From contig CACOYX010000005.1 of assembly GCA_902631535.1 (NCBI GenBank), positions 1 to 64,000 of the forward strand: a stretch of DNA of 64,000 nt, written 5' to 3'. This DNA is from an uncultured Pelagibacteraceae bacterium (GTDB lineage: Bacteria > Pseudomonadota > Alphaproteobacteria > Pelagibacterales > Pelagibacteraceae). Within the stretch, counting starts at the first letter, position 1, and every line of letters begins with the position of its first letter. The notes beneath the pieces are model-generated. The model worked only from the letters and a program-made list of their open reading frames with translations. It did no database searches and was not told the origin of the DNA. The translations under genes were made by a program, and so were the position numbers. Below, piece by piece: positions 1 to 64,000 of the stretch.

Positions 1-185
1 ATATTGTTTTGATAAATAACAATATCCAAATATCTTTGAATATTTTTATTTGATAAATTTGCTAAAATTGAGGAATTATTTTCTATTTTTAAAATAGAGA
101 TTATTTTGTCCAACGATTTTGGGTCTAGTTTTTTCTTAATAAGTTTATATTTAAAATCAGATTTATTTTTTAATTTTTTTTTCAT
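1..185 (-). CDS. hypothetical protein, truncated by window edge (N-terminus MKKKLKNKSDFKYKLIKKKLDPKSLDKI...)
   Basis: Open frame on minus strand from ATG at 185 to window edge; Lys-rich; not in ORF track because partial. Confidence 0.5.
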   Translation of the reverse strand, partial: MKKKLKNKSDFKYKLIKKKLDPKSLDKIISILKIENNSSILANLSNKNIQRYLDIVIYQNN

Positions 186-278
186 TAGTATTATTTTGAC
201 ACTTGATTATACAGATTCAGCAAGTCAGGTTGTATCTTTAAAATTAGCAATATTAATTTAGGAAAGTTGTAAAGATGT

Positions 279-312
279 AAGGGGCTTTCTGTTGCCAGGT
301 GCCCCTGACCCC
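279..312 (-). repeat. Second copy of the 34-nt tmRNA 3'-terminal structured element
   Basis: aaggggctttctgttgccaggtgcccctgacccc versus aaggggcgttctgttgccaggtgccccggacccc at 461-494; 32/34 identical; GGGGC/GCCCC stem conserved. Confidence 0.85.
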
Positions 313-322
313 AGGTTAAGTT

Positions 323-391
323 TTAACCTAAAAAGTGTTGTGCTATATATATAACAGCAATAAATGCTACAACTGCAGTTGCTGGATCCAT
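323..391 (-). CDS. 22-aa hydrophobic microprotein MDPATAVVAFIAVIYIAQHFLG
   Basis: Minus strand ATG with AAGGAG SD (402-397) at 5-nt spacing, TATAAT at 415-410, stop TAA at 325-323; single predicted TM span. Confidence 0.6.
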   Translation of the reverse strand: MDPATAVVAFIAVIYIAQHFLG

Positions 392-460
392 ATTTTCTCC
401 TTTTGATTCATTATAACAATTAATTAATTATACTACTTTTAAATAACCTTTTAAAACTTT

Positions 461-725
461 AAGGGGCGTTCTGTTGCCAGGTGCCCCGGACCCCGTTACT
501 TAATTAACAAAGTTAATTAAGCTGCAAGTGCGTAACTTTCGTTAGCATTTGTAAATTGGCCCGTAACGTCGGAACCATCTCGTACGAAAGAATAGCCTTT
601 AGACATCCGTCGATCCTAATTCACCCCCATAAGTTGCAAATGGTGGAGGTGGTGGGTACTGCCCCCACGTCCGTAATGTTTATTACGAAATTCGTTTATC
701 GTCATAGTTGGAAAACCAACGCTAT
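461..725 (-). ncRNA. ssrA: Two-piece (circularly permuted) tmRNA; acceptor piece ends CCTCCACCA (641), coding piece begins GGGGGTGAATTAGGATCGACGG (628)
   Basis: Acceptor stem GGGGGUG/CACCUCC pairs across a 12-nt intervening sequence; T-arm GGACGTGGGGGCAGTACCCACC; tag ORF ...ANESYALAA-stop at 546-517; 5' boundary of acceptor piece approximate. Confidence 0.9.
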
Positions 726-767
726 TAATATAAAACTCTTAGTCAGAGATTCAATAATTATTTCTAA

Positions 768-1715
768 ATGAAACTTACATCAGAACAAAAGCAAGAGATT
801 GCAGATCAACAGGCTCAAAAAAACTCTACAAAAAGAGTTACATCATCAGAGCTAGAGAAAATACTATATGAGGCTTTACCTGTTTTAGACCACGGATTCG
901 TAAGAGTAGTTGATTACATGGGAGATGACAGTTCTATAGTTCAGTCTGCAAGAGTATCTTACGGAAAAGGAACAAAGAAAGTTTCCACAGATGAGGGTTT
1001 AATAAAATATTTAATGAGACATTGGCATTCTACACCTTTTGAAATGTGTGAGATAAAATACCATGTTAAACTGCCAATATTTATTGCACGACAATGGATT
1101 AGACATAGAACAGCAAATGTAAATGAGTACTCAGCAAGATATTCTATTCTAGATAAAGAGTTTTATATACCAGCTAAGGACCAATTATCAGCTCAATCAA
1201 CATCTAATAGACAAGGTAGAGGGGACTTAATAACAGGTGACCAAGCTGATGAAGTTTTAAAGATCCTAAAAGATGACGCTACAAGAACTTATAATAATTA
1301 TGAAAAAATGCTAAACGAAAGATTTGATGGAAGCACTATAGATGAAGGTAAATCCGGTCTTGCTAGAGAGTTAGCAAGAATGAACCTTACTTTAAATTCT
1401 TACACTCAATGGTATTGGAAAACAGATTTATTAAATTTACTAAACTTTTTGTTTTTAAGAGCTGACAGTCATGCGCAATATGAAATAAGAGTGTATGCAG
1501 AGACAATGTTAGACACTGTAAAAAAGTGGGTACCGATAACCCATGCAGCATTTTTAGATTATAGAGTAGGTGCTGTTCATGTATCTGCTAAAGGTAAAAA
1601 AGTAATTCAGCAAATGGCCAAAGGTGAAAATGTTAGTCTTGAAAAATCAGGTCTTTCAAAGAGAGAATGGAATGAACTTATGATGTCTTTTGATTTTAAA
1701 GAAAAGATTGTTTAA
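768..1715 (+). CDS. thyX: FAD-dependent thymidylate synthase ThyX
   Basis: ThyX motif [22 protein letters not shown] track. Confidence 0.95.
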
Positions 1716-2490
1716 TTTTTTCAGCAATATTTTTAAATAATTTTGAAACTTCATGGTTAGGATTTGAGTAGGTTAATGGTTCACCTATATCAGCTGAGTT
1801 TCTTAAATCTTGATGAATAGGCAAGTGTCCTAAAAATTCTTTATTGAATTCTTTTGCAGTTTTTTCTACCCCACTTTCTCCAAAAATTTTGTATTCTTTT
1901 CCGTCGTCGCCTTTAAAAAAACTCATATTATCAATTAAGCCTAAAATTTTTACACCTGTTTTATCAAACATTTGAATTCCTCGCTTTACATCTAATAACG
2001 CTAAGTCCTGTGGAGTTGATACAATTACTGCTCCATCTACTTTAACTTGCTGAGCAAAAGTTAATTGTGTGTCACCAGTACCAGGGGGCATATCAACTAT
2101 AATTACATCTCTATCTTTCCACAAAACTTTTTGTGTCATTGTTTTTATAGCACTAATAACCATTGGACCTCTCCAAATCATTGGCGTTTGTTCATCTACC
2201 AAAAATCCCATAGACATACATTGGGCTTTATATTTTTCTAACGGGACCATAGCTTTACCATCTTCACTTTTTGGTTTTTCGTTTAAATTTAATAATTTAG
2301 GTAGAGAAGGTCCGTAAACGTCAGCATCTAATATTCCAATTTTTAATCCTAAATTTTGCAGAGAGAAAGCAAGATTGATTGCAACAGTCGATTTTCCAAC
2401 ACCCCCTTTAGCGCTGGAGACTAATATAACAAATTTAGTTCCATTGATTGGAGTTTTAACAAATTGTTTTGGCGGAGGTTTTTGGCTCAT
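1696..2490 (-). CDS. mrp: Mrp/NBP35-family Fe-S carrier P-loop ATPase
   Basis: [16 protein letters not shown] deviant Walker [13 protein letters not shown]. Confidence 0.93.
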
Positions 2491-2573
2491 CTTTTTAGTA
2501 TATTAAACAATTTAGACATAATAACGCTCCTACATAACTTGTTTTTAGAGCAAAAGTCACTATATAAAGTGTC

Positions 2574-3686
2574 ATGAGTTTCAAGGATAAAATTTTTAAA
2601 AATCAATCTCCCTGGGGAGCGCCTCCAGGTGGCGGGGGACGTATGCCTGGTGGAAATGGATCAGGTTCAAGACAAGATCCACCAAATCTTGATGACATTA
2701 TCAAAAATTTTCAAAAAACAATTAACAAATTCTCAGGAGGTAAGTCTGGAGGTTCAAGGCCAATAGTAATTGGTCTGTTAATTATTTTAGGACTCTATGT
2801 AGCAAGCGGCCTTTATAGAGTGCTACCAGATGAGCAAGGCGTAGTTTTAAGGTTTGGAAAATTTGTAAATACAACTCAACCGGGCTTGCACTATCATTTA
2901 CCTATGCCAATAGAAAGAGTTTTAACACCTAAGGTTACAAAGGTTAATCGAGTTGATGTTGGTTTTAGACCTGCTAGCGATAGTGGAAGATCCTCTGGAG
3001 TTGGAAACGTTCCTGAAGAGAGCTTGATGTTAACAGGAGATGAAAATATAGTTGATATTAATTATTCAGTGTTTTGGGTTATAAAGGATGCTGGTAAATT
3101 TTTATTCAACATCCAGAGTCCAGTTGAAACAGTTAAAGCTACTTCCGAAACAGCAATGAGAGAAGTTATTGCTAAAAATAATATTCAAACAATTTTGACA
3201 GAGGGAAGAGCAAACATCGAAGTTGAGGTGCAAGAGATTACTCAAATGATTTTAGACGAGTACGAGTCAGGTATTCAAATTACACAAGTACAAACCCAAC
3301 AAGCTGACCCACCTGAACAAGTAATTGATGCGTTCAGAGATGTACAGGCAGCAAGAGCAGATAGAGAAAGATCTAAAAATGAGGCTGAAGCTTATGCTAA
3401 TGATGTTATTCCTAGAGCGCGAGGTGAAGCTGAACAAGTTTTACAGCAGGCTGAAGCTTATAAAAAAGAAGTAGTAGCAAAAGCAGAGGGAGAGGCTAGT
3501 AGATTTTTAGCGATATACAATGAGTATAAAAATGCAAAACAAGTAACTCAGGAAAGAATGTATTTAGAAACAATGGAAAAAGTTTTGGCTGATATTGATA
3601 AGGTAATTATAGATAAAGAGTCAGGATCAGGTGTGGTTCCTTATTTACCTTTACCTGAATTAAAAAAATCAGGAGGAAATAATTAA
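2574..3686 (+). CDS. hflK: FtsH protease activity modulator HflK
   Basis: SPFH/band-7 protein with Gly/Pro-rich N-terminus, adjacent to hflC. Confidence 0.93.
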   Translation: MSFKDKIFKNQSPWGAPPGGGGRMPGGNGSGSRQDPPNLDDIIKNFQKTINKFSGGKSGGSRPIVIGLLIILGLYVASGLYRVLPDEQGVVLRFGKFVNTTQPGLHYHLPMPIERVLTPKVTKVNRVDVGFRPASDSGRSSGVGNVPEESLMLTGDENIVDINYSVFWVIKDAGKFLFNIQSPVETVKATSETAMREVIAKNNIQTILTEGRANIEVEVQEITQMILDEYESGIQITQVQTQQADPPEQVIDAFRDVQAARADRERSKNEAEAYANDVIPRARGEAEQVLQQAEAYKKEVVAKAEGEASRFLAIYNEYKNAKQVTQERMYLETMEKVLADIDKVIIDKESGSGVVPYLPLPELKKSGGNN

Positions 3687-4561
3687 TGAAAGGCGTTAAA
3701 TTCATTATTCCAGTAATAGTATTAATTGTAGTTGTAGTATTTCAATCTTTGTTTATCGTTCAAGAAATCAGTCAAGCAATCGTTCTTCAATTTGGTGATC
3801 CTAAAAAAATTGTTACTAAAGCTGGATTGAATTTCAAATTACCATTCATACAAAACGTAGTTTTCTTAGATAAAAGAATTTTAAATCTGGATAATGACCC
3901 GGAAGAAGTAATTGCTGCCGATCAGAAGCGTTTAATTGTAGATGCAATCGCTAGGTTTAAGATTGTCGATCCTTTAAAATTTTATATTTCAGTTGGAAAT
4001 GAAAGAGTTGCAAGATCAAGACTTTCAACAATTATTAATTCAAGAATTAGGGGTGTGTTAGGTAAACAAGAACTAGCAACACTTTTATCAACTGATAGAA
4101 CTAAACAGATGTCAATAATTCAAAATGATGTAAACACTGAAGCTCAAAACTTTGGAATCGAAATAGTTGATGTAAGAATCAAAAGAGCAGACTTACCGCC
4201 GGCAAATAGTGAAGCAATTTATAAAAGAATGCAGACTGAAAGAGAAAGGGAAGCAAAAGAGTTTAGAGCGCAAGGTGCAGAGATTGCTCAGAAAATTAGA
4301 TCAACAGCAGATAAAGATGTGACTGTTATTTTAGCTCAGGCTAATAAAAAATCCGAAATCATGAAGGGTGAAGGTGATGGAGAAAGAAACAAAATTTTCG
4401 CCAATGCGTTTGGAAGAGATCCTCAATTTTTTGCATTTTATAGGGCAATGCAAGCTTATGAAAAGGCTTTGATAGGTGGAGAGACTTCTCTTGTACTATC
4501 TCCTGATAGTGAATTTTTTAAATTTTTTGGTAAGTCTATTAAACCAAATATTAAAAGATAA
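3686..4561 (+). CDS. hflC: Protease modulator HflC
   Basis: SPFH protein, overlapping hflK. Confidence 0.93.
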   Translation: MKGVKFIIPVIVLIVVVVFQSLFIVQEISQAIVLQFGDPKKIVTKAGLNFKLPFIQNVVFLDKRILNLDNDPEEVIAADQKRLIVDAIARFKIVDPLKFYISVGNERVARSRLSTIINSRIRGVLGKQELATLLSTDRTKQMSIIQNDVNTEAQNFGIEIVDVRIKRADLPPANSEAIYKRMQTEREREAKEFRAQGAEIAQKIRSTADKDVTVILAQANKKSEIMKGEGDGERNKIFANAFGRDPQFFAFYRAMQAYEKALIGGETSLVLSPDSEFFKFFGKSIKPNIKR

Positions 4562-4573
4562 ACGAATAACTCT

Positions 4574-4759
4574 GTGAAAGAGCTAATTACTGCGATCGGA
4601 CTGCTTTTTTTTATAGAGGGACTTTTCCTTGCCATTTTCCCGTCAAGAATCAAAAATATGCTTGAAATCATTAAGAATACATCAGAAAAAAAATTGAGAT
4701 CATTCGGATTGTTTTTTTTGATTATCGGCTTTTTAATAATTTGGTATATAAAAAATTAG
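4574..4759 (+). CDS. DUF2065 family small membrane protein
   Basis: 61 aa, two TM spans, located between hflC and degP-like gene as is typical. Confidence 0.75.
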   Translation: MKELITAIGLLFFIEGLFLAIFPSRIKNMLEIIKNTSEKKLRSFGLFFLIIGFLIIWYIKN

Positions 4760-6163
4760 ATGAGATATTTTAAAAAATTATTTTTCATATTGGTAGTTTT
4801 AAATTTTTCAATAGTTCAAGCCAAATCTGTTCCAAGTTCTTTTGCTGATTTAGCAGAAAAATTGATGCCGTCAGTAGTCAATATTTCAACTACTCAAACT
4901 GTAAAAACAACAACTAATCAATTTCCTTTTCAGTTTCCTCCCGGTTCACCTTTTGGTGAAATGTTTAAAGATTTTGATAGACCTACGGAGAGAAAAGCTT
5001 CATCTTTAGGTTCTGGTTTTATAATCAAAGAAGATGGAGTCGTAATCACAAATAATCATGTTATTGCTAATGCTGAGGATATTTTAATACGAGTTGGTGA
5101 CAAAGAATATAGTGCAGAAGTCATAGGAGCAGACCCTTATATGGATCTTGCAGTTTTAAAAATGAAAACGAAAGATAAATTTAAACCTGTAAGTTTTGGA
5201 GACTCGAATAAAGCAAGAGTGGGCGACTGGGTTGTAGCTATTGGTAACCCTTTTGGTTTAGGTGGGACAGTAACGTCTGGAATAATCTCAGCAAGAAACA
5301 GACAAATTGGTTTAACACGATATGAGGATTTTATTCAAACTGATGCATCAATTAATCAAGGTAATTCTGGCGGACCATTGTTTAATCTTAAAGGAGAAGT
5401 AATCGGTGTTAACACCGCAATTATAGCTCCAGGTCAATCAGGATCAATTGGTATCGGTTTTGCGATTCCAGCCAATGCTGCTTCTAATGTAATTGATCAA
5501 TTAATAAAATTTGGTGAAACAAAAAGAGGATGGTTAGGAGTAAGAATTCAAGAAGTAACAAAAGAAATAGCAGATGTTGAAAAACTAAAAAAACCAGAAG
5601 GAGCTCTCGTCGCAAGCGTAGGACAAGGTAGTCCAGCAGAAAAAGCAGGAATTAAAGCAGGCGATATTATTTTAGAATTTGATGGAAAAAAAATAAATAC
5701 AATGAAAAAACTTCCAAATGTTGTTGCAAGTACTGAAGTAGGAAAAAGTGTTGAGCTTAAAGTTTGGAGAAATAAAAAATTAATCTCAAAAAGATTAACT
5801 TTAGGTAGACTTGAAACATCAGAAGAATTTAAAGAAACAAAACCAAAAATTGTCAAAAAGGACGTAGATATTCAAAGTTTAAAAATTGCAGTAAGAGATT
5901 TAAATGAACAGGATGTTACTAAAAGAAACTTAAACAAGAAAACTAAAGGAGTTGTAATAACTGAAATTTCAAATCGAAGCCCTTTGGCGAATCTTCTAAA
6001 TGTAAATGACATAATCATAGAAGTTCAAAAAACTTCAGTAAAAAATTCTTCTGACTTGAATAAAATTGTAAATAATATTTTCAAAAAAGGTGAAAAAACT
6101 TTATTATTGACTATTATTAATAATAATAATCGAAGAAGATACCTTGGTGTAAAGATAAACTAA
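4760..6163 (+). CDS. degP: Do-family (DegP/DegQ-like) periplasmic serine endoprotease
   Basis: NHVI...DLAVLK...QGNSGGPLFN catalytic motifs plus two PDZ regions; signal peptide. Confidence 0.92.
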   Translation: MRYFKKLFFILVVLNFSIVQAKSVPSSFADLAEKLMPSVVNISTTQTVKTTTNQFPFQFPPGSPFGEMFKDFDRPTERKASSLGSGFIIKEDGVVITNNHVIANAEDILIRVGDKEYSAEVIGADPYMDLAVLKMKTKDKFKPVSFGDSNKARVGDWVVAIGNPFGLGGTVTSGIISARNRQIGLTRYEDFIQTDASINQGNSGGPLFNLKGEVIGVNTAIIAPGQSGSIGIGFAIPANAASNVIDQLIKFGETKRGWLGVRIQEVTKEIADVEKLKKPEGALVASVGQGSPAEKAGIKAGDIILEFDGKKINTMKKLPNVVASTEVGKSVELKVWRNKKLISKRLTLGRLETSEEFKETKPKIVKKDVDIQSLKIAVRDLNEQDVTKRNLNKKTKGVVITEISNRSPLANLLNVNDIIIEVQKTSVKNSSDLNKIVNNIFKKGEKTLLLTIINNNNRRRYLGVKIN

Positions 6164-6164
6164 T

Positions 6165-7082
6165 TTGCCAAAAAAAATAATTCTTTTAGCAGGACCTACA
6201 GCTTCAGGAAAATCAAAATTAGCTATTCATTTAGCAAAAAAAATAAACGGAGAAATTCTAAATGCAGATAGTATGCAAATTTATAAAGAATTTTCTATTT
6301 TATCCTCAAGGCCAAAAAAATCTGAAATAAAAAAAATTAAACATCATTTGTACGGCATAGTTTCAGTTAAAAGATATTTCTCAGCAGGTGATTGGCTCAA
6401 AGAGGCAAAAAAAAAAATAAATTTATGTTTAAAGAATAAAAAAATTCCAATTATTGTTGGGGGAACTGGTCTTTATTTTAATACTATTACAAAAGGAATA
6501 AGTAAAATTCCAGATATAGATATTAAAACAAGAAAAAATGTGAGAGTTTTATTTAAGAAACTTGGCTCAAAAAAGTTTTATGAAAAACTTTTAGAATTAG
6601 ATCCTAAAGTTAAAAATAGAATTAATCCAAAAGACTCCCAAAGGATGCAAAGAGCTTATGAAGTTAAATTTAAAACTGAAAAGTCTTTATTTGACTGGTT
6701 TGCAAAAACGAAATCAGATTTTTTAGATTTCGATTTAAGAAAGGTTTTTATTGACATCCCAAGAATGGATCTACTTTCAAATATTTCAAAAAGAACAGAA
6801 CTTATGTTTAAAGAAAATTGCTTAAAAGAGGTTAAAAAATTTAACACTATGAGGCTGAATAAAAGTCTATCAGCCAATAAATTGATAGGAGTTCAAGAAA
6901 TTAATCAATTTATTAAAGAAAGTATCTCCTTAGACGAATGTAAAGATCTTATCAATATTAAGACAAGACAGTACGCAAAAAGACAAAATACATGGGCTCG
7001 GGGACATATGAAGAATTGGAACAAGCTATATTCTAAAAATTTCTCTATTCTCATAAAAAAAACATTAAAAGTCATCAGCTAA
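6165..7082 (+). CDS. miaA: tRNA dimethylallyltransferase MiaA
   Basis: GPTASGKSKLA, NADSMQIY, GGTGLYF motifs; TTG start. Confidence 0.95.
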   Translation: MPKKIILLAGPTASGKSKLAIHLAKKINGEILNADSMQIYKEFSILSSRPKKSEIKKIKHHLYGIVSVKRYFSAGDWLKEAKKKINLCLKNKKIPIIVGGTGLYFNTITKGISKIPDIDIKTRKNVRVLFKKLGSKKFYEKLLELDPKVKNRINPKDSQRMQRAYEVKFKTEKSLFDWFAKTKSDFLDFDLRKVFIDIPRMDLLSNISKRTELMFKENCLKEVKKFNTMRLNKSLSANKLIGVQEINQFIKESISLDECKDLINIKTRQYAKRQNTWARGHMKNWNKLYSKNFSILIKKTLKVIS

Positions 7083-7119
7083 AACTTGACGGTTGGTATT
7101 TCTAGGCTAGATTGTATGA

Positions 7120-8889
7120 ATGCCAAAATTATTCAGTGGAGCGGAAATAGTATTTAAAGCATTGGAAGACCAAAAAGTTGAGTATATTTTTGGTTATCCG
7201 GGGGGAGCCGTACTTCCAATTTATGATGAATTAAAAAATCATAAATCAATCAAACATATTTTGGCGAGACATGAACAAGGCGCAGGTCATGCTGCAGAAG
7301 GTTACGCAAGATCAAGCGGTAAGCCGGGAGTTTTATTAGTTACATCAGGTCCAGGAGCGACAAATGCAGTCACAGCTTTGACGGATGCTTATATGGATTC
7401 AATTCCTGTAGTTTGTATTTCTGGACAGGTTCCAACTCATTTAATTGGAACTGACGCGTTTCAAGAATGTGACACAACAGGAATCACAAGACCATGCACA
7501 AAACATAATTGGTTAGTGAAAGACGTAAATGATTTAGCAGACATTATGAGTCAAGCTTTTAAAATTGCAACATCAGGCCGACCAGGACCAGTTTTGGTTG
7601 ATATTCCTAAAGATATTCAATTTAACAAAGGCATTTATAAAATAAGTAAAAATAAACTAGAAAAAAAATTGAATGGCGCTTTGTCTAACAAAATAAATTT
7701 AAAAGACGTTGATAATTTTATTGAGATGATAAAAAAATCTTCTAAACCTATTTTCTATACTGGTGGTGGGGTAATCAATTCAGGACCAAAAGCGAGTGAA
7801 CTTTTAAGAAATCTAGTTTCATTAACTGGTTTTCCTATTACTTCTACTTTGCAAGGTTTAGGAGCATATCCTGGTGATGATAATCAATTTTTAGGAATGC
7901 TTGGCATGCATGGAACTTATGAAGCTAATAATGCTATGCACGATTGTGATTTAATGATTAATATTGGAGCAAGGTTTGATGACAGAATAACAGGAAAAAT
8001 TGATGAGTTTTCTCCAAAATCAAAAAAAATTCATATCGATATAGACCCATCTTCAATTGGAAAAAATGTAAAAGTTGATTTAGCTATTACAAGTGATGTT
8101 ACAGAATTATTACAAGCAGTTATAAAAAGATTTAAAGAAAAAAATAAAAACTTTATTGAATCAAATAAACAAAAGACGGCTAAGTGGTGGAGTCAAATTG
8201 ACAAATGGAGAGAAAAAAAATCTTTAAATTTTATTAATAGCAAGGAAACTATTAAACCACAGCATGCTGTGCAGAGATTATATGAATTAACAAAACACCA
8301 AGATACTTTTATAACAACAGAAGTTGGACAACACCAGATGTGGGCTGCTCAACATTATAAGTTTAATAAACCAAACAGATGGATGACTTCTGGAGGTCTT
8401 GGAACTATGGGATATGGTTTACCCGCAGCAATTGGCGTCCAGATAGCACATCCTAAAAAACTTGTAGTAGATATAGCCGGTGAAGCTTCAATTCTAATGA
8501 ACATTCAAGAAATGTCGACTGCAATACAATATAGATTACCAATTAAAATTTTTATTTTAAATAATGAATACATGGGAATGGTTAGACAATGGCAAGAATT
8601 ATTACATGATAAAAATTATTCTGAAAGTTATACAGAAGCTTTACCAGATTTTGTCAAATTAGCCGAGGCTTATGGAGCTGTTGGAATTAGAGCAAAAACC
8701 CCTGACGAACTAGATGAAAAGATTAAAGAAATGATCAAAACAGATAAACCTGTTATTTTTGATTGTGTAGTTGATAAAGTAGAAAACTGTTATCCGATGA
8801 TACCTTCAGGAAAACCTCATAATCAAATGCTACTTGGACCTGAAGATGAAAAAGAAGAAGTTTCTGATGAAGGAAAAACTTTAGTTTAA
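7120..8889 (+). CDS. ilvB: Acetolactate synthase large subunit
   Basis: ThDP enzyme; GYPGGAVLPIYDEL, RHEQGAGHAAEGYAR. Confidence 0.95.
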   Translation: MPKLFSGAEIVFKALEDQKVEYIFGYPGGAVLPIYDELKNHKSIKHILARHEQGAGHAAEGYARSSGKPGVLLVTSGPGATNAVTALTDAYMDSIPVVCISGQVPTHLIGTDAFQECDTTGITRPCTKHNWLVKDVNDLADIMSQAFKIATSGRPGPVLVDIPKDIQFNKGIYKISKNKLEKKLNGALSNKINLKDVDNFIEMIKKSSKPIFYTGGGVINSGPKASELLRNLVSLTGFPITSTLQGLGAYPGDDNQFLGMLGMHGTYEANNAMHDCDLMINIGARFDDRITGKIDEFSPKSKKIHIDIDPSSIGKNVKVDLAITSDVTELLQAVIKRFKEKNKNFIESNKQKTAKWWSQIDKWREKKSLNFINSKETIKPQHAVQRLYELTKHQDTFITTEVGQHQMWAAQHYKFNKPNRWMTSGGLGTMGYGLPAAIGVQIAHPKKLVVDIAGEASILMNIQEMSTAIQYRLPIKIFILNNEYMGMVRQWQELLHDKNYSESYTEALPDFVKLAEAYGAVGIRAKTPDELDEKIKEMIKTDKPVIFDCVVDKVENCYPMIPSGKPHNQMLLGPEDEKEEVSDEGKTLV

Positions 8890-9440
8890 TGTCAAAACCA
8901 AAATCAGCATACAGTCAACCAACAAAATTTGGAAAAGAGGATCATCACATAATTGTTGTATGGGTAGATAATGAAGCGGGAGTTTTGGCAAGAGTTATCG
9001 GATTATTTTCTGGAAGAGGTTATAACATTGAGTCATTAGCGGTTGCCGAAATTGATAAGATTAAACATTTATCAAGAATCACCATTGTTACAAAAGGAAC
9101 ACCTGAAGTAATCCAGCAAATTAAATTACAACTTGGAAAACTAATTCCAGTTCATAAAGTTGCTGATTTTTCAAGAAATGATCCTAAAATTTTGTTTAAG
9201 GAACTTGCTTTGCTAAAAGTAGTTGGGGCAACAAAAAAACTAGATAAAGCGAAGAAATTATGTAAAAAACATGACGGGTTAATTTTAGATAAAACAAAAA
9301 AGTCTTTTGTTATTCAAGTAACTGCTTTAAGAAGAGAAATTGATAAATTAGTTACAACCTTAAAGCCTTTAGGACTTATAAGTGTCTCAAGAACCGGGGC
9401 AGTTGCGATGACAAAAGGTGATGAAGTTTTTACACAATAG
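8889..9440 (+). CDS. ilvH: Acetolactate synthase small (regulatory) subunit
   Basis: ACT domain; VWVDNEAGVLARVIGLFSGRGYNIESLAV. Confidence 0.95.
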   Translation: MSKPKSAYSQPTKFGKEDHHIIVVWVDNEAGVLARVIGLFSGRGYNIESLAVAEIDKIKHLSRITIVTKGTPEVIQQIKLQLGKLIPVHKVADFSRNDPKILFKELALLKVVGATKKLDKAKKLCKKHDGLILDKTKKSFVIQVTALRREIDKLVTTLKPLGLISVSRTGAVAMTKGDEVFTQ

Positions 9441-10469
<1,029 letters not shown>

Positions 10470-10512
10470 CCCAATCTGACTCATGAATAGCACTTATTGA
10501 ATACATAATAAT

Positions 10513-10540
10513 TTGCAAATTCTATCTTTGATTGTATTAT
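10513..10540 (+). promoter_or_regulatory. Putative sigma70 promoter of leuA: TTGCAA-N16-TATTAT
   Basis: -35 10513-10518, -10 10535-10540. Confidence 0.55.
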
Positions 10541-10543
10541 GGG

Positions 10544-10567
10544 AAACTTTTGGATAAACAAAAGTTT
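10544..10567 (+). promoter_or_regulatory. Perfect 9-bp hairpin AAACTTTTG-GATAAA-CAAAAGTTT in leuA 5' UTR
   Basis: Inverted repeat ending 5 nt before leuA ATG. Confidence 0.6.
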
Positions 10568-10572
10568 TTAGT

Positions 10573-13177
<2,605 letters not shown>

Positions 13178-13195
13178 TTTGTCTTTACAGAAAAA

Positions 13196-14041
13196 ATGTC
13201 AGTTAGTAGAGATGATTTTAGTATAGCTTTTCGTTCAGCCCTCTTGCAAAGGGGAGCAACACAAAAATTTTCTATTTTTTCTCTTATAATTGTAGCATTA
13301 ATAGTTTTCTTCTTGGATGTTTACGGTTTTACTGTAGTAAAAACAGCAAGAAGTTTTATAAATGATATTGTTTATCGAGTAACTTATTTAGCTTCTGCTC
13401 CAACTAGATTGTTTCCAGGTATAAACCAAGGAATCGCAAGCCATTTTTCTTTAAAAAAAGAAAATGAAGAATTAAGAAAGGTCATAGAGCGTTACAAGGC
13501 TTTAGATTTAAATTTAGAGTACATTTCAAACGAAAATAAAAACTTAAAAAAAGTTTTAGATACAGAGGATGTTAGAAGTGTAACTAATGTAATCTTAGCT
13601 AAAGTTTTAGTAGATCGAAATAGCCCATTTTTAAAATCAATTATTATTAACAAAGGAAGTAAAGAAGGTATTGTAAAAGGAATGCCAGTAACTCAAAATA
13701 AATATTTAGTAGGACGTATAGTCGAGACAAATTATTTATCATCAAGAGTGCTATTACTTAATGATTTAAATAGCAGAATTCCTGTTACTTTTGATGAAAA
13801 AAGTACTCAAGCGATATTAACTGGTGGTGGAACGCGTAAACCAAGTTTGTCATACTTACCAGAAGACTACCAATTTGTAGAGGGTATTACCGTATTTGCA
13901 TCGGGTAAAGATGGAATTTTTAACGCAGGAACTCCAATAGGGAAAACAAAAGATAATGGAGAAGTAAAATTATTTGTAGATCCTAATCAATTATCTTTTG
14001 TTACAGTAAATTTAATTAAACCAAGTAAGGAAATTTTTTAA
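13196..14041 (+). CDS. mreC: Rod shape-determining protein MreC
   Basis: MreC beta-core; position after mreB. Confidence 0.93.
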   Translation: MSVSRDDFSIAFRSALLQRGATQKFSIFSLIIVALIVFFLDVYGFTVVKTARSFINDIVYRVTYLASAPTRLFPGINQGIASHFSLKKENEELRKVIERYKALDLNLEYISNENKNLKKVLDTEDVRSVTNVILAKVLVDRNSPFLKSIIINKGSKEGIVKGMPVTQNKYLVGRIVETNYLSSRVLLLNDLNSRIPVTFDEKSTQAILTGGGTRKPSLSYLPEDYQFVEGITVFASGKDGIFNAGTPIGKTKDNGEVKLFVDPNQLSFVTVNLIKPSKEIF

Positions 14042-14553
14042 TGGCTAAAGGAAATATTTTACAAAAATTATTTGCGTCAGGTCCTTTAATTTTATTATAT
14101 TATTTATCAATTAGTGAAATAGATACGAATTTTGAAAAATTATTTGAAGTATTTTCTTTAAATTTACACATCATAATAATCTATTTTTGGATAATAAAAC
14201 GTCCAAATCTAATGAGCCCAGGACACATATTCTTAGCAGGACTTATCAACGATGTGGTAATGGGATTTCCATTAGGTATCAGTTCGCTTTCTTATCTTGC
14301 AGTTTGTTTTGTGGGAAATTATGTCAGAAACAAAAGTGTCAATACCACAATAGCATCTGACTGGTTTACATTTTTAATAGCCCTTATGTTTGCTAATTTA
14401 CTATTTTTTTCATTATTAAATAATTTTTCTGAAGTAGCAATTTCCTACGCAAAAATTGGATATAATACTTTTTTTACTTTATTTTTATTTCCAGTTTTTT
14501 GGCTTTTATTTAACCTTTATCAAATTAGTTTCATAGGATCACAAGATGCTTAG
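14041..14553 (+). CDS. mreD: Rod shape-determining protein MreD
   Basis: Small polytopic membrane protein between mreC and mrdA. Confidence 0.8.
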   Translation: MAKGNILQKLFASGPLILLYYLSISEIDTNFEKLFEVFSLNLHIIIIYFWIIKRPNLMSPGHIFLAGLINDVVMGFPLGISSLSYLAVCFVGNYVRNKSVNTTIASDWFTFLIALMFANLLFFSLLNNFSEVAISYAKIGYNTFFTLFLFPVFWLLFNLYQISFIGSQDA

Positions 14554-16480
14554 TCCTGGTTCGGGTAACACAGTTATTAAATCAAAGCTTATAAGTAGAA
14601 GAATGTTTTTGATAACGGCTGCAAAAGCAGTAGTAATGGTCGGGCTAGTAGGGAGACTAATATCTCTTCAAATTAATCAAGCCACTAAATATAAGTCTTT
14701 ATCTGACAAAAATAGATTTAGAGAATGGAAGTTAGCACCTGAAAGAGGAGCTATAAAAGATTTCTTTGATACAAAAATTGCATCAAGTGAGCCTCTTTAC
14801 CAACTACATTTAGTTCCAGAGAACGCTAAAGATTTAGATAATTTATTTGTAAGATTAAAAGCAATTTTAAACATAACAGACCGAAAAGTTTCCTATTTAA
14901 AAAGAGTGATAAAAAAACAAAAACCTTGGGAGCCGGTGATAGTTTCTGAAAATTTAAATTGGTCTGATTTTTCTAGAATAAATTTATTTTTACATGAACT
15001 TGAAGGAGTTGAACCCATCGTTTCCGTTGCAAGAACATATCCTGATAATTCTTCAGCCCATATTTTAGGCTATGTTTCTCAAATAAGTACAAAAGATTTA
15101 CAAACAAAAGAATATCTAAAAGATTTAGCTGTACCAGGTATGGCAATCGGAAAAACTGGTTTGGAAAGAAAACTAGACGAACAAATAATAGGTAAAGTTG
15201 GCTATCAACGTTATGAAGTAAATGCTTTTGGAAAAAGAATTAGAGAAATTAAAATTGATGAAGGTCAGGCAGGTAAAAGTTTCAAAACAACTCTAGACTA
15301 CGAAGTACAAAAATATACCAATGAGCTTTTAAAAGATAAAGCAGCTGCAGTGTGCGTAATGGATGTATATAATGGAGACATAGTATCTTTAGTTTCATCC
15401 CCAACGTTTGAGCCAAATGAATTTGTTCATGGATTAGACAAGGCTTATTGGAACAGTTTAATTAAAAACGATAAGAAACCTCTAGCGAATAAAGCATTAT
15501 CAGGATTATATCCGCCTGGTTCTACGATTAAAACTTTAGTAGCTTTAAGTGCTTTAGAAAATAAAATAATTAGGCCCTTGGATACATTTAGATGCAAAGG
15601 AAAAATAGAGCTATACGGAGAAAAATTTCACTGTTGGGAGAAAGACGGACACGGCATTGTAAACTTAAGAAAGGGAATTCAAAGATCCTGCGATGTTTAT
15701 TTTTATGAAGTTGCTAGAAAACTAGGAGTTGATCGACTTTCAGCAACTGCAAAAAGATTTGGTCTGGGAAAAAAAGTTTTAAAAGATTTTATTGAAGAAA
15801 GATCCGGTGTGGTGCCCAATACAAAATGGAAGAAAAAATTTATTGGACAAAATTGGTATTTGGGAGAAACTCTACACTCAGGTATAGGTCAAGGATATTT
15901 TCAAAGTACTCCTTTACAACTATGTTTAATGACTGCCCAAATTGCAAACGGAGGTTTTGAAATAAAGCCAAGAATAATAGTAGAGGGAAAAAATGACAAT
16001 TTGCGGAATTATTTAAAACACAAAAATGAAAATCCTAACGAACCTCTTCCAACAGATCTATTGGTATCAAATTTTAACTTAAAACCTTTATTTAAAAATC
16101 AAGAACATATTAATCTAATTAAAGATGCTATGTTTTCTTCATCAAATGAGCCTGGTGGAACTTCTTATAGACATAGATTCGAAAATCCAAAATTTACCTT
16201 TGCAGGAAAAACTGGTTCTTCTCAGATAAAAAGATTTACAGAAGCGCAGCGAGAAGCTGAAGTTAAACAAGAGAATTTACCTTATAAAGATAGAGATCAT
16301 GCACTTTTTGTAGCATTTGCTCCTTACAAGAATCCACAATATGCAATAAGTGTTTTAGTAGAGCATGGTGGTTCAGGCGGCAAGGCTGCGGCACCAATCG
16401 CAAAAAAAGTAATTAAAAAAGTTCTAGAAAGACATGAATTAAGAAGAAGTATTAAAAATCAAATTGGAGAGTCGGTGTAA
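14546..16480 (+). CDS. mrdA: Penicillin-binding protein 2
   Basis: LYPPGSTIK active site, KTGSSQ motif. Confidence 0.95.
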   Translation: MLSPGSGNTVIKSKLISRRMFLITAAKAVVMVGLVGRLISLQINQATKYKSLSDKNRFREWKLAPERGAIKDFFDTKIASSEPLYQLHLVPENAKDLDNLFVRLKAILNITDRKVSYLKRVIKKQKPWEPVIVSENLNWSDFSRINLFLHELEGVEPIVSVARTYPDNSSAHILGYVSQISTKDLQTKEYLKDLAVPGMAIGKTGLERKLDEQIIGKVGYQRYEVNAFGKRIREIKIDEGQAGKSFKTTLDYEVQKYTNELLKDKAAAVCVMDVYNGDIVSLVSSPTFEPNEFVHGLDKAYWNSLIKNDKKPLANKALSGLYPPGSTIKTLVALSALENKIIRPLDTFRCKGKIELYGEKFHCWEKDGHGIVNLRKGIQRSCDVYFYEVARKLGVDRLSATAKRFGLGKKVLKDFIEERSGVVPNTKWKKKFIGQNWYLGETLHSGIGQGYFQSTPLQLCLMTAQIANGGFEIKPRIIVEGKNDNLRNYLKHKNENPNEPLPTDLLVSNFNLKPLFKNQEHINLIKDAMFSSSNEPGGTSYRHRFENPKFTFAGKTGSSQIKRFTEAQREAEVKQENLPYKDRDHALFVAFAPYKNPQYAISVLVEHGGSGGKAAAPIAKKVIKKVLERHELRRSIKNQIGESV

Positions 16481-17604
16481 TGTTACAACCAAGATCTATT
16501 CAGTCTACATTAGGCATTAGAGATAAAATTTTATCTTTAGACTTTGTGTTAGTAATTTCAATTTTATTATTAGGAATAATAAGTATGTTTGCAATGTATT
16601 CAACAGATGGTGGAGAGTTTAAATATCACACTAATAGCCATATCTTAAGATTCTTTGTATTTTTTGGAATGTTTTTTATCGTGTCATTTATTTCTATAAG
16701 ATTTTGGCATGAGACAAGTTATTTAATTTATATTGGAGTGTTTATTTTATTACTTGGAGTAAAGTATTTTGGATTAACATCATCAGGATCTAAACGATGG
16801 CTGGATCTTTATTTTATGAATTTACAACCATCAGAGCTTATGAAAATTGGTTTAATACTCTTTCTTGCAAAATATTATCACCGAATTTCAATAGAAGGTA
16901 TAAATAGCTTTAGATACTTGCTTCTTCCAATTACAGTTCTTATAGCACCCGTAATTTTAGTTGCTACTCAACCCGACCTTGGAACATCAATTTTAATTGC
17001 AGCTGGCGGTATAATTGTGGCATGGTTAGCAGGTGTTAGAGCAAAGTTCTTTACTATATCTGCATTAGCAATGCTTGCTTTATTGCCTATAGCTATTTCA
17101 TTTTTAAAACCCTATCAAAAGTCTAGAATTTTAACTTTCTTAAATCCCGAAAGAGACCCATTAGGAGCTGGGTATCAGATAATTCAATCAAAAATTGCGA
17201 TTGGTTCAGGAGGACTTTTTGGAAAAGGTTTCTTGAATGGATCACAAAGTTACCTTGATTATTTACCAGAAAAACATACTGACTTTATTTTTACTCTATT
17301 TTCTGAAGAATTTGGATTTTTTGGATCTTTGTTTATCTTATTGCTTTATTCGTTAATACTCTCAAGAATTATTAGAATAGGCCACATGACAAGAAGTAAT
17401 TTTGGCAAATTATATTGCTATAGTTTTGCTACAGCATTCTTCATTTATGTAGCAGTGAATATGATGATGGTTTTAGGCTTACTGCCCATAGTGGGATCTC
17501 CTCTACCGATCATGTCATATGGTGGATCTTCTATGATGTCAATCATGTTTGGGCTTGGAATAGTGATGTCCTGTAAGATATATAAAGACGTGCCAGTCAA
17601 TTAA
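16480..17604 (+). CDS. rodA: Peptidoglycan glycosyltransferase RodA
   Basis: SEDS family; QPDLGTSI, PLPIMSYGGSS. Confidence 0.95.
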   Translation: MLQPRSIQSTLGIRDKILSLDFVLVISILLLGIISMFAMYSTDGGEFKYHTNSHILRFFVFFGMFFIVSFISIRFWHETSYLIYIGVFILLLGVKYFGLTSSGSKRWLDLYFMNLQPSELMKIGLILFLAKYYHRISIEGINSFRYLLLPITVLIAPVILVATQPDLGTSILIAAGGIIVAWLAGVRAKFFTISALAMLALLPIAISFLKPYQKSRILTFLNPERDPLGAGYQIIQSKIAIGSGGLFGKGFLNGSQSYLDYLPEKHTDFIFTLFSEEFGFFGSLFILLLYSLILSRIIRIGHMTRSNFGKLYCYSFATAFFIYVAVNMMMVLGLLPIVGSPLPIMSYGGSSMMSIMFGLGIVMSCKIYKDVPVN

Positions 17605-17684
17605 ATCAAAGCCTAAAATGATCAAATTTTATTAAAATAAAAACTTGTATATTTTACTAATAGATGATTAGTTATTAAAAAATT

Positions 17685-18137
17685 ATGTTTGGTGATAAGA
17701 AAATTAAAATAAAAGATTCAGAAAGATCACTTATAAGTGAGACTGTAAGCATAGAGGGAACTATTAATAGTTCAGGAGCAATAGATGTTGCAGGCCTGAT
17801 TAAAGGTCCTGTTTATTCTAAAGAGCTTATAGTTCGAGATACTGGTTCAATTACTGGAACAATCGAAGCGGATGATGTGGAAATACATGGCCATTTAGAT
17901 GGAAAAGTTTCAGCAACAAATATAGTTATTGGAGCTACAGGAACAATTAAAGGAGATATTGAGTTTGGTAATAACCTTAGAACTGAAAATGGAGCTGATA
18001 TCGATGGTTATATTAAAAAAACAAATAATTCTAAATCAAAATTAACTGGTGACTTCTTGTTTAAGAAAAAAGACAAAAAGGACACTCCTGAAACAGAAGA
18101 TAGACCAGAAGTAGTTAATAAAGAAGCCATAGCCTAA
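17685..18137 (+). CDS. Bactofilin (polymer-forming cytoskeletal) family protein
   Basis: IEGTINSSGAIDVAGLIKGPVYSKELIV...G.I.A..V.I.G repeats. Confidence 0.88.
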   Translation: MFGDKKIKIKDSERSLISETVSIEGTINSSGAIDVAGLIKGPVYSKELIVRDTGSITGTIEADDVEIHGHLDGKVSATNIVIGATGTIKGDIEFGNNLRTENGADIDGYIKKTNNSKSKLTGDFLFKKKDKKDTPETEDRPEVVNKEAIA

Positions 18138-18182
18138 TCTACCGCACTACTATTTTTCAAAACATTGCAATATAATTTCCTA

Positions 18183-19442
18183 ATGGAAAATTATAAATGC
18201 AAATCAGTTGGTATAATAGGATCTGGAATTCAAGGTGTTTGCACTGGATTACAATTAATTAAAAAAGGTATACCAGTTACTATATTTGACAGACACGATC
18301 CTTTATCAAGAGAATACAAACCCGCGTCTTATGGAAACGCAGGTCACTTCTCACCTTATGCTGTTTTACAATTTAATCGTCCAGATGTTTTATATGATGT
18401 TCCTAAAATGATAACCAGCTCCTATGGACCTCTCGCTTTAAAATGGAATTATATTCCCAAAATGTTTAATTGGTTTTTACATTATTTAAAAAATTGTAAT
18501 CATCGTTCAATGATGCATACCGCCAAAAATATGCATCAAATTTTAAGTCTTTCAAATGACGCATATGAGGAAATTTTCCAAGAGATTGACACAACTGGAT
18601 TAGTTGAAAAAAAAGGTATTATTTATATTTGGACTAATAAAAATATAAAAAGCAGAAATCTAGAAATAAAAGTTCGTAATGAACTTGGTATTGAGCAAAA
18701 ACTTCTTACACAAAAAGAGGTTTTAGATTTAGAACCAAATTTACAACCTGTATTTGATGCAGGAGTAATTTATGAAAGTGCTATGCATGCAAGAGACCCA
18801 CATGGAATTCTTAAAAAGATATTTAAATTGTATTTGGAGCGTGGGGGAAAATTTATTCAAACTAACATTAAAAATTTAGAACAAATAAACTCTAATGAAA
18901 CAGCAATTAGGTCAGAAAATGAAGAGTATAAGTTTGAAAAAACTGTAGTAGCTTCAGGTGCTTTTTCTAAGCTACTTACTGATCAATTAGGTGAGAATAT
19001 TCCCCTAGATACCGAAAGGGGGTATCATGTTCATTTTAAAGGAAAAGATCATTTGATTAGCCGTCCCGTTATATTCTTAGATAGAGGTTTTGGAATGACG
19101 CCAATGAACCAAGGTTTAAGAGCTGTTGGAACAGTTGAACTAGGTGGTTTACAAAACCCCCCATCTAAAAAAAGAATCGATTATATTATTAAGTGTGCAA
19201 AAGAACTTTTACCGGATCTTGGTAAGCATGAAGATGAATGGCTTGGTTTTAGACCTACACTTCCAGATTTCCTACCAATTCTTGGACCATCTTTAAAGAA
19301 TAAAAATATAATTTATGCATTTGGTCATCAGCATTTAGGCTGGACTTTAGGAGCTATTACAGGCAAAATTATCTCTAAAATAGTTGCAGGAGAAAAAACA
19401 AATCTAGATTTAACTCCGTACAGCTCAAAAAGATTTAATTAG
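18183..19442 (+). CDS. FAD-dependent D-amino acid dehydrogenase-like oxidoreductase (DadA family)
   Basis: GIIGSGIQGVCTGLQL Rossmann; start refined to ATG at 18183 from TTG 18165. Confidence 0.8.
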   Translation: MENYKCKSVGIIGSGIQGVCTGLQLIKKGIPVTIFDRHDPLSREYKPASYGNAGHFSPYAVLQFNRPDVLYDVPKMITSSYGPLALKWNYIPKMFNWFLHYLKNCNHRSMMHTAKNMHQILSLSNDAYEEIFQEIDTTGLVEKKGIIYIWTNKNIKSRNLEIKVRNELGIEQKLLTQKEVLDLEPNLQPVFDAGVIYESAMHARDPHGILKKIFKLYLERGGKFIQTNIKNLEQINSNETAIRSENEEYKFEKTVVASGAFSKLLTDQLGENIPLDTERGYHVHFKGKDHLISRPVIFLDRGFGMTPMNQGLRAVGTVELGGLQNPPSKKRIDYIIKCAKELLPDLGKHEDEWLGFRPTLPDFLPILGPSLKNKNIIYAFGHQHLGWTLGAITGKIISKIVAGEKTNLDLTPYSSKRFN

Positions 19443-19449
19443 GAAATTT

Positions 19450-20343
19450 TTGTCAAAAAATTATTTAGCTTATACTTTTCTAACTTTAGCAGCTTTATTC
19501 TGGTCCGGAAATTTTATTATCGGTAAATTTGCAACTTTATTCGAGATTCCACCATTAACTCTAAATTTTTTAAGATGGGTAATGGTATGGTTTATATTGA
19601 TACCTTTCACAATTAGAGAAATTACAGCGAAGAGAGACTATATTAAACGAAACTTTTTAGTAATAAGTGTTATGGGTATATTAACAATCAGTACTTTTAA
19701 TTCGGTTGTTTATTTTGCCTTAAACTATACTCAAGTAATAAATGCAGTTTTAATGCTAGCTGCTATCCCTCCAACGATAATAATTTTTTCATCAATTATG
19801 AAAATTGAAAAAACAAATATATTTCAAATTTCAGGATTAATTTTATCTATATTTGGAGTAGGAACAATTATTTCAAATGCAGACGTACAAAAAATAATTT
19901 CTTTAACTTTTAATATTGGTGATATATGGATGTTAGTTTGTGTTTTAAGTTGGTCATTATATTCAACTTTACTAAAAAAAAGCAAGCTTGAATTATCTCA
20001 ATTTTCTTTAATTCAAATAATGGTCACCGTAGGATTAATATTTTTGATTCCACAATTTCTATTCGAACAATCAATTGGACTAGATGTGAAAATAAATAAA
20101 TCTTTTATCTTTATTTTAACTTATGTGGTTATCTTTCCTGCAATTGCAGCATATTATTGTTGGCAGAAAGCAATTGAACTTATAGGACCCAACAGATCAT
20201 CTATGTTTATTCAGCTAATGCCACTTTTCAGTGCATTAATGGCAATAATTATTTTTAAAGAAAAATTTGAACTTTATCATTTTGCTGGAGCTGCTTTTAT
20301 AGTATCTGGTATTTATCTATCGAATAAAAAAGTCAATGATTAA
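19450..20343 (+). CDS. EamA/DMT-family transporter
   Basis: Ten-TM duplicated EamA pattern. Confidence 0.85.
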   Translation: MSKNYLAYTFLTLAALFWSGNFIIGKFATLFEIPPLTLNFLRWVMVWFILIPFTIREITAKRDYIKRNFLVISVMGILTISTFNSVVYFALNYTQVINAVLMLAAIPPTIIIFSSIMKIEKTNIFQISGLILSIFGVGTIISNADVQKIISLTFNIGDIWMLVCVLSWSLYSTLLKKSKLELSQFSLIQIMVTVGLIFLIPQFLFEQSIGLDVKINKSFIFILTYVVIFPAIAAYYCWQKAIELIGPNRSSMFIQLMPLFSALMAIIIFKEKFELYHFAGAAFIVSGIYLSNKKVND

Positions 20344-21286
20344 AGTTGCAGTTTTAGATGATTATCAAAATGCCTTTCAACAAATTGTTGAGGTGAAAAA
20401 GTATAAAGATAAATTTGATTTTAAAGTTTTTAATGAACCTTTTGCAGATGAAAAAGAAGCCATTGTTGCACTGGAAGACTTTGAAGTTCTTTTTATAATG
20501 AGAGAGAGAACACCAATGAACAAGACTTTAATAGAAAGCTTACCAAAATTAAAATACATTATGACCTCAGGAATGAGAAACAATGCGATTGATTTAAAAA
20601 CAACCAAGAAAAAAAACATAATTGTTTGTGGCACAGAAATAAATCCTAATCCTGCGGCAGAAATTACATGGGCATTAATTCTTGGGCTTTATCGAAATAT
20701 GAAACAAGAAATCGATAATATGTTCCAAGGATACTGGCAGACAACGATTGGTTTTGAATTAAAAGGAAAAATGTTAGGTATAATTGGGCTTGGAAAGATA
20801 GGAACGCAAGTAGCTAAAATTGCTAAAGCTTTTGGTATGGAAGTTTGTGCTTGGAGCGAAAATCTAAATTTATCTCACGCCAACGAATTAGGAGTTTTGC
20901 CTATGAGTAAAGAGGATTTGTTAAAAAACTCAGATATAATTTCAATTCATTTAGTTTTAGGTGAAAAATATAAAAATTTAATAACAAAAAAAGAATTCGG
21001 ATTGATGAAAAAAACCTCTTTCATAATCAACACTTCAAGAGGGCCAATTATTAATGAAAATGATTTGGTCGAAGCTCTTAAAGATGAAAAAATTGCTGGG
21101 GCAGGATTAGATGTTTATGATAATGAGCCCCTTTCTCAAGACCATAAATTAAGATTTCTTCCTAACGCTTTGTTACTACCTCACATCGGTTATGTAACAG
21201 CGGAAAATTACTCAAAATTTTATTCGCAAATGATAGAAAATCTTGAAGGCTGTCTAAAAAATAAGCCTTTAAGATTAATCTCTTAA
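20336..21286 (+). CDS. D-2-hydroxyacid dehydrogenase (phosphoglycerate dehydrogenase-like)
   Basis: LGIIGLGKIGTQVAKIAKAFGMEV; NTSRGPIINENDLVEAL. Confidence 0.88.
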   Translation: MIKVAVLDDYQNAFQQIVEVKKYKDKFDFKVFNEPFADEKEAIVALEDFEVLFIMRERTPMNKTLIESLPKLKYIMTSGMRNNAIDLKTTKKKNIIVCGTEINPNPAAEITWALILGLYRNMKQEIDNMFQGYWQTTIGFELKGKMLGIIGLGKIGTQVAKIAKAFGMEVCAWSENLNLSHANELGVLPMSKEDLLKNSDIISIHLVLGEKYKNLITKKEFGLMKKTSFIINTSRGPIINENDLVEALKDEKIAGAGLDVYDNEPLSQDHKLRFLPNALLLPHIGYVTAENYSKFYSQMIENLEGCLKNKPLRLIS

Positions 21287-21395
21287 GAAAAACTCTTCCA
21301 TTGTAGGTTGTATTATATAAACTCATTTTGAGTGATTCGATTCGTTTAATAAATAATAAATCTATGGTTAAACATTGAAGGAAACAAAAGGGAGT

Positions 21396-21788
21396 ATGGG
21401 AAAAATATTAGGGTTTTTAATCGCTTTACTTTTATTGAATGGCTGTGCTGAGTCAGTTGCTTTACTTGGCACGGGAGCGTCAAATGGAAGAATTGTTCAA
21501 TCCTCATTAAACTCAGCACTAAGCTATAGTGTGAAGAAACAGACTGGAAAAACTCCTTTAGAACACGCTATTGCATATGCAGAGGAAAAAAATCCTGAGA
21601 AAAAAAAGGAACCTTGTTTATCATTTGTTGAAAAAACTAACTCAGAAATTTGTGCTTTATTGAAAAAACAATTAAAATTAACTAAATCTAAAATTTTAAT
21701 GAAATCAAAGGAAAATTCTGTAAAAGATCTTACCTCATCACTACAGCTAAATATAAATAAAAAATCTAAAATTAAGCACTTAGATTAA
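21396..21788 (+). CDS. Small lipoprotein, paralogue of next gene
   Basis: Signal peptide with lipobox LLNGC; start refined from TTG 21375. Confidence 0.7.
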   Translation: MGKILGFLIALLLLNGCAESVALLGTGASNGRIVQSSLNSALSYSVKKQTGKTPLEHAIAYAEEKNPEKKKEPCLSFVEKTNSEICALLKKQLKLTKSKILMKSKENSVKDLTSSLQLNINKKSKIKHLD

Positions 21789-21822
21789 CAATTCTATAAC
21801 AAAATCCTTAAAATTAGAGATC

Positions 21823-21851
21823 TTGACAACCATGAGTTGTGTTAATAAAAT
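21823..21851 (+). promoter_or_regulatory. Putative promoter TTGACA-N17-TAAAAT
   Basis: Upstream of the second lipoprotein gene. Confidence 0.6.
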
Positions 21852-21920
21852 TTATGTTCTAAAAATTAACTTTTAATTAAAGATGAAGCAGATATGAACC
21901 AATTAAAATAAATTTCAAAT

Positions 21921-22349
21921 ATGAAAAAAATATTAGTTTTATTATCAACAATTTTCTTACTTAATGGGTGTGCTGAGTCTTTAGCATTACTCGGTACTAG
22001 CACATCTAACGGAAAAATATTACAATCTTCTTTTAATTCAGCAATTACTTATGGAGTTAAAAAACAAACAGGAAAAACTCCCTTAGAGCACGCTGTTGCA
22101 TATGCAGAAAGTGTAAATCCTGAGAAAAAGCAAGAACCTTGTATTTCGTCTATTGAAAGAACTAGGTCTGAATTTTGCACAATTGTAAAAAAACAATTAT
22201 CGTTGACCAACAATGCACTAAAGAAAAAGACATCAGAAATCGTAAAAAAATATCCAAAAGAGATTGCTGTTTCAATACAAGCTAAAATAAAAAAAACATC
22301 ACTTATTGAAGATATAGCTAAAAAATCAGTTATCTATAATAGAAGGTAA
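21921..22349 (+). CDS. Small lipoprotein, paralogue of previous gene
   Basis: Lipobox LLNGC; shared block NGCAES(V/L)ALLGT...KKQTGKTPLEHA(I/V)AYAE. Confidence 0.75.
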   Translation: MKKILVLLSTIFLLNGCAESLALLGTSTSNGKILQSSFNSAITYGVKKQTGKTPLEHAVAYAESVNPEKKQEPCISSIERTRSEFCTIVKKQLSLTNNALKKKTSEIVKKYPKEIAVSIQAKIKKTSLIEDIAKKSVIYNRR

Positions 22350-22718
22350 TCCTAAGTTCTTCCATCCAGGATCTTGACCATTTCCACTAAACCCATCTGA
22401 AACATTTAAAGTTGAGTAACCCTCTGCTTCTAAAAGGTTTGCTGCAATCAATGATCTTCCTCCTGCAGCACACATAACTAAAATTGTTTTGTCTTTATTA
22501 ATATTTTTTTTTACATTATCCACGAAATTTGGATCTGGAACTTGCCAATTAGATAAATCAGGACTGACTGTTACAAAATAAGTTTTGGAGCTTAAATCTT
22601 CGGCATTAGGTTTGCCTATTGAAGTCCATTCATTTTCAGTTCTCACATCAAGTAAAACTACGTTAGAGTTTTTTTTAATATAATCTTTTATTTCAGATGA
22701 TTTAATTTGTTTAATCAT
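22326..22718 (-). CDS. Rhodanese-like domain protein
   Basis: VVLLDVRTENEW...MCAAGGRSLIAAN. Confidence 0.9.
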   Translation of the reverse strand: MIKQIKSSEIKDYIKKNSNVVLLDVRTENEWTSIGKPNAEDLSSKTYFVTVSPDLSNWQVPDPNFVDNVKKNINKDKTILVMCAAGGRSLIAANLLEAEGYSTLNVSDGFSGNGQDPGWKNLGLPSIIDN

Positions 22719-22726
22719 ATTTTATC

Positions 22727-22750
22727 TTGCCCCACATTTTAGTGGGGCAA
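22727..22750 (-). promoter_or_regulatory. Perfect 9-bp hairpin TTGCCCCAC-N6-GTGGGGCAA between metY and the rhodanese gene
   Basis: Inverted repeat lacking a clear U-tract in either direction. Confidence 0.6.
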
Positions 22751-22757
22751 ATATAAT

Positions 22758-24050
22758 TTAAGCTGCTAAAGCTTGTTTAATGTCTGCGATAATATCATCC
22801 GGGTGTTCAATACCGATTGATAATCTTACGTAACCTGGTGTTACACCTGCTGCTGCTAACGCTGCATCATCCAACTGACTGTGCGTTGTAGTAGCTGGAT
22901 GAATTGCTAAACTTCTAGCATCACCAATATTAGCAACGTGATATAACATCTTTAAGTTATCGATGAATTTAGCACCAGCTTCTTTTGTGCCAACATCCAT
23001 ACCAACTAAAGAACCATATCCACCTTGCATGTATTTTTTAGCTCTTTCCTTAATCTCACCTTGATGATTAGTAGGGTAGATAACATTCTTAACTTTCTTT
23101 TGTGTTTCTAAAAATGAAACTACTTTCTCTGCATTACTGCAATGTTGTTTCATTCTAAGAGCAACTGTTTCCAAACCTTGAATAATTTGGAAAGCATTGA
23201 ATGGACTTAAAGGAGCACCTAAGTCTCTCAATAAAACCACTCTTGCTCTGATTACAAAAGGAATATTAGCTCCTGTTAATTGAGGAACTGCATCTGCCCA
23301 TATTGCACCACCATAACTTTGATCAGGTTCATTTATTAATGGTTGTCTTTTTCTGTCTTTAATCCAGTCAAAGTTTCCACCATCAACAATAATTCCACCA
23401 ATTGAAGTACCGTGACCACCAATATACTTCGTCAAAGAGTGCATTACGATTGCAGCACCGTGAGCTAAAGGCTTACAAATTACTGGTGAAGCGGTGTTAT
23501 CGATGATTAAAGGTATACCTTTTTTTCTACCAATATCTGAAACTTCCTTAATTGGGAACACACGAAGGTAAGGATTAGGGCAAGACTCGCCGTAGTAAGC
23601 TCTTGTTTTATCATCAGTAACTTTTTCAAAGTTTTTAGGATCTGCAGGATCTGCGAATCTAACTTCAATACCTTGTTGTCTTAAAGTATTTTTGAATAAG
23701 TTTACTGTACCTCCATATAAATCAGTTGAAGCAACTATGTTATCTCCAGCTTGTGCTAAGTTTTGAATACACATCGCTGATGCTGCTTGACCTGATCCAA
23801 CAGCACATGCTGCAACACCACCCTCTAAAGCGGCTACTCTTTTTTCTAGCACATCAACCGTTGGGTTCATGATACGTGTATAAATGTTACCAAATTCCTT
23901 AAGACCAAATAAATTTGCAGCAGTCTCTGCATTCTTAAATTGGTAAGAAGTTGTTTGATAAATTGGAACTGCTACCGACGTTGTAGCTGGATCACTTCTG
24001 TAATCGCCGCCATGTAAGCCAATAGTTTCCGGATGTTTAAAATCAGCCAT
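22758..24050 (-). CDS. metY: O-acetylhomoserine (thiol)-lyase / PLP-dependent sulfhydrylase
   Basis: Cys/Met metabolism PLP enzyme; ETIGLHGGDYRSDPATTSVAVPIYQTTSY, HSLTKYIGGHG. Confidence 0.92.
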   Translation of the reverse strand: MADFKHPETIGLHGGDYRSDPATTSVAVPIYQTTSYQFKNAETAANLFGLKEFGNIYTRIMNPTVDVLEKRVAALEGGVAACAVGSGQAASAMCIQNLAQAGDNIVASTDLYGGTVNLFKNTLRQQGIEVRFADPADPKNFEKVTDDKTRAYYGESCPNPYLRVFPIKEVSDIGRKKGIPLIIDNTASPVICKPLAHGAAIVMHSLTKYIGGHGTSIGGIIVDGGNFDWIKDRKRQPLINEPDQSYGGAIWADAVPQLTGANIPFVIRARVVLLRDLGAPLSPFNAFQIIQGLETVALRMKQHCSNAEKVVSFLETQKKVKNVIYPTNHQGEIKERAKKYMQGGYGSLVGMDVGTKEAGAKFIDNLKMLYHVANIGDARSLAIHPATTTHSQLDDAALAAAGVTPGYVRLSIGIEHPDDIIADIKQALAA

Positions 24051-24106
24051 TGATTTCCTCCCTTACTGTTTCTCTTGTCGTTTCTTTTTTCATTATTATA
24101 GCCTCC

Positions 24107-25165
24107 TTATGCTACGTTTCCATATTCTTTCATGTGTTTCGGTATTTTTTTATCTGAGCCGTACATGAAATGTTTACTCATATTTTCCCTAAATCTGCTT
24201 GCAGGAACTCTTAAACCAATTGCCTCTGCAACCTCACGTATATGCATTGGGCTAGCTCCGCAGCAAACACCGATGTATTTGACTCCTAAATCAAATACTT
24301 CTTTTGCAAAATTTCCAATCTCGTATCTATTACATTGTAATGGATCCATGGCAGTAGGGAAAGTTCTGCCATGAGGAGATGGACAATTACATCCATTATT
24401 ATCTGGAAGATTAAAAAATGTTGGGTGCTGTTCTGTTGTTCTGTAAGGAACAGGTAAAGCAGCAACATGACATTTAAGTTCTTTTCTTATTTCTTTAATG
24501 TAAGGAAGCATTGTAGCTGGACCTCTAAAACAATTTAAACCCACAACATCAGCTCCAAGTTCTTCTAACTTTTTACAAGTTTCCAGAATAGTGTAACCAT
24601 CTCTCATTTTATTTTCACCCATTGGGGAAATTGTAATTACTGATGGAAGACCAGATTTCTTAATTTCTTCAAGCGCTGTAAATGCTTCTTTAGCGTAATA
24701 AAAAGTTTCACCAATAATAAAATCAGCTTTCTCTTCTTTTGCCCATTTTACCATTTCGGCAAACATACTTTTAACCTGAGCCTGAATTTTTGGATTATTA
24801 TCTTCCCAAATATTACTGTTAGAAATGTTACCAGCCATTAAACTCACACCTAAGCCTTTTGGTGGATTGTCTGCACATTTTCTAGCAATCTTTAAAGCAG
24901 CTCTATTTAAAGGTTCAAGCAAATGTTCCTTATCAATCACTCTCATTTTTTCTCTGTGACCATTGTAAGTAAACGCTTGAACAATATTAGAACCTGCGTG
25001 TTGAAATTCTTTATGAAGATTTTCTAATACTTCTGGATATTCCAACGCCACTTCAGGAACAAATTCTCCTGAGGTAAGGTAACCTCTACGTTCCATTTCA
25101 AATAAATAACCTTCAGCACAAATTAAAGGTTGTTTCTTTAATGTATCTAATAAAATATTACTCAT
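24107..25165 (-). CDS. bhmT: Betaine-homocysteine S-methyltransferase-like
   Basis: Homocysteine methyltransferase fold; GLNCFRGP, GVCCGASPMHIR zinc ligands. Confidence 0.92.
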   Translation of the reverse strand: MSNILLDTLKKQPLICAEGYLFEMERRGYLTSGEFVPEVALEYPEVLENLHKEFQHAGSNIVQAFTYNGHREKMRVIDKEHLLEPLNRAALKIARKCADNPPKGLGVSLMAGNISNSNIWEDNNPKIQAQVKSMFAEMVKWAKEEKADFIIGETFYYAKEAFTALEEIKKSGLPSVITISPMGENKMRDGYTILETCKKLEELGADVVGLNCFRGPATMLPYIKEIRKELKCHVAALPVPYRTTEQHPTFFNLPDNNGCNCPSPHGRTFPTAMDPLQCNRYEIGNFAKEVFDLGVKYIGVCCGASPMHIREVAEAIGLRVPASRFRENMSKHFMYGSDKKIPKHMKEYGNVA

Positions 25166-25223
25166 ATTCTCTCCAATTAACCGGAGAGAGATGAAATCTT
25201 TTAAGGGGTTCTATTGATTTCAT
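25158..25223 (-). CDS. 21-aa upstream ORF MKSIEPLKRFHLSPVNWREYE, stop overlaps bhmT start (ATGAGTAA)
   Basis: AAGGAG SD (25235-25230) 6 nt from ATG; 8-nt overlap with bhmT. Confidence 0.6.
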   Translation of the reverse strand: MKSIEPLKRFHLSPVNWREYE

Positions 25224-25225
25224 CT

Positions 25226-25287
25226 ACTTCTCCTTTTTAGTACTTTGGCATATGCCAGGTGTACAATACGGTTCAAATACCCGGTTT
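25226..25287 (-). ncRNA. SAM-V riboswitch aptamer
   Basis: UUUGAACCGUAUUGUACACC...GUACUAAAAAGGAGAAG core; pseudoknot strand includes the SD. Confidence 0.82.
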
Positions 25288-25302
25288 AACTTTAGATTAT
25301 TC

Positions 25303-25332
25303 CAAAAAAAAACCACCGGCTAAAGCGGTGGT
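25303..25332 (-). terminator. Rho-independent terminator/attenuator ACCACCGCTTTAGCCGGTGGT(T)n
   Basis: GC stem followed by T9 run, between the SAM-II-like and SAM-V elements. Confidence 0.9.
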
Positions 25333-25337
25333 CATTT

Positions 25338-25396
25338 GACTTAAACGCTTTAGCAGGATTTGTTAAGCGCCCGCAAGTAGTAATAACTCGGCGCTG
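25338..25396 (-). ncRNA. SAM-II-like riboswitch aptamer
   Basis: AGCGCC...GGCGCU P1 and 3' GCUAAAGCG; placed upstream of terminator in tandem with SAM-V. Confidence 0.75.
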
Positions 25397-25401
25397 TGAG
25401 C

Positions 25402-25431
25402 TGTATATCAAAGAAATTGTATACCTGTCAA
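25402..25431 (-). promoter_or_regulatory. Putative bhmT promoter TTGACA-N18-TATACA
   Basis: Minus strand -35 at 25431-25426, -10 at 25407-25402; upstream of SAM-II-like element. Confidence 0.7.
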
Positions 25432-25438
25432 TAGGTAT

Positions 25439-26353
25439 TTAAACATTATTCCAGAAGGTTTTTGCAAGATTTATATTAGATAGTCTTTTATAGGCCGCCA
25501 ATCCAGTGGGGCTTGTTACATTAATATCACCTATCAATTTTTCCTGTACAAAATCAATACCTGCAAAATAAATCTTATTTTTAACTAAAAGTTTCCCAAT
25601 AAATTTACTGGCCTTAATTTCCTTACTTGTGAGTTTTGTTAACTTTGCTTTTGCTCCTTTACTCATGTTAGATAAAATACTTCCTTTTTTAGGCACTCTA
25701 GATATGGCTCCCACAATCTTGCCTTTAATAATAAAAACCCGTTTATCTCCTTTATAAACTCCGGGTAAAAACTTTTGAAAAAATAAATGATTATGGGTTT
25801 TTAGTAATTTTTTTATTTTAGTAGCATTAAATGACTTCAATAAAATTACATTATTTCCGCTAAAACCGTTGATAGGTTTAGCCACAACAGCCTTGTGTCT
25901 TTTAATGAAACGTCTTATTTCTTTAAGATTCTCACTAATTAAAGTTGGCGGCATATATTTCATAAAATTAATAGAGAACAGCTTTTCAGAAACATTTCTG
26001 ACAGCTGATGGATGGTTTATTATCTTAACTTTTTTGTAAATATGGTTAAGTAGGAACGTTGTATACAAATAACGATTATTAAAAGGGGGATCATTTCTAA
26101 TTAGAATAACCTTAGATTTTTCTAAATTAAAATTAAAAGTCTTTATTGTTGAAAAAAAATTCTTTTTATTATCATAGATCCTTATATGTTTACATAAAGC
26201 TATAACCTTTCCATTCAAAAAACTTAAATTTTCTGGCTCATAATAATATATTTTATAACCTCTTTTTTGTGCCTCTGTAGCCAAGAGAATGGTTGTATCT
26301 GTTTTGATATTAACTCTTTTAAGATCAGAACCCTGTATAGCTAAAATTTTCAT
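25439..26353 (-). CDS. gshB: Glutathione synthase-like ATP-grasp protein
   Basis: GshB-type N-domain and ATP-grasp; VAKPINGFSGNNV, KGDKRVFIIKGKIVGA, GIDFVQEKLIGDINVTSPTG. Confidence 0.82.
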   Translation of the reverse strand: MKILAIQGSDLKRVNIKTDTTILLATEAQKRGYKIYYYEPENLSFLNGKVIALCKHIRIYDNKKNFFSTIKTFNFNLEKSKVILIRNDPPFNNRYLYTTFLLNHIYKKVKIINHPSAVRNVSEKLFSINFMKYMPPTLISENLKEIRRFIKRHKAVVAKPINGFSGNNVILLKSFNATKIKKLLKTHNHLFFQKFLPGVYKGDKRVFIIKGKIVGAISRVPKKGSILSNMSKGAKAKLTKLTSKEIKASKFIGKLLVKNKIYFAGIDFVQEKLIGDINVTSPTGLAAYKRLSNINLAKTFWNNV

Positions 26354-27668
26354 TATAATTAACCAAGAAGTTTAAATTTTTAGTTTTGTTAAATTGATCA
26401 ATTAACATTTCTGCTCTTGTTTTTTTGTTTTTTATTATTTCTTCAATATGTTTTAAATAAATCGTTTCATTGTTTCCACTTTTATTAACCTCATTTCTTT
26501 TTTCTAAACCTTTTTTAGAAAGATCGAAGAATATCCTTGCCCAATCAATTAATTTTTTATTTTTTAATTCAGTGTTTAATCCTTGTTTGGGTGCGTTTAA
26601 ATACGCTTCCATCACCTCTTCTTTTTTCCAATTTTTGATTATCTCATAAGTCTCGTCTAAAGATCCATAAATTAATCCAGTAAAGAAAGATGGACCGTTA
26701 CAAATACAACCAAAATTACATGTATCTAAAGATCTAAACTCTATAACCTGTTTCAATCTTAATTCTGTGAAAATTGTACCTAGGTGGTTTTCAAAATCTT
26801 CTAAAGTTGGCCTTTCTCCTTTTAAAAAATTTAAATTACCATTTAAAAAATCTTTAAAGGTTTGACCGTTCGGCGAGTAGTATTTTCCTTTTTTTTTAAG
26901 AAATAAAATTGGATAATTAATTACATGATCAATATATTTTTCAAAATTAAGATTTTCAAAAGTAATTGGCATTATCCCACCTCTGTTAGTTTCTTGCCAA
27001 ACTTTTCCCCTATAAGATAAAAAACCCGAAAGTTTATTTTCATTAAATGGAGAGTTTGCAAAAAGAGCAATAGCCAAGGGAGTTAAATAGTTCCCGATTT
27101 TAAATTTTTTTTCAAAATCTTCTTCAGAAATGTAATCATAATTTATCTGAATACCCGCAGTTTTGTACATCATATCTAAGCTTAGTTTTCCATTCTTAGG
27201 CATTTCATTTGTCATAATTTTATAACGTTCTTTTGGGCTTCTGGGTATATCTGCAAGTTTATTAAATGGATCATATGCTATTGAGGAAGTTGTTATTTTA
27301 ACAGTTTCAAAAATTTCTTTGAGCTCATTAAAATGAGAGTTATTTTCCGAACATACAAGATGAATATTTTTAAATGGAGCTCCTGAAAGTTCGTATTGAA
27401 ATCCTGGCTCAGTAGTAATTTTTTGATTATTTCTTTTTAAACCGATTAATTTACCTTTTTCAAATTGAAGCTCCCAACCTCTTACCGTAAGTATTTCAAA
27501 TAATTTTTTAATTTCAGAATAGCCAATTCTTTTGAGGTCTTTTTTATTGAAAAGAAATTTCTCGTGTTCTACGCCAACCCTAAGTTGATTTTTACTTTTA
27601 ATACCATTTTCGAAATATTGAATTAATTGAATTCTATTTTGAACTAAGTCGGTTAAAGATTTATTCAA
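26325..27668 (-). CDS. gshA: Glutamate-cysteine ligase (plant/alphaproteobacterial type)
   Basis: VGVEHEKFLF, TTEPGFQYELSGAP, MYKTAGIQINYDY, EFRSLD. Confidence 0.88.
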   Translation of the reverse strand: MNKSLTDLVQNRIQLIQYFENGIKSKNQLRVGVEHEKFLFNKKDLKRIGYSEIKKLFEILTVRGWELQFEKGKLIGLKRNNQKITTEPGFQYELSGAPFKNIHLVCSENNSHFNELKEIFETVKITTSSIAYDPFNKLADIPRSPKERYKIMTNEMPKNGKLSLDMMYKTAGIQINYDYISEEDFEKKFKIGNYLTPLAIALFANSPFNENKLSGFLSYRGKVWQETNRGGIMPITFENLNFEKYIDHVINYPILFLKKKGKYYSPNGQTFKDFLNGNLNFLKGERPTLEDFENHLGTIFTELRLKQVIEFRSLDTCNFGCICNGPSFFTGLIYGSLDETYEIIKNWKKEEVMEAYLNAPKQGLNTELKNKKLIDWARIFFDLSKKGLEKRNEVNKSGNNETIYLKHIEEIIKNKKTRAEMLIDQFNKTKNLNFLVNYNENFSYTGF

Positions 27669-28584
27669 GGTTTTTTATTTCTGTTTTTAAAAATTTAGCT
27701 ATCTCTAACATTCCGTCTTTGTTAACTTTTTTTTCTGCAACTGTATTATAGTTAGTATTTGTATTAACATCATAGGTGTATCTATCACCGTTTTTATCTG
27801 TGATATATTCAATACCGGCTATTTCAATATTATTTTTTTTTAAAAAGTTTTCATATTTTTCAATATCTGGATTCTTATAATTGTCTAAAATCATAAACTT
27901 ATTCCCATCAGGATTGTTAGATTTATTTTCAGATATGTTATTTTTACTATCACAAGGACATAATTCAAAAGAGTCTCCAGCATCAACTTGAACAGCGTAT
28001 AAGAATTTAGAATTAACAAACTCAAGGCGATGAATTACTTTTGGATCAGCATCAATATAATCCTGTAAAATTGTGATACCATCTATTGAATTTTCAAAAA
28101 GTGATCCATTAACATACTCTTCTAATTCTTCTTTATTATCAAAAAGTTTAACACCTAAACCTCTGCCAGCCCTATTATGTTTGGTTATAAAAGGCTTACT
28201 AAAATTTTTGGCAGCTTCAATAATTTGTGATTTACTTGAACAAAAAATTGAATTTGGAGTTCTAATACCTGCCTCATTCAATTTTAAATATTGTAGAGAC
28301 TTACTAACTTCTAAAGCTAATGCATTATTATCATTAATCACTCTTTTATTATGATTTTGAAGCCAATTTAGAATTACCGAAGTATATTCCGGAGCAAATC
28401 TATGTCCTCTAACGTGAGAACTTGCGCTCATCCGATTATAAAAAACTCCCTTAGGCGGATTTTTACTTAAGTCAATTTTGGCGTTTTCTACATGCCAATC
28501 CTCATAATCAACTTTTAATTCTTTTAAATGAGACTCGAGCGGCTTTGTCCAAGCTTCATTTTCGTGAATTATATATGCTTTCAT
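27661..28584 (-). CDS. ATP-grasp family ligase of unknown specificity
   Basis: [22 protein letters not shown]-grasp; overlaps gshA by 8 nt. Confidence 0.8.
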
Positions 28585-28642
28585 AAGTCATCGCGTTATA
28601 TATTCTACTTTAAATTTATCAAGTAGTCATTATATACGTATT

Positions 28643-29218
28643 ATGAATGATTATTTAGAATCAATTAAGAAAAGAGATCCCGCTGCTAAATCTATTTTAA
28701 GTATCATTATCACTTACCCAGGTGTGAAAGCAGTTTTATTTCATAGAATTGCAAATTTTTTTCAAATTGCAGGTTTTCACCTTATTGCAAGAATTATATC
28801 TCAGACTTCCAGATTTTTTACAGGTATAGAAATTCATCCAGGTGCAAAAATTGGTAAAAATTTATTTATTGATCATGGCATGGGCGTAGTAATTGGTGAG
28901 ACATCTGAGATTGGCGATAATGTTACTATTTATCATGCAGTAACTTTAGGCGGAAGTTCACCTAGTATAGATAGTGAAAGACAACGTCATGAAAAAAGAC
29001 ATCCAACAATAGGTGACGATGTTGTTATCGGCTCAGGTGCTCAAATTATTGGACCTGTTGTCATAGGGAAACGTGCAAGGATTGCAGCTAATGCAGTTGT
29101 AGTTAAAGATGTACCTGAAAACGCAACTATGATTGGCATACCCGCAAAAGTAGTTAAGTCAGAGAATAAAGGGAGCTTTAGACCCTACGGCGTTGATGAT
29201 AAAGTTAAAGATGAGTAA
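28643..29218 (+). CDS. cysE: Serine O-acetyltransferase
   Basis: Left-handed hexapeptide repeat; [25 protein letters not shown]. Confidence 0.93.
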
Positions 29219-29588
29219 TAAAAATTGGGATCCAAATTTAACTCCAGAACAAAATTATGTATTGAGACAAGAAGGAACCGAGTCTCCTGGTAGCAGTCCA
29301 TTAAATAATGAGAAGAGAGAAGGAACTTACCACTGCGTAGGATGTGGAACTAAACTTTTTGACTCAAGCACAAAATATGAAAGCGGATCAGGCTGGCCTT
29401 CCTTTTTTAAATCACTACCTGATGTTTTTGAGGAAAAAACAGATATGCACATAGGTTATCCTCGAATAGAATATCATTGTAAAAAATGTGGGGGTCATCA
29501 CGGTCATATATTTGAAGATGGTCCAAAACCAACAGGAAAACGCTATTGCAACAACGGCGTATGCTTAGTTTTTAAACCTAAAAGTTGA
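29211..29588 (+). CDS. msrB: Peptide-methionine (R)-S-oxide reductase
   Basis: [40 protein letters not shown]; start refined to ATG 29211. Confidence 0.95.
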
Positions 29589-29707
29589 ATAGTTATTAAC
29601 AAACCAATTAAGTGTTTTAATACAACCTAACAACAAACTAAATTATGTGATGCCATGTCCTCTAGACCAAGGCTACATAAATTTGTAAGGCTAACCTTTC
29701 ATCCGCC

Positions 29708-30271
29708 ATGAAGAATAAAATTATTTCCCTAATTTTAAAACTATCCTTTTTTTTCATTTTAACATTACAATTAAACGCATCAGAACAAGCTTGGGGTTTA
29801 GCACAAGATGGAAATAAAATTATTTTAATTAGACATTCATTAGCTCCAGGCGGGGGAGATCCAGCAGGCTTTAAAATTGATGACTGTAAAACACAAAGAA
29901 ATCTTAGTAAAAAAGGCATAAATCAATCAAAAAAAATTGGAAAATTATTCAAAAAGAATAAAGTTCCCATAGATCAAGTTTTAAGCAGTCAGTGGTGTAG
30001 ATGTAAAGATACCGCTAAATATGCTTTTGGTTATTATAAAGAATTCACTGCGTTAAACTCTACTTTTCAGTCTCCATATAACAAGAATGAAGGAAAGCAA
30101 TTAAAGGATCTTTATAGGTTTGTGAAAAAATGGGATAGCAATAGTAAAAATTTAGTATTGATCACTCATTATAGCATTATCACTGCTGTAACAAATGCAG
30201 TACCGAGCTCAGGGGAAATAGTAATTACAGATAAAAATTTTAAAGTTTTAGGAACAATTCAAACTGATTAG
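29708..30271 (+). CDS. Histidine phosphatase family protein, exported
   Basis: Signal peptide; LIRHSLAPGG...SSQWCRCKDTA...LVLITH. Confidence 0.85.
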   Translation: MKNKIISLILKLSFFFILTLQLNASEQAWGLAQDGNKIILIRHSLAPGGGDPAGFKIDDCKTQRNLSKKGINQSKKIGKLFKKNKVPIDQVLSSQWCRCKDTAKYAFGYYKEFTALNSTFQSPYNKNEGKQLKDLYRFVKKWDSNSKNLVLITHYSIITAVTNAVPSSGEIVITDKNFKVLGTIQTD

Positions 30272-30612
30272 ATAAAAATATAGTAAAGAATTGCAATAAT
30301 GATTAAATATTCAATAACGGTTTTAATTTTTATTAAGTTTTCTTTTTTTTCAAACTTTGAATTTATGAATACATTAATTCGACCAAAAGTTAATTGAACA
30401 AGCGCTATAATAAAAACTACACCTATTAGTACATAGTATATTTCAAAATTTTTAAATCCATAATAACATGCCGCTATAAAGGTTAACCAGGAAATATTTG
30501 AAACAAATAATTTAATTAATAATCCCGATCCTTTTTTAAACAAATTTTGTGTTTTGATAAAAGTATAAGACCAAAGAAGAGTAAATAGAAAACCGATGTA
30601 TTTTATGATCAT
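30268..30612 (-). CDS. Hypothetical membrane protein (3-4 TM)
   Basis: 114 aa ORF with TM spans; 4-nt convergent overlap with phosphatase gene. Confidence 0.65.
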   Translation of the reverse strand: MIIKYIGFLFTLLWSYTFIKTQNLFKKGSGLLIKLFVSNISWLTFIAACYYGFKNFEIYYVLIGVVFIIALVQLTFGRINVFINSKFEKKENLIKIKTVIEYLIIIAILYYIFI

Positions 30613-30662
30613 GAGTTAATAATGTAATTGCAGTCATGATTAAAGGCAAATATAAAGTTTAT

Positions 30663-31376
30663 ATGATCGTAAAGTTATTTTTTGCATTTGGAGCTGGATT
30701 TATAAGTTTTTTAACACCTTGTGTGTTACCTATTATCCCAGGTTATATTTCTTACATTACTGGGAAAAATTTAGATGAAATTGAACAAGATAAAAGAAAC
30801 GTTTTAATTAAAACTATCTTATTTTCCATAGGATTTTCACTTGTATTTATTGTTTTAGGTGCCACCGCGTCGGCTGTAGGTAATATATTATTATTTTTAT
30901 CCAATGAATTAAGAATTGCAGCAGGAATTTTAATTGTTCTCTTCTCACTTCAAATGTTGGGAGTTTTTAATTTTAGTTTCTTAAATCAAGAAAAAAGGAT
31001 TGAAACCCAAGGCTATAAAAATAATTATGCATTTCCACTATTAGTTGGCTCAGCCTTTGCATTTGGTTGGACGCCGTGTATAGGGCCTGTATTGGGATCT
31101 ATATTAGCTTTATCTGCAACAGAAGCGTCTGTTAGCACCGGAGTGTTGTTACTATCATGTTACTCTTTAGGTTTGGCAATTCCATTTATTTTATCTGGCT
31201 ATTATATGAGTAAATTTTTAACCACTAGAAAAGGTTTTAGTAAATATTACGGAAGAGTAACCAAGACCGGTGGAGTAATTTTATTATTAACAGGAATTTT
31301 AATAGCAACTAATCAAATTCAAGTTATTAGTTATTATATTTTGACAATCTTTCCTTTCCTAACTACGCTTGGTTAA
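30663..31376 (+). CDS. ccdA: Cytochrome c biogenesis protein CcdA/DsbD-like
   Basis: FLTPCVLPIIPGYISYITG, GWTPCIGPVLGSIL; ORF track start 30636 also possible. Confidence 0.9.
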   Translation: MIVKLFFAFGAGFISFLTPCVLPIIPGYISYITGKNLDEIEQDKRNVLIKTILFSIGFSLVFIVLGATASAVGNILLFLSNELRIAAGILIVLFSLQMLGVFNFSFLNQEKRIETQGYKNNYAFPLLVGSAFAFGWTPCIGPVLGSILALSATEASVSTGVLLLSCYSLGLAIPFILSGYYMSKFLTTRKGFSKYYGRVTKTGGVILLLTGILIATNQIQVISYYILTIFPFLTTLG

Positions 31377-32278
31377 TGAGCGATATTTCTGTCCTAGGCA
31401 TATTTGTTGCTGACATAAGTTTTTCAGGCCCAAAGATTCCTGACGTTGGAGAAACTATATTAGGAAATAAATATAATATTGGACCCGGTGGGAAAGGATG
31501 CAATCAAGCAGTAGCCATTGCAAGACTAGGGGCAAAAGTAAATTTCATTAGTAAGATTGGAAAAGACTCTTACGGTGAATTAGCTTTAAATACGTTAATA
31601 AAAAATAACATTAATACTAAAAGTATTATTCAAGATAAAGATTTACAAACTGGTGTGGCTGGTATCTTAGTTGATAAGAATACAGGAAAAAATGCAATTA
31701 ATGTTATCGTAGGAGCACCCTCAACTTTAAATGTTTCTGAGATAAACAAACATATTAATATTATAAAGAATTCAAAGATCTTTTTAACTCAACTTGAAGT
31801 TCCTAAAGATGTTACCTTGCACTGTCTTAAAACTGCTAAGGAGAATGGATGTTTAACTATATTAAATCCTGCACCTGCATCAGAAATTACAGAGGAATTT
31901 TATAATAATATTGACTACTTTACTCCAAATGAAACTGAAGCAGAGTTTTATACAGGTATAAAAATTACAAACGAAAAAGAGGCAAAACAAGCAGCAGATA
32001 AATTAATAAACTTAGGAATAAAAAAGATAATAATTACACTAGGAGAAAAAGGATTATTTTACTCTGATGGAAAAGAGGAAATTTATTTAAAAGCTTCTTT
32101 TGTTAAGGCTATCGATACTACCGGAGCGGGTGATGCTTTTAATGGAGGTTTGGCCTACGGTTTGTCTAAAGAAAAACCTATAAAAGAGTGTTTAGAGCTT
32201 GCTAATAAAGTTGCAGGACTATCTACAACAAAACTTGGGGCAGGAGATGCAATGCCTTTTTTAAAAGATATTAATTAG
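31376..32278 (+). CDS. rbsK: Ribokinase (PfkB family)
   Basis: GPGGKGCNQAVAIARLGA, DTTGAGDAFNGGLAYG. Confidence 0.9.
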   Translation: MSDISVLGIFVADISFSGPKIPDVGETILGNKYNIGPGGKGCNQAVAIARLGAKVNFISKIGKDSYGELALNTLIKNNINTKSIIQDKDLQTGVAGILVDKNTGKNAINVIVGAPSTLNVSEINKHINIIKNSKIFLTQLEVPKDVTLHCLKTAKENGCLTILNPAPASEITEEFYNNIDYFTPNETEAEFYTGIKITNEKEAKQAADKLINLGIKKIIITLGEKGLFYSDGKEEIYLKASFVKAIDTTGAGDAFNGGLAYGLSKEKPIKECLELANKVAGLSTTKLGAGDAMPFLKDIN

Positions 32279-32528
32279 ATAACAATTTATCTAGTTCTCC
32301 ACTCCTATTTGCATTTTGTAACTGTTCATTTCCACCTATGTAATGATCACCTACGAAAATTTGTGGTATAGTTCTTGCTCCGTTTGTTCTTTGCAACATT
32401 TCTTTAGCTTTTGCAGGATCTTTCCAAATATCAAATTCTTCAAATTCAATATTTTTACTTTTTAATAATGCTTTCGCCGCACTACAGTATGGACAAGGAA
32501 CTCCAGAGTACATTGTTACTTTTTTCAT
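32271..32528 (-). CDS. grxC: Glutaredoxin 3
   Basis: YSGVPCPYCSAAKALL, GARTIPQIFVGDHYIGG. Confidence 0.93.
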   Translation of the reverse strand: MKKVTMYSGVPCPYCSAAKALLKSKNIEFEEFDIWKDPAKAKEMLQRTNGARTIPQIFVGDHYIGGNEQLQNANRSGELDKLLSN

Positions 32529-32530
32529 AG

Positions 32531-32827
32531 TTAATATATATCAGATAATTTTATTTTTTCTCTGAGCATTTTGCGCCCAAGTTGGAATTTTTTTCTATGT
32601 TTTATGCTTGTATTATTCACTCTTTTTCTCCACAAACGAAAAGAACTTGGTTTTAAATTTTTTCTCATTATCTTAATTACTTGAGACTCATTTTTTCCAG
32701 TTTTCTCTTTTATTTCCTCAAACGTAATTCTGTCAGCCCAAGCAGCCCATATTATCCAATTTTCATCTTTTTTTTTTGGCTCTGGATTTTTAACTTTAGT
32801 TTGTGGGAAAGAACTTTTTTTCTTCAT
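32531..32827 (-). CDS. TIGR03643/DUF2805-like family protein
   Basis: WAAWADRITFEEIKEKTGKNESQVIKIMRKNLKPSSFRLWRKRV. Confidence 0.75.
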   Translation of the reverse strand: MKKKSSFPQTKVKNPEPKKKDENWIIWAAWADRITFEEIKEKTGKNESQVIKIMRKNLKPSSFRLWRKRVNNTSIKHRKKFQLGRKMLREKIKLSDIY

Positions 32828-32852
32828 ATAATTCTATATAGTCTTTAAAAAT

Positions 32853-33470
32853 ATGTTTCCAAGTGACTATTTAATTTTTCTTCAAATTATATTATTTTTA
32901 TTTATAACCCCTGGTCTTCCAAGGGTTGTTATTGTTTCTCATACATTAAATTATGGTTTAAAAAAATCCATTTGGACCGCTGTTGGCGATGTTAGCGCTA
33001 ATATAATACAGGGGGTCTTAGTCGTATTTCTTATTGGTTCTTTTTTAAGTGATAATCCAGAAATATTATATTATCTCAAATGGGCCGGAATTCTTTACAT
33101 AGTTTATCTTGCTTATGATACTTACACTGCAAAAATTAGTTCCATAAATTCGAGAGAACAAAGCACAAAATCAAATTTATCTTTTTATAAAGACGGTTTT
33201 ATGGTTGCAGGATTAAGTCCAAAAGCTATAATTTTTTTTGGAACTATTTTTTCTTCCTTTATAAATTTTGAGAGTAATGTTTTTTCACAATTTATAATTT
33301 TAATGGTCACTTACGTTGTGCTCGATTTTTTAACTTTAATGATTTACGGAATAGCAGCAGAAAAAATTTCTATTTGGTTAAAAAGCAAACCTAAAGTTTT
33401 AAATACAATCTCAGCGTGTGTATTGCTTATAATCGCGCTATACGTTGCTGCGACACAGAATTTTAGTTAA
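32853..33470 (+). CDS. LysE/RhtB-family exporter
   Basis: Six-TM LysE pattern. Confidence 0.82.
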   Translation: MFPSDYLIFLQIILFLFITPGLPRVVIVSHTLNYGLKKSIWTAVGDVSANIIQGVLVVFLIGSFLSDNPEILYYLKWAGILYIVYLAYDTYTAKISSINSREQSTKSNLSFYKDGFMVAGLSPKAIIFFGTIFSSFINFESNVFSQFIILMVTYVVLDFLTLMIYGIAAEKISIWLKSKPKVLNTISACVLLIIALYVAATQNFS

Positions 33471-33479
33471 TTCTAACGG

Positions 33480-33551
33480 TTGTCAAAAACTTCTTTTCTT
33501 GTTTTAATTATTTAATTTTTAATTAATTAATTAACAACAAAGAGGGAAATA
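33480..33551 (+). promoter_or_regulatory. Promoter TTGTCA-N17-TTTAAT and (TTAA)4 leader with ...AGAGGGAAATA of SBP gene 1
   Basis: Shared architecture with 40361-40425 and 50236-50292. Confidence 0.65.
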
Positions 33552-34793
33552 ATGAATAAACTAGTAAAACTATTTATTACATCTATTTCAGCTATAACTT
33601 TAGCACTTGTTTCTTTCACTTCATCTTTTGCAAAAGTTGAAGGTGATTACATTGTGTTAGGTTCTGCAATATCTCTTACAGGTAAATACTCTTCTAATGG
33701 AGTTCATACTCAAAACGGTTACAACATGGCTGTGGAGAGAATAAACAAAATGGGCGGAGTTGAAGTACAAGGTAAGAAATATAAGTTTGAAATTATCTAT
33801 TACGATGATGAGTCAAACCCAAAAAGAGCCGCTCAGTTAGCTGAAAGACTAATTAAACAAGATGGCGTTCATTATATGCTTGGACCATACAGTTCAGGTT
33901 TAACGAAAGCCATTGCACCGGTAACCGAGAAATATAAAATTCCTATGGTTGAAGCAAATGGTGCGTCTAGATCTTTATTTACTAAAGGATATAAATATTT
34001 GTTTGCGGTGTTATCACCAGCTAACCAATACCTTGAAGTAGCTATTGATTTAGCGGTAGAGAAAAACGGTGGCAAAGGAGTAAAAATTGCTCAAGCGTTT
34101 GAACAAGACGCTTTCTCACAAGACGTGAGACTTGGTATTTTAGATGCAGCTAAAAGAACTGGATCTGAGATTATCATCGACGACAAACTACCAAAAGAAC
34201 TTAACGATATGGCAGCTACATTAGCAAAAGTAAAAGCTACTAAGCCGGATGTACTTGTTGTATCAGGTCACACAAAAGGTGCATTAACTGCAATCAGACA
34301 AATTTCTGAAATGAAAGTTGATGTTCCTATGTTAGCGATGACACACTGTGATGCTGCTAAACTTTCTAAACAACATGGAAAGAAATCAGAATTCGCATTA
34401 TGTGCTTCTCAGTGGCACAAAAATTTATCTTACAAAGATAAATTTTTTGGCTCTGGCAAGAAATACGCTAAAGACTTCCAAAAAGAATTTGGATATGACC
34501 CGCCATATCAATCAGCAGAGTCTTCTGCAGCATTGTTAGTATTTAAAGATGCGTTCGAAAGAGCAAATTCTTTTGATAGGGATGCAGTTAGAGATGCGCT
34601 AGTTGATACAGAAATGCAAACTTTCTATGGAAACATTAAATTTGGACCTGGTGGCCAAAACGTTGCTAAGCCAATGATCTTGTTCCAAGTAAGATGTAAG
34701 GGCGACGATTGTGAAAATAGAGTAGTAGCTCCAACAAAATGGGCTTCTGATAAATTCTATCATCCAATCCCGAAATGGTCTGACAGAAGTTAA
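33552..34793 (+). CDS. Branched-chain amino acid-type ABC transporter substrate-binding protein
   Basis: Signal peptide; GSAISLTGKYSSNGVHTQNGYNMAVERIN; type I SBP. Confidence 0.9.
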   Translation: MNKLVKLFITSISAITLALVSFTSSFAKVEGDYIVLGSAISLTGKYSSNGVHTQNGYNMAVERINKMGGVEVQGKKYKFEIIYYDDESNPKRAAQLAERLIKQDGVHYMLGPYSSGLTKAIAPVTEKYKIPMVEANGASRSLFTKGYKYLFAVLSPANQYLEVAIDLAVEKNGGKGVKIAQAFEQDAFSQDVRLGILDAAKRTGSEIIIDDKLPKELNDMAATLAKVKATKPDVLVVSGHTKGALTAIRQISEMKVDVPMLAMTHCDAAKLSKQHGKKSEFALCASQWHKNLSYKDKFFGSGKKYAKDFQKEFGYDPPYQSAESSAALLVFKDAFERANSFDRDAVRDALVDTEMQTFYGNIKFGPGGQNVAKPMILFQVRCKGDDCENRVVAPTKWASDKFYHPIPKWSDRS

Positions 34794-34810
34794 TAACTTC
34801 TAGATATTTT

Positions 34811-34844
34811 GAAAAGCCCCTAGTTTTCTAGGGGCTTTTCTTTT
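34811..34844 (+). terminator. Perfect 13-bp stem hairpin + T-tract between SBP and LivH genes
   Basis: GAAAAGCCCCTAG-TTTT-CTAGGGGCTTTTC-TTTT. Confidence 0.92.
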
Positions 34845-34861
34845 ATAAGTTTTAAAATTTT

Positions 34862-35755
34862 ATGGACTTTCTTATTTTTAAAGCTCCAATGTTAATGGTC
34901 CAGGCATCACTGGACGGAATTCTTTTAGGTATATTATTTGCTTTAATTGCATATGGAATGGCTCTCCAATGGGGAGTAATGAACATTATCAATATTGCAC
35001 AAGGAGATTTAGTAATTCTTGGAGGATATATTGCATACACTATGTATCTTGCTGGAATTCATCCAGCTTGGGGAGTAATTGTTTCTCCAATCATAATGTT
35101 CTTTGTTGGTTGGGCACTCTACAAATTAGTAATTAATAAAGTTGTAGATAGGGATTTATTTATTTCAATATTAGCAACGTTTGGTATCGCTATTGTATTC
35201 CAACAATTAATGAATTTTATTTTTGGAGCAGACGTAGTTGTGGCACAGTCTGAATACGGAACAACAATGTTATTTGATAACTCAGTAACCCTACCAAATT
35301 CAAAGATATTCTCTGCTTTTATAAGTGTTTTATATGCAATAGCTCTAGTTGTTTATATGAAAAAATCTAGGCTTGGTCGAGCTATAAGGGCTACAGCGCA
35401 AAATGCAAGAGCTGCAAAAATTCTTGGCGTAGATACAGAAAAAGTCTATGCAGCGACTTTTGGCATTAACGCTGCGTTATGTGGAATTGCAGGAGCTCTA
35501 ATTTCAATTACTCTTACTCTACACCCTTACGTAGGACTTCCTTATACAGTTAGATCTTTTATGATAGTTATTGTTGCAGGTCTTGGAAATTTACCAGCAG
35601 TAGCAGTTTCAGGAATGGGATTGGGATTATTTGAAGAGTTTGCAGATTATATTTTAGGAACAGAATTTAGAATTGGTGCAGTATTTATGCTGCTTGTTTT
35701 CATACTAGTTTACAGAAGATTTAAACTATCAAAGAAAAGGGAGTATTTGAAATAA
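34862..35755 (+). CDS. livH: ABC transporter permease LivH-like
   Basis: Branched-chain amino acid permease family. Confidence 0.9.
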   Translation: MDFLIFKAPMLMVQASLDGILLGILFALIAYGMALQWGVMNIINIAQGDLVILGGYIAYTMYLAGIHPAWGVIVSPIIMFFVGWALYKLVINKVVDRDLFISILATFGIAIVFQQLMNFIFGADVVVAQSEYGTTMLFDNSVTLPNSKIFSAFISVLYAIALVVYMKKSRLGRAIRATAQNARAAKILGVDTEKVYAATFGINAALCGIAGALISITLTLHPYVGLPYTVRSFMIVIVAGLGNLPAVAVSGMGLGLFEEFADYILGTEFRIGAVFMLLVFILVYRRFKLSKKREYLK

Positions 35756-36820
35756 ATGGTTAAATTAAAACAAAAAGATTTAATATTATATTCTGGCTTA
35801 ATAATCTTAGGTTTAGCTGCGCCTTACTTATTCTCAGCTTTTAAAGTTCAGCTGACATATCTTTGTGTCTTAATAGTTCTGGCTATGACTTGGAATTTAC
35901 AAGGTGGAGAAATGGGCTACAACACATTTGGAAATATTCTTTTTTATGGTCTTGGAATGTATTTAACTGCCTCGGTGCAAGTGGGTATGTTTTTCCCTCT
36001 AGCGGAATGGACAGAAAGTGGTGGAGAAAAAACATTCGTCCATACTACAGCACAATATTTTCAAGGAATAGGTGTTGGATTGTTAGTTTCGGCTATTGTG
36101 CCTGCAATTGTAGCAGGAGCTATCGGTTATGCTATTTTAGGTTTAAGAGGACACTATTTTGCTATATGTACTTTAGGACTTGGAATTGCAGCTGGAGAAA
36201 TCGCCGGTGGAATAGAAATTATTGGAGCCGGCCAAGGTTTCACCACACCACCTTTTCCTGCAGAAATAGTTGATACCGAAGCAAGAGGAAAGTTTTTCTA
36301 CTTTTTAAGTTTCGCATTACTCGTCGGAACCTTTATTTTTGTTAAATATATTTATAGTTCTAGATTTAGATTAATTTTAAATGCGATAAGAGATAATGAA
36401 GATAAAGCCGAGGCAATGGGTATTCAAACTATGAAATATAAAATTGTGGGATGGATGTGCTCAGCATTTTTCTGTGGTCTTGCTGGTGGAATTATGGGTG
36501 GACTAATTGGATATATAGACTCTACCGATGTTGCATTTGATGGAAGGGAGATGGGAGTATTTATGGTGCTTATGGCCATACTCGGTGGAAAAGGAACTTT
36601 GTGGGGACCAGTTATCGGTGCAACTCTATTCCATTTCTTTAAAGAGGGTCTTTGGACTTTGATTTTAGGTTGGCAGTATGTTGCGCTAGGAGTTTTAATC
36701 GTTGTTATTGTAGTTTATTTCCCAGAGGGGTTAATGGGTTGGTTGAGAGAAAAATACCCTGAAAGATTTGGCGAAGTGATAGATGAAAAAGATCGTAAAG
36801 CGCAGGTGGAATTAAAATGA
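35756..36820 (+). CDS. livM: ABC transporter permease LivM-like
   Basis: Branched-chain amino acid permease family. Confidence 0.9.
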   Translation: MVKLKQKDLILYSGLIILGLAAPYLFSAFKVQLTYLCVLIVLAMTWNLQGGEMGYNTFGNILFYGLGMYLTASVQVGMFFPLAEWTESGGEKTFVHTTAQYFQGIGVGLLVSAIVPAIVAGAIGYAILGLRGHYFAICTLGLGIAAGEIAGGIEIIGAGQGFTTPPFPAEIVDTEARGKFFYFLSFALLVGTFIFVKYIYSSRFRLILNAIRDNEDKAEAMGIQTMKYKIVGWMCSAFFCGLAGGIMGGLIGYIDSTDVAFDGREMGVFMVLMAILGGKGTLWGPVIGATLFHFFKEGLWTLILGWQYVALGVLIVVIVVYFPEGLMGWLREKYPERFGEVIDEKDRKAQVELK

Positions 36821-37551
36821 GCATTCTACAAGTTAAAAATGTTAGTAAATCTTTTGGTGGTGTTCAAGCTAACGTAGATATTTCAGTTTCGGTAGAACAG
36901 GGATCTATTGTTGGTTTAATAGGACCTAATGGTTCAGGTAAAACTACTTTATTTAATTCTATTGTTGGAACTCATCCGATAGATAAAGGATCTATTGTTT
37001 TTGATAATACAGAAGTTTCTGAAATGCCTGTGCCAGCAGTCGCTAAACTTGGTTTGCTAAGAACCTTTCAACAAACAAGAATTTATTCAAAACTTAATTG
37101 TGTAGAGAATATGCTAATAAGTCATAAAGCTAGTGACTCTGGATTTATATTTGCAAAAGTACCCACCGAACTCACTGAGAAAGCGGAAAATATTTTAAAT
37201 TTTGTAGGACTATACCAAAAAAGAAATTTGAGAGCAGGCGATCTATCATTTGGACAGCAAAAATTACTAGAATTAGCAATGGCTTTAATGAATGAACCCA
37301 AAATGCTTTTACTTGATGAACCTACAGCTGGAATTAATCCAACTTTAATTAATGGAATTATAGATAGGCTGATTAAAATTAATAAAGATTATGGAATTAC
37401 TTTACTAGTTATAGAACACAATATGAAAGTAATTATGAGTCTAGCACAGAGGATTTTCTGCCTAGCGCACGGTAAAATGTTAGCCGAGGGTTCACCAGAT
37501 GAAATTAAAAATGATAAGCGCGTTGTTGATGCTTACCTAGGAGCGCAGTAA
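36817..37551 (+). CDS. livG: ABC transporter ATP-binding protein LivG-like
   Basis: GPNGSGKTT Walker A, LLLDEP Walker B. Confidence 0.9.
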   Translation: MSILQVKNVSKSFGGVQANVDISVSVEQGSIVGLIGPNGSGKTTLFNSIVGTHPIDKGSIVFDNTEVSEMPVPAVAKLGLLRTFQQTRIYSKLNCVENMLISHKASDSGFIFAKVPTELTEKAENILNFVGLYQKRNLRAGDLSFGQQKLLELAMALMNEPKMLLLDEPTAGINPTLINGIIDRLIKINKDYGITLLVIEHNMKVIMSLAQRIFCLAHGKMLAEGSPDEIKNDKRVVDAYLGAQ

Positions 37552-38336
37552 TGGCAAATCAATATGATGTTTTAGGAAAAGCACCTGGTTTAGAAGACCT
37601 CAATAAATTGTCTCCTAACGATGTTCACTTAACCATTAGAGGTTTAAACGCTGGCTATGGAAAAATGGAGATACTTCATAATTTTGATTTGACAGTTAGT
37701 AAGGCTCAATCATTATGTTTGATAGGACCTAATGGGGCGGGGAAATCTACAATACTTCATTCTATTTATGGTTTTACAAATATATTTGATGGAAAAATTG
37801 AATTAGAAGGAAATGAAATAACTAAATTAACTCCAGCTCAAAAATTAAGTAAAGTTGGTATCGCTTATATTTTGCAAGATAACTCAGTGTTTCCAGATAT
37901 GACAGTTGAAGAAAATCTTTTAATGGGCGGATATATTAAAGATAAGCAAGACGAAGCTTATGAGGAAGCTGAGAGAATTTTTCAAAAATATGAAAGATTA
38001 AGAAATAGAAGAAACCAACCCGCTAAAGTTTTATCTGGCGGTGAAAGAAGATTATTAGAAATCTCCAGAGCATTAGTTATGAAACCTTCTGTATTATTAG
38101 TAGACGAACCGTCAATTGGTTTAGAACCAAAATATATAAATATGGTTTTTGAAATTTTAGAAGATCTGCAAAAAGTTGAAAGGAAAACAATCATACTTGT
38201 AGAGCAAAATGCTAAGAAAGGATTAGAATTTGCTGACATTGGTTATGTTTTAGTTTCTGGACAAACTGCTATCGCGGGTAGAGGTGATGATCTTTTGAAA
38301 AATCCAGACGTAGGAAGATTATTCCTAGGTGGATGA
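37551..38336 (+). CDS. livF: ABC transporter ATP-binding protein LivF-like
   Basis: GPNGAGKST, LSGGERR, LLVDEP. Confidence 0.9.
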   Translation: MANQYDVLGKAPGLEDLNKLSPNDVHLTIRGLNAGYGKMEILHNFDLTVSKAQSLCLIGPNGAGKSTILHSIYGFTNIFDGKIELEGNEITKLTPAQKLSKVGIAYILQDNSVFPDMTVEENLLMGGYIKDKQDEAYEEAERIFQKYERLRNRRNQPAKVLSGGERRLLEISRALVMKPSVLLVDEPSIGLEPKYINMVFEILEDLQKVERKTIILVEQNAKKGLEFADIGYVLVSGQTAIAGRGDDLLKNPDVGRLFLGG

Positions 38337-39037
38337 TTAACTTAAAAGTATTTCTAATAGGTTTAAAATCTTTAAAAGGCTCGAGAAGTCCCGCTATCCC
38401 ACTAGCAGCTTGTTTCATTGCTCTTGGAGCTTTATTAAAAGATGCAGGATTTAATATTCAACAAAGTGCTGCCTCTAGCTTATTTACTTATGCTTTGCCT
38501 GGTCAATTAGTTATGGCTGAGTCACTTTTAGTTGGAGCTTCAATCATAAATATTTTTATAGCGGTATGGTTAGTAAATTTTAGACTTTACCCAATGACAG
38601 TCTCTTTATTTCCATTGCTTGATCACAAGTCACAACCTAAATGGAAATATTATTTATCTTGTCATTTTTTAGCAGTGACTTCCTGGTTAATAGCTAAAGA
38701 TGGTTACAAAAAAATAGATAAGAAAAATCGAATAGATTTTTGGATTGGCATAGGAATTGGAACCTGGTCTACAGCAATTTTGATGACAGTAATTGGATAT
38801 TTGTCTGCAGACTATCTCAATAAAGAAATGTTAATTGGTCTTGCTATAGTCAATCCTGTTTATTTCTTTTGTATGATGATAGGTGCAATGAAAAATTTAA
38901 GTATATCTATTGCTGTTATAGGAGGCACTGTATTAGGTCCTGTAATTTATTTGATTTCAACAGAGTGGGCTTTATTATTTGCTGGTCTTATTGCTGGTTC
39001 AATTGCTTTTTTATTTGGAGGTAAAAATGGCAAGTAG
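38333..39037 (+). CDS. azlC: AzlC family branched-chain amino acid exporter subunit
   Basis: AzlC fold; overlaps livF stop; followed by AzlD. Confidence 0.85.
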   Translation: MINLKVFLIGLKSLKGSRSPAIPLAACFIALGALLKDAGFNIQQSAASSLFTYALPGQLVMAESLLVGASIINIFIAVWLVNFRLYPMTVSLFPLLDHKSQPKWKYYLSCHFLAVTSWLIAKDGYKKIDKKNRIDFWIGIGIGTWSTAILMTVIGYLSADYLNKEMLIGLAIVNPVYFFCMMIGAMKNLSISIAVIGGTVLGPVIYLISTEWALLFAGLIAGSIAFLFGGKNGK

Positions 39038-39353
39038 TCAAATAATTATATTAGCAATTATAGCAACATCCTTAGCTACATTTATTTCTAGATTTATGGG
39101 GGCACTTACTTCTGAAAAAGTAAGTGTAAAATCAAGGGTATTTCAATGGTTTAATTGTATAGCTTATTCAACCCTAGCAGCTTTACTAGGAAGAATGATA
39201 ATTTTCCCAGCAGGCGTGCTTGATGAAAGTAATTTAGTCACAAGAGTATTTGTTTTGGTGATATGTATTTCAGTATTTATCTTTAGTAAGAAAAATTTAG
39301 TAATTCCAACAATTCTTTCAGCAATTCTTTTAAGTTTTTTTAATACAATATAA
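39027..39353 (+). CDS. azlD: AzlD family protein
   Basis: Small 4-TM partner; start refined to ATG 39027 with GGAGG SD. Confidence 0.8.
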   Translation: MASSQIIILAIIATSLATFISRFMGALTSEKVSVKSRVFQWFNCIAYSTLAALLGRMIIFPAGVLDESNLVTRVFVLVICISVFIFSKKNLVIPTILSAILLSFFNTI

Positions 39354-39376
39354 AAATTATTGTGTTAAAATTAATT

Positions 39377-39430
39377 ATGGAACCAATATTTGCGATCTTT
39401 ATACTTCTATGGATCGCAGGCCATTTTTAA
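39377..39430 (+). CDS. Candidate 17-aa hydrophobic microprotein MEPIFAIFILLWIAGHF
   Basis: Short ORF, single TM; no clear SD; resembles the 22-aa ORF at 323-391. Confidence 0.3.
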   Translation: MEPIFAIFILLWIAGHF

Positions 39431-39437
39431 GATCTTT

Positions 39438-40334
39438 ATGAGTTTTAAAATAGAAAATCATCAAAAATCAAAAAGAGTTAGTGTAATTAAATTTCAAGAA
39501 TCAGATTTAGATAGGTTAATTTTTCCATTTAAGAAACACACAATTCTATCTTTAGAATATAAACCTTTTTCCAGATTCAGCTTAGCTAAAAGTTTAGATG
39601 AAGTATTTGAAAACAAACTTAGTAAAACTTTAATTAAAATTCTTAACGATAGAGAAACTGGAACTGTTATCGTTGAACCTGAAATTAGCAATAAAAAATT
39701 TGATAAAGATTTTTTAGTTAAACTATCAACCGGGCTTGCCCACTTAGTTGGTAATCCAAATTTTGACTCTATGACTGATAAATATTATGCAAGATTTTTT
39801 GTAAAACATCAGGACAGTAGCGACTCTTATCTCAGAAAGGCTTATACGAATTTAGATCTTCACACCGATGGAACTTATGTTAAAGAGAAAACAGATTGGC
39901 TCATAATGACAAAAATGGAAGAACAAAATGTAAGTGGAGGTGAAAGCGTAATTTTACATTTAGATGATTGGGAGCATTTAGATGAATTAAGTAATGATCC
40001 AGTAGGACAACAAAATTTTATATGGGGATCACCAAAAAGCAAAAATGTGGATTACAAAGTTGAGCATCCTGTATTTTCAAAAGATAAAAAGGGTAAACCT
40101 ACAATTTCTTATATTGATCAATTTCCAGAACCAAAAAATATGGAGCAAGGTTTATTTTTACAAAAGCTTTCTGACGCGTTAGAAGAAAGTAAAAATAAAA
40201 TAAGCTTTCCGTTACCAGTTGGTTCAACAATTTTTTCTAATAATTATTTTTGGCTACACGGAAGAAAAGCATTTAATGAGCATACTGGGTTATCTAGAGA
40301 ATTATTAAGAATTAGGGGAACTTTTTTTAATTAA
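39438..40334 (+). CDS. glaH: CsiD/GlaH-type glutarate 2-hydroxylase (2-oxoglutarate/Fe dioxygenase)
   Basis: Recognised CsiD-like blocks: LDLHTDGTYV, LHLDDWEHLD, SKNVDYKVEHPVF, YIDQF, NNYFWLHGR. Confidence 0.82.
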   Translation: MSFKIENHQKSKRVSVIKFQESDLDRLIFPFKKHTILSLEYKPFSRFSLAKSLDEVFENKLSKTLIKILNDRETGTVIVEPEISNKKFDKDFLVKLSTGLAHLVGNPNFDSMTDKYYARFFVKHQDSSDSYLRKAYTNLDLHTDGTYVKEKTDWLIMTKMEEQNVSGGESVILHLDDWEHLDELSNDPVGQQNFIWGSPKSKNVDYKVEHPVFSKDKKGKPTISYIDQFPEPKNMEQGLFLQKLSDALEESKNKISFPLPVGSTIFSNNYFWLHGRKAFNEHTGLSRELLRIRGTFFN

Positions 40335-40360
40335 TTTAGAATAATTTCAAATTAGAGTTA

Positions 40361-40425
40361 TTGACTCTTGTTTATCATTCATTTTTAATAAGACATTAAT
40401 TAATTAATTAACAGAGGGAAATAAT
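40361..40425 (+). promoter_or_regulatory. Promoter TTGACT-N17-TTTAAT and (TTAA)4 leader with AGAGGGAAATAAT of SBP gene 2
   Basis: -35 40361-40366, -10 40384-40389, TTAATTAATTAATTAA 40396-40411. Confidence 0.7.
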
Positions 40426-41406
40426 ATGTTTAATAATTTGAAAAAATTAATTAGCTTAGTTTTCGCAACTGTTCTTTTAACTTCAATCTCATCAACTAGC
40501 TTCGCAGTCGATAAGTTACACTTCATTATTGGCGGTGGTGCTGGCGGTGGTTGGGATGGAACTGCTAGAGGAACTGGAGAAGCTTTAACTAAAGCTGGTT
40601 TTTTAAAAAGTGCTTCATATGAGAATATGTCGGGTGGTGGTGGAGGAAAAGCTCTATCTTACATAATAAATTCGAAGCCTGAAGGAACTATACTGGTTCA
40701 ATCAACACCTCTAGTGTTGAGATCAATCACTAGACACAAAGGTTATGTTAAAGGATCTGGTGTATTATCTTATAAAGATGTCAAACCAATCGCTGGTGTA
40801 ATCGGTGACTACGGTGCAATCGCAGTTGCTAAAAACTCACCATACAAAAACTTTAAAGATGTAGTGGATGCTTACAAAAAAAATCCTAAGTCAGTTAAAA
40901 TGGCTGGTGGTTCTGTAAGAGGAAGCATGGACCATTTAATTGGTGCACTTGCATTTCAAGAAGCTGGTGCAAATCCTAACGACGTAGTTTACGTACCTTA
41001 CGATGCTGGTGGTAAAGCTTTAGCTGGACTTCTATCAGGAGAAACTCAAATTCTTTCAACTGGTTTGGGAGAGGTAATGGGCGCTAGAGACCAAGTAAGA
41101 ATTATTGGCATTACAGCTCCTAAAAGAGTAGGTGATGCTCCTGAAGTTCCAACTCTAAAAGAACAGGGATACGATGTTCAGTTTGTTAACTGGAGAGGTT
41201 TCTTTGCTCCTAAGAGTATGCCAAGTTCAGAAGTTAAGAAGATCGAAAAAATGTTAGGTGATGTTCAAAAAACTCCTGAATGGGAAACGGTAAGAAAAAG
41301 AAACGCTTGGGTAAATATTTACAATCCAGGACGAAAGTTTGACAGTTTTTTAAAAGGTCAAACAAAAGAGATGACAAAGTTAATGAAAAAACTAGGCGTT
41401 ATCTAG
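40426..41406 (+). CDS. tctC: Tripartite tricarboxylate transporter (TTT) substrate-binding protein
   Basis: Bug/TctC family; IIGGGAGGGWDGTARGTGEAL; signal peptide. Confidence 0.92.
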   Translation: MFNNLKKLISLVFATVLLTSISSTSFAVDKLHFIIGGGAGGGWDGTARGTGEALTKAGFLKSASYENMSGGGGGKALSYIINSKPEGTILVQSTPLVLRSITRHKGYVKGSGVLSYKDVKPIAGVIGDYGAIAVAKNSPYKNFKDVVDAYKKNPKSVKMAGGSVRGSMDHLIGALAFQEAGANPNDVVYVPYDAGGKALAGLLSGETQILSTGLGEVMGARDQVRIIGITAPKRVGDAPEVPTLKEQGYDVQFVNWRGFFAPKSMPSSEVKKIEKMLGDVQKTPEWETVRKRNAWVNIYNPGRKFDSFLKGQTKEMTKLMKKLGVI

Positions 41407-41429
41407 TTGTTTAACTTGAAGTAAGTGCA

Positions 41430-41900
41430 GTGAAAATTAGTCCTTCAAAATTAATTTCACTGCTCTTCTTCATCTTTTCAGGTTATTATTTATATACAGC
41501 CTATCAAATACAAGTCTTTGCTTTTGATGAAAATGCACCGTTCAATGCTAAGACATTTCCGATTTATTTAGGTTTCGCCGGATTAGTTTTTTCTGCGCTA
41601 TACATTATTTTACCAGAGGCAAATCCAACTGATGTTGATTTAAAAGTTTTAGATTATAAAAAAACTATAGGCTTAGTTATTTTAATGATTTTATATGGCT
41701 TAACTATTTTAAGAGCTGGATATTTTCTTTCAACTTCGATTTTTTTAGTTGTCTCTTACATAATCCTAGGAGAACGAAAATGGATATGGATATTTATTTT
41801 ATCTTTCCCTTTCGTTGCAATATTTATGTATCTCCTTCATGGATTATTAAATATTTATCTACGTGATCCTTTCTTAAAATATATAGGAATAATGGGATGA
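41430..41900 (+). CDS. tctB: TTT small membrane subunit
   Basis: Four-TM protein between tctC and tctA. Confidence 0.88.
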   Translation: MKISPSKLISLLFFIFSGYYLYTAYQIQVFAFDENAPFNAKTFPIYLGFAGLVFSALYIILPEANPTDVDLKVLDYKKTIGLVILMILYGLTILRAGYFLSTSIFLVVSYIILGERKWIWIFILSFPFVAIFMYLLHGLLNIYLRDPFLKYIGIMG

Positions 41901-43402
41901 TCGAAGGAATACTCATAGGATTACAAACAGCTTTATCATTTAAAAATTTAATGATGGTAATGATTGGTTGTTTCTCTGGAACAATTATCGGAATGCTTCC
42001 AGGTCTGGGACCAATGACTGCAATTGCACTAATGATACCTATTACTTATGGTTTTGATCCATCAACAGGATTAATTTTAATGGCAGGTGTTTATTATGGA
42101 GCAGTTTTTGGTGGATCAACTTCTTCAATATTAATTAATGCACCTGGTGTACCAGGAACTGTAGCCACATCTTTTGATGGTTATCCCATGGCACAACAAG
42201 GTAAAGCAGGAAAAGCTCTTGCTATTGCTGCTTACAGCTCTTTTGCAGGTGGAACAATATCTGCGATTTTTTTGTTAATTGCTGCACCGAGTTTATCCTT
42301 AGTAAGTTTATCTTTTAGATCACCAGATTATTTTGGTTTAATGATCCTAGGTTTGACAGCTGTTGCTGCGTTTTCATCAAAAGGAAATTTTTTAAAAGCT
42401 ATGATGATGGTTGTTCTAGGATTAATGTTAGCTAGTGTTGGTCAAGATACCCTCTCTGACATACCTAGATTTACTTTTGATAATATGAACTTGTCAGATG
42501 GAATTAGTTTCGTTTTAGTGGTTATGGCTACCTTTGCTATGAGTGAAGCTTTAACAATTATTTTCAAAGCAAATGATCCAACAAAAGCTGCTAAACAAAT
42601 CTCACTATCTCAATTAGGCTCAATTAAACTAGATAAAGACGAAACAAAAAAAATGGTTACTACAATTCCTAGGTCATCAGTTTTAGGATTTATTATTGGA
42701 GTACTTCCCGGTGCAGGTGCAACAATTGCATCTTTTTTAGCTTACGGGATGGAAAGAAACTTTGTCAATGATGAGGAAAAACAAAAGTTTGGTAAAGGAA
42801 GTGTAAACGGTATAGCTGCTCCAGAAACCGCAAATAATGCAGCATGTTCAGGATCATTTGTGCCTTTACTTACGTTAGGTATACCAGGTAGCGGTACTAC
42901 CGCTGTAATGCTTGGAGCTTTGTTAGGATTTGGTATTCAACCTGGTCCTAGATTATATCAAACAAATCCTGAGATTTTCTGGTCTGTAATTATGTCAATG
43001 TACATTGGAATGGTTGTTCTATTAATACTAAATCTCCCTTTAATTCCATACATAGCTAGAGTTTTAGCAACACCAAGAACTTTTTTAATACCATTAATTT
43101 TATTTTTCTCCTTAACTGGAGTCTATTTAATGTCTTTCAATAACTTTGATATTTATATGATGATTGGGATTGCAGTAGTAGCAACAGTGCTTCGATTATA
43201 TGATTTTCCTATGCCTCCACTTATTCTAGCTTTTGTATTAGGAGGCCTAATGGAAGAAAATTTAAGAAGGTCTTTATTGATAAGTGACGGATCTTGGTCA
43301 TTTATGTGGGATAGGCCGTTAACAATAGCAATAATGCTGACAATAATATTTATTGTGGGATGGCAAATTTACAAAAGTTTTAAATTGATCAAAAAGCACT
43401 AG
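41897..43402 (+). CDS. tctA: TTT large membrane subunit
   Basis: GMLPGLGPMTAIALMIPITYG; APGVPGTVATSFDGYPMA. Confidence 0.95.
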   Translation: MIEGILIGLQTALSFKNLMMVMIGCFSGTIIGMLPGLGPMTAIALMIPITYGFDPSTGLILMAGVYYGAVFGGSTSSILINAPGVPGTVATSFDGYPMAQQGKAGKALAIAAYSSFAGGTISAIFLLIAAPSLSLVSLSFRSPDYFGLMILGLTAVAAFSSKGNFLKAMMMVVLGLMLASVGQDTLSDIPRFTFDNMNLSDGISFVLVVMATFAMSEALTIIFKANDPTKAAKQISLSQLGSIKLDKDETKKMVTTIPRSSVLGFIIGVLPGAGATIASFLAYGMERNFVNDEEKQKFGKGSVNGIAAPETANNAACSGSFVPLLTLGIPGSGTTAVMLGALLGFGIQPGPRLYQTNPEIFWSVIMSMYIGMVVLLILNLPLIPYIARVLATPRTFLIPLILFFSLTGVYLMSFNNFDIYMMIGIAVVATVLRLYDFPMPPLILAFVLGGLMEENLRRSLLISDGSWSFMWDRPLTIAIMLTIIFIVGWQIYKSFKLIKKH

Positions 43403-43534
43403 TGTAGCAAATATGCAACATCAAAAAGTGAGTAAATTCAACATTTTTTAAATACTATGCACAATTTATGCATTGACTCATTTAGTTAATTATTTAGAAA
43501 TATATTTAATATAAATTTATAAATTAAGGCGATT

Positions 43535-44191
43535 ATGAGAAAAACTATAACAATATTGTTATCTTTTTTATTTTTATCATTTCAAGCTGTGAAAGCTGAA
43601 ATTGGAATGGGTATTACTGGTGCACTTCACTTTCTAGATGCTTCTGGAACAGAAACAACTAAAGAAAGTGGCGAAAAAAATAATGGTTCTCATTCAGAAG
43701 AAGCTGTTGTTCCAGAATTATTTATTGAGTCAATCACCGAAAATGGTGGTGCTATTGGAATTGCATTCATACCAACAGCAAATATGGGATCCAAAAGCAG
43801 ATCAGACTCTAACTCAGATGGTGATACAGGATCTTATAAAGCTGAAGCTGAATTAAAAAATGTAATTCAGATTTATGGCGATATACCAACACCATTAGAT
43901 GTTGCGAGTTATCCAATTTACGCTAAAGTTGGAATTCAACATGCTACTATTTCAACTTTAGAGTCTTTAAACTCTGGATCAACATATCCTGATAAAGACG
44001 TTTTAGGTTTTCTACTTGGAATTGGAACTAAAGGTAACTTAGCATTTGGCGACAACTTGTATTACAAAGCTGAAGCAACTTACGTTGAATTTCAAGAATA
44101 CTCTGCAGGAGATGAAGGTGGTCTTGGTAATAGAGTCGAAGCTGACCTTGAAGACATAGCAGTTAAATTTTCAATCGGAAAAAAATTTTAG
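43535..44191 (+). CDS. Outer-membrane beta-barrel-like protein
   Basis: Signal peptide, alternating strands, C-terminal aromatic (KKF). Confidence 0.65.
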   Translation: MRKTITILLSFLFLSFQAVKAEIGMGITGALHFLDASGTETTKESGEKNNGSHSEEAVVPELFIESITENGGAIGIAFIPTANMGSKSRSDSNSDGDTGSYKAEAELKNVIQIYGDIPTPLDVASYPIYAKVGIQHATISTLESLNSGSTYPDKDVLGFLLGIGTKGNLAFGDNLYYKAEATYVEFQEYSAGDEGGLGNRVEADLEDIAVKFSIGKKF

Positions 44192-44210
44192 ATATAACTA
44201 AAAAAAATTT

Positions 44211-44243
44211 AAAACCCATAAATTTAGATTTGTGGGTTTTTTA
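44211..44243. terminator. Bidirectional terminator between beta-barrel gene and doxX
   Basis: AAAACCCATAAATTTAGATTTGTGGGTTTTTT between convergent genes. Confidence 0.8.
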
Positions 44244-44651
44244 TAATCTCACGTATTTCTTTTCTCTATCTACTGACCAATCTTTTGTACCATTAGCTAC
44301 GATAAATAAAAATCCCCCAGCTAATCCTAAGTTTTTAAGAAACGCGATTGTTTGCATTTGATCAACAAAATCGTAGTGAAATAAAAATGCAGTAGCTATA
44401 CAGAAAATTGCAAGAAGACCAGCAGATATTCTTGCTTGATATCCTATGATGACAAATAGAGGTAAAATTAATTCTAAAGCTATGGTTGGATATAATAAAA
44501 ATCCTGGAATTCCATACCCTTCCATCCAGCTCATTGTACCATCAATACTAAAAATTTTATTATATGCTGAAATCAAAAATAAAGCCGAGATAAGAAGTCT
44601 GCCAACAAGATCAATTAAATTTGCCATACAAATTTGTACTGAATTGAGCAA
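44241..44651 (-). CDS. DoxX family membrane protein
   Basis: LIDLVGRLLISALFLISAYNKI; four TM. Confidence 0.85.
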   Translation of the reverse strand: MLNSVQICMANLIDLVGRLLISALFLISAYNKIFSIDGTMSWMEGYGIPGFLLYPTIALELILPLFVIIGYQARISAGLLAIFCIATAFLFHYDFVDQMQTIAFLKNLGLAGGFLFIVANGTKDWSVDREKKYVRL

Positions 44652-44678
44652 TATGTGTCAAAAACAGATGAGTTTAAT

Positions 44679-45758
44679 TTAGGCTTTTTTAGAAATTATT
44701 TTCAATATTACTGGTACAGTAAATAAAATCATCAGTAATCTTATTATATGGTGAAACGAAACAAACTCAGGATCTAAGTCAAAGAAAATTGCTATCACTG
44801 CAACTTCATATATACCCCCAGGGCAATATGATAGCAATAAAGTGAAGAAGTTTTTATCAATTACCAGTCCAGCAACAACTGCTGCCGCAACTCCTAACAT
44901 TACTAATAAGAACGTCGCTACAAAGCTATGTAAAGCATTTCTTCCTATTTCACCAAAAGTTTTGTCAGCAAATCTACACCCTACCGAAGAACCTAAAATT
45001 AATAAACAATAATCAATAATGTCAGGAGATATTTGATAACTAGCAACCTCTAAAATTTGCAATAAACCACTTGCTACTAAAGTTCCTGTCAGCAGAGCAG
45101 CAGGAACTTTTATCTTTTCAAAGAATAAAATTAAAATTACTGACGATACAATCAAAATCATTAAGTGGTATAAATTTTGATCAGTAATTATCTCTTCAGA
45201 AATATTTACGCTATCCACGTCGTAAAAACTATTTACGATAAAAGGGAAGACTGTAATTATTATAATTAATCTTATTAGATGAGACGTAGCTACTTGACTT
45301 AAGTCAGTTTTTGCATCTTCAGCTAATATCATTAGTGGACCTAATGCACCTGGTGCAGCTGAAAAAATAGATGTTTTTTTCTCATATTTAGAAAATTTTT
45401 CTAAATATTTTGAAACTATTAGAACACTAAAAATTATATATATTAACATAATCAAAGAGGTCCAGATCCAATCTTGCATTTGGCTGAATAAATCTTTGTC
45501 TATGTAGTTACCAATATAAAGACCAAGAATTATTAATATAGAAGATAATACCAACCTCGGCATTTTAGTTTTAAGACCCATTAATGAAGCCAAAGAAGTT
45601 ATTAGCATTGGACCTAAGAACCAGGCTAAAGGAATATTAAAATATTCAGCTATTATAGCACTTGGTATCGATATTATGATGACAGATATAAACGGTAATG
45701 AAAATATCTGTTTAAAATTTTCTTTATTAAAAGGAATAGCTTGGTTATTCTGCATCAT
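44679..45758 (-). CDS. AbrB-family (AbrB duplication) membrane protein
   Basis: Polytopic; PLAWFLGPML, SAAPGALGPLM, LLSYCPGGIYE. Confidence 0.82.
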   Translation of the reverse strand: MMQNNQAIPFNKENFKQIFSLPFISVIIISIPSAIIAEYFNIPLAWFLGPMLITSLASLMGLKTKMPRLVLSSILIILGLYIGNYIDKDLFSQMQDWIWTSLIMLIYIIFSVLIVSKYLEKFSKYEKKTSIFSAAPGALGPLMILAEDAKTDLSQVATSHLIRLIIIITVFPFIVNSFYDVDSVNISEEIITDQNLYHLMILIVSSVILILFFEKIKVPAALLTGTLVASGLLQILEVASYQISPDIIDYCLLILGSSVGCRFADKTFGEIGRNALHSFVATFLLVMLGVAAAVVAGLVIDKNFFTLLLSYCPGGIYEVAVIAIFFDLDPEFVSFHHIIRLLMILFTVPVILKIISKKA

Positions 45759-45760
45759 TC

Positions 45761-46525
45761 ATGATTTTAGGATTTATAGGAACTGGTAAAATTTCATCAT
45801 CAATAATCTTTGGTATTTTTAAATCAAAGTTAAAAATTAAGAGAATTTATATATCTTCAAGAAATAGAAACATAGCTAAAAAACTATCTAAAAGTTATGG
45901 AAAAATAAAAATATTAAACAATAATCAAGAGATAATAGATAAATCCTCAGTAATATTATTAGGTGTTACACCTAATGTTGGTAATAAAATATTACCTAAA
46001 TTGAAATTTTCAAAAAACAAAAAAATAATAAGTCTTATTTCGACAATTAATTTGGATAAACTTAAAAAAATTACAAAAAATAAGAATATTGCAAGAGCTA
46101 TACCTTTACCTCCTATTGAAATTAAAAAAGGACCAGTTATTGTTTGTCCGCCGAGTAAATTTGCTAAGAATATTTTTAAATATTTAGGGCAAGTTCTAGA
46201 AGTAAGAAATGAAAAACTAAGCTACAAGTTTTGGTCTACAGCTTCTTTAATGGCAACATACTATGAGATACTTAATACGAGTTCTAAATGGTTAAGTAAA
46301 AAAGGCATTAATAAAAAACTTGCTGACACGTATGTAGCTGAATTATTTTTAGCTTTAAGTCAGGATGCTCTAAATAAATCATCTCAAGGATTTAAAAAAC
46401 TCGTAGCGGACTCGCAGACCCCAAAAGGCCTAAATATGCAGGTTCTTAATGAATTGAAAAAAGGAAAATTCTTTACTAAGTTCACCAGAGCTCTTGAAAA
46501 CGTAAATAAAAGAGTAAGCAAGTAA
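45761..46525 (+). CDS. Pyrroline-5-carboxylate reductase-like (ProC family)
   Basis: MILGFIGTGKIS Rossmann; ProC fold and C-terminal dimerisation domain. Confidence 0.82.
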   Translation: MILGFIGTGKISSSIIFGIFKSKLKIKRIYISSRNRNIAKKLSKSYGKIKILNNNQEIIDKSSVILLGVTPNVGNKILPKLKFSKNKKIISLISTINLDKLKKITKNKNIARAIPLPPIEIKKGPVIVCPPSKFAKNIFKYLGQVLEVRNEKLSYKFWSTASLMATYYEILNTSSKWLSKKGINKKLADTYVAELFLALSQDALNKSSQGFKKLVADSQTPKGLNMQVLNELKKGKFFTKFTRALENVNKRVSK

Positions 46526-46528
46526 ATC

Positions 46529-47440
46529 ATGGAATATTTTATACAACAATTAGTTAACGGGATTACTTTAGGTTCGATCTATGGACTTATCGCAATTGGT
46601 TACACCATGGTCTATGGAATTATTGGAATGATTAACTTTGCTCACGGCGATATCTTTATGATCGGAGCTTTTGTAGCTTTAATTTCATTTATTATTTTTG
46701 GTTTAACTGGAGTAGCATTACCAATTATTTTACTTTTAGTTTTATTAATAGCTATGCTTTTCACGGCTTGCTATGGATGGACAGTTGAAAAATTAGCTTA
46801 CAAACCACTAAGAGGATCTTTTAGATTAGCGCCGTTAATTTCTGCTTTAGGTATGTCAATTGTTTTACAAAACTATGTTCAAGTTGCTCAAGGAGCTAGA
46901 GTAAAACCGATGCAACCTTTAATTAGTGGTGGTTTAGAATTTTTTAAAAATTCGGAGTTTATTGTTACAGTAAGTTATCTTCAAATTTTTATCGTTATCT
47001 TAACAATAATTTTAATGGGTATTTTTACTTATCTTATTACAAGAACAGATTTAGGTAGAGCTCAAAGAGCTTGCGAACAAGATAGAACAATGACTGCATT
47101 GTTAGGAATAAATGTAGATAGAACAATTTCAATTACTTTTATCATAGGCTCTTCATTAGCATCAGTGGCTGGAATGATGTTTGTTCTTTATTACGGTGTA
47201 ATTGATTTTTACATTGGGTTCTTAGCTGGAATAAAAGCTTTTACTGCAGCAGTGTTAGGAGGAATTGGATCATTGCCCGGAGCTATGTTAGGTGGCTTGT
47301 TAATCGGACTTATAGAAACCTTCTGGGCTGGATATGTTTCACTAGAATATAAAGATGTTGCAGCTTTTAGTGTATTAATTGTAGTTTTAATTTTCTTTCC
47401 AACTGGATTTCTTGGAAAACCTGATATCGAGAAAGTTTAA
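46529..47440 (+). CDS. livH: Branched-chain amino acid ABC permease
   Basis: NGITLGSIYGLIAIGYTMVYGIIGMINFAHGD. Confidence 0.93.
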   Translation: MEYFIQQLVNGITLGSIYGLIAIGYTMVYGIIGMINFAHGDIFMIGAFVALISFIIFGLTGVALPIILLLVLLIAMLFTACYGWTVEKLAYKPLRGSFRLAPLISALGMSIVLQNYVQVAQGARVKPMQPLISGGLEFFKNSEFIVTVSYLQIFIVILTIILMGIFTYLITRTDLGRAQRACEQDRTMTALLGINVDRTISITFIIGSSLASVAGMMFVLYYGVIDFYIGFLAGIKAFTAAVLGGIGSLPGAMLGGLLIGLIETFWAGYVSLEYKDVAAFSVLIVVLIFFPTGFLGKPDIEKV

Positions 47441-48708
47441 TGGAAAAGAAAGATATCATTCAGTCATTTAAAGATAGTTTATTTACAGGCTTAATTGCTT
47501 TAGCTTTGTTTGGCCCGATAGTTGGTCTTAGAACCGCATCTAAAGGAGAAGGTTTATTTATTACTCCTCAATGGGAAGTAGTTTTTTTATTAGTTGGTCT
47601 TTGTATTTTAGGACGATTTTTAATTAATTTAAATTCCGCTAGAAAAACTGAAATTACTTTTTTTTCGAAGATCACATCTAAGTTTTCAGTGATAACGGAA
47701 GATAAAGCAAAACATTTTGCAATTACCGCAATTTTATTTGCTGTTGTGTTTCCTTTTTTACCTTTTACCGACAGATACTTTATGGATGTAGCGATTATGA
47801 TTTTAACTTACATCATGCTTGGTTGGGGATTAAATATCGTAGTTGGTTTGGCAGGTCTTCTTGACTTAGGTTATGTAGCTTTTTATGCAGTTGGCGCTTA
47901 TTCTTACGCACTCATTGCAACAACATTCGGTTGGTCTTTTTGGATTTGTTTACCTTTAGCAGGAGTGTTTGCAGCTTTTTTTGGAATTTTACTTGGCTTT
48001 CCTGTTCTAAGATTAAGAGGAGATTATCTTGCGATTGTTACTTTAGGATTTGGAGAAATTATAAGAATTATTTTGATCAATTGGTATGAGGTAACAAATG
48101 GACCTGATGGTATTACCGGAATACCACGCCCATCTTTTTTTGGATTACCTTTTAAAAGATCTCCAGATGAGGGGGAAACAAGTTTTCATTTGTTTTTTAA
48201 CCTTGAATATTCAACAATGCATCGAATAATATTTCTATACTATTTAATTTTAGTATTAGCCTTAATAACAAATTACTTTACGCTGAAAATCAGAAAACTT
48301 CCTGTAGGTAGAGCATGGGAAGCTTTAAGAGAAGATGAAATTGCCTGCAAATCCCTAGGCGTAAATCCTACAAATACAAAATTAACTGCTTTTGCAATCG
48401 GAGCTATGTTTGGTGGTTTCGCTGGCTCATTTTTTGCAACACGACAGGCATTTATTAGTCCAGAAAGTTTTACTTTTATTGAATCCGCAATAATTGTTGC
48501 AATTGTTGTATTAGGAGGAATGGGCTCACAAACTGGAGTAGTTCTTGCATCAATTTTTTTAATCGGAATTACAGAAATGTTTAGGGATTTGGAGCAATAT
48601 AGGATGATCGCTTTTGGTGGAGCAATGGTTTTAATTATGGTGTTTAAACCAAAAGGAATTTTAGCAAATAGAAAACCAACCATTCTTATGCACGGAGATA
48701 AGAAATGA
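47440..48708 (+). CDS. livM: Branched-chain amino acid ABC permease
   Basis: GWGLNIVVGLAGLLDLGYVAFYAVGAY. Confidence 0.93.
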   Translation: MEKKDIIQSFKDSLFTGLIALALFGPIVGLRTASKGEGLFITPQWEVVFLLVGLCILGRFLINLNSARKTEITFFSKITSKFSVITEDKAKHFAITAILFAVVFPFLPFTDRYFMDVAIMILTYIMLGWGLNIVVGLAGLLDLGYVAFYAVGAYSYALIATTFGWSFWICLPLAGVFAAFFGILLGFPVLRLRGDYLAIVTLGFGEIIRIILINWYEVTNGPDGITGIPRPSFFGLPFKRSPDEGETSFHLFFNLEYSTMHRIIFLYYLILVLALITNYFTLKIRKLPVGRAWEALREDEIACKSLGVNPTNTKLTAFAIGAMFGGFAGSFFATRQAFISPESFTFIESAIIVAIVVLGGMGSQTGVVLASIFLIGITEMFRDLEQYRMIAFGGAMVLIMVFKPKGILANRKPTILMHGDKK

Positions 48709-49496
48709 GAAATTTATTATCAGTGGAAAATTTAACAATGAAGTTCGGTGGTTTGACCGCAATTGATGATTTAAGTTTTGATGCAAAAAACAATCAAATC
48801 ACTTCTATCATTGGACCTAACGGAGCAGGAAAGACCACGGTATTTAATTGCTTAACAGGATTTTATAAACCTACTAATGGTCAAATGTTCTTACATAAAG
48901 AGGATAGCAAAATTTCACTAAGAAAATATACAGACTTTAAAATAGCTTATGCAGCAAAGGTAGCTAGAACTTTTCAAAATATTAGATTGTTTCCAGCAAT
49001 GTCAGTGTTAGAGAATCTATTGGTAGCTCAACACAATGAATTGATGGTGGCATCAGGTTATTCTTTGTTTGGCTTGCTCAATCTTAAATCTTACAGAGAT
49101 AAAGAACAGTTAGCCGTTGATAAAGCAAAATATTGGTTAGATATTATTGGTTTGACGCATCGAGCAGATGATAATGCTGGCGATCTACCTTATGGAGATC
49201 AAAGAAAATTAGAAATTGTTCGTGCCATGTGTATCGAGCCAAGATTATTATGTTTGGATGAACCAGCTGCCGGACTAAATCCAAAAGAGTCAGCAGAATT
49301 AAATAAATTATTAAGATTTATCAAAACAGAAAAACAAACGGGAATTTTATTAATTGAACATGATATGAGTGTAGTTATGGGGATCTCTGATCATGTTGTT
49401 GTTTTGAATTACGGCAAAAAGATATTTGAAGGAACAGCTGATCAAACTAAAAATAGTAAAGAGGTAATCGAAGCCTACCTTGGAGTAGATGAATAA
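48705..49496 (+). CDS. livG: Branched-chain amino acid ABC ATPase
   Basis: GPNGAGKTTVFNCLTGFYKP. Confidence 0.93.
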   Translation: MRNLLSVENLTMKFGGLTAIDDLSFDAKNNQITSIIGPNGAGKTTVFNCLTGFYKPTNGQMFLHKEDSKISLRKYTDFKIAYAAKVARTFQNIRLFPAMSVLENLLVAQHNELMVASGYSLFGLLNLKSYRDKEQLAVDKAKYWLDIIGLTHRADDNAGDLPYGDQRKLEIVRAMCIEPRLLCLDEPAAGLNPKESAELNKLLRFIKTEKQTGILLIEHDMSVVMGISDHVVVLNYGKKIFEGTADQTKNSKEVIEAYLGVDE

Positions 49497-50215
49497 TGCT
49501 TAAAATTTCTAATATTCAAACTTTTTATGGCAAGATCCAAGCTTTGAGAGGAGTTGATCTTGATGTGAATGATGGAGAAATTGTTTCTTTAATTGGCTCT
49601 AACGGAGCAGGTAAATCAACTTTGCTTATGACTATTAGTGGCGTGAATAAAGCTAAAAGAGGAAATATCATTTTCAACGGTGAGAATATTGAAAACAAAC
49701 AGCCACACAAAATTGTTGATATGGGTATTTGCCAAGTACCAGAAGGAAGAAGAATATTTTCAAGATTAACTGTAGAAGAAAATTTGAGATTAGGAGCTCA
49801 TGCCAATGAAAAAGGGAAGTATTTTGAAAACGATATTAAAGAAGTTTATGATTTATTTCCTGTATTAAGCGATAGAAAAACTCAAAGAGGTGGAACACTT
49901 TCTGGAGGAGAACAACAAATGCTAGCCATCGGAAGAGCTTTAATGAGTAAACCTAAAGTACTTTTATTAGATGAGCCTTCACTAGGAATAGCACCCAAAC
50001 TAGTAAATCAAATTTTTGTTTCAATAAAAAATATTAATCAAGAAAAAAATGTTACTATTTTTTTAGTTGAGCAAAATGCTAAAAAAGCTCTAGAGCTTGC
50101 TGATAGAGCTTATGTTTTGGTTAATGGCAAAGTGACCATTAAGGGTTCTGGTCAAGAGTTGCTGAAAAATAAAGATATACAAGCTGCTTATCTTGAGGGT
50201 GGGGCAAAAAATTAA
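49496..50215 (+). CDS. livF: Branched-chain amino acid ABC ATPase
   Basis: GSNGAGKSTLL, VPEGRRIFSRLTVEENL. Confidence 0.93.
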   Translation: MLKISNIQTFYGKIQALRGVDLDVNDGEIVSLIGSNGAGKSTLLMTISGVNKAKRGNIIFNGENIENKQPHKIVDMGICQVPEGRRIFSRLTVEENLRLGAHANEKGKYFENDIKEVYDLFPVLSDRKTQRGGTLSGGEQQMLAIGRALMSKPKVLLLDEPSLGIAPKLVNQIFVSIKNINQEKNVTIFLVEQNAKKALELADRAYVLVNGKVTIKGSGQELLKNKDIQAAYLEGGAKN

Positions 50216-50235
50216 GTTTTTTCATATTTACAAGA

Positions 50236-50292
50236 TTGTATTTAAAGTGTTCAATATCAATAATTAATTAATTAATAACAAAGGGAAATAAT
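50236..50292 (+). promoter_or_regulatory. Promoter TTGTAT-N17-AATAAT and (TTAA)n leader with AAGGGAAATAAT of SBP gene 3
   Basis: Same architecture as 33480-33551 and 40361-40425. Confidence 0.6.
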
Positions 50293-51396
50293 ATGTTAAG
50301 AACGTTCAATAAACTTCTTTCATTAATTGCCGGGACATTAATGCTTGCAACAGTATCAGCAAAAGCTGACGTTGTTGTTGCTTCTGCTGGACCTATGTCT
50401 GGTCAGTATGCTTCATTTGGCGCTCAGTTAAAAGCTGGTGCTGAAATGTGGTTAAAGCACGTAAATAAAAAAGGTGGAATTAATGGTGAGAAAGTTAAAT
50501 TAGAAATCGGAGATGATGCTTGCGATCCTAAACAAGCTGTTGCTGTGGCCAACAAATTTGCTGGTCAAGGTGTAGCTTATGTTGCGGGTCACTTCTGCTC
50601 TGGTTCTTCAATTCCAGCTTCTGCGGTTTACAATGAAGAGGGAATTATTCAAGTTTCACCAGCTTCAACAAATCCAGCGTTAACGGATAAAGGTGGAAAA
50701 TATACTTTTAGAGTATGTGGTCGAGACGATCAGCAAGGTGAAGTTGCTGGTAAATTCTTAGCCAAAAACTATAAAGGTAAAAAAGTAGCTATCCTTCATG
50801 ATAAAACTGCTTACGGAAAAGGTTTAGCAGACGCGACAAGAAAAAATATGAAGAAAGCTGGCCTTAAAGACGCAATGTACGAAGCTTATACAGCAGGTGA
50901 AAAAGATTATTCTGCTTTAGTTTCAAAACTAAAATCAAATAACATTGATGCAGTATATCTTGGTGGTTACCACACTGAAGGTGGTTTGATCGTAAGACAA
51001 ATGAGAGACCAAGGTATGAAAACTAAATTAATCAGTGGTGACGCATTAGTTACAGCTGAATATTGGGATATTACAGGTAATGCAGGTGAAGGTACATTAA
51101 TGACTTTCTCTCCAGATCCAAGAAATAACCCTGCTGCTTCAAGTGTTGTCAAAGAATTTAAAGCTGCTGGTATTGAGCCAGAAGGTTATGTTCTTTATTC
51201 ATACGCTGCGTTACAAGTATTTGAACAAGCTGCTAAGCAAGCTGGAACAAACGATCCTGCAAAAGTGCTTAAAGTTATGAGAAAAGGTAAGTTTGATACT
51301 GTAATCGGTTCACTAAGCTTTGATAAAAAAGGTGACGTGAGCTTACCAGGTTATGTATTTTATGAGTGGAGCAAAGGTAAATACAAAGAACTGTAA
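50293..51396 (+). CDS. livK: Branched-chain amino acid ABC substrate-binding protein (LivK-like)
   Basis: Signal peptide; VVVASAGPMSGQYASFGAQLKAGAEMWLKHVNKKGG. Confidence 0.93.
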   Translation: MLRTFNKLLSLIAGTLMLATVSAKADVVVASAGPMSGQYASFGAQLKAGAEMWLKHVNKKGGINGEKVKLEIGDDACDPKQAVAVANKFAGQGVAYVAGHFCSGSSIPASAVYNEEGIIQVSPASTNPALTDKGGKYTFRVCGRDDQQGEVAGKFLAKNYKGKKVAILHDKTAYGKGLADATRKNMKKAGLKDAMYEAYTAGEKDYSALVSKLKSNNIDAVYLGGYHTEGGLIVRQMRDQGMKTKLISGDALVTAEYWDITGNAGEGTLMTFSPDPRNNPAASSVVKEFKAAGIEPEGYVLYSYAALQVFEQAAKQAGTNDPAKVLKVMRKGKFDTVIGSLSFDKKGDVSLPGYVFYEWSKGKYKEL

Positions 51397-51416
51397 ACCA
51401 ATTGCTTAACTAATTT

Positions 51417-51442
51417 AAAAGGGGGCTTAGGCCCCCTTTTTT
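51417..51442 (+). terminator. Rho-independent terminator after livK
   Basis: AAAAGGGGGC-TTAG-GCCCCCTTTTTT. Confidence 0.93.
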
Positions 51443-51459
51443 ATTTATGAAAGGAAATT

Positions 51460-51795
51460 ATGGAAATAACTTATGATGATTTTAAGAAAGTTCAAATTAA
51501 AGTTGGCACCATTTTAGAGGTTAAAAAAAATGAAAAAGCTAGGAAACCATCTTTAGTAGTTAAAGTTGATTTTGGAAAAGAAATTGGAATTAAACAATCT
51601 TCAGCTCAAATAACTCATTATTACAATGCCGAAAGTTTAGTGGGCAAACAAGTAATTGGAGTTTGTAACTTTCCTACAAAGAATATAGCTGGTGTTGTAT
51701 CTGAAGTATTAGTGCTTGGGGCTATTGAAAAAGACGGAAAAGTTGTCCTGGTGCACCCATCTCAGAAAACTGATAATGGTTTAGATATTGCATAA
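51460..51795 (+). CDS. csaA: CsaA-like tRNA-binding-domain protein
   Basis: VQIKVGTILEVKKNEKARKPSLVVKVDFG; GVCNFPTKNIAG. Confidence 0.9.
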   Translation: MEITYDDFKKVQIKVGTILEVKKNEKARKPSLVVKVDFGKEIGIKQSSAQITHYYNAESLVGKQVIGVCNFPTKNIAGVVSEVLVLGAIEKDGKVVLVHPSQKTDNGLDIA

Positions 51796-52232
51796 TGAGT
51801 TCAGAAACTTTTCATTGGAGCTGTAAACACACTTGGTCTAGAAGTGCAAAAAATACATTTTGGTGTTTACTTGGATGTTCAATAGGTGATTTTGGTACTA
51901 TTTTATTTTTTCAATTAACTAAAATTCCTTTTCCAGTTCTAGCTATTATGATTTTAGCTATTATTAATGGAATAATTACAAGCATCATTTTAGAAACTAT
52001 AATTTTATTAAGACAAAATTTTAGTTTAAAATTAGCTTTAAAAACTGCGGTAGGTATGAGTTTAATCTCAATGGTAAGTATGGAAATTGCAATGAATGCT
52101 ACTGATTATTTTTTGACTGGTGGAGCTATTTTAACTTGGTGGGTTGTTCCGATAATGCTTGCCGTAGGATTTGTTACTCCTTGGCCATATAATTATTGGA
52201 GACTAAAAAAGTTTAATGAGGCATGTCATTAA
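51795..52232 (+). CDS. DUF4396-like membrane protein
   Basis: FWCLLGCSIGDFGT; VTPWPYNYWRLKKFNEACH. Confidence 0.7.
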   Translation: MSSETFHWSCKHTWSRSAKNTFWCLLGCSIGDFGTILFFQLTKIPFPVLAIMILAIINGIITSIILETIILLRQNFSLKLALKTAVGMSLISMVSMEIAMNATDYFLTGGAILTWWVVPIMLAVGFVTPWPYNYWRLKKFNEACH

Positions 52233-52661
52233 CTAATAACTATTGATATAATCTTTTAAATTTTTATTTTCTTCCTCAATTTTATTAATCAAATGTTTTA
52301 CTACATCACCGATAGAAACTATACCTAGAAGTTTTTTATCTTCCATAATTAAAATATGTCTTATTTTTTTCTCCGTCATCTCATCCATTAATTCAGTAAC
52401 AGATGTGTTTAGATCGCACGTAACTAAAGATTTTGACATAAGCTCTGAAACAGGAAGAGTTAAGTTAAATTTTTCTGCGTATATAAATCTTGATAGATCT
52501 CTTTCTGATAATATACCTGTTACTCTCTTACTTTCATCAACTACAGGCATACATCCAATTTTTTTTTCATGAAATTTTTGACTAGCAGATTTAATGGTAT
52601 CCTTTTCACTTAATGTGAAACATTCTCTTTTTGACATCCTGCTAACAAGTTTACCAGGCAT
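52233..52661 (-). CDS. CBS-domain pair protein
   Basis: Two CBS motifs (GCMPVVDESKRVTGILSERDL; RHILIMEDKKLLGIVSIGDVV). Confidence 0.9.
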   Translation of the reverse strand: MPGKLVSRMSKRECFTLSEKDTIKSASQKFHEKKIGCMPVVDESKRVTGILSERDLSRFIYAEKFNLTLPVSELMSKSLVTCDLNTSVTELMDEMTEKKIRHILIMEDKKLLGIVSIGDVVKHLINKIEEENKNLKDYINSY

Positions 52662-52710
52662 AGAATGATTTAAATAAATTTATGAAGATTAGTCAAATCA
52701 ATTTATTGTT

Positions 52711-53241
52711 TTATGTAATTTTTTTTAAAATTTTTTCCTTAAAAATGAAATGATGAACAATTACTGCTAGAATGTGTAGCACAACCAAGACAATAAGAAT
52801 ATAATTTGCATAAATATGCACTTCATAAAAAGCATCAGCTAATAAAAAATTATCTTTTTTAAACCCGTAATTAAAAAATATAAAATTAAGTTTTTCTCCC
52901 ATATAAAGTTTTTTTAAAATTCCCGAAACTGTAATAGCAAAAATACTTAAGTAGAGTAAAAAATGGTTTGTTTTAGCAATGAATGTCTGGCCTTTAAAAT
53001 GAGTCTTCCAATCTTTTGGACTCGGATTAAAAAATTTCCAAATTAATCTTAATAACACAAAATAAAAAATGCTAATCCCAATAAGAATATGAATATTTTC
53101 CAAGTCAATTCTACGATCTGAAAATTCTAGACTTACAAGGTAAAATCCAAAAGGAACTTGTAATATCAAACCAAAAAAAGTTATCCAATGAAACAATTTT
53201 GCTAGTAGACCGTAACCATTTAAGTTGTTAAAAATTTGCAT
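52711..53241 (-). CDS. Cytochrome b561 family protein
   Basis: Four-TM with conserved His; start refined to MQIFNNLNGYG at 53241. Confidence 0.85.
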   Translation of the reverse strand: MQIFNNLNGYGLLAKLFHWITFFGLILQVPFGFYLVSLEFSDRRIDLENIHILIGISIFYFVLLRLIWKFFNPSPKDWKTHFKGQTFIAKTNHFLLYLSIFAITVSGILKKLYMGEKLNFIFFNYGFKKDNFLLADAFYEVHIYANYILIVLVVLHILAVIVHHFIFKEKILKKIT

Positions 53242-53261
53242 ATAAGTTAATAACAAAAAAA

Positions 53262-53708
53262 ATGAAAAAAATAAAAACTATTATACTAATGTTTACTCTA
53301 ACTGTGTCATTAGGCTTATCTGCGTCAGCAAATCCAACAGTAGAGGAAATTATTAAATCTCGAAAAGCAATGTTCAGTGAAAATTATCAAAACGGTAAAA
53401 AAATTTCTATGTTACTTAAGTCAGGTAAAAAAGAGGAAGCTAAACCTGTGATGAAAAAAATTTCAGATAATTATAAAAAACTTTTAGATTATTTTCCTGA
53501 AAATACTAAAGAAGGCTTTAAGACAGAAGCTCTTCCAACTATTTGGGAAAATAAAGATGAATTTAATGCTTTAATGCAAAAAGCATCAGATGATATGCTA
53601 AAACTTGCAAAAGCAATAGATACTGCTGATGACCTTAGAGCGATTCAAAAAGAACTAATGTGGAGTAATTGTTCAGCTTGTCACAATAGATTTAGAGCAC
53701 CTCATTAA
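53262..53708 (+). CDS. Cytochrome c' (class II) family protein
   Basis: Signal peptide; C-terminal CSACH heme motif. Confidence 0.85.
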   Translation: MKKIKTIILMFTLTVSLGLSASANPTVEEIIKSRKAMFSENYQNGKKISMLLKSGKKEEAKPVMKKISDNYKKLLDYFPENTKEGFKTEALPTIWENKDEFNALMQKASDDMLKLAKAIDTADDLRAIQKELMWSNCSACHNRFRAPH

Positions 53709-54302
53709 ATGACATCTCAACTATTTCCAATGATCCTATTTGGGATTGCAACAGCTTTTTCTCCTGGGCCAAATAATATCATGACGTCTTACACAGCTTT
53801 TAATTTTGGAGTCAAAAAAGCTATTCCAACAATGTTAGGTGTTATCATCGGATGGACACTTTTAATTATATTATTACAACTAGGATCAGTTTCAATTTTT
53901 CAAAAATATCATTTTATTCAAACCATTATTAAAGTTTTAGGAACAATTTACCTTTTATATATGGCATACAAGTTATCTTTTGGAGGCCAAAGTAAAGATA
54001 AGAAACTTGATCCAAAACCAGTAACTTTTGTAAATACTTTCTTTTTTCAATTCGTAAATCCAAAAAGTATAATTGTTGGCCTTACTTCAATATCTTTATT
54101 TGTTGATACGGAAAACAATTATTTAAGAGATTCAATTGTTTTAACTATATTATGGTTTTTAATGGCTGTAGGAAGTCAGACGGGTTGGTGTTTGATGGGA
54201 AAATACATGAGAAAATTCGCCACAAGTGATAAATTTATAAAGAATTTTAATTATACAATGTCTTTTTTACTTATCGTTTGCGTAATTTTGTTCTATGTAT
54301 AG
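53709..54302 (+). CDS. LysE-family transporter
   Basis: FSPGPNNIMTSYTAFNFGVKKA. Confidence 0.87.
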   Translation: MTSQLFPMILFGIATAFSPGPNNIMTSYTAFNFGVKKAIPTMLGVIIGWTLLIILLQLGSVSIFQKYHFIQTIIKVLGTIYLLYMAYKLSFGGQSKDKKLDPKPVTFVNTFFFQFVNPKSIIVGLTSISLFVDTENNYLRDSIVLTILWFLMAVGSQTGWCLMGKYMRKFATSDKFIKNFNYTMSFLLIVCVILFYV

Positions 54303-54305
54303 CGC

Positions 54306-56981
54306 ATGAAATTTAATAGTAAAGATTCCTTTAAATCACTAGATACTCTTAATTCATCAGGAAAAGATTATAAATATTTCAATTTAAAAACTGCAGAAAA
54401 AAATGGTTTGGAGGGCATATCTAAATTACCAAAGTCACTTAAAGTTTTATTAGAAAACCTTCTGAGATATGAGGACAACGTAACAGTAGATAAAAAACAA
54501 ATATTAGCTTTAAAAGATTGGCTTAAAAATAAAAAATCAAATACAGAAATTGCATATAGGCCCGCACGTACTTTATTGCAAGATTATACAGGAATTCCTG
54601 CTATTGCCGATTTAGCAGCAATGAGAGACGCTGTAAAAGATAAAAATAAAGATCCAGAAAAAATTAATCCACTATCAACTGTTGATTTAGTTATAGACCA
54701 TTCAGTAATGGTCGATGATTATGCGTCAGGAAAATCTTTTAACCAAAATGTTGAAAGAGAATTTTCAAGAAACGGCGAGCGATACTCATTTTTAAAATGG
54801 GGGCAGAAAGCTTTTGATAATTTTAGAGTTGTACCTCCTGGGACAGGAATTTGTCACCAAGTAAATTTAGAATATTTATCCAAAGTTGTCTGGTCATCTA
54901 AAAGTGAGAATAATTTATACGCTTATCCAGATACTTTAGTTGGAACCGATAGTCATACAACAATGGTAAATGGTTTGTCAGTCTTAGGTTGGGGTGTTGG
55001 AGGAATAGAGGCTGAAGCTGCAATGTTAGGTCAGCCTATTTCAATGTTAATTCCGGAAGTTATTGGCGTAGAACTTAAAGGAAAACTGAAGGAAGGAACA
55101 ACTGCAACAGACTTAGTTTTAATCATTGTTGAAATGCTAAGAAAAAAGGGTGTAGTTGGAAAATTTGTTGAGTTTTATGGAGAAGGTTTAAAAAATTTAA
55201 CTTTAGCCGACAGAGCAACAATTGCAAACATGGCTCCCGAGTATGGAGCCACATGTGGTTTCTTCCCAGTTGATGATGAAACTCTTAAATATTTGAAATT
55301 ATCTGGAAGAGATCAGGAAACAATAGCACTAGTCGAGAAATACTCTAAAGAGCAAGGTCTTTGGGCAAGCAATGATGTTGTGTTTACAGATACTCTTTCA
55401 TTAGATGTTGGCAGTGTAGTTACAAGCATTTCTGGACCTAAACGACCGCAGGATAAAGTTTTACTTACAGAGGCTTCGACTGCTTTTGCAAAAGTTTATA
55501 AAACAAACGCAAAAAGAGATGAGCCCATTGAAGCTAAAGTTGAAGGCACTGAATTTAATATAAAAGATGGTGATATTGTAATTGCTGCGATAACATCTTG
55601 CACAAATACCTCAAACCCAAGCGTAATGATTGGTGCAGGTCTTTTAGCAAAAAAAGCCCATGAAAAAGGATTAAAAGTTAAACCTTGGGTAAAAACTTCG
55701 CTAGCACCAGGATCACAAGTTGTAACTGACTATTTAGAAAAAGCAGGTCTAAGTAAATATTTAGATGAACTTGGTTTTAATCTAGTGGGTTATGGCTGTA
55801 CTACTTGTATTGGTAACTCTGGACCTTTAAATCAAAATATATCAGATGCAATAAATAAAAATGATCTTTATGCCGTTTCAGTTTTATCGGGAAATAGGAA
55901 CTTTGAAGGAAGAATTAATCCAGATGTAAAAGCTAATTACTTAGCTTCACCGCCCCTTGTTGTTGCTTATGCTTTGGCAGGTAACATGAATTTTGACATG
56001 TACAAATCTGCACTTGGTAAAGATAAAAATGGCAAAGATATTTTCTTAAAAGACATTTGGCCAAGCAATAAAGAGATTGAAGATTTAATGTTAAGTTCTT
56101 TAAATGCAGATATGTTTAAGCAAAGATATTCAAATGTTTCAGAGGGACCTAAAGAATGGCAAGCTATCAATACAACAGATAGTGATATTTATAACTGGGA
56201 AGCTAATTCTACATACGTTAAAAGACCACCATTTTTTGATGATTTGCCTGATCAACCAGAGGGTTTTAAACCAATAAATGACGCGAGAATTCTTTTATTA
56301 TTAGCTGACACAGTAACTACGGACCATATTTCACCAGCAGGAAGTATAAAAAAAGAAAGTCCTACCGGCGATTATTTTATGAAGCATCAAATACAACAAA
56401 AAGATTTTAACTCTTATGGCGCAAGAAGAGGAAATCATGAAGTAATGATGAGAGGAACTTTTGGAAATATTAAAATTAGAAATGAAATGGCTCCTGGTAC
56501 TGAAGGTGGATTTACAACGTTGCAGCCAGATGGACAAGTTATGAGCGTTTATGAGGCTGCAATGGAATACAAAAAAAGAAAAAATGATTTAGTTGTGATA
56601 GCCGGTAAAGAATACGGAACAGGTTCGTCTAGAGATTGGGCAGCTAAAGGCACAAAACTTTTAGGAATTAAAGCAGTATTAGCAGAGAGTTTTGAGAGAA
56701 TTCATAGATCAAATTTAATTGGCATGGGAGTTTTACCTCTTCAATTTAAAAAAGGTTTCGACCGTAAAAAATTAAACATTACAGGAGCAGAGTTAGTTTC
56801 AGTTGTTGATATTGATAAAGGTGTTAAACCAAGACAAGAGGTAACTTGTGAAATTAAATATCAAGATGGAACTTGTAAAAAAATTCAAATGCTTTGTAGA
56901 ATTGACACCGCTAATGAAGTTGAGTACTACAAAAATGGAGGAATTTTACAGTATGTTTTAAGAAATATGCTTGCCAACTAA
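54306..56981 (+). CDS. acnA: Aconitate hydratase (AcnA type)
   Basis: LVGTDSHTTMVNGLSVLGWGVGGIEAEAAMLGQP; CTTCIGNSGPL. Confidence 0.95.
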   Translation: MKFNSKDSFKSLDTLNSSGKDYKYFNLKTAEKNGLEGISKLPKSLKVLLENLLRYEDNVTVDKKQILALKDWLKNKKSNTEIAYRPARTLLQDYTGIPAIADLAAMRDAVKDKNKDPEKINPLSTVDLVIDHSVMVDDYASGKSFNQNVEREFSRNGERYSFLKWGQKAFDNFRVVPPGTGICHQVNLEYLSKVVWSSKSENNLYAYPDTLVGTDSHTTMVNGLSVLGWGVGGIEAEAAMLGQPISMLIPEVIGVELKGKLKEGTTATDLVLIIVEMLRKKGVVGKFVEFYGEGLKNLTLADRATIANMAPEYGATCGFFPVDDETLKYLKLSGRDQETIALVEKYSKEQGLWASNDVVFTDTLSLDVGSVVTSISGPKRPQDKVLLTEASTAFAKVYKTNAKRDEPIEAKVEGTEFNIKDGDIVIAAITSCTNTSNPSVMIGAGLLAKKAHEKGLKVKPWVKTSLAPGSQVVTDYLEKAGLSKYLDELGFNLVGYGCTTCIGNSGPLNQNISDAINKNDLYAVSVLSGNRNFEGRINPDVKANYLASPPLVVAYALAGNMNFDMYKSALGKDKNGKDIFLKDIWPSNKEIEDLMLSSLNADMFKQRYSNVSEGPKEWQAINTTDSDIYNWEANSTYVKRPPFFDDLPDQPEGFKPINDARILLLLADTVTTDHISPAGSIKKESPTGDYFMKHQIQQKDFNSYGARRGNHEVMMRGTFGNIKIRNEMAPGTEGGFTTLQPDGQVMSVYEAAMEYKKRKNDLVVIAGKEYGTGSSRDWAAKGTKLLGIKAVLAESFERIHRSNLIGMGVLPLQFKKGFDRKKLNITGAELVSVVDIDKGVKPRQEVTCEIKYQDGTCKKIQMLCRIDTANEVEYYKNGGILQYVLRNMLAN

Positions 56982-58487
56982 ATGAGAGATATAAAAGTAA
57001 AAGTTCATCCATCAAAATCAAATCTTAATAAAGAAGACCAATTAGCTTGGAAAATTGCAGAGATCGCATCGGATAAAGCAAAAATAGACAAAGATGCAGT
57101 CGATATGGTTATCAATAGAATTATTGATAACGCTTCAGTTGCGATTGCTTCGTTTAATAGAAGACCTGTTGTATCAGCTAGAGCTATGGCTTTATCTCAC
57201 TCTAGAAAATCTGGAGCAACTGTCTTTGGTTTAAATCCAAAAATTAAAGTTGATTGCGAATGGGCTGCATGGGCTAATGGAACTGCTGTGAGAGAATTAG
57301 ACTATCACGATACTTTTTTAGCAGCAGATTATAGTCACCCAGGTGACAATATTCCTGCAATTATAGCAGTTGCACAACAAAAAGGATGTAATGGTAAAGA
57401 TTTAATTAAAGGAATACTTACAGGTTACGAAGTACAAGTTAATTTAGTAAAGGGCATTTGCCTTCATGAACATAAAATTGATCATATAGCTCATTTAGGA
57501 CCAAGCGTCGCTGCAGGTTTGGGGAGTTTATTAAATTTAAAAACAGATCTGATTTATCAGTCTGTTCAACAAGCGTTACATATCACTGTTTCAACAAGAC
57601 AATCTAGAAAAGGAGAAATCTCAAGCTGGAAAGCTTTTGCACCAGCTCATGCCGGTAAGCTTGCAGTGGAGGCAGTAGACAGATGTATGAGGGGTGAGGG
57701 TGCGCCATCACCAATTTATGAGGGAGAAGATAGTGTTATTGCTTATGTTTTATCAGGACCAGATAAAGAATATACAGTTCCATTACCAAATGTTAATGAG
57801 CCTAAAAGAGCAATTCTTGAAACTTACACAAAAGAACATTCAGCGGAATATCAATCTCAAGCCTTAATTGATCTAGCTAGAAGCTTACATAAAAAAATAT
57901 CTAATGTTAGCGATATTGTTAGTATTGTAATTGAAACAAGTCATCATACTCACTACGTAATTGGTACCGGAGCAAACGATCCTCAAAAAATGGATCCAAA
58001 AGCGAGCAGGGAAACTTTAGATCACTCTATCATGTATATTTTTGCAGTAGCTCTTGAAGATGGAGCGTGGCACCATGTGAAATCCTACACTCCTCAAAGG
58101 GCGCAAAGAAAAAGCACAGTTGAACTTTGGCAAAAAATTTCAACTAGAGAGGATGTAAGATGGACAGAAAAATATCATGATCCTAATCCTGAAAATAAAT
58201 GTTTTGGTGGAAAAGTAATTATAACAATGAAAGATAAATCGATAATTTCAGAAGAAATAAATGTTGCTGACGCTCATCCAGCAGGCAAAAGACCTTTCAC
58301 AAGAAAAGAATATATTAATAAATTCAAAACTTTAACTGATGGAATTATTTCCAAGAAAGAGTCAGATAGATTTTTAAAATGCGTGCAAAACCTTCCTAAA
58401 TTAAAAGCTAAAGACTTAATAGGTTTAAACGTAGAGGTCAAAAGTTCAATAAAAGATAAGTCTAAAAGCAGTAAAGGTATTTTCTAA
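56982..58487 (+). CDS. prpD: MmgE/PrpD family 2-methylcitrate dehydratase-like
   Basis: [38 protein letters not shown]. Confidence 0.88.
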
Positions 58488-59450
58488 CTATTTTATTTTT
58501 CTAGCTAAATCACTAGCACTCAGCCATGCATTTTCAACTTTTGGTCCGTTAAACCAATCTCCACAAACACCTAAATTAATTTTTTTATTCCAAACACTTA
58601 AGTAAGGCGTTTTCTCATAATTATATGAATATTTCCAACCATGAATTTTTTTAAAAATTATTTTATTTTTTTCAAATCCAGTTAATTTTGTAAAACGCGT
58701 AATTAATTGATTCATAATTGATTTATCAGTTTTATACTTGTTAATAGTTTTTTTTGACCATTTGAGCGTTGCTTGAAGTGTCCATAAATTGATATTTGAT
58801 TTAAATCTTTTTTTACTATTTTCATTTGCAACCCAAGCCAAAATATCATCATCAAATTTGATTGAACTAATTGGAAGATTTTTCTGATTTTTAAGAGCAA
58901 CCATCACTGTAATATTAGGTTGCATTTGAACTTTGAGTTTTAAGATATTTTTATCTAAATAATTTTTTGCTAATTTTTTTAATTGAGGAAAAGGGCAAGT
59001 TATTATTAATGATTTAAATTGATATTTTGATTTATTTGTCAATGTAATCTCCCAAAAATATTTTTTGAAATCAATTTTTTTTATTGGTGAAGCGAAGGAC
59101 TGTTTAATATTTTTTAAATTATATTTTACCAAATCATTATTAGCTTTTATACCTATATATTTTGTTGAAAAAGATTTTTTTTCAAATGTAAAATCTAAAT
59201 GATTATCATCCCAGCTTTTTAATATTTTATTTTTACAAAGCCTCTGGATATACTTTAAAAACTGCTTTGATTTTGGAGATATATATTGAACTCCATGATC
59301 AAAGCTTAAATTATTTTTAAATCTTTTGTTTGACGATCTTCCTCCTGGACCTCTTGCTTTATCGAAGACATGAACTGAGTATTTTTTAGATAAAAGGTTT
59401 GCAATTGTAGAGCCAGCAACCCCTGACCCTAGAACACAAAAATCTATCAT
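58488..59450 (-). CDS. NAD(P)/FAD-dependent oxidoreductase, renalase-like
   Basis: CVLGSGVAGSTIANLLSKKYSVHVFDKARGPGGRSSN; CGDWFNGPKVENAWLSASDLA. Confidence 0.82.
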   Translation of the reverse strand: MIDFCVLGSGVAGSTIANLLSKKYSVHVFDKARGPGGRSSNKRFKNNLSFDHGVQYISPKSKQFLKYIQRLCKNKILKSWDDNHLDFTFEKKSFSTKYIGIKANNDLVKYNLKNIKQSFASPIKKIDFKKYFWEITLTNKSKYQFKSLIITCPFPQLKKLAKNYLDKNILKLKVQMQPNITVMVALKNQKNLPISSIKFDDDILAWVANENSKKRFKSNINLWTLQATLKWSKKTINKYKTDKSIMNQLITRFTKLTGFEKNKIIFKKIHGWKYSYNYEKTPYLSVWNKKINLGVCGDWFNGPKVENAWLSASDLARKIK

Positions 59451-60067
59451 ATTGAGAATAAGAATTTAAATTTCTCGTTAATTGAGAGAACTTCATAGTT
59501 TACAAGTCCACCAATAATTAATTGTAGAGCTATTATTAAAATTACAGCCAGTCCAAGATAGCCAAGCCATTTATGTTTTCTGATAAAATCTGCAAAGTAA
59601 CTAGCAAGAGTAGCGATTAAAAATACTGATAATAAAAGACCAATTACCATTATATGAAAATTCCCTTTTGAGGCCGCTACAACAGCTAACACGTTATCAA
59701 AACTTAAAGTTAGGTCAGCTATTAAAACTTGATAGACACCAGTAGAAAAACTTTTTGGTTCTTTCGATTTTAATTGTGGAGATCTTACTTTATTAAGCCC
59801 GAAGAAATCCTGCCTTAAGTTATTGATAACCCAAATTAAAAGTATCCCGCCTAAAATTTTGACCCACGCGAAGTCAAATATGTAATTTGCTCCGGTAGCA
59901 AAAAAAATTCTAAAAATGAAAGCTCCTGCTACACCTAATGCGATAATTTTTTTTCTATTATCAGGTGCAAAGTTTGCTGCAATAATACCTATAATGATGG
60001 CATTATCTGCAGCCATGACAACATCAATTATAAGTATTTGGAAAGTAATAAATATTTGCTCTAACAT
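59447..60067 (-). CDS. TerC-family integral membrane protein (YjbE-like)
   Basis: DVVMAADNAIIIGI; ADLTLSFDNVLAV. Confidence 0.9.
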   Translation of the reverse strand: MLEQIFITFQILIIDVVMAADNAIIIGIIAANFAPDNRKKIIALGVAGAFIFRIFFATGANYIFDFAWVKILGGILLIWVINNLRQDFFGLNKVRSPQLKSKEPKSFSTGVYQVLIADLTLSFDNVLAVVAASKGNFHIMVIGLLLSVFLIATLASYFADFIRKHKWLGYLGLAVILIIALQLIIGGLVNYEVLSINEKFKFLFSI

Positions 60068-60116
60068 TGTCCTATGAGGTGTATATAAGCTTAATAATAT
60101 ATTTTAAAGCAGAAAA

Positions 60117-61442
60117 ATGAAATTAGCAAAATATTCACAAAAATTTTCAAAAAAACAAATCATATTGTTGTCCATTCCAGTGTTTTTTTCAAACTTGGCA
60201 ATACCTCTAGTTGGAATTGTCGATACTGGCTTGATGGGTAATCTTGGAGAAACAAAATATCTAGCTGCAACGAGCATCGCTACATCAGTAATGACAATGG
60301 TAATTTGGAGCTTTGGCTTTCTAAGAATGGGTACAGTTGGAATTGTTTCCCAAGCTTACGGAAGAGGTGATTATAGAGAAATAGTAAGAACTTTATTAAG
60401 AAATTTTGTAATTGCTATGTTGGTAGCCTTAATTATTATAATTTTAAAACCTTTAATAAATATATCTATTCAACATTTTTTTAATACATCTCTAGAAACA
60501 CAAAAGTTAATTAATTCTTATTTAAATGTTAGAGTTTTTTCAGTTCCTGCTGAATTATCTATCTATATTTTAGTTGGATTTTATCTTGGAATACAAAAAA
60601 CTAAGATATCTAGCTTAATGATTGTAACACTATCTATCTTAAATATAGTTTTTAGTTCCATTTTAGTTTTATCTTATAACTTAAATGTACTTGGTGTTGC
60701 TCTTGGTACTTTATTTGCAAGTTTTATAACAGTAATCATTTTTACATTATTTACCTACCGATTTATAATCACAAAATTAAAATTAATACCTAGATTTGAA
60801 AGAATCGTTATTAAGTCAAAGTTATTAAAATTATTTAATATTAATTTAGATATCTTTATTAGAACTTTGTTTGTCACTTTTGCATTTTTATGGGTCACAT
60901 ATTTAGGTTCACAATTTGGAGAAGATTATTTAGCCGTTAATACGATATTAATGCAGTTTATAATATTAGCTGCTTTTTTTTTAGATGCTTATGCTTTTTC
61001 TACTGAAGGTATAGTGGGTTTTACTATTGGTAGAAAAATTAAAAATTCCTTTTTATCTGTTGTGAAAAATTCTATTCAAATTAGTTTTATTACTGCATTA
61101 ATAGTATCAATTATTTATATAATTTTTTTCAAGCAAATAATTAATATAATTACAGATATAGAATTATTAAGATTTATTTCTTATAAACATTTTTTATGGG
61201 TAATTATAATTCCACCTATTGCAGCGTTTTGTTATCAACTTGATGGTATATTCATAGGTGCTTCACAAACAAAAGACATGAGAAACGCTATGATATTTTC
61301 AGTAATAAGTTTTATTGTTATATCAATTTATTTATCTAAATATTTTGGCAATCATGGATTATGGTTTTCCCTTATGTGTTTTATGATATTAAGATCTTTA
61401 ACATTAAGGTTTTATTTTAATAAGATTTTAAGAAAGTTTTAA
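60117..61442 (+). CDS. MATE-family efflux transporter
   Basis: 12-TM; LAIPLVGIVDTGLMGNLGETKYLAA. Confidence 0.9.
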   Translation: MKLAKYSQKFSKKQIILLSIPVFFSNLAIPLVGIVDTGLMGNLGETKYLAATSIATSVMTMVIWSFGFLRMGTVGIVSQAYGRGDYREIVRTLLRNFVIAMLVALIIIILKPLINISIQHFFNTSLETQKLINSYLNVRVFSVPAELSIYILVGFYLGIQKTKISSLMIVTLSILNIVFSSILVLSYNLNVLGVALGTLFASFITVIIFTLFTYRFIITKLKLIPRFERIVIKSKLLKLFNINLDIFIRTLFVTFAFLWVTYLGSQFGEDYLAVNTILMQFIILAAFFLDAYAFSTEGIVGFTIGRKIKNSFLSVVKNSIQISFITALIVSIIYIIFFKQIINIITDIELLRFISYKHFLWVIIIPPIAAFCYQLDGIFIGASQTKDMRNAMIFSVISFIVISIYLSKYFGNHGLWFSLMCFMILRSLTLRFYFNKILRKF

Positions 61443-62308
61443 TGCTATTTCTATATAAAATCCCAGGATACATCCTTCTTTTATTTGGAGGATTTTGTCT
61501 AAGTTGGGGTGGTTTTATTATCAGATCATTTGAAGAAGCAACAGTTTGGCAAATTTTATTATTGCGATCTGTTTTCTTTATGATTGCATTAATGTTCTTC
61601 TTAATTGTAACTTACAAAAAAAATACAATTAAAATTATAAAAGATGCTGGTTTCCCTGCTGTACTTGGAGGGTTAGTAATGTCTTTGAGTTTTATCGCAT
61701 TCGTAGTTTCGATGAGTATCACTACAGTTGCTAATGTTGTATTCATTATAAGTACTCAAACAATGTTTTTAGCAATTTTTGGTTATATTTATTTAAAAGA
61801 AAAAATTTCATTAATAAGTTTCTTCTCAATTTTATTAGCAATGGGAGGGATCACTATAATGGTTGGAGATTCTCTTTCAACTGGCTCCTTTTTAGGAAAT
61901 ATTGTTGCATTAGCGATCCCGATAAATTTTTCAATATTAGTAATGATTATTAGAAAAAATAAAAATTTAGATATGGTACCTGCAATTTTTTACTCAGGAA
62001 TTTTTAGTATTATTTATGGATTAATTCTTTCAGAGTCATTTGTATTTACTAGTCATGATATTTTAATGGGTTTTTTTCTTGGAGTTCCTCAACTTGCTTT
62101 TGGATTTATCTGCATCACTATTGGATCGAGAACAACTCCTTCAACTACGATCGGTCTATTAATGTTAACTGAGACTTTATTTGCACCTGTATGGGTATGG
62201 ATATTCCTAAACGAGATACCACCTTTAAGTGTGCTTATTGGAGGATGTGTAATAATCACTGCAATTATCCTAAAAAGCTTAGATAAAAATAAAGTCACAT
62301 CTCAATAA
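61442..62308 (+). CDS. EamA/DMT-family transporter
   Basis: Ten-TM EamA; SRTTPSTTIGLLMLTETLFAPVW. Confidence 0.87.
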   Translation: MLFLYKIPGYILLLFGGFCLSWGGFIIRSFEEATVWQILLLRSVFFMIALMFFLIVTYKKNTIKIIKDAGFPAVLGGLVMSLSFIAFVVSMSITTVANVVFIISTQTMFLAIFGYIYLKEKISLISFFSILLAMGGITIMVGDSLSTGSFLGNIVALAIPINFSILVMIIRKNKNLDMVPAIFYSGIFSIIYGLILSESFVFTSHDILMGFFLGVPQLAFGFICITIGSRTTPSTTIGLLMLTETLFAPVWVWIFLNEIPPLSVLIGGCVIITAIILKSLDKNKVTSQ

Positions 62309-62349
62309 TTATATTTGACATTTTGGGTTTTTTCGATGAAAGTCAACGT

Positions 62350-62500
62350 GTAACGGGAGAGACCAATTTTTGGCGCCGAAGGAGCAACCACCCCGGAAAC
62401 TCTCAGGCAAAAGGACCGTTGCCGTAATAACTCTGGAAAGCAGGCTTTGGCCTCACCGAAGGATTAAATCTCTCAGGTACATAGACAGATGGGGTTAGAA
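62350..62500 (+). ncRNA. Tandem glycine riboswitch (two aptamers) upstream of gcvT
   Basis: GGGAGAGACC..GCCGAAGGAGCAA..CTCTCAGGCAAAAGGACCGTT and CTCTGGAAAGC..ACCGAAGGAT..TCTCAGGTACATAGACAGATGGGG. Confidence 0.95.
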
Positions 62501-62510
62501 AAGAGTTATT

Positions 62511-63605
62511 ATGGAAGAACAAAAAACAGCTTTATATAATTACCATAAGAATCTTGGTGCTAAATTTGTTTCCTTTGCAGGTTATGAAATGCCAATTCAA
62601 TACAAAGATGGAATTGTAAAAGAACATATTTCAACAAGATCATACGCAGGTTTTTTTGATGTTTCTCATATGGGACAGTTTTTTTTAGAGGGAGACAAGA
62701 CATTAACTGATGCTTTAGAAAAAATTATTCCAGCAGATCTTAGATCTTTAAAACTAAATCATTCTAAATATTCTTTCTTACTAAATAACGAAGGAGGAAT
62801 TATAGATGATTTAATTATTACAAAAACCTCTAAAGGATTCTGCATAATATTAAATGCAGCATGTAAAGATAATGATGTAAAACAAATTGAAAAATTTTTA
62901 AAAAAAGATCACAAATATTTTTTAAATAACGATTTATCCTTGATAGCATTACAAGGACCAAAAGCAGTTGAGATTTTAGAAAAACTTGTACCTGGTGTTT
63001 CGAATTTGAAGTTTATGACAGGTGATAATTTTAAGTTTGATAATGAAGACTTATATATAACTAGATCTGGATATACTGGTGAAGATGGTTTTGAAATATC
63101 TATTCCAAACATTAAAGTTGAAAAACTTATTTCATTCTTAAAAGAAAACAAAGTTAATGCTGTAGGATTAGGAGCCAGAGATACATTGAGACTTGAGGCT
63201 GGACTATGTTTATATGGTCATGATTTAAATGAAAAGATTAATCCTATTGAAGCTAATTTAAAATGGGCGATTGCTAAGAGAAGACGCGAAGAAGGTGGCT
63301 TTAATGGTTGGGAAAAAATCAAAAAATTAATTGAAAATGGTAGTGAAAAAAAAAGAGTTGGTATTTTGCCTGAAGGAAGAATTATTGCTAGAGAAAATAC
63401 CAAAATTTTTTCTGAAAGCGGAGAAGAGATTGGTTTAATAACTAGTGGAACTTTTGGCCCAAGTGTAAACGCACCAGTTGCAATGGGATATATTTATACA
63501 AAACATGCAGAAATTGGAACAAAAGTTCATTTGGAAATAAGAGGAAAGAAACATGGGGGTAAAGTTTCTGAACTTCCTTTTTTCAAGAAGAGTTATGTTA
63601 AATAA
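62511..63605 (+). CDS. gcvT: Glycine cleavage system T protein (aminomethyltransferase)
   Basis: [39 protein letters not shown]. Confidence 0.96.
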
Positions 63606-63619
63606 TAAAGGAGCTAAAG

Positions 63620-64000
63620 ATGAGTGAGAAAAAATTTTCAAAAAAACATGAGTGGGTTTCACTTGATGGCGATACCGCAACCGTTGGTATTACTAAACAT
63701 GCTACTGAAATGTTAGGAGACATTGTTTTTGTTGAAGTTCCTGAACCAGGTAAATCAGTTGAGAAGGATGGTCAAGCCGCTGTCGTTGAGTCAACAAAAG
63801 CAGCAAGTGATGTTTATTCTCCAGTCTCAGGAGAGATTTTAGAGGGAAATAAATCAATTGTAGACGACCCAGGAAATGTAAACTCTGATCCAGAGGGAGT
63901 AAGTTGGTTTTTTAAAATAAAAGTTAAAGATAAATCTGAGTTTGACACATTAATGAACAAAGCAGATTACGATAAATTTTGTGCGGAAAATCCTAGCTAA
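63620..64000 (+). CDS. gcvH: Glycine cleavage system H protein
   Basis: Lipoyl domain [14 protein letters not shown]; complete at window end. Confidence 0.96.

Follow-up and report, generated by a model that had tools for sequence, protein, structure and literature searches.

In the sequestor/antisequestor translational platforms of other riboswitches, one anti-SD strand is common to two mutually exclusive helices. At metY and mmuM, the SAM-V riboswitch (RF01826) is known to occlude the RBS directly, as an aptamer with an AAGGAG-type 3' end that lies a few nucleotides before the ATG and acts as an OFF switch on the translation of methionine genes. According to one review, the SAM-V of a tandem directly regulates initiation and always controls access to the RBS (PMC9481103); passages of Meyer 2009 place the SAM-V motif usually within ten nucleotides of a start codon, a position that is typical and not strictly defining (PMC2704228). 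The same passages give the order SAM-II, terminator, SAM-V, and bhmT in Ca. P. ubique.

Two other described systems resemble parts of the locus reported here. In the leader of the M. tuberculosis ppe2 B12 riboswitch, a riboswitch, a short ORF, and the main gene follow in series, and that uORF is translated and essential (PMC11260477), whereas the SAR11 uORF considered below is missing or broken in many relatives. At S. meliloti metA, the SD of a SAM-II pseudoknot lies far (74 nt) from the start codon that is used, and the abstract of that report mentions no second SD with a common anti-SD (PMC9373788), whereas the SAR11 bhmT start has an SD of its own. The aptamer, the tandem, and their association with bhmT are already known, and related ideas of translated leaders and distant SDs exist. 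We found no description of a spacer with two hairpins in the searched passages of Meyer 2009 and of other literature on SAM-V and its tandems.

We analyzed a 64,000-nt stretch of DNA, the window, on whose minus strand the order from 5' to 3' is a SAM-II-like aptamer, a terminator, SAM-V, a 64-nt spacer, bhmT, and metY (Table 1). The SAM-II-like match has an E value of 0.22 in a search space of 701 bases, and its position agrees with the SAM-II/SAM-V tandem at Ca. P. ubique bhmT in the passages that describe it (PMC2704228). Rfam matches to GcvB and sroD, which are sub-threshold and located over the terminator, were rejected as chance. The window bhmT scores below the cut-offs of the NCBIfam models for homocysteine and betaine-homocysteine methyltransferases. 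The genome that carries its tandem-riboswitch counterpart (G026) matches, in three SAM-V coordinates, the HTCC1062 map of Ca. P. ubique as given in those passages (PMC2704228).

Table 1. Features of the bhmT leader and operon in the window.
Feature	Position	Strand	Details
SAM-II-like aptamer, first in tandem; sub-threshold	25329..25404	-	SAM_alpha RF00521, 17.5 bits vs gathering score 36
Intrinsic terminator, between SAM-II and SAM-V	25311..25333	-	GACCACCGCTTTAGCCGGTGGTT then T run
SAM-V aptamer	25227..25291	-	RF01826, 73.7 bits vs gathering score 41, full length (positions 1-66/66)
AAGGAG, SAM-V 3' end	25230..25235	-	64 nt from bhmT ATG; not the bhmT SD
Antisequestor 5' arm	25216..25233	-	GGAGA 25233-25229 and AGATGAAATC 25225-25216, one extra pair between
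Antisequestor 3' arm and anti-SD	25183..25198	-	GATTTCATCT 25198-25189; anti-SD TCTCC 25187-25183
Sequestor hairpin with bhmT SD	25169..25188	-	CTCTCC 25188-25183, N8, GGAGAG 25174-25169
21-codon uORF of the earlier note	25158..25223	-	MKSIEPLKRFHLSPVNWREYE; lineage-specific, coding constraint undetected
bhmT, homocysteine methyltransferase, 352 aa	24107..25165	-	71% identity to G026 tandem-riboswitch bhmT
metY, O-acetylhomoserine sulfhydrylase; same direction, downstream of bhmT	22758..24050	-	TIGR01326, 563.9 bits vs cut-off 495.1

The earlier note on this DNA had proposed that SAM-V controls a 21-codon uORF and reaches bhmT through translational coupling. Its reading of the letters is exact: AAGGAG is followed by six bases and an ATG at 25223, the uORF opened there terminates in ATGAGTAA on the bhmT start, this start lies 58 nt past the uORF ATG, and a CTCTCC-N8-GGAGAG hairpin holds the bhmT SD. 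In the window, the uORF starts at the riboswitch SD and stops on the main start, and the ten-nucleotide distance typical of SAM-V holds for its ATG but not for that of bhmT. The note was also right that the SAM-V AAGGAG is not the SD of bhmT, which has its own GGAG 5 nt before the ATG, and that SAM-V must act on bhmT from a distance. At metY and mmuM the aptamer ends a few nucleotides before the ATG; at the window bhmT the same 3' end is 64 nt away and can pair in a hairpin. The SD hairpin that the note described is one half of a pair; what the note had missed is that the CUCC of this hairpin is a complement of the SAM-V GGAG as well.

This one CUCC has two exclusive partners. Pairing with the SAM-V GGAG closes a long hairpin, in which the bases past that GGAG form the 5' arm and the partner arm ends in CUCC, and leaves the bhmT GGAG free; pairing with the bhmT GGAG hides it. 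The window leader folds better than its dinucleotide shuffles (z score of -2.7, or -4.1 without the AAGGAG), and the antisequestor hairpin has a z score of -4.1 against shuffles of its own. When each state was forced, the antisequestor (ON) and sequestor (OFF) folds of the window had energies of -18.3 and -20.4 kcal/mol, and the ON fold is predicted to be about 2 kcal/mol weaker in the window's clade.

From SAR11 genomes we assembled a set of SAM-V-bearing bhmT and metY loci, whose leaders are of three kinds. In the direct kind, only a few nucleotides separate the SAM-V AAGGAG from the ATG; it includes 39 distinct metY leaders, mmuM, and about 24 distinct bhmT leaders. The platform kind has a spacer of 50 to 75 nt and a second SD. 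Among bhmT leaders, 45 distinct ones belong here (the window's genus contributes 15), together with 30 metY leaders from the window's genus in which no bhmT intervenes. In the extended kind, seen in four leaders, the spacer is roughly 150 nt or more. The distance from the SAM-V GGAG to the bhmT ATG is 60 to 75 nt in all 45 distinct platform bhmT leaders, in each of which an SD-like GGAG, AGGA, or GAGG before the ATG was a condition of collection. The platform is absent from metY, mmuM, and the deeper-branching bhmT leaders, which use AAGGAG directly. One genome, G026, combines direct metY and mmuM leaders with a platform bhmT leader that also bears the spacer and both hairpins.

Both helices are present in nearly every leader, and the forced ON and OFF energies are mostly within a few kilocalories per mole of each other (for example, -27.1 and -27.7 kcal/mol in L062, -21.2 and -20.0 in L089, and -19.2 and -18.5 in L167). 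Compared with shuffles in which both ends were fixed, the long hairpin has a z score below -2 in 25 of 26 representatives, with a median of -3.6. The arm sequences diverge widely among lineages (AGATGAAATC, GAGCT, GTTGAACAAAT, and GATGAAC). Since a whole-spacer MAFFT alignment was unreliable in the stems, we compared the arms directly, excluding L223 and L116 from these statistics because they fit the platform poorly. Cognate arms pair at -10.1 kcal/mol and permuted partners at -6.2 ± 0.5 kcal/mol, and none of 20,000 permutations was as good, a comparison from which relatedness is not removed. Against column shuffles, paired cells were 86.3% versus 82.4% and the covariation score was 0.264 versus 0.203, and none of 500 shuffles reached the observed value of either measure; a slid control was only partly clean, since at a slide of -1 the covariation score was similar (0.280), with fewer paired cells (76.9% versus 86.3%). 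These values suggest that the helices are kept by compensatory change among relatives. We also found that barring the AAGGAG from pairing, as a stand-in for SAM, lowered the mean predicted probability of an open downstream SD from 0.44 to 0.01 across 75 leaders.

We propose, with a probability of about 0.6, that SAM-V at bhmT works through a two-hairpin translational expression platform of 60 to 75 nt; in SAR11, SAM-V before bhmT probably does not cover the bhmT ribosome site directly. At low SAM, the SAM-V 3' tail (GGAG and the next 10 to 12 bases) would pair with the downstream arm ending in CUCC, and because this antisequestor consumes the anti-SD, the bhmT GGAG would be left unpaired and bhmT translated. 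When SAM is bound, the aptamer would hold the GG of the tail, the outer pairs of the long hairpin would be barred, and CUCC would go to the bhmT GGAG, turning translation off. Passages of a study of bhmT SAM-V report that its 3' end is required for the binding of SAM and suggest that part of the SD is paired in the bound form (PMC6061858), so ligand and antisequestor would compete for the same bases, and AAGGAG would be part of either the SAM-bound aptamer or the antisequestor hairpin. The upstream SAM-II and terminator would add the transcriptional control already published. Such a platform would share with other sequestor/antisequestor systems an anti-SD in two mutually exclusive helices and would differ from them in that its antisequestor strand comes from SAM-V, whose 3' tail is itself the SD in sister genes, so that a GGAG copy competes with the true SD.

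The coupling model of the earlier note is kept as the main rival to this platform, although we consider it doubtful. It holds that SAM-V governs initiation at the 21-codon uORF, whose ribosomes open the hairpin around the bhmT SD and then re-initiate at bhmT, whose start overlaps the uORF, and it has a precedent in M. tuberculosis ppe2, where a riboswitch-controlled translated leader is followed by expression mainly through termination-reinitiation (PMC11260477). An AAGGAG placed 6 nt ahead of an ATG makes a good start site, and in the window's genus an ATG 3 to 6 nt past the SD opens the frame in all 15 distinct bhmT leaders. The note had named loss of this frame among relatives as grounds for refuting its proposal, and across SAR11 the frame is indeed not conserved; it is kept within the window's genus, but variation there tracks the RNA hairpin and not the codons. 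The ATG is missing from 19 of the 45 distinct bhmT leaders, which does not fit a uORF as the conserved link between SAM-V and bhmT. Among the 30 bhmT leaders from outside the window's genus, an ATG occurs 3 to 15 nt from the SAM-V GGAG in 11, compared with 8.9 expected from local shuffles, so that the uORF is not clearly above the chance expectation. Non-ATG starts (GTG and TTG) added almost no uORFs to the leaders. Of the 30 metY leaders from the window's genus, 3 have the uORF cut after 2 to 4 codons (L206, L218, and L222, from three species), and in two others the frame continues beyond the end of the stretch read. In the near-relative pairs L052/L087, L021/L089, and L120/L136, the ATG differs but the hairpins are retained by both members, and mapping the platform-with-ATG label onto the BhmT tree takes 7 changes, of which well supported branches force at least 5.

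In all 26 bhmT leaders that have an ATG, its frame stays open as far as the bhmT start or nearly so, versus about 43% for other frames of these leaders, a comparison that favors coupling and comes from few independent lineages. The stop on the bhmT start itself comes almost for free, since ATGAGTAA contains a stop in each of the two other frames. An apparent enrichment of uORFs over whole-spacer shuffles (11 seen and 0.8 expected) did not hold up: these shuffles blend the tail, rich in purines, with a pyrimidine arm free of stops, and we therefore tested ATG and openness apart, upon which the ATG excess vanished and only a weak excess of open frames was left. A lower accessibility of the SD in ATG-bearing leaders was a trend only (Mann-Whitney P = 0.18).

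Within the window's genus, hairpin loop sites are variable at 65% and arm sites at 0 to 12%, and the scored part of the 3' arm has zero variable sites in 13 aligned leaders. Codon constraint on the uORF was not detected in this genus, with 4 synonymous and 10 non-synonymous changes, close to the chance expectation (a synonymous share of 0.24), the same counts from another frame, and weak power from so few sites. The ATG sits in the stem, and this location in a hairpin arm is alone enough to make it look conserved. By its absences, early stops, and codon counts, the uORF is rejected as a conserved coding feature and reads as a lineage-specific extra, not a conserved link.

The folding model leaves more room for the uORF in the window's clade, where the predicted probability of an open SD without SAM is 0.03 at 37°C, 0.09 at 20°C, and 0.34 at 12°C. 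Since the sequestor dominates there, a melting ribosome would help, and coupling may act as an overlay on the two-hairpin platform. Because ON is predicted to be weaker than OFF in this clade, the switch there would depend on the antisequestor folding first during transcription, on low temperature, or on assistance by ribosomes, perhaps those translating the uORF.

Coupling appears to be the better reading for the rare extended leaders. In L061, L147, L163, and L166, AAGGAGAAAATG opens a stop-free frame of 44 to 48 codons that ends on or beside the bhmT start, with several stops in each of the other two frames. The encoded peptides have NxCS and other residues in common, at 34 to 36% identity to that of L061, and these leaders, which retain the long hairpin too, occupy three places on the BhmT tree. 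Further extended SAM-V leaders were noticed in L227, L228, L234, and L235. One tentative and rather unlikely picture is a layered series within one leader family, from SAM-V as the direct SD, to its GGAG reused as a decoy whose pairing sets a second SD free, to the GGAG that starts a translated ORF of 44 to 48 codons, which would bring a riboswitch, RNA strand exchange, and a translated uORF to bear on one bhmT start.

We think it quite improbable that SAM-V is inactive on bhmT here, with SAM-II and the terminator acting alone and the downstream hairpins passive. The model for the window's clade does predict an SD that is mostly closed in both states, and part of a study of sulphur limitation in Ca. 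P. ubique reports a 34-fold rise in bhmT mRNA versus 3.6-fold in the protein (PMC5069961). However, a full-length SAM-V is retained at 73.7 bits, and variable sites occur in the loop but not in the 3' arm or the anti-SD. Remote loading, in which the 30S subunit would bind at the SAM-V AAGGAG, serving as standby or remote SD, and be brought to the bhmT start by the folded spacer, is very unlikely: spacer lengths are similar to that of S. meliloti metA, where an SD within the SAM-II riboswitch is reported to be needed for a start 74 nt downstream (PMC9373788), but the window bhmT has a well-placed GGAG, other platform leaders also have an SD-like stretch, and a CUCC complementary to both GGAGs is kept although this model does not need it.

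If the two-hairpin platform holds, most of the SAR11 SAM-V bhmT leaders examined, including the one that matches HTCC1062, would have a ribosome site 60 to 75 nt away with its own switch, and constructs that end at SAM-V would miss the part that decides translation. The direct metY and distant bhmT leaders of one genome would then be a clean natural comparison of two platforms on one aptamer.

We also observed sequence differences between leaders of different genes. After SAM-V GAAC, all 39 direct metY leaders have T, and most direct bhmT leaders, like all but one of the 75 platform leaders, have C; judged by sequence, these are two gene-linked SAM-V subtypes. We rejected this C as a marker of the platform, since direct bhmT leaders have it too and it marks the bhmT-type aptamer. 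In the antisequestor loop (about 25215 to 25199 in the window), CCCTC or CCCCT recurs in bhmT leaders and is absent from metY leaders. In SAR86 and related bhmT leaders (L101, L102, L106, L122, L125, and L132), a SAM-II-like stretch is followed by a conserved TTCCCAGGATTTAA some 60 to 80 nt upstream of the bhmT start.

Genomes of the window's genus that have no bhmT at this locus (most of L171 to L173, L186 to L213, L218, L220, L222, and L223) retain the SAM-V platform with the bhmT-type aptamer (GAACC), and SAM-II and a terminator were seen in L171. In these bhmT-less leaders, the platform now precedes a 15-codon mini-ORF whose stop overlaps metY, and bhmT was probably lost from the operon in these genomes. 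In L025 (G236:C7:29563-29628), SAM-V and both hairpin arms are present, with the second SD absent and bhmT undetected in the locus, and this is perhaps an orphan leader left after gene loss. The window itself has a mini-ORF between bhmT and metY (24093 to 24043, minus strand) of 16 codons, MKKETTRETVREEING, with an SD of AAGGAGG and a stop that overlaps the metY start (ATGGCTGA); it is open in 40 distinct forms within the genus, which show no clear codon constraint. Elsewhere in the window, we noted an alpha-type (permuted) tmRNA at 460 to 758 on the minus strand and a glycine riboswitch aptamer at 62344 to 62428 on the plus strand.
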